This document shows, in pieces, positions 1 to 36,525 of a DNA stretch of 36,525 bases. The DNA is taken from assembly GCA_947631155.1 (NCBI GenBank), contig CANRKG010000014.1, positions 1 through 36,525 of the forward strand, read 5' to 3'. Numbering within the stretch: position 1 is the first letter of the stretch; each line of letters opens with the position of its first letter. The notes under the pieces are model-generated. The model had not been told where the DNA came from, made no database searches, and was given only the letters and a program-made list of their open reading frames with translations. Made by a program: the position numbers and the translations under genes. The stretch is from an uncultured Bacilli bacterium. GTDB taxonomy: Bacteria; Bacillota_I; Bacilli_A; RF39; UBA660.

Positions 1-1
1 G

Positions 2-3000
2 ATAGTAGCAGGCTCAACAGATGTAACAAGCAATTATAATATTAAATATGTTCAAGGTAACTTAACAATTAATAAAGTAAATGTTGCAACAGGAAGTTGT
101 AAATCAGGATTAATATATAATGGAGGAAGTCAAGATTTACTAAATAAAGTAGTAGGAGTAACCTATTCAGTAGAAAAAGGAACTGATGCAAAAGATTATA
201 CTATAACAGTAACTCCAGATGGAAACCATAAATTTTCAGATAATGCTGCGAACAAAACATTAACATGTTCAATAGCAAAGAAAGATATCACAGTAACATG
301 GTCAGGGTTAGAAACAACATATGATGGACAAACAAAGACACCAACAGCAACAGCAACAACAGATATATCAGGTGAAACAATAGCATTTACAGTAACAGGA
401 GGAGCATCAGCAGCAGGAGATCATAAAGTAACAGCAACATGTAGTAAAGTAACAGGAGGACGAGAATTATGTTCTAATTATAATCCAACACCATTAACTA
501 ACACTTTAAAAATAAAAAAAGCAGAAGCAAAAGAAGGATCTTGTATATCAGGTTTAGAATATATAGGAAGTCCTCGAAACTTAGTAACAGCAGGAACAGG
601 AGTAACGTATTCAAGTACAACAGCAGCAGTATCAGGAACAATTGTAAAAGGAACAGATGCAAAAGATTATACTATAACAGTAACCCCAGATTCTAATCAT
701 GAATTTAAAGATGGAAAAACAACAAAGACATTAACGTGTAAGATAACACCAAAACCAATCACAGTAACATGGTCAGGGTTAGAAACAACATATGATGGAC
801 AAACAAAGACACCAACAGCAACAGCAACAACAGATATATCAGGTGAAACAATAGCATTTACAGTAACAGGAGGAGCATCAGCAGCAGGAGATCATAAAGT
901 AACAGCAACATGTAGTAAAGTAACAGGAGGACGAGAATTATGTTCTAATTATAATCCAACACCATTAACTAACACTTTAAAAATAAAAAAAGCAGAAGCA
1001 AAAGAAGGATCTTGTATATCAGGTTTAGAATATATAGGAAGTCCTCGAAACTTAGTAACAGCAGGAACAGGAGTAACGTATTCAAGTACAACAGCAGCAG
1101 TATCAGGAACAATTGTAAAAGGAACAGATGCAAAAGATTATACTATAACAGTAACCCCAGATTCTAATCATGAATTTAAAGATGGAAAAACAACAAAGAC
1201 ATTAACGTGTAAGATAACACCAAAATCAATTACAGTACCATGGGGGAACCCTGCAACATTTACATATAATGGAACTGCACAAGCACCATCAGTTGGATCG
1301 GCAACGGGAGTACCAGGAGAAACAATAGGCTTTGCAGTATCAGGAGCAAAAAAGGATGCAAACACAACATCAGAATCAACATATACAGCAACAGCAGATT
1401 GTATACATGTAGAAGGAGGGCAAGGACTATGCAGTAACTATAATTTTACTCCAAAAACTAAATCATTCACAATAGAAAAAGCAACACCAACAATAAAACT
1501 TGATCAAACTTCATTAGAAGTTGATGAATCTGCATCAACTACCTTTAATGCAATGGCAAGTGTAAGTGGAACTATTATTGCATCAATAGGACAGCCAATT
1601 GCTACAGTAAGTGGTAATGGTGATGTAAATGCAAATACCAATAAACAAATAACGGTGACAGGAAAAGCAGCAGGATCAGCTGATATAACAGTATCATTTA
1701 CTCCATCAGATGCTAGAAATTATAATTCAGCTTCAACAACTATTCCACTAACAGTATATAAGGTATGGAAAGTAACTTTCCACAATGTTTCAGGAGCTAA
1801 ATTAGATTCAAAAGAGTCTGATATAATTCAATCTTGTAGAATAGATAATGGTAATTGCTCTGTTCCAGTACCTAAGATAACAACTACCGATAATGGGTGG
1901 AATCCACTAGGTTATTCCCACGTTAATAACTCAACTTCTCATATAGATATGTATGAGACTGCAGATTCAATAAGTTATGCAGCCTCAATTCAAGGTTCTA
2001 GTAATACCTATGGTCAATATTCAGATTATTATGCAATAATATATAAATCCCTATCAGTTAGTCTGGAAGCTACAACGGTTGCAGGTGCTAAACCAAGTTA
2101 TACATCAGCATCTTGTGATATATATCCATGGTCTAGTTCAGATAGTAATGATAAAAAATATTGTAATACTACTTTACCTTCTATAAGTGTAACTGGAAGT
2201 GTTAGTAATAAGTATTATGCTACAAATACTACAACCGCATATTCTGATAGTACTTTAACAGAAAACTCTCAATATCAACTTAAAGATGGTTCAAATTATA
2301 CTTTATATGCAATGGCTCAAAAACCAATTAAAGCAACTTTTTCAAATAGCTATAAATATGCTACACTTCCTGAACCTATATCTTGTAATGTGTATGGTAG
2401 TGTCACTTCATGTAACGTAGTATTACCAGATATTACAACAACCAATGAAGGCTTTACTAAAAAATGGAAAAGTGAGACGGGAGTACTTTATACTCCAAAT
2501 GATGAAGAGAATCCACCACTCATTAGTAAAGATACAACTTTCACAACAAATATTACAGATATTGATGGACCACATGTATGTTTATCTTCACAAACACCTA
2601 ATGGAGTTATTGATATTTATAAATCACATGAAAAAAGTGTCTATCATACAACGGTTTTGAAGGTTGTTGATAATGCTAATTATGGTACTACTACTAATTT
2701 TAGTGCATATTTCTCTAAACAACCATCTTATATTGTAGGAGGAAAAACAATTAATGTAAGTATAGATAGTAGTAATGGCAATCGTACCAACAAACGAGTA
2801 GAGTGTGACGGTGTTGTAGGATATGGAACTGAGTATACGTTCAATTATAGTATAATGCCAAATAATTTGCCTCCACCAGGTAAAGCATATTATTCAATAT
2901 CTGATGGTGATTGGAAAGATTCTAGTGGTAATAAATCAGAATATAATGCATTAGTTTTAGGTCTTACCTGGTATGATAGTGCAAGTAGTTATCCTTACAA

Positions 3001-3025
3001 TTCACCATATTCAATTGCATGGTAA
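2..3025 (+). CDS. Large secreted Ig-like repeat surface protein (5' end outside window)
   Basis: The reading frame is open from the first bases, so this is the last 1007 residues of a larger protein. Two domain types alternate. Type A (about 82 aa, roughly 287-532, 758-1003 and 1229-1480) has a TYDG or TYNG motif, GETI and a CSNYN ending, and resembles MBG/YDG-type beta-sandwich repeats. Type B (about 75 aa) carries GSC near its start, KDYTITVTP, and LTC near its end. A Big_2-like domain follows (about 1487-1760), then three C-terminal modules with an SC...C pair and an LP-ITTT-like motif. Each A and B domain has exactly two cysteines, so one disulfide per domain is plausible. No LPXTG motif or C-terminal membrane segment is seen; the protein ends in SIAW. 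A role as adhesin or surface stalk is inferred from architecture only. Thr, Ala, Gly and Val codons end almost always in A up to about 1500, then shift to mixed use. Confidence 0.85.
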   Translation: MVAGSTDVTSNYNIKYVQGNLTINKVNVATGSCKSGLIYNGGSQDLLNKVVGVTYSVEKGTDAKDYTITVTPDGNHKFSDNAANKTLTCSIAKKDITVTWSGLETTYDGQTKTPTATATTDISGETIAFTVTGGASAAGDHKVTATCSKVTGGRELCSNYNPTPLTNTLKIKKAEAKEGSCISGLEYIGSPRNLVTAGTGVTYSSTTAAVSGTIVKGTDAKDYTITVTPDSNHEFKDGKTTKTLTCKITPKPITVTWSGLETTYDGQTKTPTATATTDISGETIAFTVTGGASAAGDHKVTATCSKVTGGRELCSNYNPTPLTNTLKIKKAEAKEGSCISGLEYIGSPRNLVTAGTGVTYSSTTAAVSGTIVKGTDAKDYTITVTPDSNHEFKDGKTTKTLTCKITPKSITVPWGNPATFTYNGTAQAPSVGSATGVPGETIGFAVSGAKKDANTTSESTYTATADCIHVEGGQGLCSNYNFTPKTKSFTIEKATPTIKLDQTSLEVDESASTTFNAMASVSGTIIASIGQPIATVSGNGDVNANTNKQITVTGKAAGSADITVSFTPSDARNYNSASTTIPLTVYKVWKVTFHNVSGAKLDSKESDIIQSCRIDNGNCSVPVPKITTTDNGWNPLGYSHVNNSTSHIDMYETADSISYAASIQGSSNTYGQYSDYYAIIYKSLSVSLEATTVAGAKPSYTSASCDIYPWSSSDSNDKKYCNTTLPSISVTGSVSNKYYATNTTTAYSDSTLTENSQYQLKDGSNYTLYAMAQKPIKATFSNSYKYATLPEPISCNVYGSVTSCNVVLPDITTTNEGFTKKWKSETGVLYTPNDEENPPLISKDTTFTTNITDIDGPHVCLSSQTPNGVIDIYKSHEKSVYHTTVLKVVDNANYGTTTNFSAYFSKQPSYIVGGKTINVSIDSSNGNRTNKRVECDGVVGYGTEYTFNYSIMPNNLPPPGKAYYSISDGDWKDSSGNKSEYNALVLGLTWYDSASSYPYNSPYSIAW
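287..757 (+). repeat. 471-bp tandem repeat, copy 1
   Basis: First copy of a head-to-tail duplication inside the surface-protein gene. It encodes one type A plus one type B domain (157 residues). Aligned by eye to 758-1228 it differs at a single base, C755 versus T1226. Confidence 0.95.
758..1228 (+). repeat. 471-bp tandem repeat, copy 2
   Basis: Second copy, in frame with the first. The type A domain that follows (from 1229) is clearly diverged, so the duplication covers one A+B unit only. Near-identity including silent sites points to recent unequal crossing-over or slippage, or to an assembly duplication. Confidence 0.95.
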
Positions 3026-3048
3026 AAAACAGTTATATAAACCTAATA

Positions 3049-3087
3049 AAAAAGTAAAAGGAAAATATTGCTTTCCTTTTACTTTTT
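3049..3087 (+). terminator. Rho-independent terminator of the surface-protein gene
   Basis: Perfect 16-bp stem, 3049-3064 pairing with 3072-3087, with a 7-nt loop. The T-rich right arm ends in five T. It lies 24 nt after the stop codon. Confidence 0.85.
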
Positions 3088-3106
3088 AATATTTTTATGA
3101 TATAGT
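3078..3106 (+). promoter_or_regulatory. Putative sigma-A promoter, extended -10
   Basis: TTTACT (3078-3083), a 17-nt spacer, then TGA-TATAGT (-10 at 3101-3106, with an extended TG). The -35 box lies in the right arm of the preceding terminator. It would serve the 3147 gene cluster. Confidence 0.5.
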
Positions 3107-3146
3107 TATATCAATAATATAGAAGTAGAATAGAGAGTGGAGTTTT

Positions 3147-3569
3147 ATGATAAATAAATTAAAATACTTAAAATATGTAATTATTTTTATTGTTATAATT
3201 GTACTTATATATGGTTTTTGGTTATTTTATAATAATAATATTGATAGAAGTAATGAATTTCAATATAAAGAGTTAAAAATAACTGGTAAAATTGTTGCAG
3301 ATAAGAAATTTCAAGATTTGGATATTGTTAATATTAAGTCATACAAACGAGGAAAGTTAACTATTATAAGATTGAATATTGTTAATAATACTTCAACTAT
3401 TTATAAAGGTAGAAATGTTAATGCAATTTTTTTAGATAAGAAAAATAAGGTTCTATATAAAGATATTATTCCTTTACAGGATATAGGAATCAAAGAAACT
3501 ATTGTTATTGAAATGTCTTTAGATGAAGATATTGAAGATATTTCAGACTTTTTATTATCAGAAGAATAG
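3147..3569 (+). CDS. Small membrane-anchored extracytoplasmic protein, unknown function
   Basis: 140 residues. One N-terminal membrane helix (about 10-28) is preceded by lysines, predicting an N-in anchor with the rest outside. The outer part has the pattern of a short beta-sandwich: LKITGKIV, then KLTIIRLNIVNNTS, then VNAIFLDKKNKVLYKD. This resembles FxLYD/DUF3426-type domains (strand, N-x-S/T, then a long charged strand), but I cannot assign a family firmly. The start is supported by a GTGGAG ribosome site a few bases upstream. It is first in a run of four same-strand genes, 19 nt before the next. Function is not known. Confidence 0.7.
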   Translation: MINKLKYLKYVIIFIVIIVLIYGFWLFYNNNIDRSNEFQYKELKITGKIVADKKFQDLDIVNIKSYKRGKLTIIRLNIVNNTSTIYKGRNVNAIFLDKKNKVLYKDIIPLQDIGIKETIVIEMSLDEDIEDISDFLLSEE

Positions 3570-3588
3570 GATTAAAGAGGTGTAGTTT

Positions 3589-4059
3589 ATGAATGAATCA
3601 ATGGGTTTATTAAATAAGAATGAAAAAATAAAGAAAAGAATAACAATTATAATTCCAATAGCTATTGTCGTTATTGTTTTAATTTCTGTTTTTGGTATTT
3701 ATAAATATATAGATATTAGTAAGAATGGACCTCTAAGAGATATTAATAATATAATAGAAAAAAAAGAATCTAAATATATATATATTATAAATAATAAAGA
3801 TAAAAAGGAATTAACTGAAGAAATAAAAAACTATTTAGATAAAAAGAAATTGGATTATATTGTTTTAAATTTATCTAAATATTCAGATAAGGAAATCAAT
3901 AAATTAAAAAAAGATATGATTCTAGATGATTATAATTTAAAATGCCCTTCTATAATTTATTTTTATAAGGGTGGTAAAATTACTAGTCTTAGTGGTATGG
4001 TCGACAAAAGTAATGTCGATACATTTATTAATACTATTAAATTAAATATAAAAGATTAA
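3589..4059 (+). CDS. Membrane-anchored thioredoxin-fold-like protein lacking CxxC
   Basis: 156 residues. Basic N-terminus, one membrane helix (about 20-42), then an exported domain. The stretch CPSIIYFYKGGKI followed by SLSGMVDKSNV matches the second half of a thioredoxin fold: residue before cis-Pro, strand, turn with GG, strand, and a terminal helix. The position where the CxxC redox pair should sit, after the strand KYIYIINN, has no cysteines. It therefore cannot be a normal dithiol oxidoreductase; a binding or scaffold role is possible. The ribosome site AAAGAGGTG lies upstream. It sits just before the two membrane glycosyltransferase-like genes and is probably co-transcribed with them. 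The fold assignment is by motif reading only. Confidence 0.6.
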   Translation: MNESMGLLNKNEKIKKRITIIIPIAIVVIVLISVFGIYKYIDISKNGPLRDINNIIEKKESKYIYIINNKDKKELTEEIKNYLDKKKLDYIVLNLSKYSDKEINKLKKDMILDDYNLKCPSIIYFYKGGKITSLSGMVDKSNVDTFINTIKLNIKD

Positions 4060-4081
4060 TAAATGCAAAATAGGTGGTTAT

Positions 4082-5629
4082 ATGTCTTTGAAAAGAAGAA
4101 TTTTAATTTCAATTTTATTGGGATTATATCTTTCTATAGCAACATCTTCTATGACTTGGGATAGAAGTGTTTATATATTTTTTATTGTCAAAACTATTGT
4201 ATTTATATTTTTATTATTTTTTATAATTAAGTATCTTAATAAAATTAAGATACCTAAATATAATGGTAAGATAACTAAGAAAACTTATGTAGGGTGGTTT
4301 ATATATATATTTATAGTAATGTTACTTGCTTTATACATTTATTATCCTAATAACTATAGTAGTGATCCATTAACACATTATCAAGATGCCATAGCAGGTA
4401 TTCATTCAGATTGGCATCCCACTATTTATGTATTTTTATTCTATGGATTGCCAACTTTATTTATTAAAAGTAAACTTATGTGTTCTTTATTTAATATGTT
4501 ATTTATTTCTTTTATACTATTATACTTTTGTAAGTTTTTAGAAAAATATGGATTTAGTAAACTAGTCATAACTATCGTTTTAAGTTTATTTATTTTAAAT
4601 CCTACTTTTGATAGTATGACTATTACTCCAATTAAAGATACAGCTTATTCTTATTGTATATTTTTATTAACATTGTATTTGATAAATATTTATTTTACTA
4701 AGGGGGAATGGCTTAAGAAAAAGCTTAATTTTATAGCCTTTTTAGTAGCATGTTTTGGATTAACCTTTTTTAGGCATAATGGAATAGGAACCTTTATATT
4801 AGTACTAATTCCTATGATATTTATTTTTAAGAATATAAGAAAATTTAGTATATTGGTATTTACCATAATAATAAGTTTAAGATTTATATTTATACCAGTT
4901 ATATATAAATTATGTGGTATAGATAAAGTAACATTTAATTTTAGTGAATCTACTGCCTTATTATTTCATCAAATTTCTTATATTTATAATAATGACGGTG
5001 TCATAACTTCTAAACAATTAAAAACTTTGCAAAAAATGCAAGATTTAAAAACTTTATCTGAGTATTATGATCCTTATAATTATAATACAACAAAGTATGC
5101 TATGCCAAATTATGGTAAATATACTAAGTATATAGAATCTCATAAAAAAGAATTCTTAAATTTATGGTATGAATTAGTTAGTAATAATAAAAAGCTCGCT
5201 GTTAAGTCATATTTTTATCATACATATTGTATTTGGCATATTGATATTAATGTAGCAAAAGTATTAGATGAATATTATAAACAAATTCATTCTGCTAATT
5301 TAGATAGGACAGATGCTCTATATAAAGTTCTCAGTAATATATATTTACAATATCAACATTGGTTTTGTTTAGTTCCATTTATTTTTATAACTGTAGGGAG
5401 TGGTTTATTTTTAATTTTATTTTCTCTATTATATAGTTTTTTTAAAGTTAAAGATAAACTTAAAATGACTTTAATATATCTTCCAGTTTTTTCCAATTTA
5501 TTAATTATGCTAGTTATGATTCCAAGTAAAGAATCACGTTTTGTATATTCAAATTTGATTTGTGCCTTTCCATTAATAATTTTTATATTTTTACTTAATA
5601 ATAGAAAAAATATAAAAGCTAGTTTATAG
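4082..5629 (+). CDS. Polytopic membrane protein, DUF6020/GT-C glycosyltransferase-like
   Basis: 515 residues with roughly 10-12 hydrophobic helices. After the second or third helix an exported loop carries DPLTHYQDAIAG followed by SDWHP. This acidic loop plus HP pattern is typical of DUF6020-type proteins and of GT-C membrane glycosyltransferases that use lipid-linked sugars. Further conserved-looking motifs are LNPTFD, PIKDTAYSY and FFRHNG. The last third has another exported segment and a final pair of helices. The ribosome site AGGTGG precedes the start. The gene lies 14 nt upstream of a same-length paralog. Likely role: adding a sugar or similar group to a surface polymer or glycolipid; substrate unknown. 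The family name is from memory of its motifs. Confidence 0.65.
   Translation: MSLKRRILISILLGLYLSIATSSMTWDRSVYIFFIVKTIVFIFLLFFIIKYLNKIKIPKYNGKITKKTYVGWFIYIFIVMLLALYIYYPNNYSSDPLTHYQDAIAGIHSDWHPTIYVFLFYGLPTLFIKSKLMCSLFNMLFISFILLYFCKFLEKYGFSKLVITIVLSLFILNPTFDSMTITPIKDTAYSYCIFLLTLYLINIYFTKGEWLKKKLNFIAFLVACFGLTFFRHNGIGTFILVLIPMIFIFKNIRKFSILVFTIIISLRFIFIPVIYKLCGIDKVTFNFSESTALLFHQISYIYNNDGVITSKQLKTLQKMQDLKTLSEYYDPYNYNTTKYAMPNYGKYTKYIESHKKEFLNLWYELVSNNKKLAVKSYFYHTYCIWHIDINVAKVLDEYYKQIHSANLDRTDALYKVLSNIYLQYQHWFCLVPFIFITVGSGLFLILFSLLYSFFKVKDKLKMTLIYLPVFSNLLIMLVMIPSKESRFVYSNLICAFPLIIFIFLLNNRKNIKASL
4648..4915 (+). repeat. Shared 268-bp block, copy A (gene-conversion-like)
   Basis: Nearly identical to 6210-6477, with only a few differences seen by eye near the middle, including third-codon positions. 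Flanking parts of the two paralogs are clearly diverged at DNA and protein level. Confidence 0.85.
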
Positions 5630-5643
5630 AAAAGAGGTTTTTT

Positions 5644-7191
5644 ATGGAAAATAAGAAAAAATTAATAATTTCTATTATATTAGGAATATACCTAAGTTTA
5701 GTGACATCACCAGTATAATGGCAATGGTATTTATATATATTTTTTATCTTAAAATCCTACATTTTTTCATACTTATTATTTAAATTAATTGGGTATATTG
5801 ATAAAGTTAATTTATCTAAAAAAAATAATAAAATAACTAAAAAAACATATTTTTATTGGGGAATTTATATTTTAATAATTATGCTTGGCGCTTTATTTGT
5901 TCATTATCCTAATGGTTTTATGTATGATCAAAAAGAACAACTTACACAAGCACTTAGTGGTAATTATAATGATTGGCATCCAGTTATTCATACATTGTTA
6001 TTTTATAGATTACCAACTTTATTTATTAAAAGTAAGATTATGTGTTCTATATTTCAAATGAGTTTAATCTTGATTATTTTATTATACTTTTGTAAGTTTT
6101 TAGAAAAATATGGATTAAATAAATATATAATTACAATTATTTTAAGTTTATTTATTTTAAATCCTACTTTTGATTATATGGCAATAATTCCAGTAAAAGA
6201 TACAGCCTGTTCTTATTGTATATTTTTATTAACATTGTATTTGATAAATATTTATTTTACTAAGGGGGAATGGCTTAAGAAAAAACTCAATTTTATAGCC
6301 TTTTTAGTAGTATGTTTTGGATTAACCTTTTTTAGGCATAATGGAATAGGAACCTTTATATTAGTACTAATTCCTATGATATTTATTTTTAAGAATATAA
6401 GAAAATTTAGTATATTGGTATTTACCATAATAATAAGTTTAAGATTTATATTTATACCAGTTATATATAAATTATGTAATATTTATAAAGTTAATTTTAC
6501 TTTTTCAGAGATTAGTTGTATTATGCTTAATCAATTAACTTATATTTACTATAATAATGGTGATATAAGTGCTGAGGAATTGAAAAAATTAAGTAAAATG
6601 CAAGATCTTGAGATTGTATATCGTGGTGGATATGATCCATATAATTATGATAGTATCAAGTTTGATAGCGATTTTTATACAGTTAAATCGCCTTATATAA
6701 ATACTCATATAAAAGAGTTTTTAAAACTATATTATAATATAATTAAGAAAAATAAAAAAATGACCTTAGATTCTTATTTATATTCGACTTATATGATTTG
6801 GCATGTTAATTTAGATAATGAAAAGGATTTAAGACATTTAAGTTGGGACTATTTTGTTACACCAGATAATAAGTTTGTTGCAAATTATGTGACTATGAAA
6901 ATTAATTTTTGTCATTTTCCCTGGGCACTTGTTTTCTTTGGTTCAGGTATATCGATATTTTTGATAATTTTTTCACTTTGTTATGTATTATGCACTAATA
7001 AAAATAAACTTAAACTATTGCTTATCTATTTACCAGTTTTAACTAATTTGGCAGTAGTTTTTATGATTTTACCTAGTTGGCAAACAAGATTTATTTACCC
7101 TAACTTAGTATGTGCAATTCCACTTATTCTTCTTATGTTTTTAGCAAAAGATAAGAAAAGTATTTCTCATTTAAAATTAAATGAAGAGTAA
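5644..7191 (+). pseudogene. Paralog of the 4082 membrane protein, broken by an in-frame TAA
   Basis: Read through, this frame gives 515 codons, the same length as the upstream paralog. It aligns from the start: ISIILGIYLS versus ISILLGLYLS, then YIFFILK versus YIFFIVK. Codon 25 is TAA (5716-5718), directly followed by TGG-CAA-TGG, where the paralog has a sense codon before TW. A ribosome site (AAGAGG) precedes 5644. The remaining open part can begin at ATG 5881 but would lack the first two membrane helices, and no clear ribosome site lies before it. The downstream part is otherwise intact and keeps the motifs NDWHP, LNPTFD, PVKDTA and FRHNG. The nonsense change is therefore recent, a phase/population variant, or a sequencing error. 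It ends just before a strong terminator. Confidence 0.75.
6210..6477 (+). repeat. Shared 268-bp block, copy B
   Basis: Partner of 4648-4915. It covers the PTM-rich middle of the protein, including the FRHNG motif region. Confidence 0.85.
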
Positions 7192-7268
7192 AATAGAAAA
7201 TTTATTTTTCTTGCCTAATTATAATATAAAATATTTAGAAAACTTTGATAAATTATTGTAAAAAATAG

Positions 7269-7299
7269 TCAAATGCTTTGCAGTTTGATTGTTTTTTTT
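7269..7299 (+). terminator. Rho-independent terminator after the membrane-protein cluster
   Basis: TCAAATGC pairs with GCA plus TTTGA (one bulged G at 7283) around a TTT loop, followed by TTG and a run of eight T. Confidence 0.75.
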
Positions 7300-7306
7300 G
7301 TATAAT
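7278..7306 (+). promoter_or_regulatory. Putative parE promoter
   Basis: The -10 box is a perfect TATAAT (7301-7306). At 17-nt spacing the -35 is TTGCAG (7278-7283), a poor match lying inside the terminator stem. The -10 is credible, the -35 weak. A leader of about 25 nt with GGAGTG precedes the parE ATG. Confidence 0.45.
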
Positions 7307-7335
7307 ATTTATGAATGATAATGGAGTGATAAAAC

Positions 7336-9237
7336 ATGGCGTTAAAGTATGACGAATCATCAATTAAAATATTAGAAGGACTAGATGCAGTTAGAAAACG
7401 TCCTGGTATGTATATTGGATCAACTGATAAAAGAGGGCTGCATCATCTAGTTTGGGAAATTGTAGATAATTCAGTCGATGAAGCAATTAATGGCTTTGGT
7501 GATTCTATAAAAATAACTATTCATAGTGATAAAAGTATAAGTGTAGAAGATCATGGACGAGGTATTCCTACTGGTATGCATGCATCAGGAAAATCTACCC
7601 CTGAAGTTATTTTTACAGTTTTGCATGCTGGAGGTAAATTTGAAACCGATGGTTATAAAGTATCAGGAGGATTACATGGAGTAGGTTCCAGTGTTGTTAA
7701 TGCCTTATCAAAATGGATGGAAGTAACTATTAAAAATAATAAAGAAGAGCATTATATTCGTTTTGAAAATGGTGGACATGTAACTGTTCCTTTGAAAAAA
7801 ATTGGTACTACTAATAAAACAGGAACTATTGTTAGGTTTTTACCAGATGAAAGTATTTTTTCATCTACTAATTTTTCTTTTACTACTATTTGTGAAAGAA
7901 TGCAGGAATCAGCCTTTTTACTTAAGGGAATTACTATTGAAGTAATAGATGAAGAAGATGGTAGAAATGCTAAATATTGTTATGATAGAGGAATTGAACA
8001 ATTTGTTGAAGAATTAAATAAAGGCAAAACACCATTGCATAAAGTATTATCACTAAATGGTGCCAAAGATAAAATAGAAGTAGAAATTTCTATGCAATAT
8101 ACTGATACATATAGTGAAAATATTGTTAGTTTTGTTAATAATGTCAAGACTATTGATGGAGGTAGTCATGAAATTGGTTTTAAAACAGCCTTAACAAGAG
8201 TCTTTAATGATTATGCTAAAAGTAATGGTTTTATTAAAGGTAAAGATAAGGCTTTGGAAGGTAGTGATGTTAGAGAAGGATTAACAGCGGTTATTAGTTT
8301 AAAGATTCCAGAAGCTTTATTACAGTTTGAAGGACAAACTAAAGGTAAATTAGGTACTCCGCAAGCTCGTGTTGCGGTAGATACGATTGTAACAGAACAA
8401 ATGAAAGTCTTTTTAGAGGAAAATAAAACAATTGCTACAGAAATCATTAATAAGTCATTAAAGAGTAAAATTGCTCGAGAAGCGGCTCGAAAAGCTCGTG
8501 AAGAAGCTCGGAAAGGTAATAAGAAGAACAGCAAAGAAAGGAGTTTATCTGGAAAACTAGCTCCAGCTCAAAGTAAAGATAAAACTAAAAAAGAATTGTT
8601 TTTAGTCGAAGGTGATTCTGCGGGAGGTTCTGCGAAACAAGGTAGAGATAGGAGATATCAAGCCATCTTACCTTTACGTGGAAAAGTTTTAAATACTGAA
8701 AAAACAAAAGAAGAAGATATCTTAAAAAATGAAGAAATTAATACAATTATTTATACTGTAGGTGCTGGGTATGGACCAAACTTTTCAATTGATGAGTGTG
8801 AATATGCTAAAGTAATTATCATGAGTGATGCGGATGAAGATGGAGGACATATTCAATGTTTACTATTAACATTCTTTTATCGTTATATGAGACCATTAAT
8901 TGAAGATGGTAGATTGTTTGTTGCCTTACCACCATTATTTAAAATTCAAAGTGGTAAAGAAATTGATTATGCTTATTCGATAGAAGAAATGAAAGAAAAA
9001 TCAAAAGGAAAAAAATGTGAAATTCAACGTTATAAAGGTCTTGGTGAAATGAATGCAGATCAACTATGTGAAACAACTATGCAACCAGGAACTAGAACAT
9101 TAATTAGAGTAAATATAGAAGATGCTCAGTTAGCAGAAAAACGTGTTAGTGTGTTAATGGGAGATGATGTTCCACCTCGTAAAGAGTGGATTGATGAAAA
9201 CGTTGAATTTACATTAGAAGATGATTATCAAATATAA
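7336..9237 (+). CDS. parE: DNA topoisomerase IV subunit B
   Basis: 633 residues, the ATPase subunit that drives decatenation of daughter chromosomes with ParC. The GHKL ATPase domain shows KRPGMYIGSTDKRGLHHL and EIVDNSVDEA (Asn45 region binds Mg-ATP). Next come DHGRGIPTG (72-80) and the ATP-lid motif GGLHGVGSSVVNAL. The TOPRIM part has EGDSAGG (425-431), PLRGKVLN and the metal-binding DADED (498-502). The C-terminus has RYKGLGEMNADQL. The motif after DAD reads EDGGHIQ rather than the usual VDGAHI, a mild variation. ParE rather than GyrB is chosen because of its N-terminal sequence and the linked parC. The gene begins the operon parE - 190-aa gene - parC. Confidence 0.92.
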   Translation: MALKYDESSIKILEGLDAVRKRPGMYIGSTDKRGLHHLVWEIVDNSVDEAINGFGDSIKITIHSDKSISVEDHGRGIPTGMHASGKSTPEVIFTVLHAGGKFETDGYKVSGGLHGVGSSVVNALSKWMEVTIKNNKEEHYIRFENGGHVTVPLKKIGTTNKTGTIVRFLPDESIFSSTNFSFTTICERMQESAFLLKGITIEVIDEEDGRNAKYCYDRGIEQFVEELNKGKTPLHKVLSLNGAKDKIEVEISMQYTDTYSENIVSFVNNVKTIDGGSHEIGFKTALTRVFNDYAKSNGFIKGKDKALEGSDVREGLTAVISLKIPEALLQFEGQTKGKLGTPQARVAVDTIVTEQMKVFLEENKTIATEIINKSLKSKIAREAARKAREEARKGNKKNSKERSLSGKLAPAQSKDKTKKELFLVEGDSAGGSAKQGRDRRYQAILPLRGKVLNTEKTKEEDILKNEEINTIIYTVGAGYGPNFSIDECEYAKVIIMSDADEDGGHIQCLLLTFFYRYMRPLIEDGRLFVALPPLFKIQSGKEIDYAYSIEEMKEKSKGKKCEIQRYKGLGEMNADQLCETTMQPGTRTLIRVNIEDAQLAEKRVSVLMGDDVPPRKEWIDENVEFTLEDDYQI

Positions 9238-9257
9238 GTTTTAGGGAGGTTATTTAT

Positions 9258-9830
9258 ATGGATAATACAAAAAATAAAGATATAGAAATGAGATATAATA
9301 AATTAAAAAAAGTTAGAAATATGATTACGGAAGCTAGTAAAAAAGTTCAGGAATATGAGTCAAATCCAATGATTCAAGATTACGTATATCAAAAGAAATT
9401 GCTTGATTTATATTCAAAATATGAATTGGATAACGTAGATGATATGCAACTTTTAGAAAAAGTACTTAATAATGAAGATTTAGGTATAGATTATAGTAAT
9501 ATCTATGTTTATTATGGAACTTATGCTGTATCACCTGTTGACGGCAGTTTTCAATTAATAAATTATAATAATCCAAATGCTAAATGTAGAAAATATCGTG
9601 ATATTAAAAGTGGTGATATAAAACAAATTACACTTTCTAAAGAACCAAAATTTTTAGAAGATAATATTGTATTATTTGCTGAAGATAGAATGGATGAAGA
9701 TTTTGAAAAATTTTATAATGATTCACGTAAACATTATTTTGAGCTAACAGATAAATTTGGCTTATATGTTGCAAAAACCCAAATAATTTTAGCTAAAAGA
9801 CATTCTAAACCACGAGTTAATAATAAATAG
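9258..9830 (+). CDS. Unknown cytoplasmic protein between parE and parC
   Basis: 190 residues; I do not recognise the family. No signal peptide or membrane segment is visible. The first 60 residues are charged and helical (KLKKVRNMITEASKKVQEYE). The middle has a beta-rich part with YVYYGTY, SPVDGSFQLINY and CRKYRDIKSG, and the C-terminal part is a charged alpha/beta region. It has a strong ribosome site (AGGGAGG) and lies 20 nt after parE and 14 nt before parC, so all three should be co-translated from one message. That position suggests a link with topoisomerase IV, but nothing in the sequence shows one. Confidence 0.7.
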   Translation: MDNTKNKDIEMRYNKLKKVRNMITEASKKVQEYESNPMIQDYVYQKKLLDLYSKYELDNVDDMQLLEKVLNNEDLGIDYSNIYVYYGTYAVSPVDGSFQLINYNNPNAKCRKYRDIKSGDIKQITLSKEPKFLEDNIVLFAEDRMDEDFEKFYNDSRKHYFELTDKFGLYVAKTQIILAKRHSKPRVNNK

Positions 9831-9844
9831 AAAGTAGTGATAAG

Positions 9845-12391
9845 ATGGCGAAAAAACAACAAATACAAACTGTAATGGAAAAAATCTTTGATTATACTTT
9901 AGAAGATATAATGGGAGAAAGATTTGGAAGTTATTCTAAATATATTATTCAAGATCGTGCTATTCCTGATGCTAGAGATGGGTTAAAACCTGTTCAACGA
10001 CGTATTTTATATTCTATGCATAAAGAAAAGAATACTTATGATAGAGGTTATCGTAAAAGTGCTAAAACCGTTGGAGATGTAATTGGTAATTATCATCCTC
10101 ATGGTGATACTTCAATTTATGATGCAATGGTTCGAATGAGTCAAGCTTGGAAAACTAGAAATCCTTATATTGATATGCATGGTAATAATGGTTCAATTGA
10201 TGGAGATAGTCCCGCTGCTTATCGTTATACTGAGGCTAGATTATCGAAGATTAGTAACGAAATGCTTAGAGATCTTGATAAAAATACAGTTGAATTTTCG
10301 CCTAATTTTGATGACACTACAGAAGAACCGACGGTTTTACCTGCCAGGTTTCCAGCTTTACTTGTTTATGGTGCACAAGGTATTTCAGCAGGTTATGCTA
10401 CAAATATTCCACCGCATAACTTAGAAGAAATTATTGATGCAACAGTACATAGAATTGATAATCCTAATTGTTCATTAGATACATTAATGAAATATGTTCA
10501 AGGTCCTGATTTTCCTACTGGTGGAATAGTTGAAGGTATTGATGGCATAAGACAAGCTTATGAAACAGGTCGTGGTCGTATTATTATTAGAAGTCGTTAT
10601 AATTTTGAAGAAGAAAAAGGAAAAACTTCGATAGTTATTACAGAAATTCCATTTGAATCTAACAAAACACAAATGGTCAAAAAAATGGACGATATTAGAA
10701 TTGATAAAAAGATAGATGGTATTTTAGAAGTAAGAGATGAATCTGCCGCTGATGTTAGAATTGTCATTGATTTAAAAAAGGGTACTGATAAGGATTTGGT
10801 TGTAAATTATTTACTTAAAAATACTGATATGCAAATAAGTTATAATTTTAATATGGTTGCAATTGTCAATAAAAGACCAAAGTTAGTTGGTTTATGTACA
10901 GCTTTAGACGCTTTTATTTCTCATCAAAAAGAAGTTGTAACTCGTCGTACCAAATTTGATTTAGAGCACGCTAAAGCTAGACTACATATTGTTGATGGTT
11001 TAATTAAATGTATTTCTATTTTAGATGAAGTCATTAAAGTTATTAGAGCTAGTAAAAATAAAGCGGATGCCAAAGTCAATTTAGTTAACGAATTTGCTTT
11101 TTCAGAACGCCAAGCAGAAGCGATTGTCATGTTACAATTATATCGTCTTACCAATACAGATGTAGTTGAATTAGAAGAAGAAAAATTAAAATTACAAAAA
11201 ATTATAGATGGATTAAATAAAATTTTAGATAATCCAGAAGTATTAAAAAGTGTCATGAAAAAAGAGTTAAAAGACATCAAGAAGAATTATCCAACACCTA
11301 GAATAACTGATATTAAAGAAGACATAACGGAAATTAAAATTGATAATACAGTAATGATTCCAAAAGAAGATGTAATTGTTACTGTCACTAATGATGGTTA
11401 TATTAAAAGAACTAGTTTGAGAAGTTATCAAGCAAGTAGTGATGAACTACCAACTTTAAAAGAAAACGACTATATTATTGGTCAATTTGAATTATCTACT
11501 ATGGATACATTGTTAGTCTTTACTACTAGTGGAAATTATCTTTATATACCAGTTCATACTATTTTTGATATTAAATGGAAAGATATGGGAAAACATGTTT
11601 CCAATTTAATTGAGATTGGTCAAGGAGAAAGAATAATCTCAGCGATACCAATATATTCTTTTGAAACAAATCAAAATATAATTATTGCATCTCAAAACGG
11701 AATGATTAAACGTACTAAAATTAGTGACTTTAAATTAACCCGTTATTCTAAGCCTGTTAGTTGTATTAAACTAAAAGATGATGATAGTTTAATCGCAGCT
11801 TTTATAGAAAAAGAAAAATATGTTTTTCTAACAACTGATTCTGGTTATGGCTTAAGTTATAAAACTGAAGATATTCCAATTGTTGGTGTTAAAGCTAGTG
11901 GTGTTAAATCTATGAAGCTTAAAGACGATAAAATAGTTTCAGTAAATAATTTTGATTATCAAAATCAAGAATTTATCTCTATTATTACTGATAAGGGTAC
12001 TGGTAAGAGAATTAGACTGAGTGAATTTCCAATCTCTTCTCGTGCTTTAAGAGGATTATTAGTCATTCGTGAAGTTAAGACTAATCCATATAAAATAATT
12101 AAAACTTTTATTACAGATAATAAGAAATATATCGGGATTAAAAATGGTAGTATTAAGGAATTAAAAGTTACAGAATTACCAATTTTTGACCGTTATTCCA
12201 CAGGTAGTCAAATATCTAAGAGTGAACTTAATGATGCTTATATAGTAAGTGAATTATTAAAAAAAGAAGATAGTGAAAAAAACATTTCATTAGAAGAAGT
12301 TCCTAATGTCCAAAAAGAATCCAAAAAAGAGCAAATCTCTTTACAAGAGATAGATGATAGGTTAATGACTATTGATGATTTCTTAGATTAA
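9845..12391 (+). CDS. parC: DNA topoisomerase IV subunit A
   Basis: 848 residues, the DNA breakage-reunion subunit. The winged-helix part contains DGLKPVQRRILYSM and HPHGDTSIYDAM (84-95). The active-site tyrosine is Tyr128 in AAYRYTEARL. QGISAGYATNIPPHN follows, and then the tower and coiled-coil gate (ERQAEAIVMLQLYRLTN). The C-terminal third forms the degenerate beta-pinwheel with repeats such as TNDGYIKR, TSGNYLY, SQNGMIKR and TDKGTGKR. The quinolone-determining positions read Thr89 and Asp93 where Staphylococcus ParC has Ser80 and Glu84. The tail (last 60 residues) is acidic and lysine-rich. The next gene starts only 26 nt later with no terminator, so read-through into the acyl-transfer cassette is likely. 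Confidence 0.93.
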   Translation: MAKKQQIQTVMEKIFDYTLEDIMGERFGSYSKYIIQDRAIPDARDGLKPVQRRILYSMHKEKNTYDRGYRKSAKTVGDVIGNYHPHGDTSIYDAMVRMSQAWKTRNPYIDMHGNNGSIDGDSPAAYRYTEARLSKISNEMLRDLDKNTVEFSPNFDDTTEEPTVLPARFPALLVYGAQGISAGYATNIPPHNLEEIIDATVHRIDNPNCSLDTLMKYVQGPDFPTGGIVEGIDGIRQAYETGRGRIIIRSRYNFEEEKGKTSIVITEIPFESNKTQMVKKMDDIRIDKKIDGILEVRDESAADVRIVIDLKKGTDKDLVVNYLLKNTDMQISYNFNMVAIVNKRPKLVGLCTALDAFISHQKEVVTRRTKFDLEHAKARLHIVDGLIKCISILDEVIKVIRASKNKADAKVNLVNEFAFSERQAEAIVMLQLYRLTNTDVVELEEEKLKLQKIIDGLNKILDNPEVLKSVMKKELKDIKKNYPTPRITDIKEDITEIKIDNTVMIPKEDVIVTVTNDGYIKRTSLRSYQASSDELPTLKENDYIIGQFELSTMDTLLVFTTSGNYLYIPVHTIFDIKWKDMGKHVSNLIEIGQGERIISAIPIYSFETNQNIIIASQNGMIKRTKISDFKLTRYSKPVSCIKLKDDDSLIAAFIEKEKYVFLTTDSGYGLSYKTEDIPIVGVKASGVKSMKLKDDKIVSVNNFDYQNQEFISIITDKGTGKRIRLSEFPISSRALRGLLVIREVKTNPYKIIKTFITDNKKYIGIKNGSIKELKVTELPIFDRYSTGSQISKSELNDAYIVSELLKKEDSEKNISLEEVPNVQKESKKEQISLQEIDDRLMTIDDFLD

Positions 12392-12417
12392 TATAAATTA
12401 TAGATAGGATAGGTGAT

Positions 12418-12936
12418 ATGTATATGAAGAGAGCTCGTGTTTTTCTTTTAAAACTTGATAGCTCTCAACCTATCGATAAATTAGAGCTTTTAAAAGTAAT
12501 CTTAAGAAAATATTATGATATAGATATTTGTAAAAAGGATATTTATTATAATAAATATGGTAAACCTCTGCATAAAGATTTTTACTTTAATTTTTCAGAC
12601 TCAAAAAATTATATGGCTCTTATTATTGGTAGTGGTGATGTTGGTATTGATATTGAATATCAACGTTGTATTCCTAAAGGAATGATAGATAATATTATAA
12701 ACGAAAATGAAAAGCCTTTAAAATATAATGCATTATATTATTGGGTATGTAAGGAAGCTTATGTTAAATATCTAGGAACGGGGATAAATAATTATTTCAG
12801 TAAACTAGATATAGCAAAGATTACAAAAGATGTATATACTTATAAATATATTGTTGCTGATTTATATTTATGGGCTTTTTCTTCTGTTCAAATATGCAAT
12901 AAAATTATTGAATTGAATGTGAGTGACATGTTATAA
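12418..12936 (+). CDS. Sfp-type 4'-phosphopantetheinyl transferase
   Basis: 172 residues. It would transfer phosphopantetheine from CoA to the serine of a carrier protein, most simply the ACP encoded next door. Diagnostic motifs are NFSDSKNYMAL (the usual N-x-SH(S) block), GIDIE (Asp78 and Glu80, Mg/CoA binding) and WVCKEAYVKYLGTG (the WxxKEAxxK signature, Lys112-Glu113). It is short compared with Sfp (about 224 aa), missing mainly linker and C-terminal parts. Start 12418 has the site AGGTGA; ATG 12424 is an alternative two codons in. It opens the five-gene acyl-transfer cassette, 27 nt before the ACP gene. A private PPTase suggests that the general AcpS does not serve this carrier. Confidence 0.85.
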   Translation: MYMKRARVFLLKLDSSQPIDKLELLKVILRKYYDIDICKKDIYYNKYGKPLHKDFYFNFSDSKNYMALIIGSGDVGIDIEYQRCIPKGMIDNIINENEKPLKYNALYYWVCKEAYVKYLGTGINNYFSKLDIAKITKDVYTYKYIVADLYLWAFSSVQICNKIIELNVSDML

Positions 12937-12963
12937 TATAGATATATAATTAGAGGTATTTTT

Positions 12964-13203
12964 ATGGAAGAAAAATTAGATAAAATTTTAAGAGAAACAT
13001 TATTTTTAGAAGCAAATTTTAAAATTACAGACGATTTATTTGTTGGAAGTATTGTAGAATGGGATAGTTTAGCACATATGAACTTGATATATAATCTTAA
13101 TACTAAATTTGATATTTCAATATCTTTTACTGAATTAAGTAAAATCAGTAATTGGGGTGAACTAAAGAAATTAGTCATTGCTAAAACAGAAGGAAATAAT
13201 TAA
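12964..13203 (+). CDS. Acyl/aminoacyl carrier protein (DltC-like)
   Basis: 79 residues with the four-helix carrier-protein pattern. The phosphopantetheine attachment serine is Ser35 in VEWDSLAHMNLI. This EWDSLAHM form is typical of stand-alone carrier proteins of peripheral pathways rather than of the fatty-acid ACP (usually ADSLD). The second helix and ISISFTELSKISNWGEL fit the conserved C-terminal half. A ribosome site (AGAGG) precedes the start. The stop codon ends one base before the ATG of the ligase gene, so the two are probably translationally coupled. It is proposed to carry the thioester substrate between the ligase and the membrane acyltransferase. Confidence 0.88.
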   Translation: MEEKLDKILRETLFLEANFKITDDLFVGSIVEWDSLAHMNLIYNLNTKFDISISFTELSKISNWGELKKLVIAKTEGNN

Positions 13204-13204
13204 T

Positions 13205-14566
13205 ATGATGCTATTAGAAAAAATTAAGTATTTTGCTACTAATACTCCAGATAAAACCGCTATGATTATATCTTCGAAAGTAATTTCTTATCAAGATTTC
13301 TATAAAAATATTATTAAATGTGCCAATTACTTAAAAAAAGAAACAGTTGCTAAGGGAGATATTATCATCTTTGAAAATACTCAAGATGAATTTTTTTGTT
13401 ATATATTTTTTGCAATTAATTTATTAAATGCTATTGCATTACCAATTGATAAAAGTAATGCCTATAAAGTAAATGAAATAAAAAAGAAGGTTAATGCCAA
13501 AATAGTCATTTCAATTGAAGATATTAAAGAAAATTTAGAAAATAGTTCAAATGATGAAATAGAAATCACAGCTGTTACGGATAATCCATGTTTATTGTTG
13601 CTATCTTCTGGATCTACAGGATATGAAAAAGTTATTGAGTATAGTAATGATACGGTATATCATATAGTTCAGGTATACCCAGATATTTATAATATTGATG
13701 CTAATTTTATGGTTTTACCAACGGGACCTTTATGTCGTGCTTATTCAATTACTAGAATGTTTTTAGCCTTTTATTATGGCATGTCATTATGTATTTTCGA
13801 TAGTCAAAATGTTATTGATTTACTAAGTTTGTGTAGTCAATATAAACATATTTTATTGTCAACTAATCCTACTATGATTCATTATTTAATTACTTTATTT
13901 GGTGAGAAATTTAGTTCATGCTTGAATAATATAGAAATTATCGAAAGTTGTACTGCTCCTCTTAATAGTAATGATGCTAAAATTTTGGCGGATATGTTAA
14001 AGAAGACCAAATTTTATAATTTTTATGGAGCTACTGAATATCAAATAGCATATTTAGATATTTTAAAATACGGTTATAAAAAAGGCTGTGTGGGAAAATT
14101 ATTAGAAAGTACAGTGGTAGAAATACTTGATGAAGAAGGAAATATTATTAAGTCAGATAAAAATCATCCAGGAGTTATTAGAATTTATAATGAAGAATAT
14201 GGTTTTAAATATTTTAAAGAGAAACAACAAAAATACTTTTATCCTGGCGAAGTAGGTTATATCGAAAATGGGTTATTATATCTGGTTGACCGTGAAAAAA
14301 ATTTCTTTAATATTAACGGTTATAAAACATCGCCAACGGAGATTGAAGATTTAGTACTGACATATCCAGGAGTTTTAGAATGTATTTGCTATTACAAAGA
14401 AGTATTATCTTTAGATATAGTAGTTAAGGGTAATTTCGATATTTCCAAACTTAAGGTATATTTAAAAGACCATTTATATAAATATCAAGTTCCCAAAAAG
14501 ATAAATATTGTTACAAGTATTGCTAAAACTTCTAACGGTAAACTTAATCGAAGAATATATAATTAG
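13205..14566 (+). CDS. AMP-forming acyl/aminoacyl-carrier-protein ligase (DltA-like)
   Basis: 453 residues from ATG 13205. That start is preferred because AGGAA lies 9 nt upstream; a longer TTG start would overlap the ACP gene. It belongs to the ANL adenylation superfamily: P-loop SSGSTG (134-139), NFYGATE (272-278), GEVGY and LVDREKNFFNINGYKTSPTEIE (hinge and A8 region), and the C-terminal catalytic lysine in SNGKLNRR (Lys446). It would activate a carboxylic or amino acid with ATP and load it on the adjacent carrier protein. It is about 50 residues shorter than typical DltA, and the motifs SSGSTG and NFYGATE differ from the DltA forms TSGTTG and NTYGPTE. The substrate therefore need not be D-alanine. 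The MBOAT gene follows after 20 nt. Confidence 0.88.
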   Translation: MMLLEKIKYFATNTPDKTAMIISSKVISYQDFYKNIIKCANYLKKETVAKGDIIIFENTQDEFFCYIFFAINLLNAIALPIDKSNAYKVNEIKKKVNAKIVISIEDIKENLENSSNDEIEITAVTDNPCLLLLSSGSTGYEKVIEYSNDTVYHIVQVYPDIYNIDANFMVLPTGPLCRAYSITRMFLAFYYGMSLCIFDSQNVIDLLSLCSQYKHILLSTNPTMIHYLITLFGEKFSSCLNNIEIIESCTAPLNSNDAKILADMLKKTKFYNFYGATEYQIAYLDILKYGYKKGCVGKLLESTVVEILDEEGNIIKSDKNHPGVIRIYNEEYGFKYFKEKQQKYFYPGEVGYIENGLLYLVDREKNFFNINGYKTSPTEIEDLVLTYPGVLECICYYKEVLSLDIVVKGNFDISKLKVYLKDHLYKYQVPKKINIVTSIAKTSNGKLNRRIYN

Positions 14567-14586
14567 TAGTAAAGGAGCCTTGTTGT

Positions 14587-15981
14587 ATGTTTTTTTCTTC
14601 TTCTATTTTTCTTTTCTTTTTTTTGCCATTATGTCTTATTTTATATTTTAATCCTTTTATTAAAAATACAAAGTATAAGAATGTTATTTTATTAATCTTT
14701 AGTATAATTTTTTATTTTTGTAATTCTAGAAAATACTTTTGGTTATTATGTGTTTCAATTTTATTTAATTATTTTATTAGTATTATTTTATATAAAACTA
14801 AGTATAAAAAGACTTTGTTATTTATAGATATTGGTGTAAATATATTTATTTTATCATATTTTAAAGTACTAGGAGTTGGTTCCAGTATCTCTAATAAATT
14901 ATTACCAACTGTAGCTCCATTAGGCTTAGCTTTTTATACTTTTCAAGAAATATCTTATATTGTAGACGTATATAGAAAAGTAATTGAAAAACCAGAAAGT
15001 ATTTTTAAATTTGCTTTATATATTTTTTTATTTCCACAATTGATATCAGGACCAATTGTTAGATATGATGATATTAAAGAGCAATTAGAAAAAAGACATT
15101 ATAAAGTTAATAATTTAAATCAAGGAATTAGTCAATTTATCATTGGTTTGTTTAAAAAGTGTGTTATTGCTGATTCTATGGCATATTGTACTGAACAGAT
15201 GTTTTTAGCTGGTAGTAGCAGTATCTGTTATGCCTGGTTAACTGCTATATTTTTAGTTCTTTATTTATATTATGATTTTAGTGCCTATTCCAATATGGCT
15301 ATAGGATTATTAAAAATATTTGGATTTGATAAAATCAAAAAGAATTTTGATTATCCTTATGCAGCAAAATCAATTACTGAATTTTGGCGAAAATGGAATA
15401 TCTCATTAGGAACTTGGTTTAATGATTATGTATTATATCCGTTATGTAATAGTAAAATATATTTTAAAATAATGGGATTTTTAAAAAGAATCTTTAATCA
15501 GAAATGGGCCTTTAAAATTTGTAATTTTATTGTACATCTAGTTGTTTGGATTTTAGTTGGATTATGGCATGGATTAGGAATTAATTTTTGTTACTTTGGA
15601 ATTTATTATTTTGTATTTTTAATAATTGAAAAGAACTTCTCACTTATTAAAAAATTAGGATTTTTATCACATATATATACATTAATAGTTATATGTGTTG
15701 GAACTATTATATTTTTCTCTTTTTCAGATCCAAGTTTTAGCTTCTTTAAATCCTTATTCATTAATAATAACTTTATTGATAACAATGTCTTATTACTTTT
15801 ATCTGGTTATAAATATTTGTTATTAACTGCTATAATTGGAGCTTTTCCTATAACAAAACTATTTCATAAATTTAAATACTATCAAGGACTTAAAAGTTTT
15901 ATTTTAATTATTATGTTTATAATATCTATTTATTTTATTAGTGCTTCTTCAGACACTCCTTTTATCTATTTTAATTTTTGA
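14587..15981 (+). CDS. MBOAT-family membrane acyltransferase (AlgI/DltB-like)
   Basis: 464 residues with about 11 hydrophobic helices. Landmarks of the AlgI/PatA/DltB group are PLGLAFYTFQEISYIVDVYR, LFPQLISGPIVRY, YYDFSAYSNMAIG and SITEFWRKWNISLGTWF. The catalytic MBOAT histidine is His328 in VGLWHG. Position 271 is Asn (codon AAT) where AlgI, PatA and DltB have His in RxWHxSL. The normally following iPLGG is LYPLC here. The protein should move the acyl group from the loaded carrier protein across or onto the outer face of the membrane. It ends in a TGA stop 13 nt before the exported partner gene. The acceptor (teichoic acid, glycolipid, peptidoglycan) is not shown by the sequence. Confidence 0.88.
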   Translation: MFFSSSIFLFFFLPLCLILYFNPFIKNTKYKNVILLIFSIIFYFCNSRKYFWLLCVSILFNYFISIILYKTKYKKTLLFIDIGVNIFILSYFKVLGVGSSISNKLLPTVAPLGLAFYTFQEISYIVDVYRKVIEKPESIFKFALYIFLFPQLISGPIVRYDDIKEQLEKRHYKVNNLNQGISQFIIGLFKKCVIADSMAYCTEQMFLAGSSSICYAWLTAIFLVLYLYYDFSAYSNMAIGLLKIFGFDKIKKNFDYPYAAKSITEFWRKWNISLGTWFNDYVLYPLCNSKIYFKIMGFLKRIFNQKWAFKICNFIVHLVVWILVGLWHGLGINFCYFGIYYFVFLIIEKNFSLIKKLGFLSHIYTLIVICVGTIIFFSFSDPSFSFFKSLFINNNFIDNNVLLLLSGYKYLLLTAIIGAFPITKLFHKFKYYQGLKSFILIIMFIISIYFISASSDTPFIYFNF

Positions 15982-15994
15982 GGTGAGTTAAGAT

Positions 15995-17119
15995 ATGAAA
16001 ACAACTATATATGTTAAATTATTTTTTCTTATTATTTTTGTATTTTTTGCCTATTATATATATAATGTAGTCAATAATTTTACTAATAGTAATTATGATA
16101 TAAAGGGTAAAGATAACATTTTATTCTATAATAATTTAGTAAAAGGCTATACTAATATTAATTCTATTGTTAATCATAAATTTTCAATATTAAAAACTTC
16201 TGATAATAAAAAAATACAATTGTATCAAAGTAGTAATACAAAAAACATCATTGAATTAGAAGATGTTTATACTGGTTTAGAAGGTTATGAGACTTCGAAT
16301 ATTATATCTTTTGCTACGTACATTAAGGATTTAGGAATTGATTTTATTTATATGGAACCTCCATTAAAAGAATATTTTTATAAAGATATTTTAGCTAAGT
16401 ATAACTATAATATATATAATAATAATTATATAAATATGCTATCGGAATTTAAAAATAATAATATAGATTATTTAGATACTTATAAATTACTTGAAACTAG
16501 TAAAATTAATCGTAATGATTTATATTACCATAGTGATCATCATCCTAGATTAGAAACATCTTATTATATAACAAAAAAATTAGTAAAAAAATTAAATCGT
16601 GATTTTAATTATCAATTGGATACCGAACTACTCGCAAATGATAAATTTCATAAAAAAAACTTATCACATTCGCAAAATGGTTATTATACTAGATTATTAC
16701 AATTAAATTCTAAATTTTATGATGATTTTTCTTATTTATTGCCAAACTATAACACATCATATAAAGTATGCAATAATGATTGTGTTGTCGGAAATATGCA
16801 ATCAGTTATATATGAAAATATGCAGTTAATCGATAATGATCATTACCTTAGAATACCAGGTGGAACAGATGCAATGGTTAAGTATATTAATAATAATGCT
16901 CCTAATGATAAAAAAATAGTAATGATTGCCAATTCTTTCGTGAAAGGAATAATTCCTTTATTATCTTTAACTGTTAAAGAAATAGATGTCATTGATGTTA
17001 GAGTCGGTGTTGGTAATTTTAATGATGACTTAAAAAAGTATATTAAAGATAATAATCCTGATTTAGTTGTCTATTATACTAAATTATTTGGAGATGCAGA
17101 ATATAATCGATTATTGTAA
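15995..17119 (+). CDS. DHHW/SGNH-like exported protein (DltD/AlgX analogue)
   Basis: 374 residues. One N-terminal membrane helix (about 8-27) is followed by an extracytoplasmic domain. YYHSDHHPRLETSYY has Asp181-His182-His183, matching the DHHW signature of AlgX/AlgJ-like SGNH relatives. MIANSFVKGIIPLL (Ser314) lies where the nucleophile block (usually GDSF) is expected, here with Asn before Ser. DVIDVR with a late NPDLVVYYTK fits the last strands of that fold. MBOAT proteins of the alginate, PatA/PatB and dlt systems work with such an exported partner, so this is probably the acceptor-side transferase or binding protein. It is last in the cassette, with no terminator visible before ylbD. Confidence 0.75.
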   Translation: MKTTIYVKLFFLIIFVFFAYYIYNVVNNFTNSNYDIKGKDNILFYNNLVKGYTNINSIVNHKFSILKTSDNKKIQLYQSSNTKNIIELEDVYTGLEGYETSNIISFATYIKDLGIDFIYMEPPLKEYFYKDILAKYNYNIYNNNYINMLSEFKNNNIDYLDTYKLLETSKINRNDLYYHSDHHPRLETSYYITKKLVKKLNRDFNYQLDTELLANDKFHKKNLSHSQNGYYTRLLQLNSKFYDDFSYLLPNYNTSYKVCNNDCVVGNMQSVIYENMQLIDNDHYLRIPGGTDAMVKYINNNAPNDKKIVMIANSFVKGIIPLLSLTVKEIDVIDVRVGVGNFNDDLKKYIKDNNPDLVVYYTKLFGDAEYNRLL

Positions 17120-17169
17120 ATATAAGTATTTTAGTTAAAATAAAGACATATATATTAATAGGTGGTTAT

Positions 17170-17526
17170 ATGTCTAAAGAATTATTTAAGAAATTTGTTA
17201 GAAAATATCCAGAACTTGGAAATAGTGTAATGGATGATAAGACTAGTTGGCAAAAGCTATATGAATTATATGAAATGTATGGAGAAGAAAGTAATATCTG
17301 GGATAAGTATATTGTTAAAAATCCAGTGGCTGTAACTTCAAAAAGTGGAGAGTCTTCGATAGGAGAACTTATTAATATGATAAAAAACGTAGATTTAGAA
17401 TCTGTTCAAAAAGGCGTTACTAACCTCCAAAAAACAATTGGATTGCTTCAAGATATAGGAATTGGTTCTAAAAGTAAAACACAAAATTATGAACCAAGAC
17501 CAATGTATCGTTATTTCGATGATTAA
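17170..17526 (+). CDS. ylbD: YlbD-family protein
   Basis: 118 residues. The N-terminal KKFVRKYPELGNSV, TSWQKLYELYEMYGEE and the IWDKY block match the YlbD family, named after a Bacillus spore-coat-associated protein. The C-terminal part, a helix with repeated glutamines and leucines, is also family-like. The gene order ylbD-ylbE-ylbF-rsmD repeats that of Bacillus subtilis except that ylbG is absent, which supports the call. The ribosome site AGGTGG lies upstream, and the stop overlaps the ylbE start by one base (TAATG). The function in a probably non-sporulating organism is unknown. Confidence 0.8.
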   Translation: MSKELFKKFVRKYPELGNSVMDDKTSWQKLYELYEMYGEESNIWDKYIVKNPVAVTSKSGESSIGELINMIKNVDLESVQKGVTNLQKTIGLLQDIGIGSKSKTQNYEPRPMYRYFDD

Positions 17527-17747
17527 TGGATATTAAAACGCAGTTAATTGTAAGAAGTAATCCAAATATTTATAGATATTTACGTGAAAACTCCTATTGG
17601 TATAAATTCTTAAATAGAAATCCTAATAGTATTAAAGAATTAGAAATAGAAATGAAACAAAAATATAAATTAACTACAGAAAATAAATTAGAAAAATTAA
17701 ATAATAGTATGGGCTTAATTAGAAGTTTTATGGATATATTAAAATAG
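17526..17747 (+). CDS. ylbE: YlbE-like protein
   Basis: 73 residues. RSNPNIYRYLRENSYWYKFL and RNPNSIKELEIEMKQKY match the short YlbE family (NPxxxRFIRxNPxWYRxLxRNP). The C-terminal helix KLEKLNNSMGLIRSFMDILK also agrees. It is translationally coupled to ylbD through TAATG. Its stop codon is the first part of a terminator hairpin. No biochemical role is known to me. Confidence 0.82.
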   Translation: MDIKTQLIVRSNPNIYRYLRENSYWYKFLNRNPNSIKELEIEMKQKYKLTTENKLEKLNNSMGLIRSFMDILK

Positions 17748-17769
17748 AAATGATTTCATTTCTTTTTTT
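17747..17769 (+). terminator. Small terminator overlapping the ylbE stop codon
   Basis: GAAATG / CATTTC stem with a 4-nt ATTT loop, followed by seven T. The stem begins at the last base of the ylbE TAG. It should separate ylbDE from ylbF-rsmD. Confidence 0.65.
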
Positions 17770-17806
17770 ATTTAATTATGATAAACTAAAATAGTTAGGT
17801 GATACT

Positions 17807-18100
17807 ATGTTAGAATTATTAGAAAAAATTGAATCTTTAAAAAATTCATTAGATAAATTAGAATTATTTAATAAATTAGAATTAATAAAAAAAGAAATTT
17901 ATAGTAATCAGGAATTAGTAGAAAAAATAAAAAAATATAATGAAGTACCAAATAATAATTTAAGATTAGAAATATATCAATATAATGAAATCAAAAAATA
18001 TAAAAAAATTGAAAACGAAATCAATCTAATGATATTACAAATTAATCAAAAATTAGGTGTTTTAACTAATCAAAGGAGTTGTCATCATGAAAATAATTAG
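17807..18100 (+). CDS. ylbF: YlbF/YmcA-family protein (short)
   Basis: 97 residues, all-helical and highly charged: an N-terminal helix, SNQELVEKIKKYNEV, then a second long helix ending in LMILQINQKLGVL. The helical hairpin, size and position between ylbE and rsmD fit the Com_YlbF family. In Bacillus, YlbF with YmcA and YaaT forms the Y-complex that guides RNase Y mRNA maturation. It is shorter than Bacillus YlbF (about 149 aa) and lacks that protein's cysteine cluster, ending SCHHENN with one Cys. The last 14 bases overlap the rsmD start. Sequence match is weak, so the name rests largely on gene order. Confidence 0.65.
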   Translation: MLELLEKIESLKNSLDKLELFNKLELIKKEIYSNQELVEKIKKYNEVPNNNLRLEIYQYNEIKKYKKIENEINLMILQINQKLGVLTNQRSCHHENN

Positions 18101-18629
18101 TGGAACTTTAAAGGGACGAAAAATAGAAGGACATTTATTAAAAGATACTAGACCAACCATGGATAGAGTAAAAGAAAGCATTTTTGCGATGATTCAAGAC
18201 TATATTACAGATAGTCTTTGCCTAGATTTATTTTCTGGTAGTGGAAATTTAGGTATAGAAGCCATTAGTCAGGGTGCTAGGTTTGTATATTTTAATGATA
18301 TAGATAAAGGCGCAATTAGGATTATTGAAAAGAATCTAGCCAATCTGGACATTTTTAAGAAGTCTAAAGTATTGAATTTGGATTATCATAAATGTTTAAA
18401 ATATTTAGAAGGTAAAGAATTTAATTTAATATTTTTAGATCCTCCTTATGCTAGTGATAATATAAAAAATAGTATTGAATTAATAGATAAATATAAATTA
18501 ATCAAAGAAAATGGCTTAATTATATGTGAAAGTAGTAGTCTAGATAAAATAGTTTATAGTAATGATTATGAAAAAATAAAAGAAAAAAAATATGGAGATA
18601 AATGGGTAGTAATATTAAGAAAAATATGA
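18087..18629 (+). CDS. rsmD: 16S rRNA (guanine966-N2)-methyltransferase
   Basis: 180 residues. The N-terminal MKIISGTLKGRKI and TRPTMDRVKESIFAM are the usual RsmD opening. The S-adenosylmethionine site is LDLFSGSGNLGIEAISQGA, and the catalytic motif IV is DPPY (118-121). It methylates G966 of 16S rRNA in the assembling 30S subunit. The start is set by AAAGGAG about 9 nt upstream, inside the end of ylbF. A direct repeat, TAATATTAAGAAAA at about 18610 and 18630, spans its stop codon. Confidence 0.92.
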   Translation: MKIISGTLKGRKIEGHLLKDTRPTMDRVKESIFAMIQDYITDSLCLDLFSGSGNLGIEAISQGARFVYFNDIDKGAIRIIEKNLANLDIFKKSKVLNLDYHKCLKYLEGKEFNLIFLDPPYASDNIKNSIELIDKYKLIKENGLIICESSSLDKIVYSNDYEKIKEKKYGDKWVVILRKI

Positions 18630-18658
18630 TAATATTAAGAAAATAGGGTCGTGATAGT

Positions 18659-19654
18659 GTGAAAAAAATAAATAATAGAGGCTTTGCTATATCTACCATG
18701 TTATATGGCCTATTAATTATTATGGTATTAATGATGGCATTACTTATGAATACTTTAGCCTTTACTAGAAATAACAGTAAAAAATTTGTTAATGAAGTTG
18801 TTGATGAATTACAAAAACGACAATTAGATATGAAATTAAAAGAAATAACCTTATATGGTGATGAAAATAAAAAATTATCAAAAGTTTATACTAAAACCGA
18901 TGAGAGTTATTGGGTTATAGTAGAATCTACGGGATATAAAGGAGGTATTAAAAAGAAATCAAATATATCAGGAAATACCGTAGTAGGTACTTTAACAACA
19001 ACAGCCGGTTTAAACCCAAATAATTCCAATCTAACATATGACGCTATTACAGCTAGTAATCCTGGTAATTCTAATACTATTTTTAGAATAAAGGTAGATA
19101 GCCCAAAGAATATAGCAATTGCCAAATTAACAATTACAATCAATGCAGGCGTGTTTGAGGCTTTTAATGATAATAGTATTACCAATAAAGAAATAAAAAT
19201 AGATGTAGGAGAAATAAGTGAAGATAAATTTAATGTCGTCCCATCTGTTAAAGGTTTGAATCAAGGTGGTTCAACATTTGAACTAACATTAAAACTTGAA
19301 AGAGAGTCTACACTACCTATAAAACCCAGTATACTTGATTATTTATCTGAAAATGCTTGGTGCAGTTGGAACAATGGGTTAGAGTCAAAAAATATTATTG
19401 ATAAAAATGTTCAAGATAATCAATTTCTTAGAAATGATTTACTAGTCTTTCTTACACATCCTATAAATCGATATACGTACACATATACTGTAGCACGTGC
19501 TGGAATTAAATGCACATTACCAGAAACTGAAGGTTTTTCAAAACAAGAAATAGATACAGGTTGGGAATTTTGTAATGCAGGTAAAACTAATGGTACTAAA
19601 ATTGACAAATGTTGTAGCTGGTGGATGCAAAAAATAGATCCAACATGCAGTTAA
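18659..19654 (+). CDS. Pilin-like surface protein with Cys-rich C-terminus
   Basis: 331 residues. The N-terminus KKINNRGFAIS followed by a long hydrophobic helix resembles a type IV prepilin leader (RG/F cleavage site) but has Thr, not Glu, at position +5. The start must be GTG 18659: an in-frame TAG lies at 18644, and a weak AGGG site is about 10 nt upstream. The middle has a beta-rich domain with small repeats (VGTLTTTAGLNPNNSNLTYD, IRIKVDSP-like strands). The last 90 residues hold seven cysteines (CSW, KCTLP, FCNAG, KCCSWW, TCS), suggesting a disulfide-bonded tip. No LPXTG motif is present. It is probably a membrane-held exported protein; assembly into a pilus is a guess. Stop is TAA, with the hrcA control region directly behind. 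Confidence 0.72.
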   Translation: MKKINNRGFAISTMLYGLLIIMVLMMALLMNTLAFTRNNSKKFVNEVVDELQKRQLDMKLKEITLYGDENKKLSKVYTKTDESYWVIVESTGYKGGIKKKSNISGNTVVGTLTTTAGLNPNNSNLTYDAITASNPGNSNTIFRIKVDSPKNIAIAKLTITINAGVFEAFNDNSITNKEIKIDVGEISEDKFNVVPSVKGLNQGGSTFELTLKLERESTLPIKPSILDYLSENAWCSWNNGLESKNIIDKNVQDNQFLRNDLLVFLTHPINRYTYTYTVARAGIKCTLPETEGFSKQEIDTGWEFCNAGKTNGTKIDKCCSWWMQKIDPTCS

Positions 19655-19661
19655 AATATAT

Positions 19662-19696
19662 AAAATTAGCAATTGTACTTGACAATTGCTAATTTT
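19662..19696 (+). terminator. Long hairpin between the pilin-like gene and hrcA
   Basis: Perfect 15-bp stem 19662-19676 / 19682-19696 with a 5-nt loop. The right arm ends in TTTT, with no further T-tract. It may act as a weak bidirectional terminator. Its loop and right arm contain the hrcA -35 box. Confidence 0.6.
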
Positions 19697-19707
19697 AGTC
19701 ATATACT
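19679..19707 (+). promoter_or_regulatory. Sigma-A promoter of the hrcA operon
   Basis: TTGACA (19679-19684), a 17-nt spacer, then TATACT (19702-19707). Near-ideal spacing and consensus. Start of transcription is expected around 19714, inside the CIRCE element. Confidence 0.88.
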
Positions 19708-19711
19708 TTTA

Positions 19712-19738
19712 TTAGCACTCGTAAAATTATAGTGCTAG
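19712..19738 (+). promoter_or_regulatory. CIRCE operator (HrcA binding site)
   Basis: TTAGCACTC, a 9-nt spacer, then TAGTGCTAG. The left arm is perfect; the right arm matches the consensus GAGTGCTAA at 7 of 9. It covers the expected transcription start, 11 nt before the hrcA ATG, so HrcA should repress its own operon. Confidence 0.9.
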
Positions 19739-19749
19739 GAGGTTTGTAA

Positions 19750-20748
19750 ATGTTAACTAAAAGACAAGAAAGTATTCTAAAGTTAATAGTTGAACATTAT
19801 ATTAAACTAGCAAAACCTATTAGTTCTAATTTAATTTGTAAAAAATTAAAATGTTCTAGTGCAACAGTTAGAAATGAAATGGCATTTTTGGAAAGTATTA
19901 ATCTCTTAGAAAAAACCCATACATCATCTGGTCGTATTCCAAGTGAAGAGGGTTATCGTTATTATGTTGATCATCTAATGGAATTAAAAAAGATGAATGC
20001 CGAAGATATGCTAAAGTTACAAATGATTTTTAGAAATCAACAATTACCTTTAGCAGATTGTATTACTAGAAGTTTACAAATTATTTCTGATATGACAAGT
20101 TATGCTACGATGGTATTAGGTTCTAATTCTCATGAAAATTTGTTGAAACAAATAGAAGCAGTTCCTATTAACGATAATAGTATAATCGTTATAGTAATAA
20201 CTGATAGAGGTCATGTTGAACATAAAGAAATGAAATTAGAAGACATTTCTTTAGACGACATCAAAAAGACTGTTGGATTAATTAATAATTTAATTGCTGG
20301 AACACCTATTGATGAAGTTAGTGCTAAACTAGAATATGAAGTGAAACCAATTATCGCTAGATATGTAGTTCAACACGAACAATTATATAATGCCTTTTAC
20401 AACGTATTTTCTGATTTTTCGACTAAAAATAGTGATATAAATATTGTTGGTCGTACAAAATTCTTAGAACAACCTGAATTTAGTAATGTTGAAAAGATTA
20501 AAAATATTTTCAATAAATTAGATGATAAAGAAGTATTACGTGAAATAAAGGAAGAAGATGATAATAACATTAGTATATTCATTGGTAGTGAAAATAATAT
20601 TGATGAAGATGTGACAGTAATTAAAACAAAATTTACAACTGGAAAAGAAGAAGGAACTTTAGCTATTGTTGGTCCTAAGAGAATGGATTATGAACGTGTA
20701 GTTTCGCTTTTAGAATTTGTAAAAGATAACATTGAAAAAGACTATTAA
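19750..20748 (+). CDS. hrcA: Heat-inducible transcription repressor HrcA
   Basis: 332 residues. The N-terminal winged helix-turn-helix has LTKRQESILKLIVEHYIKLAKPISS, CSSATVRNEMAFLE and THTSSGRIPSEEGYRYYVD, all diagnostic for HrcA. The GAF-like and dimerisation parts follow (TDRGHVEHKEM, FLEQPEF, FIGSENN, AIVGPKRMDY). It represses class I heat-shock genes by binding the CIRCE element just upstream, with GroE as its usual cofactor. AGGAGG ends a few bases before the ATG, within the operator region. The gene opens hrcA-grpE-dnaK-pepF-dnaJ. Confidence 0.95.
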   Translation: MLTKRQESILKLIVEHYIKLAKPISSNLICKKLKCSSATVRNEMAFLESINLLEKTHTSSGRIPSEEGYRYYVDHLMELKKMNAEDMLKLQMIFRNQQLPLADCITRSLQIISDMTSYATMVLGSNSHENLLKQIEAVPINDNSIIVIVITDRGHVEHKEMKLEDISLDDIKKTVGLINNLIAGTPIDEVSAKLEYEVKPIIARYVVQHEQLYNAFYNVFSDFSTKNSDINIVGRTKFLEQPEFSNVEKIKNIFNKLDDKEVLREIKEEDDNNISIFIGSENNIDEDVTVIKTKFTTGKEEGTLAIVGPKRMDYERVVSLLEFVKDNIEKDY

Positions 20749-20762
20749 GAAGAGGTGAAAAA

Positions 20763-21350
20763 ATGACAGATGAGGTTAAGGAACAAGTAAAGAAAGAAAA
20801 AGCCCCTGTAAATAATAAAGAAAAGAAGAAGGATGTTAAAGCTAATCCTTCAAATAAAGATAAAGGGGAAATAAAACAGCTGAAAGAAGAAAATTTAGCT
20901 TTAAAAAAACAATGTGAAGAATTAGTTGAAAAAGTAAAATTAGCTCAGGCTGAATTAATTAATTATCGTAAACGTAAAGATGACGAAATTAGTGCTTTTA
21001 AAAAGTATTGTAATCAGGATATTATTACAGATTTAATACCTGTTATTGATAATTTTGAAAGAGCTATTAAATTAGATGATAATGATTTAACAGATGAGTT
21101 ATCAAAATTTTTAACAGGTTTTAAAATGATGTATGCATCATTAATGGAAGTATTAAAAAAATATGGTGTTACTGAAATATCACGTCAAGGTGAACCTTTT
21201 GATTCTAATTTAGAGGAAGCATTAATGACTGATAATTTAGATAATTATGAAGATGATGTAGTTACTGAAGTACTATTAAAAGGCTATAAATTAATTGATA
21301 GGGTTATAAGACCTGCCTCAGTTAAAATTAATAAACAAACAATAATATAA
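20763..21350 (+). CDS. grpE: DnaK nucleotide exchange factor GrpE
   Basis: 195 residues. The first 40 residues are Lys/Glu-rich and disordered. A long coiled coil follows (KQLKEENLALKKQCEELVEKVKLAQAE). The head has NYRKRKDDEISAF, PVIDNFERAI, LTGFKMMYASLMEVLKKYGV and VTEVLLKGYKLIDRVIRPASVKI, all GrpE landmarks. It promotes ADP release from DnaK. The spacing is 14 nt after hrcA (AAGAGGTG site) and 15 nt before dnaK. The usual P in the FDPxxHEA block is replaced (FDSNLEEAL), a small oddity. Confidence 0.94.
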   Translation: MTDEVKEQVKKEKAPVNNKEKKKDVKANPSNKDKGEIKQLKEENLALKKQCEELVEKVKLAQAELINYRKRKDDEISAFKKYCNQDIITDLIPVIDNFERAIKLDDNDLTDELSKFLTGFKMMYASLMEVLKKYGVTEISRQGEPFDSNLEEALMTDNLDNYEDDVVTEVLLKGYKLIDRVIRPASVKINKQTII

Positions 21351-21362
21351 AAGGAGAGATGA

Positions 21363-23207
<1,845 letters not shown>

Positions 23208-23213
23208 AGACTG

Positions 23214-23235
23214 AAGTTCTAGGAAACTAGAACTT
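23214..23235 (+). terminator. Stem-loop after dnaK (attenuator or processing site)
   Basis: AAGTTCTAG - GAAA - CTAGAACTT: 9-bp perfect stem with a GNRA tetraloop. No good T-tract follows (TGCTTTG), so it may lower read-through into pepF-dnaJ or stabilise the dnaK 3' end rather than fully terminate. Confidence 0.55.
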
Positions 23236-23261
23236 TGCTTTGTAAATAAAAAGGAGAATTT

Positions 23262-25064
23262 ATGCAAAAAATAACACAAAGATCAGAAGTTAGTAGTAAT
23301 GATAAATGGAATATTGAATTAATTTATAAAGATAAAGAAGAATTTGATAAAGATTTTAATAAAGTCACTCAAGAATTATTGAAATTAGAGAAATTATGTC
23401 CTGATTTTTCAAAAGACGCTTTAAAATTTAAAAACTTCTTTATGCAAGATGAAAAGGTATCGCGATTATTAAGTAAATTATCTATTTATACTAATTGTAA
23501 AAGTGATGAAGATAAAACTAACAGTCTTTATCAGGAATTAGTTGGTAAAGTTAATAATTTATGTACAGAGTATGAAGAAAAAACTAGTAATATAATTCCT
23601 CAAATTATTAAAATGGATAGTGATAAAGTTTATTCTTATATATCTGAATATCAGGAATTAGAACCTTATAAATATTTATTTAAACGTATTATGGCTAGAA
23701 AAAAACACACCTTAAGTGAGGAGGTTGAAAAAGCTTTAGCTTCTTATCAACCAGTCTTTGATGCCAGTAGTGATACTTATTCATATTTGACTAATGCTGA
23801 TTTACAACTAGGCACTATTACAAATGAAGATAATGAAGAAGTAGAATTATCAGAATCTAATTATTCTATATATATTAAATCTAATAATAGAGAAGTTAGA
23901 AAAGCTGCTTTTAAGAAATTATATAATGCTTATAAGGGTATTAATAATTCTCTTACTTCTACATATAGTACAACAGTTAATACAGATAGTATTACAGCTA
24001 GACTTAGAAATTACGATAGTTCTATTGCTATGTATTTAAAACCTAATGATATTCCAGTAGTTTTATATAATAATTTAATTAAGACTGTTAGAGCTAATTT
24101 ATCTAGTTTATATGATTATTATGCCTTAAAAAAAGATATTTTAAAATTAGATGAATATCATTTATATGACACTTATGTTCCTGTTTTAGAAAATGTTGAT
24201 AAAGATTATACTTTTGAAGAAGCTAAAGATATAGTTATAAAGGCTCTAAGTGTTTATGGTGAAGATTATATAAATGTATTAAAAACGGCATTTGCTGATG
24301 GTTGGATCGATAAATATCCAAATAAAGGTAAACGATCTGGTGCTTATTCAACTGGTAGTTATGATACTTTGCCATATGTTCTTTTAAACTATACTAATAA
24401 ATATGATGATGTCAGTACTCTATGCCATGAATTAGGACATTCTATGCATAGTTATTATACTAATAAAAATAATCCTTATATAACGGCAGATTATCCAATT
24501 TTCTTAGCAGAGATTGCGTCAACTACTAACGAATTACTACTTAGTCATTATATGTATGAAAATTCTACAAAAAAAGAAGAAAAACTTAGTATTTTAAATC
24601 AGAAATTAGATTTATTTAAAGCTACTATTTTTCGTCAAACTATGTTTGCTGAATTTGAACAAATAGTCCATGAATATGTTGATAATAAGAATATTTTAAC
24701 AGCGGATTATTTAAATGAAACATATTATAAACTAAACCAAGAATATTTTGGTGAGGGTGTAGTAGTTGATGATGATATTAAATATGAATGGTCAAGAGTA
24801 CCACATTTTTATACACCATTTTATGTTTATCAATATGCAACTAGTTTATCTATTGCCTGCTATGTAGCAAAAAATATAATAAATAATACTCCTGGATTTA
24901 AAGAAAATTATATTAAATTCTTATCTTCTGGGGGTAGAGATTATCCATTAGAAGTTTTGAAGATTATTGATATTGACTTAAATGATACAAAAGTCTTTGA
25001 AAGTGCAATAGATGAATTTAAAACTACTTTAGATCAATTTAAAAAAATGTATTATGAAAAGTAA
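23262..25064 (+). CDS. pepF: Oligoendopeptidase F (M3B metallopeptidase)
   Basis: 600 residues, the usual PepF length. The zinc site is HELGH (389-393) in STLCHELGHSMHS, with the third ligand probably Glu417 in FLAEIAST. N-terminal helical hairpins (DKWNIELIYKDKEEFDKDF) and C-terminal FRQTMFAEFEQ, YYKLNQEYFG and FYTPFYVYQYATS are typical of the family. It is a cytosolic enzyme cutting short peptides. The ribosome site AAAAGGAG precedes the start. It sits between dnaK and dnaJ, 12 nt before dnaJ, so it is likely part of the heat-shock message. Confidence 0.94.
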   Translation: MQKITQRSEVSSNDKWNIELIYKDKEEFDKDFNKVTQELLKLEKLCPDFSKDALKFKNFFMQDEKVSRLLSKLSIYTNCKSDEDKTNSLYQELVGKVNNLCTEYEEKTSNIIPQIIKMDSDKVYSYISEYQELEPYKYLFKRIMARKKHTLSEEVEKALASYQPVFDASSDTYSYLTNADLQLGTITNEDNEEVELSESNYSIYIKSNNREVRKAAFKKLYNAYKGINNSLTSTYSTTVNTDSITARLRNYDSSIAMYLKPNDIPVVLYNNLIKTVRANLSSLYDYYALKKDILKLDEYHLYDTYVPVLENVDKDYTFEEAKDIVIKALSVYGEDYINVLKTAFADGWIDKYPNKGKRSGAYSTGSYDTLPYVLLNYTNKYDDVSTLCHELGHSMHSYYTNKNNPYITADYPIFLAEIASTTNELLLSHYMYENSTKKEEKLSILNQKLDLFKATIFRQTMFAEFEQIVHEYVDNKNILTADYLNETYYKLNQEYFGEGVVVDDDIKYEWSRVPHFYTPFYVYQYATSLSIACYVAKNIINNTPGFKENYIKFLSSGGRDYPLEVLKIIDIDLNDTKVFESAIDEFKTTLDQFKKMYYEK

Positions 25065-25076
25065 GGAGGGATAAAA

Positions 25077-26213
25077 ATGGCACAAAAACGTGATTATTAT
25101 GAAGTTTTAGGCGTTTCTAAGTCTGCTACAGAAGCGGAGATTAAAAGTGCCTTCAGAAAAAAAGCAAAGCAATATCATCCCGATTTAAATAAAGATAATC
25201 CTGATGCTGCTGAAAAGTTTAAAGAAGCTCAAGAAGCATATGAAGTATTATCAGACGAATCAAAAAGAAAAATGTATGATCAATATGGCCATGCTGGAGT
25301 TAACTCATCAGGACCTTCTGGCTTCGGTGGTTTCGGTGGGGCTGGATTTGATGCCAGTGACTTTGATTTTGGTGATATCTTTGATAATATCTTTGGTGGC
25401 GGTTTTGGTGGATTCTCATCTGGGGGAAGCTCTAGACCTAGAGCAACACGTGGTTCGGATATCTTAATGAGAATTAATCTTAGTTTTGAAGATGCTGTTT
25501 ACGGAACAGAAATGGATCTTAATATTGATGTAGTAGAAGACTGTCCTGAATGTGATGGTGAAGGTGGTTTTGATAAAGAAACTTGTGAGCGTTGTCATGG
25601 TAGCGGTACTATTACCACTGAACAACATACTATTTTAGGATCATTTGTTTCCAAAACTACTTGTCCAAATTGTAATGGGGAAGGACATACATATAAAAGA
25701 AAATGTAGTAATTGTCGTGGTAAAGGTAAAGTTAAAAATAATAAAACAATTACAGTTAATATTCCCGCTGGGATTGATAATGGTAATCGTTTAAGGGTTT
25801 CTGGAAAAGGAAATCCTGGAACTAATGGTGGGCCTAATGGAGATTTATATTTAGAATTTTATGTCGATGAACATGATTATTATGTTCGCGATGGTGATGA
25901 TATTTATTTAGATGTACCAATTACCATTACTGAAGCAATTTTAGGTTGTAAAAAAACAATCCCAACTCTTTATGGTAATGTTAAGCTAACAATTCCACCA
26001 GGAGTTGATTCTGGTGACAAACAACGCATTCGTGGTAAAGGAATTGATAATAAAAATAGCGGTAATAAAGGTAATATGTATGTGATAATGAAAGTTATTA
26101 CCCCTAAAAAATTATCAAAAGAGCAAAAGAAGTTAATTGATGCATTAAATAAAACAGATTTAGAAGATAGTGAAATTTCTAAATTTAATAGATTTACTAG
26201 TAAAAATAATTAA
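25077..26213 (+). CDS. dnaJ: Chaperone protein DnaJ (Hsp40)
   Basis: 378 residues. The J domain ([18 protein letters not shown]) carries the HPD motif in [17 protein letters not shown] Gly/Phe-rich linker follows ([10 protein letters not shown]). Four zinc-binding repeats are intact: [24 protein letters not shown] and CSNCRGKG. The C-terminal substrate domain has [18 protein letters not shown] and [17 protein letters not shown]. It stimulates the DnaK ATPase and delivers clients. The ribosome site AAGGAGGG is strong. The gene is last in the operon and faces rnhC across a shared terminator. Confidence 0.96.
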
Positions 26214-26223
26214 GCATATTATT

Positions 26224-26256
26224 AAACCGATAAATAATAATTATTTATCGGTTTTT
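26224..26256. terminator. Bidirectional terminator between dnaJ and rnhC
   Basis: 14-bp perfect stem (AAACCGATAAATAA with its complement) around a 3-nt loop, with T runs on the plus side. The mirrored A-rich left flank lets it serve rnhC on the minus strand as well. Confidence 0.85.
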
Positions 26257-26282
26257 AGTATAAAAAATTAATTATAATTAAT

Positions 26283-27182
26283 TTAGAATATCATAGTATG
26301 TAAAATTCGATCTGTATTTTTAAAATTTAATTTAGCAATTTCTTTTAATTTATCTTCACCATATTTTTCAACTACTTCTTCACCAATTTTATCAACGTCT
26401 TTACCCGCACCTTTAACAAGAGGAATTTTAAGAGAAGTACAGATTTTATCAAACTCTTTTAAAAATATATAACGACTAATTATTGAAGAACAAGCTACAG
26501 CCAAATTTTTATCTTCAGCTTTAGTTATAAAGGTAATATCTTTTTGAATTTGGGAAATACCAGTTAGATATTCATAATATCGAGCTTCTTTAGCGAATTC
26601 ATCAACTATTATATAGTCATATTTTACATTTTCTTCATTAATTAATTGATAAAGAACTTTATTATGCATAATAGCTTTAATTTTATTCATATTAACATCT
26701 TTTCTATATTTTTCGTTGTATTCAGAATTAGAAAGAATTAGACTTCGATAAGTGATTTTTTTAGCAATTATTGGAGCTATTTTTTTTATTTTGTCATCAC
26801 TTATTTTTTTAGAATCACCAACACCTAATTTTATTAATTCTTCGACATCTTCTTTCTTGACATATGAAGCTGTTACAACAATAGGGCCAAAGTAATCACC
26901 TGTACCCACTTCGTCTGAACCAACGGCTGTAGTATGTAAATAAATATTATTAACTTTTTCATCTTTCTTTTCTTTTTCTAAAACCATACCCCACATTGAA
27001 GCATCAACATCTGCACTTACACCCTGAAACATTACTTTACCAGATTCATACATAGTAATAACAGTATCCTCATCTTGGGCTTGGAATACAACATATGGAA
27101 TAACTTTATCACGACATTTATCTTTATAATATTCAATCATTTTAGCTTTTGTTTCAGCATCAACTTTAATAACAACGTTCAT
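26283..27182 (-). CDS. rnhC: Ribonuclease HIII
   Basis: 299 residues. The N-terminal domain (residues 1-80, VVIKVDAETKAKMIEYY with VVFQAQDEDTVITMY and SGKVMFQG) is the TBP-like substrate-binding domain that distinguishes HIII from HII. The catalytic part begins GSDEVGTGDYFGP (Asp90-Glu91), with GVGDSKKISD, YDYIIVDEFA and SSIISRYIFL supplying the other acidic residues. It removes RNA from RNA/DNA hybrids. It is transcribed against dnaJ and divergently from the cvpA-like gene, with GAGGTG before the start. Confidence 0.93.
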   Translation of the reverse strand: MNVVIKVDAETKAKMIEYYKDKCRDKVIPYVVFQAQDEDTVITMYESGKVMFQGVSADVDASMWGMVLEKEKKDEKVNNIYLHTTAVGSDEVGTGDYFGPIVVTASYVKKEDVEELIKLGVGDSKKISDDKIKKIAPIIAKKITYRSLILSNSEYNEKYRKDVNMNKIKAIMHNKVLYQLINEENVKYDYIIVDEFAKEARYYEYLTGISQIQKDITFITKAEDKNLAVACSSIISRYIFLKEFDKICTSLKIPLVKGAGKDVDKIGEEVVEKYGEDKLKEIAKLNFKNTDRILHTMIF

Positions 27183-27199
27183 AAAAACACCTCAAAATT

Positions 27200-27232
27200 A
27201 TTATAGCATAAATTTAGATAATAAGTTATAAT
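27200..27232. promoter_or_regulatory. Divergent -10 boxes for rnhC and the cvpA-like gene
   Basis: A perfect TATAAT reads on the minus strand at 27205-27200 (toward rnhC) and another on the plus strand at 27227-27232 (toward 27254). Neither has a good -35 at normal spacing. Very short leaders are implied. Confidence 0.4.
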
Positions 27233-27253
27233 AAAAATAATAGGAGGTAAGCT

Positions 27254-27940
27254 ATGAATTTAGTTGACATTATTATAGTTTTGTTATTACTATTATCCGC
27301 AATAGTTGGTTTTAAAAGGGGAATATTGAAAGAATTAGCCATGTTATTAGGAATTATTATTATATATTTTATTTCATTTTCAATGAAAGATTATATAGGA
27401 TTAATACTTTGTAAAATCTTGCCTTTCTTTAGTTTTAAAGGTTTAATTAGTTTAAATATTATCATGTATCAGTTAATTGCGTTTGTTATAATTGCCAGTT
27501 TTTTATTTACAATCTATAATATTATTTTAAAATTAACAGGTATTTTACAAAAATTAGTTGATCTTTCCATTATTTTAACACTACCATCTAAGTTATTGGG
27601 ATTAGTTGCAGGGTTTATTGAAGGTTACATTATTATGTTTATGATTTTGCTAGTTTTACAGATTCCTATGGGAACTAGTAATATGATAAATAACTCTAAG
27701 ATAAGTAGTTATATTGTCAATAATACATTCTTATTATCAAGTAGTTTAGGAAAACTAGATGATTGTATTCTTGATATTACTAATTTAACTAATAAATCTA
27801 AAAAGATAGATACTAATCAAGCAAATTTAGAAATTATTAAATTAGAGTTAAAATATAATATAATTTCTCAGGATGATTTAACCAAGCTAATTAAAACTAA
27901 GAAATTAGATGCAATAAAAGGGATTAATTCACTAAAATAA
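27254..27940 (+). CDS. CvpA-family membrane protein
   Basis: 228 residues. Four to five membrane helices, with the N-terminal VDIIIVLLLLLSAIVGFKRGILKELAMLLG matching the CvpA signature (DxxxxxxxxxxxxxGxxRG). After the last helix comes a polar, charged tail of about 70 residues, longer than in minimal CvpA. The family is linked to colicin V production and envelope-stress tolerance in other bacteria, but its molecular role is unclear. AGGAGG precedes the start. The stop lies against a shared terminator with the minus-strand yigZ-like gene. Confidence 0.85.
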   Translation: MNLVDIIIVLLLLLSAIVGFKRGILKELAMLLGIIIIYFISFSMKDYIGLILCKILPFFSFKGLISLNIIMYQLIAFVIIASFLFTIYNIILKLTGILQKLVDLSIILTLPSKLLGLVAGFIEGYIIMFMILLVLQIPMGTSNMINNSKISSYIVNNTFLLSSSLGKLDDCILDITNLTNKSKKIDTNQANLEIIKLELKYNIISQDDLTKLIKTKKLDAIKGINSLK

Positions 27941-27968
27941 AAGGATCTTTAGTCTTGATCCTTTTTTT
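27939..27968. terminator. Bidirectional terminator overlapping both stop codons
   Basis: AAAAGGATC pairs with GATCCTTTT around a 9-nt loop, with T-tract beyond. It begins inside the cvpA-like TAA and contains the stop and last codons of the convergent yigZ-like gene. Confidence 0.75.
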
Positions 27969-28542
27969 CTTCGATTAAAGTTATCTCTTCGTGACAAATT
28001 TTAATATCTAAAGTAGTTAATTTATCTTTTGTTACTTCATCTACTAAAGTAGTATAATTAATTTTTTCTAAATATTGTTTCTTTAAAATAAGACTATTTT
28101 TTAATAGATAATCTACTTCTTTTTGAATTTTATAATCAAATTCAATTTCTAATTCATAACCAGTTGTTAATTTTATTTTTTTAACTTTATTTAGTGCTTC
28201 TTTAACACTTTTAGTATAGGCTCTTACTAAGCCACTAGCTCCTAATTTTATACCACCAAAATATCTTATGACAATACATAAAATGTTAGTTAATTTTTCT
28301 TTTTCTAAAACATTTAAAATAGGTATACCAGCAGTACCACTAGGTTCACCATCATCACTAGATTTTTTATTACTATTAATAATATATGCATAACAATAGT
28401 GAGTTGCCTTAGGATAATCTTTTTTTAATTTTTCTAAATTAGATTGTATTTGTTCTAAATTATTTATTTTAATTAAAAATGTAATAAAACGAGAATTTTT
28501 AATTATAATTTCATTATTACAATCATCTCTAATAACAAACAT
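27949..28542 (-). CDS. YigZ/IMPACT-family protein
   Basis: 197 residues. The N-terminal UPF0029 domain has the family signature: KNSRFITFL, ATHYCYAYI, SDDGEPSGTAGIPIL and IVIRYFGGIKLGASGLVRAYTKS. The C-terminal ferredoxin-like domain is present but less conserved. Related proteins (YigZ, YvyE, eukaryotic IMPACT) bind nucleic acid or ribosomes and modulate translation; the exact role here is not known. It is transcribed divergently from the PcfJ-like gene, with GGTGAT before the start. Confidence 0.92.
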   Translation of the reverse strand: MFVIRDDCNNEIIIKNSRFITFLIKINNLEQIQSNLEKLKKDYPKATHYCYAYIINSNKKSSDDGEPSGTAGIPILNVLEKEKLTNILCIVIRYFGGIKLGASGLVRAYTKSVKEALNKVKKIKLTTGYELEIEFDYKIQKEVDYLLKNSLILKKQYLEKINYTTLVDEVTKDKLTTLDIKICHEEITLIEEKKDQD

Positions 28543-28557
28543 GTAATCACCACTAAT

Positions 28558-28586
28558 ATTTTAGCATGCTTATTTATAGATGTAAA
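28558..28586 (-). promoter_or_regulatory. Putative promoter of the yigZ-like gene
   Basis: On the minus strand: TTTACA (28586-28581), a 17-nt spacer ending in TGC, then TAAAAT (28563-28558), an extended -10. The message would have a leader of only about 8-10 nt, just holding GGTGAT. Confidence 0.55.
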
Positions 28587-28601
28587 ATACCAAAAATAAA
28601 A

Positions 28602-28629
28602 TTTACATTTAATTTAACTATGATATAAT
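28602..28629 (+). promoter_or_regulatory. Promoter of the PcfJ-like gene
   Basis: TTTACA (28602-28607), a 16-nt spacer ending in TGA, then TATAAT (28624-28629), an extended -10. The leader holds AGGTG about 10 nt before the ATG at 28672. Confidence 0.7.
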
Positions 28630-28671
28630 TATATTAATAGAGGATGTATAAAAAGCAGGTGAAAATAGTAA

Positions 28672-30348
28672 ATGTATAAAACAGGAGAAGAATTTTTAAA
28701 TAAATTATATAGTGATATGCATATGGACTATATTGTAAATCATAAAGCTTTAAAAAGTGATACACCAGAAGAAAAAATAAATAAATATTTAGAGAGATTA
28801 GAAAAAGTCCATGAAAAAGTTAAAGATAATCCCCATCGATTAGAAATATTACTAAATATTTATTATGATAAATATGTAATAAAAGAGTTGCCTCTCTCTT
28901 ATATAAATTTACAAAAAAAAATATATAGAGAGGAAGGATATGGAAATGTAGAAATAGATGATCAGAAAAAAGAAGAACTATTAAAAGTAGTTCAAAAAGA
29001 TCAAAAGAAATCATTAGAAAGATGGGTAACCTATTTAACAAGTGATGATGCAATGTATCCAATGTGGTTTAAAAATTATGTTTTTAAAGGAATGCTTAAA
29101 TTAGGAAAATTTGATAAAGAAAAAATGCTGTTTAAAAGAAGAGATGAAACTACAGTGGAATCATATCTAGAATTAAATCAAGAAATATTAGCTCAAATAT
29201 ATGATGTCTTAAAAAGTGAAATCGGACAAAACGAAGTAACAGAAGAAGAACAAAAAGCATTAAATAAAGGAGAAAGTTTTCAAAAATTATATATTTATTT
29301 TTTAACAAAACAAAATTATAAAGCTAACGATAAAGAAACAGAAGGAATATGGATAAAATATGAACAAGGAAGTGACTCTAAGAAGTTATGTGATAGTTTG
29401 CAAGGAAAAAATACTGGATGGTGTACAGCGGGATACGAAACAGCAAAAACTCAATTAAATAACGGAGACTTTTATATTTACTATACCAAAGATGAAGAAG
29501 GAGAATATACAAATCCAAGAATTGCGATAAGAATGAATGGTAAAGATGAAATAGGAGAAGTACGAGGCGTAAGTAAAAATCAAAATCTAGAAGAAATTAT
29601 GATAGAAATAGCTGATCAAAAACTAGATGAATTTCAAGATAAAGAAAAGTATCAGAAAAAAGTCCATGATATGAAATTACTAACTGAGCTAGAGGAGAAA
29701 GTAAAAGAAAATAACGAATTAACGAAAGAAGAACTAATATTTTTATATGAAATAGGTTCAACAATAGAAGGCTTTGGGTATGAAAAAGATCCTAGAATAG
29801 AAGAGATTAAATCAAAAAGAGATATCAAAGAAGATTTAAGTATAATATTTAACTGTAGAAAAGATCAAATAGGAACAACAATGGAAGACTTTGATACTAA
29901 TGATATAGTAGTTTATGCATCGGATATTGAATATCTTGGAGAAACAGTACCAAAACAATTTCAGCATTTAAAGGCAATAATAGGTGATGCTAAATTAAAT
30001 TCATTAAAAAATGCCGAAAATTTAAATAATCTTGAATATATATGTGGTAGTGCTCACTTAGATTCATTAGAAGATGCTCGAGATTTCAAAAGTCTTAAAT
30101 ACATAGGTGGATATGCTAACCTTCCTTCATTAGAAGATTCTGAAGGTTTAGAAAGTCTTGAATATATAGGTGGTGGAGCTTACTTCGATTCATTAGAAGA
30201 TGCTCGATGTTTAAATAATCTTAAATATATAGGTCGGAATGGCTGCTTTTATTCATTATTAGATGCAGAACCATTAAAAAATTGTAATAAATATGATAAA
30301 ATAAAAAGTGAAATTGAAGAAAGGTTATCTTTAAGAAGAAATAAATAA
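28672..30348 (+). CDS. PcfJ-like protein with C-terminal 21-residue leucine-rich repeats
   Basis: 558 residues, cytosolic by sequence. Residues 1-220 are charged and helical. A central alpha/beta block contains LCDSLQGKNTGWCTAG (Trp250-Cys251), GDFYIYYTKDEEGEY, NPRIAIRM and GEVRGVSKNQNLE. That combination (CxxL...GWCT...GDFYVY...RIAI...EVRG) resembles PcfJ-like proteins of phages, plasmids and some uncultured bacteria. From about residue 438 to 542 five repeats follow, with consensus G-x-A-x-L-x-SLEDA-x-x-L-x-x-LKYIG, likely a leucine-rich solenoid. I know no biochemical function. Codons end in A far more than in neighbouring genes, suggesting different origin or recent gain. It is monocistronic or leads the AI-2E-type gene, 13 nt downstream. 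Confidence 0.65.
   Translation: MYKTGEEFLNKLYSDMHMDYIVNHKALKSDTPEEKINKYLERLEKVHEKVKDNPHRLEILLNIYYDKYVIKELPLSYINLQKKIYREEGYGNVEIDDQKKEELLKVVQKDQKKSLERWVTYLTSDDAMYPMWFKNYVFKGMLKLGKFDKEKMLFKRRDETTVESYLELNQEILAQIYDVLKSEIGQNEVTEEEQKALNKGESFQKLYIYFLTKQNYKANDKETEGIWIKYEQGSDSKKLCDSLQGKNTGWCTAGYETAKTQLNNGDFYIYYTKDEEGEYTNPRIAIRMNGKDEIGEVRGVSKNQNLEEIMIEIADQKLDEFQDKEKYQKKVHDMKLLTELEEKVKENNELTKEELIFLYEIGSTIEGFGYEKDPRIEEIKSKRDIKEDLSIIFNCRKDQIGTTMEDFDTNDIVVYASDIEYLGETVPKQFQHLKAIIGDAKLNSLKNAENLNNLEYICGSAHLDSLEDARDFKSLKYIGGYANLPSLEDSEGLESLEYIGGGAYFDSLEDARCLNNLKYIGRNGCFYSLLDAEPLKNCNKYDKIKSEIEERLSLRRNK
29983..30297 (+). repeat. Five 63-bp coding repeats (leucine-rich)
   Basis: Units begin at about 29983, 30046, 30109, 30172 and 30235. 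Each encodes 21 residues with a central SLEDA or close variant and LKYI or LEYI. The last unit is the most decayed. Confidence 0.85.
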
Positions 30349-30361
30349 GGAAGGTGATTAT

Positions 30362-31507
30362 ATGTTTAAAAAGAATAAAGATGATAAAAATTTAGATATT
30401 GAAGGATTAAATTATGTCATTGGAATTAGTACAAAAATATTTAAAATTGGTTATATTATAACTATTATTGCTTTAATAGCTTTAGTATTATATTTACTTA
30501 GAACTTTAAGTATATTTAAAATTATTAAAGAATTATTAATAGTAATATCGCCTGTATTTATAGGATTAATTATTGCTTGGCTGTTAGATCCTATTGTTAA
30601 TTTTTTACAAAATAAGAAAATACCACGAATATTAAGTTGTATTTTAGTATATTTAGTATTTCTTGGTTTAATTGTAATTTTACTTGTAGTAATGATGCCT
30701 TCTTTTATAACTCAAATCAAGGATTTTGTTAATACTATACCGAGTATTTTGAATGATTTAAAGACCTTTATTACAAACATGGTTAATTCATTTAGTGGTG
30801 ATATCGATTTATCTTATGTTAAAAAGCAATTATTTAGCAGTCTTAATTCTTTAGGAAATAATTTAACCCAAAATATTCCAAATATGTTAGTTTCTATTGC
30901 GACAAAGTTAGTTAGTGGGGGAATGTTCTTAATTTTAGGATTAATGGTTGGATTTTATATGTTATATGACTTTAATAAAGTTAATGCTGCTATTAATAAG
31001 TTGTTACCACATAGTTGGCAAAATAATTTTAAAGAATTAAGTGATAGAATTAATAATTCATTAAGAGGATATGTTACAGGAGTATTATCAATTATGTTTT
31101 TAGTTTTTATAACTCAAAGTATAGGTCTTAGTATTGCTGGATTAGAATCTCCCTTAGTATTTGCATTATTTTGTGCCTTAACTGATGTTATACCTTATTT
31201 TGGACCATATATTGGAGCTATTCCTGCAGTAATTGTTGGATTTACCATTTCTCCTTGGGTAGGAATAGGTTGTATTATTTCTATAGTTGTAGTTCAGATT
31301 TTAGAAAATAATTTTTATCAACCACTTATAATGGGTCATGCGATGAAATTACATCCAGTAACTATTATGATTGGACTATTGATTTTTCAGCATTTCTTTG
31401 GTATTATAGGTATGATTGTAGCAACTCCAGTAATAGCAACATTAAAAATAATATTTACATTCATTGATGAAAAACAAAATGTCTTGCAAAAAATAAAAGG
31501 TGAATAA
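30362..31507 (+). CDS. AI-2E-family transporter (putative permease)
   Basis: 381 residues with about eight membrane helices. Typical blocks are SPVFIGLIIAWLLDPIVNFL, the central exported or helical loop, NNSLRGYVTGVLSIMFLVF, FCALTDVIPYFGPYIGAIPAVIVG and the C-terminal ENNFYQPLIMGHAMKLHPV. The last helix carries FGIIGMIVATPVIATL. Members are proposed exporters of small molecules (for example autoinducer-2) or Na/H antiporters; the substrate cannot be told from sequence. AAGGAAGGTG precedes the start. Its end lies just before the T-box leader. Confidence 0.9.
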   Translation: MFKKNKDDKNLDIEGLNYVIGISTKIFKIGYIITIIALIALVLYLLRTLSIFKIIKELLIVISPVFIGLIIAWLLDPIVNFLQNKKIPRILSCILVYLVFLGLIVILLVVMMPSFITQIKDFVNTIPSILNDLKTFITNMVNSFSGDIDLSYVKKQLFSSLNSLGNNLTQNIPNMLVSIATKLVSGGMFLILGLMVGFYMLYDFNKVNAAINKLLPHSWQNNFKELSDRINNSLRGYVTGVLSIMFLVFITQSIGLSIAGLESPLVFALFCALTDVIPYFGPYIGAIPAVIVGFTISPWVGIGCIISIVVVQILENNFYQPLIMGHAMKLHPVTIMIGLLIFQHFFGIIGMIVATPVIATLKIIFTFIDEKQNVLQKIKGE

Positions 31508-31520
31508 AACGTTGATAAAG

Positions 31521-31685
31521 AAAAGTAATAAAATATTTTATTTATAGAGAGTTAATGGTTGGTGAAAATTAACATAAAAATTTTATGAAAGCTACTTTTG
31601 AGTTTTAATGGGAGACCGTTATCTAATTAAGACCAAGTTAGGATGGTACCGGGTATATTTATATCCTCCTAATATTGGTCTTTTA
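31521..31685 (+). promoter_or_regulatory. T-box leader, alanine-specific (GCT specifier)
   Basis: The leader has the Stem I core AGAGAG-TTAA-TGGTTGGTG. The specifier triplet GCT (31591-31593) is followed by A, and AAAAGT (31521-31526) pairs with ACTTTT (31594-31599) beside the specifier loop. The T-box bulge is TGGTACC (31644-31650), flanked by TTAGGA/TCCTAA and by GGGTAT/ATATCC. GCT is an alanine codon, consistent with alaS downstream. An outer stem AAGACCAA/TTGGTCTT followed by TTTT looks like the terminator. Expected effect: uncharged tRNA-Ala turns the operon on. No promoter could be placed with confidence upstream. Confidence 0.87.
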
Positions 31686-31706
31686 TTTGGATAGAAAGGA
31701 TTTAAG

Positions 31707-32246
31707 ATGAAAATATTTATTATAGCAGGAAAAGCCGAAAGTGGTAAGGATAAACTTGGTGAATATATGAAAAAAATCTTAGAAGAAAAAAATTATAAAC
31801 CTTGTATTTTGCATTTTACTAAACCATTATATGAGTATGCAGAAACATATTTTGGATGGAATGGAGATTTTAACAAGAAACCAAGAGAACTATTACAAAC
31901 TTTAGGATATGATATAATTCAAAAAGAATTAGGAAAAAAATACTTTTTAGCCGATCGAATTTTAGAAGATATTGAAATTTTAGAAAAATATTTTAATGTG
32001 TTTATTATTGCTGATGGAAGATTAATATCCGAATTTGAAAGAGTTAAGAAAAAATATCCAAGCACTAAAGTAATAAAAATCGAAAGAGATACTTATAATA
32101 ATAAACTTACTAAAAAAGAAAAAGAACATATTACAGAAAATAATTTAGAAGACTATAATGAGTATGATTATATAGTTCATAATATAAATAAAGATGATTT
32201 ATATACAAAGGCAATGTCCATAATTGAAAAGGAGATAGATGTATGA
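31707..32246 (+). CDS. Deoxynucleoside monophosphate kinase-like P-loop protein
   Basis: 179 residues. The Walker A motif is GKAESGKDKLG. FTKPLYEYAETYFGW, KKPRELLQTLGYDII and a late IADGRLISEFERVKKKYP fit the phage-T4-gp1-like deoxynucleotide monophosphate kinase family seen in many Firmicutes. It would phosphorylate a (d)NMP to the diphosphate. It is first in the operon behind the T-box, with GAAAGGA before the start. It overlaps the next gene by ATGA. The choice of substrate cannot be read from sequence. Confidence 0.65.
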   Translation: MKIFIIAGKAESGKDKLGEYMKKILEEKNYKPCILHFTKPLYEYAETYFGWNGDFNKKPRELLQTLGYDIIQKELGKKYFLADRILEDIEILEKYFNVFIIADGRLISEFERVKKKYPSTKVIKIERDTYNNKLTKKEKEHITENNLEDYNEYDYIVHNINKDDLYTKAMSIIEKEIDV

Positions 32247-32797
32247 ATAAGTTAATAGCGATAGTAGGAATGAGTGGTTCTGGTAAAAGTGTAGCTACTG
32301 AGTATTTAGAGAATAAAGGATTTAATAAAATTTACTTTGGTGGAGTAATTTTAGATCATATGAAAAAAAATAATATTGAAATTAATCCAGAAAATGAAAA
32401 AAATTACCGTGAAGAATTAAGAAGTCAGTATGGTATGGGTGTTGTCGCGATGCTTTTATTAGATGATATTAAAAAATCTTTAGAAGAAAAAGATACTGTT
32501 TTAGATGGTTTATATTCATGGGATGAATATATAATCTTAAAAAATGAATTTAAAGATCGCCTTAATGTAGTAGCGATAATATGTGATAAGCAAATTCGCT
32601 ATGAAAGAGTTGGAAAAAGATTGGAACGACCTTTCAATAAAGAAGAAATTACTAAAAGAGATCTCTCAGAAATAGAACATTTAGCTAAAGGTGGACCGAT
32701 TGTTTATGCCGATTATTATGTAATGAATAATGGTTCTGTTGAGAAATATATTGAACGTATTGAAGAAATAATTGAAAAAATCGAAAGGAGCAATTAA
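32243..32797 (+). CDS. Small P-loop kinase, UPF0200/dephospho-CoA-kinase-like
   Basis: 184 residues. Walker A is GMSGSGKS. FGGVILDHMKKNNIEINPENEKNYREELR and YGMGVVAMLLLDDI, then VLDGLYSWDEYIILKNEF, IRYERVGKRLERPF and ADYYVMNNGSVEKYIERIEEI, follow the UPF0200 (archaeal-CoaE-like) pattern. A nucleotide or dephospho-CoA kinase role is plausible but unproven. Translation is coupled to the upstream kinase by ATGA, and it ends 2 nt before alaS. Both kinases are under the alanine T-box. Confidence 0.65.
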   Translation: MNKLIAIVGMSGSGKSVATEYLENKGFNKIYFGGVILDHMKKNNIEINPENEKNYREELRSQYGMGVVAMLLLDDIKKSLEEKDTVLDGLYSWDEYIILKNEFKDRLNVVAIICDKQIRYERVGKRLERPFNKEEITKRDLSEIEHLAKGGPIVYADYYVMNNGSVEKYIERIEEIIEKIERSN

Positions 32798-32799
32798 TT

Positions 32800-35493
32800 A
32801 TGAAATATATGAGTCATAACGATATTAGAAATACATGGATTAAGTTTTTTGAAGAAAAAGGACATAAATTATATGAAAGTGCTTCATTAATTCCTGTAAA
32901 TGATGATAGTTTACTATGGATTAATGCCGGAGTAGCACCTTTAAAAAAATATTTTGATGGGACTATTGTTCCAGATGTTAGAAGAATAGTTAATATTCAA
33001 AAATGCATTCGTACTAATGATATTGAAAATGTTGGAGTTACTAAAAGACATCAAACCTTTTTTGAAATGATGGGTAATTTTTCAATCGGTGACTATTTTA
33101 AAGATGAAGCTATTGAATTTGCGTTTGAATTACTTACTAGCGAAAAATGGTTTGGAATCGATAAAAATTTATTATATGTAACTGTTTATCCAGATGACAA
33201 ACAAGCATATGATAAATGGATAGAAGTAGGTTTAGATGAAAGTCATATTGTTAAATGCCAAGGAAACTTTTGGGAAATAGGAGAGGGTCCATGTGGTCCA
33301 GATTCAGAAATATTCTTTGATCGTGGTGAAAAATACGATGAAGATGGAAAAGCCTTTGAAAAATTTGCCAATGATGAAGATCAAGAACGTTATGTAGAAA
33401 TTTGGAACAATGTTTTTAGTCAATATAGTTCAAAAGAAAATACTCCGCGAAGTAAATATAAAGAGTTACCAAGTAAAAATATTGATACAGGAGCTGGTTT
33501 AGAAAGATGGTGTACAATTTTTCAAAATGTCGATAGTAATTTTGATACAGATTTATTTGCACCAATTATTTCACATATTGAAGAATTAGCAGGAACACTG
33601 TATGATTCAAAAAAAGAATTTAAAATTATAGCCGATCATATTAGAGCAATTACTTTTGCTTTAGCTGATGGTGCTAATTTTGAAAATGTTGGTCGAGGTT
33701 ATGTACTTAGAAGATTATTAAGACGAAGTATTAGAATGGGTAAAAATTTGAATATTAAAGGACCATTTTTATATAAGTTAGTATCTGATGTTGTTGATGT
33801 TATGGAGTTAGCATATCCATATCTAAGAAATAGAAGAAGCGATATTGAAGTTTTAGTTTTAGAAGAAGAAAAATTATTCTTGAAAACTTTAGATGCTGGC
33901 GAAAAACGATTAAAAGAATTAATTAATAATGCTACTGATAAAAAAATTAGTGGTGAAGATGCCTTTAAATTATATGATACATATGGATTCCCATTTGAAC
34001 TTACTTTAGAATATCTAGAAGAAGTAGGTTATACAACAGATCAAAAAGAATTTGAAAAATTCATGGAAATTCAACGTGAACTTGCTAAAAAGAATTCTCG
34101 TACTAAAGCTAATATGGCACAACAGAAAAAAGTTTTATTAGATTTTACTAAAGAATCAAAATTTGTATATGGAATTTACCGTTTAAAAAGTAATGTTTTA
34201 GCAATATTTTCAAAAGATAGTTTAGAAAAAAAATTAGATCACGATGGTTATATTGCTTTAAAAAGAACTTGTTTTTACGCAGAAAGTGGGGGACAAGTTA
34301 GTGATACAGGTATGATTATTGGTAAAGATTTTAAAGCTCGTGTGGTTGATGTTTTTAAAGCTCCAAATGGTCAACATATTCATAAAGTAAAATTATTAGA
34401 TGGCGAAATTCATGTTAATGATGATTGCGAGATTATAATCGATAAAGATAAAAGAAAACGAATCGAAGCAAATCACTCTAGTGTCCATTTGTTACAATAT
34501 GCACTACAACAAGTAGTTTCTAAAGACATTGCTCAAGCTGGTTCATATGTTGATCATGAAAGACTTCGTTTTGACTTTACTTATTCAGGAACATTAGATG
34601 ATGATACCATTGTTAAAGTAGAAAATTTTGTAAATAAAGAAATTGCTAAAGAAAATATTGTTTCAACTGAAATTATGCCATTAGATAAAGCTAAACAATT
34701 AGGTGCTATGGCTCTTTTCTCAGAAAAATACGCTGATACTGTTCGTGTTGTTAAAATTGGCAAATCTATAGAATTATGTGGTGGTACCCACGCTAATAAT
34801 ACACAAGATATTAAAAAGTTTGCTATTTACAACTTTGAAAGTAAAGGAAGTAATGTCTACAGAATTGAGGCTACTACTGGAAGTAAGATTGACTCATTAT
34901 TATTTGAAGTAATTGAACCATATAATAATGAAATGATGCAATTACTTTTAAAAGCTAAAGAGATTGTTATTCAAGCTAAAAAAGAAAATATTGACTTGGA
35001 TTTTGATGTCGATATTGATAACTCTAAACCAACTTCTTATAAGGATATTATTTTTAATAAAAATGAACTTGGTTATGTTCAGGGTGAAGTAAAAGCTTTA
35101 GAAAAAAGATATTTTGATTTAAGAGAGAAGAAAACTCTTGCAGATACTGATATATATAAAGATGCCATTACTGATTATGGCAAATATAAAGCTTTAATTA
35201 TGAAAACTGAAAATATTGATGTTCAATTACTAAAATCTATTGCCGATAATATGATTAGTTTTATGAAAGAAGGTTTTGTTTTCTTAGCCAATATAAACGG
35301 TTCTAATAGCATTAATTTCATAGCTAAAAGTAATTGTTCTATTAATGCTTCAGATATGGTTAAATTAGCTGCCTTTAAAGCTTCTGGTAATGGGGGAGGA
35401 AGTCCAACATTTGCTCAAGGTGGCGGAAAAGATGTTAAAGCAGTTGATATAATTCTGGAAGAAATAAAAAAGGAAATTTCAGATGAAACATAA
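32800..35493 (+). CDS. alaS: Alanyl-tRNA synthetase
   Basis: 897 residues, near normal (about 875). Class II catalytic core: NDDSLLWINAGVAPLKKYF, VNIQKCIRTNDIENVG, RHQTFFEMMGNFSIGDYFK and GPCGPDSEIFFDRG. NIDTGAGLERW and ADHIRAITFALADG follow. The editing domain zinc ligands are in HSSVH (559-563) and CGGTH (660-664). The first block deviates from the common HTATH form but keeps both histidines. The C-Ala part ends with GNGGGSPTFAQGGG. It attaches alanine to tRNA-Ala and clears Ser/Gly. AAAGGAG sets the start, and the gene overlaps holA by 11 bases. Regulation by the T-box 1.1 kb upstream is implied. Confidence 0.96.
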   Translation: MKYMSHNDIRNTWIKFFEEKGHKLYESASLIPVNDDSLLWINAGVAPLKKYFDGTIVPDVRRIVNIQKCIRTNDIENVGVTKRHQTFFEMMGNFSIGDYFKDEAIEFAFELLTSEKWFGIDKNLLYVTVYPDDKQAYDKWIEVGLDESHIVKCQGNFWEIGEGPCGPDSEIFFDRGEKYDEDGKAFEKFANDEDQERYVEIWNNVFSQYSSKENTPRSKYKELPSKNIDTGAGLERWCTIFQNVDSNFDTDLFAPIISHIEELAGTLYDSKKEFKIIADHIRAITFALADGANFENVGRGYVLRRLLRRSIRMGKNLNIKGPFLYKLVSDVVDVMELAYPYLRNRRSDIEVLVLEEEKLFLKTLDAGEKRLKELINNATDKKISGEDAFKLYDTYGFPFELTLEYLEEVGYTTDQKEFEKFMEIQRELAKKNSRTKANMAQQKKVLLDFTKESKFVYGIYRLKSNVLAIFSKDSLEKKLDHDGYIALKRTCFYAESGGQVSDTGMIIGKDFKARVVDVFKAPNGQHIHKVKLLDGEIHVNDDCEIIIDKDKRKRIEANHSSVHLLQYALQQVVSKDIAQAGSYVDHERLRFDFTYSGTLDDDTIVKVENFVNKEIAKENIVSTEIMPLDKAKQLGAMALFSEKYADTVRVVKIGKSIELCGGTHANNTQDIKKFAIYNFESKGSNVYRIEATTGSKIDSLLFEVIEPYNNEMMQLLLKAKEIVIQAKKENIDLDFDVDIDNSKPTSYKDIIFNKNELGYVQGEVKALEKRYFDLREKKTLADTDIYKDAITDYGKYKALIMKTENIDVQLLKSIADNMISFMKEGFVFLANINGSNSINFIAKSNCSINASDMVKLAAFKASGNGGGSPTFAQGGGKDVKAVDIILEEIKKEISDET

Positions 35494-36418
35494 TTATTTA
35501 TTAGAAGAAATTGATAGTTTAGTTGTATCTAAAAAAATAAACTCTATTATTGAAAAAATGAATTTTCAAGAAGCTATTCAAAGTACATATGATATAGAAG
35601 AACAAGAATTAAGTGTGGCTCTTGAAGATTTAGATACATATAGTTTTTTAAGTCCCAAAAAAGTAATAATTATTAAAAATGTATTTAGTAATAATAATGA
35701 TGAAGATATGAAGCACTTATTAAAATATATTGATAATCCTAATTGTGATAATTTATTATTTTTAACATGTAAAAAGCTTGATAATAGATTAAATATAATT
35801 AAACAATTAAAAAATAATTCTAACATTGATATTATTCAATTTGATATAGATCCTTATAAATATGTTAAAGAATTATTAAATGGTTATAAGATAAGTAATA
35901 GATCTATTCAACTTCTAATTGATAAATGTAAAAACGATTTAACTAAAATTCGTAATGAATGTGATAAATTAATATTATTTAAAAGTGATAATTTAGAAAT
36001 AATAGAAGATGATATTAATAATTTAGTAGTTGAAAAGCTAGGTGATTCAAGTGAAGTATTATTTTCTTTTGTGAAATATTTATTATTAAAAGATAAAAAA
36101 CACGCCATAGAAGAATATCAAGAATTACTTAATTATGATATGGATGTTTATTCAATAATTGGTTTAATTGCTTCTCAATTACGTCTTATGTATCAGGTTA
36201 AGTTATTAAAAGATAAAAATTTATCTGTTGAAGAGATTACTAAAAAATTATTTTTGAAATCAACTTATCAAGTAAAAAAAATGTCTCAGTATAGTTATAA
36301 CTATAGTTTTTTGGAATTATCTAATTTGATAGATGTTGTAGCATCCATAGATTTTAAAATAAAAAGCGGGCGAATTGAACCAAAATTAGCAATGGATATA
36401 TTAATAATTAATATATAA
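35483..36418 (+). CDS. holA: DNA polymerase III delta subunit
   Basis: 311 residues. N-terminal YLLEEIDSLVVSKKINSII and SPKKVIIIKNV, then LLFLTCKKLDNRLNIIKQLKN, are the degenerate AAA+ core. QLLIDKCKNDLTKIRNECDKLILF and the SSEVLFSFVKYLLLKDKKHAI and ASQLRLMYQVKLLKDKN blocks are characteristic of HolA. It opens the beta clamp within the clamp loader. It starts inside the 3' end of alaS, with GGAAATT as site, and is followed by two terminators. Confidence 0.9.
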   Translation: MKHNYLLEEIDSLVVSKKINSIIEKMNFQEAIQSTYDIEEQELSVALEDLDTYSFLSPKKVIIIKNVFSNNNDEDMKHLLKYIDNPNCDNLLFLTCKKLDNRLNIIKQLKNNSNIDIIQFDIDPYKYVKELLNGYKISNRSIQLLIDKCKNDLTKIRNECDKLILFKSDNLEIIEDDINNLVVEKLGDSSEVLFSFVKYLLLKDKKHAIEEYQELLNYDMDVYSIIGLIASQLRLMYQVKLLKDKNLSVEEITKKLFLKSTYQVKKMSQYSYNYSFLELSNLIDVVASIDFKIKSGRIEPKLAMDILIINI

Positions 36419-36450
36419 AAAATAAAACTACAGATTTGTAGTTTTATTTT
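36419..36450 (+). terminator. Rho-independent terminator after holA
   Basis: AAAATAAAACTACA pairs perfectly with TGTAGTTTTATTTT (14 bp) around GATT. It starts right after the stop codon. Confidence 0.85.
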
Positions 36451-36452
36451 CA

Positions 36453-36488
36453 GAGTGTTGACAAAGTATCAATACTCTTTCTTTTTTT
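36453..36488 (+). terminator. Second terminator after holA
   Basis: GAGTGTTGA pairs with TCAATACTC (9 bp, one G-U) around a 7-nt loop, then TTTC and seven T. The TTGACA inside the stem has no -10 at proper distance. Confidence 0.75.
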
Positions 36489-36500
36489 GAAAAAGTGGTG

Positions 36501-36506
36501 TATAAT
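36501..36506 (+). promoter_or_regulatory. -10 box for a gene beyond the window
   Basis: Perfect TATAAT, with no good -35 at 16-18 nt. In many Firmicutes rpsT follows holA, so this may be its promoter; the gene itself is not in view. Confidence 0.4.
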
Positions 36507-36525
36507 GAAAAAGTAAGAACGCTTT

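Follow-up and report, generated by a model that had tools for sequence, protein, structure and literature searches.

The five genes at positions 12418 to 17119 of the window, by which the whole analysed stretch of 36,525 nucleotides is meant, quite probably form a self-contained, carrier-fed version of the PatA/PatB-type surface O-acylation pathway. Judged from its sequences, the cassette would combine a Dlt-like front end with a back end of the PatA/PatB type. It resembles the MBOAT-SGNH kind except in its donor, which is predicted to be a carrier, and it is not a dlt operon, as several defining dlt features were tested and are missing. This reading draws on the gene set and its motifs, their conservation, the absence of a ketoacyl synthase and of any other phosphopantetheinyl transferase from the host assembly, and the lineage of the parts.

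All five genes lie on the plus strand between parC (end 12391) and ylbD (start 17170), with gaps of 26, 27, 1, 20, 13, and 50 nt along the row from parC to ylbD and of 1–27 nt inside the cassette. The first gene (12418..12936) encodes a 4'-phosphopantetheinyl transferase (PPTase) of the short Sfp/HetI-like type with 172 aa, which matches PF01648 with 30.6 bits (cut-off 25) and carries GIDIE and WVCKEAYVK, the motifs of Sfp-type enzymes (GIDIE, W..KEA..K). It is followed by a carrier protein of 79 aa (12964..13203), which stays below the PF00550 threshold, yet is matched by acyl carrier protein (ACP) models and, among solved structures, by the carrier 2lml (E=1.5e-10); its Ser35 in the DSL motif is invariant among relatives. 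An ANL adenylating ligase of 453 aa (13205..14566, with the start corrected to the ATG at 13205) matches PF00501 with 97.7 bits and contains SSGSTG, NFYGATE, and NGKLNRR. The MBOAT (14587..15981; 464 aa; PF03062, 56.9 bits) contains His328 in LWHG and ends in the hexapeptide FIYFNF with Tyr461, and both His328 and FIYFNF are kept in relatives. The product of the last gene (15995..17119) is exported, has an N-terminal membrane anchor, and belongs to the ALGX/PatB1 (DHHW-like) SGNH acyltransferases. Its match to PF16822 ALGX (27.9 bits, cut-off 26.5) is the only one above cut-off, and its best match among solved structures is PatB1 (5v8e, E=1.3e-19). The catalytic motifs known for SGNH proteins (PMC9487903) are present as SDHH (D181, H183), NS (S314), and DVR (oxyanion R336). 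Family matches and motifs confirmed the five same-strand genes with short gaps and the carrier Ser35 in DSL of the preliminary description; its exported DHHW/SGNH-like protein is indeed an SGNH protein of the ALGX/PatB1 type but carries DHHP instead of DHHW. Promoter-like sites at the cassette were not clearly above chance, and a search for a terminator found none. The source assembly (G000) comprises 1.48 Mb in 64 contigs and is 96% complete and 6.9% contaminated.

By homology, the carrier would receive phosphopantetheine on Ser35 from the PPTase, and the ligase would adenylate a carboxylic acid that lacks a free alpha-amino group, which it would load onto the carrier. The loaded carrier would dock at the MBOAT's cytosolic opening, at the segment before His328, from where the acyl group would move by way of His328 to Tyr461 in the FIYFNF of the same protein. 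The exported SGNH protein would then take the acyl group from Tyr461 onto Ser314 and esterify a surface glycan. As acceptor, a cell-wall glycopolymer is probable. Wall teichoic acid of the poly(glycerol phosphate) type was considered for this role and is not favoured because no TagB/F-type glycerol-phosphate polymerase (PF04464) was found in G000 or in the genus members G005 and G008.

The mechanism of surface acylation by MBOAT-SGNH systems was settled recently, and pathways in which the shuttle is fused to the MBOAT are described as carrier-less and fed by acyl-CoA (PMC12148441). The acyl-shuttle chemistry of the FXYXXF motif was shown for DltX and PatA (PMC12148441). FIYFNF at the C-terminus of the window MBOAT fits this motif; the hexapeptide had been overlooked in the preliminary description. 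With the shuttle fused to the MBOAT, no DltX is needed, and no separate DltX microprotein was found in the cassette, whose short internal gaps leave no room for one. Two further MBOAT/SGNH pairs lie elsewhere in G000 without carrier genes, and these fit the carrier-less description, whereas the cassette does not. A catalytic His and a fused C-terminal FXYXXF are shared with PatA/PatB and AlgI/AlgJ-X pairs, and S314, D181, H183, and oxyanion R336 of the SGNH protein align with PatB1. PatA1 and PatB1 carry out O-acetylation of the secondary cell-wall polysaccharide in Bacillus cereus and Bacillus anthracis. In contrast to such acyl-CoA-fed pairs, which lack all three, the cassette has a carrier, a ligase, and a PPTase; its SGNH protein carries DHHP rather than DHHW, its MBOAT lacks a PLGG motif, and the segment before His328 is 17 residues longer.

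This segment may hold a signature of the donor. In DltB, DltC docks on helix HC (Met302, Val305, Ile306, Met309, Lys312) and also contacts Arg317 of TMH8, just ahead of His336 (PMC11035591). The equivalent segment is the position of PLGG, a motif present in 26 of 26 stand-alone MBOATs, labelled as CoA-fed by analogy with PatA, and in none of 36 carrier-linked ones (n=62). The stand-alone proteins all have a PLGG(N/S)-type sequence and a segment of 27–31 residues, while the window MBOAT has 47 residues between D280 and H328. A segment of 47 residues was found in 31 of the carrier-linked proteins, next to 37 in three Dlt proteins, 30 in a Metabacillus protein, and 34 in a protein of another Bacilli family (G645). 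Length by itself (47 meaning carrier-fed) was rejected as a rule on account of the latter two, for which the PLGG rule held. From these sequences, the carrier would be expected to dock at this segment, and the absence of PLGG is suggestively correlated with carrier feeding. Predicted models were poor (pLDDT 38 for the MBOAT and 46 for the ligase), and the docking helix and the ligase pocket could not be read from them.

In an MBOAT tree built without the docking segment in the alignment, the window-type proteins are placed within the stand-alone MBOATs (SH-aLRT 99), and a topology uniting them in one clade with the family's other carrier-fed MBOATs was rejected (p-AU 0.005). PLGG and carrier labels change five times each on the best tree, in step with one another; two of the five changes fall on well-supported branches, which is too few for significance. 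The nested position suggests an independent switch of donor. A further-reaching scenario is tentatively put forward as plausible, though not as the expected outcome: a PatA-type, acetyl-CoA-fed acetylase may independently have become carrier-fed by losing PLGG, gaining a docking segment that equals, at 47 residues, that of the other carrier-fed clade, and recruiting ligase, carrier, and PPTase in a host with no other use for a phosphopantetheine carrier, with a non-amino acid new to bacterial surfaces as cargo. The equal lengths also raised the idea that MBOAT clades had exchanged this segment, but the sequence comparison was too weak for such a claim.

Information on the cargo comes mainly from the ligase. 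In DltA, the amino group is bound by Asp197, and the preference for D-alanine comes from Cys269 (PMC11253843; PMC4176424). A motif alignment of the window ligase and three relatives revealed no equivalent of either residue. The position of the amino-holding Asp is occupied by Ala or Ser, in contrast to the DltA-like ligases of sister cassettes, the context of Cys269 is of the TAPL/TSPL type rather than FCGE, and YGATE replaces the YGPTE of DltA-like ligases. Domains activating alpha-hydroxy acids have Ala or Gly where this Asp would stand, and the Asp is not strictly needed for an amino-acid substrate, as exemplified by McyG (review, PMC11253843 / PMC4176424). Ala or Ser at this position may be a lead towards a hydroxy-acid substrate. 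An amino acid appears unlikely from the sequence, and the candidates are hydroxy acids, simple short acids, and aryl acids; our guess would be a small acid, either simple or with a hydroxy group, and not an amino acid. The cassette contains no gene for making the acid. Among the sampled Bacilli, this particular ligase subfamily was seen in the genus alone. The same machinery could alternatively carry a medium- or long-chain acyl group and lipidate a surface polymer or glycolipid. The top NCBIfam scores of the ligase, which belong to acyl-CoA synthetase subfamilies, would agree with this, as would the need of the host to import and activate fatty acids. However, aryl-acid, MenE, and amino-acid ligases are its best solved relatives in the profile search, and both the MBOAT and the SGNH protein are related to acetyl-transferring pairs, so that a long-chain cargo is considered unlikely.

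The cassette recurs within the genus. In the genome G008, all five genes recur in identical order, with 82–92% identity, at a different location. In G004, the order is carrier, PPTase, MBOAT, and SGNH, followed by a ylbF-like gene, rsmD, and the ligase, and this cassette sits in the same parC-hrcA neighbourhood. In G005, one contig carries MBOAT, carrier, PPTase, a membrane protein, and SGNH, and the ligase follows rsmD on a second contig. All five families are present in four genomes of the genus and none of the five in the other members, except for G007, which has a different cassette. Presence as all or none across differing gene orders supports a single function for the five genes, although some assemblies are incomplete, and together with the order kept in G008, it argues against a chance grouping. 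Apart from the 92% copy, a search of genome contigs yielded only distant ligases, and no relatives were found among viral contigs. Membrane proteins recur nearby. Two genes for DUF6020-like polytopic proteins immediately precede the cassette in G008, and their homologues are located in the window at 4082..5629 (plus strand; PF19484; synteny L040/L006) and at 5644..7191 (plus strand), the latter with an in-frame stop and with an intact counterpart beside the G008 cassette. In G005, the neighbours of the cassette are membrane proteins of the DUF2142 and YfhO-like kinds. The protein encoded at 4082..5629 may be associated with the cassette, and a tie to membrane glycosylation of a surface polymer is conceivable.

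The PPTase at 12418..12936 is the sole PF01648 match in the G000 assembly. Fatty-acid synthesis was lost in the order RF39 (PMC6784871), an uncultured gut lineage to which the host may belong, judging from its small genome, low GC, and lack of this pathway, and no ketoacyl synthase was found in G000 or any family relative searched, except for G015. In a panel of 37 family genomes, a carrier-type MBOAT cassette was present in nine of ten genomes with a PPTase and in none of 27 without one (Fisher p=8e-8, a value that ignores phylogeny), whereas stand-alone MBOATs showed no association with the PPTase (p=1). A wider family sample contained PPTases in 51 of 326 genomes. Of 59 PPTase loci inspected, 51 have a carrier-cassette gene nearby, a count that includes carrier cassettes without an MBOAT, and 30 have an MBOAT; eight lack a recognised cassette gene nearby, several of them on short contigs. 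Since the host has no fatty-acid synthase and the PPTase goes together with carrier-type MBOAT cassettes, the enzyme appears to belong intrinsically to carrier cassettes in hosts without another source of it. This reason for a dedicated PPTase had escaped the preliminary description.

The same loss of fatty-acid synthesis might speak for two unrelated units side by side, namely an acyl-ACP synthetase set channelling exogenous fatty acids into phospholipids and an acetyl-CoA-fed surface acetylase. Such a host must import fatty acids (PMC6784871), the ligase profile matches acyl-ACP synthetase structures, if weakly (53 bits), and the genome does have two ordinary MBOAT/SGNH pairs. However, most relatives without fatty-acid synthesis have neither carrier nor PPTase, so neither is needed for phospholipids. 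The presence of the PPTase follows the cassette MBOATs, ACP and PPTase remain beside the MBOAT even where the ligase gene stands apart (G004, G005), and the window MBOAT lacks the PLGG of all stand-alone MBOATs. Two separate units are therefore regarded as quite improbable, and a single carrier-fed pathway is preferred.

That pathway shares ligase, carrier, MBOAT, and exported SGNH protein with Dlt, including the predicted cytosolic activation on a carrier and export through the MBOAT. It differs in the missing D-alanine pocket residues, its own PPTase, another gene order, and an MBOAT of another clade. The ligase reaches 56.8 bits against the dltA equivalog (cut-off 560) and the MBOAT 133.6 bits against the DltB equivalog TIGR04091 (cut-off 375), the carrier is far below the curated dltC cut-off, and no DltD (PF04914) match above cut-off was obtained for the exported protein. 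A functional Dlt analogue with D-alanine loaded by the ligase and transferred to teichoic acid, although suggested by the same enzyme classes and flow and by the DltA structure 3fcc among the ligase matches (89.5 bits), is very improbable given all four ligases without equivalents of Asp197 and Cys269 (PMC11253843, PMC4176424), the low dltA, dltB, and dltC scores, a PatB1-like rather than DltD-like SGNH protein, and the lack of a TagB/F homologue in G000. The mixture of Dlt and AlgI/PatA features proposed earlier is well reflected in the ligase without a D-alanine pocket, the fused shuttle, and the PatB1-like partner. The latter two also lend sequence evidence to the proposed membrane transfer to a surface polymer, itself presumed. 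The ligase motifs described as unlike DltA (SSGSTG, NFYGATE, 453 aa) are present, and the missing pocket residues agree with the earlier suggestion of an acid other than D-alanine, likewise presumed.

Several more carrier-fed cassettes, identified in this analysis, occur in the same bacterial family: type B with a DltA-like ligase and a LysA-like decarboxylase, type C with an FkbH-like protein, and type D with ligase, carrier, MBOAT, SGNH, and PPTase. They share with the window cassette a carrier-linked MBOAT without PLGG, a 47-residue segment, their own PPTase, and an SGNH partner, but their MBOATs group in a clade of their own (AU p=0.005), their SGNH partners are not ALGX/PatB1-like, and their ligases or loading enzymes differ. 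Outside the family, a plasmid of Metabacillus sp. B2-18 carries a cassette of ACP, AMP-binding protein, MBOAT, and a hypothetical protein in the SGNH position. It is alike in the carrier, a ligase without the amino-binding Asp, and an MBOAT ending in FIYGGF without PLGG; it differs in the shorter MBOAT segment and in having no PPTase beside it. G645 also has a ligase-carrier-MBOAT set with no PPTase beside it. Thus, the kind is broader than the host family. The Metabacillus host presumably synthesises fatty acids. The private PPTase looks like the version of hosts without this pathway. The preliminary description had passed over these cassettes within and outside the family. The co-occurrence of the five families in related genomes, which it proposed to look for, was found in G008, G004, and G005. 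Its candidate for an undescribed system stands in so far as a search of mostly open-access literature found no description of a ligase-carrier-PPTase-MBOAT-SGNH cassette; the core, however, is not unique.

The cassette represents a fused-shuttle system with genes for a carrier, a ligase, and a PPTase, and suggests that donors of such systems are swappable. A short motif near the catalytic His may separate CoA-fed from carrier-fed MBOATs, and if the independent conversion is true, PLGG would predict the donor, CoA or carrier, across the MBOAT family. It is further suggested that many uncultured gut Bacilli without fatty-acid synthesis retain PPTases for carrier cassettes, often with surface-modifying MBOATs. 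A gut bacterium that does not synthesise fatty acids appears to keep a five-gene kit for acylating its surface from a carrier.

Two DUF6020-like paralogues lie in the window. The second (5644-7191) is interrupted by a TAA stop in frame at about codon 28, which leaves only a downstream ORF of 436 amino acids open, and its homologue in the same-genus genome G008 is uninterrupted and 521 amino acids long. Over a long internal segment the two paralogues (4082-5629 and 5881-7191) are almost the same, and they have diverged in the remainder; near-identity confined in this way suggests gene conversion between them. Further genes of the window include one for a large repetitive surface-type protein (2-3025), which is truncated where the window begins and whose near-identical repeats each exceed 100 residues. 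The gene at 18659-19654, located between rsmD and hrcA, encodes a protein whose N-terminus (NNRGFAISTMLYGLLIIMVLMM...) is prepilin-like, and a 63-amino-acid version was found near the equivalent place in G004, another same-genus genome.

Related cassettes were also identified in relatives. A VanW-family protein with a ligase (453-473 amino acids), a carrier and a PPTase, devoid of an MBOAT, is repeated at loci L043 (genome G016), L135, L136, L137, L138 and L139. The signature for D-Ala in this ligase (FSFDLS, FCGE) resembles that of DltA, which hints that a D-alanyl carrier may be a substrate of VanW.

The type B cassette (L045, L101, L140, L143-L146, L148-L150, L154, L157, L158 and L162) comprises a DltA-like ligase, a LysA-like PLP decarboxylase, a carrier, an MBOAT of about 528 amino acids ending in PIYADF or similar, an SGNH-like protein and AcpS; a carrier-bound amino acid may be decarboxylated and then exported. 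The type C cassette (L097, L100, L156, L164, L167, L168, L170, L173 and L175) consists of an FkbH-like protein, a carrier, an MBOAT (505-515 amino acids, C-terminus FIYRQF or similar), an SGNH protein and AcpS, frequently with a MaoC-like or epimerase-like protein as an extra member, and suggests a glyceryl-derived cargo placed on a surface polymer.
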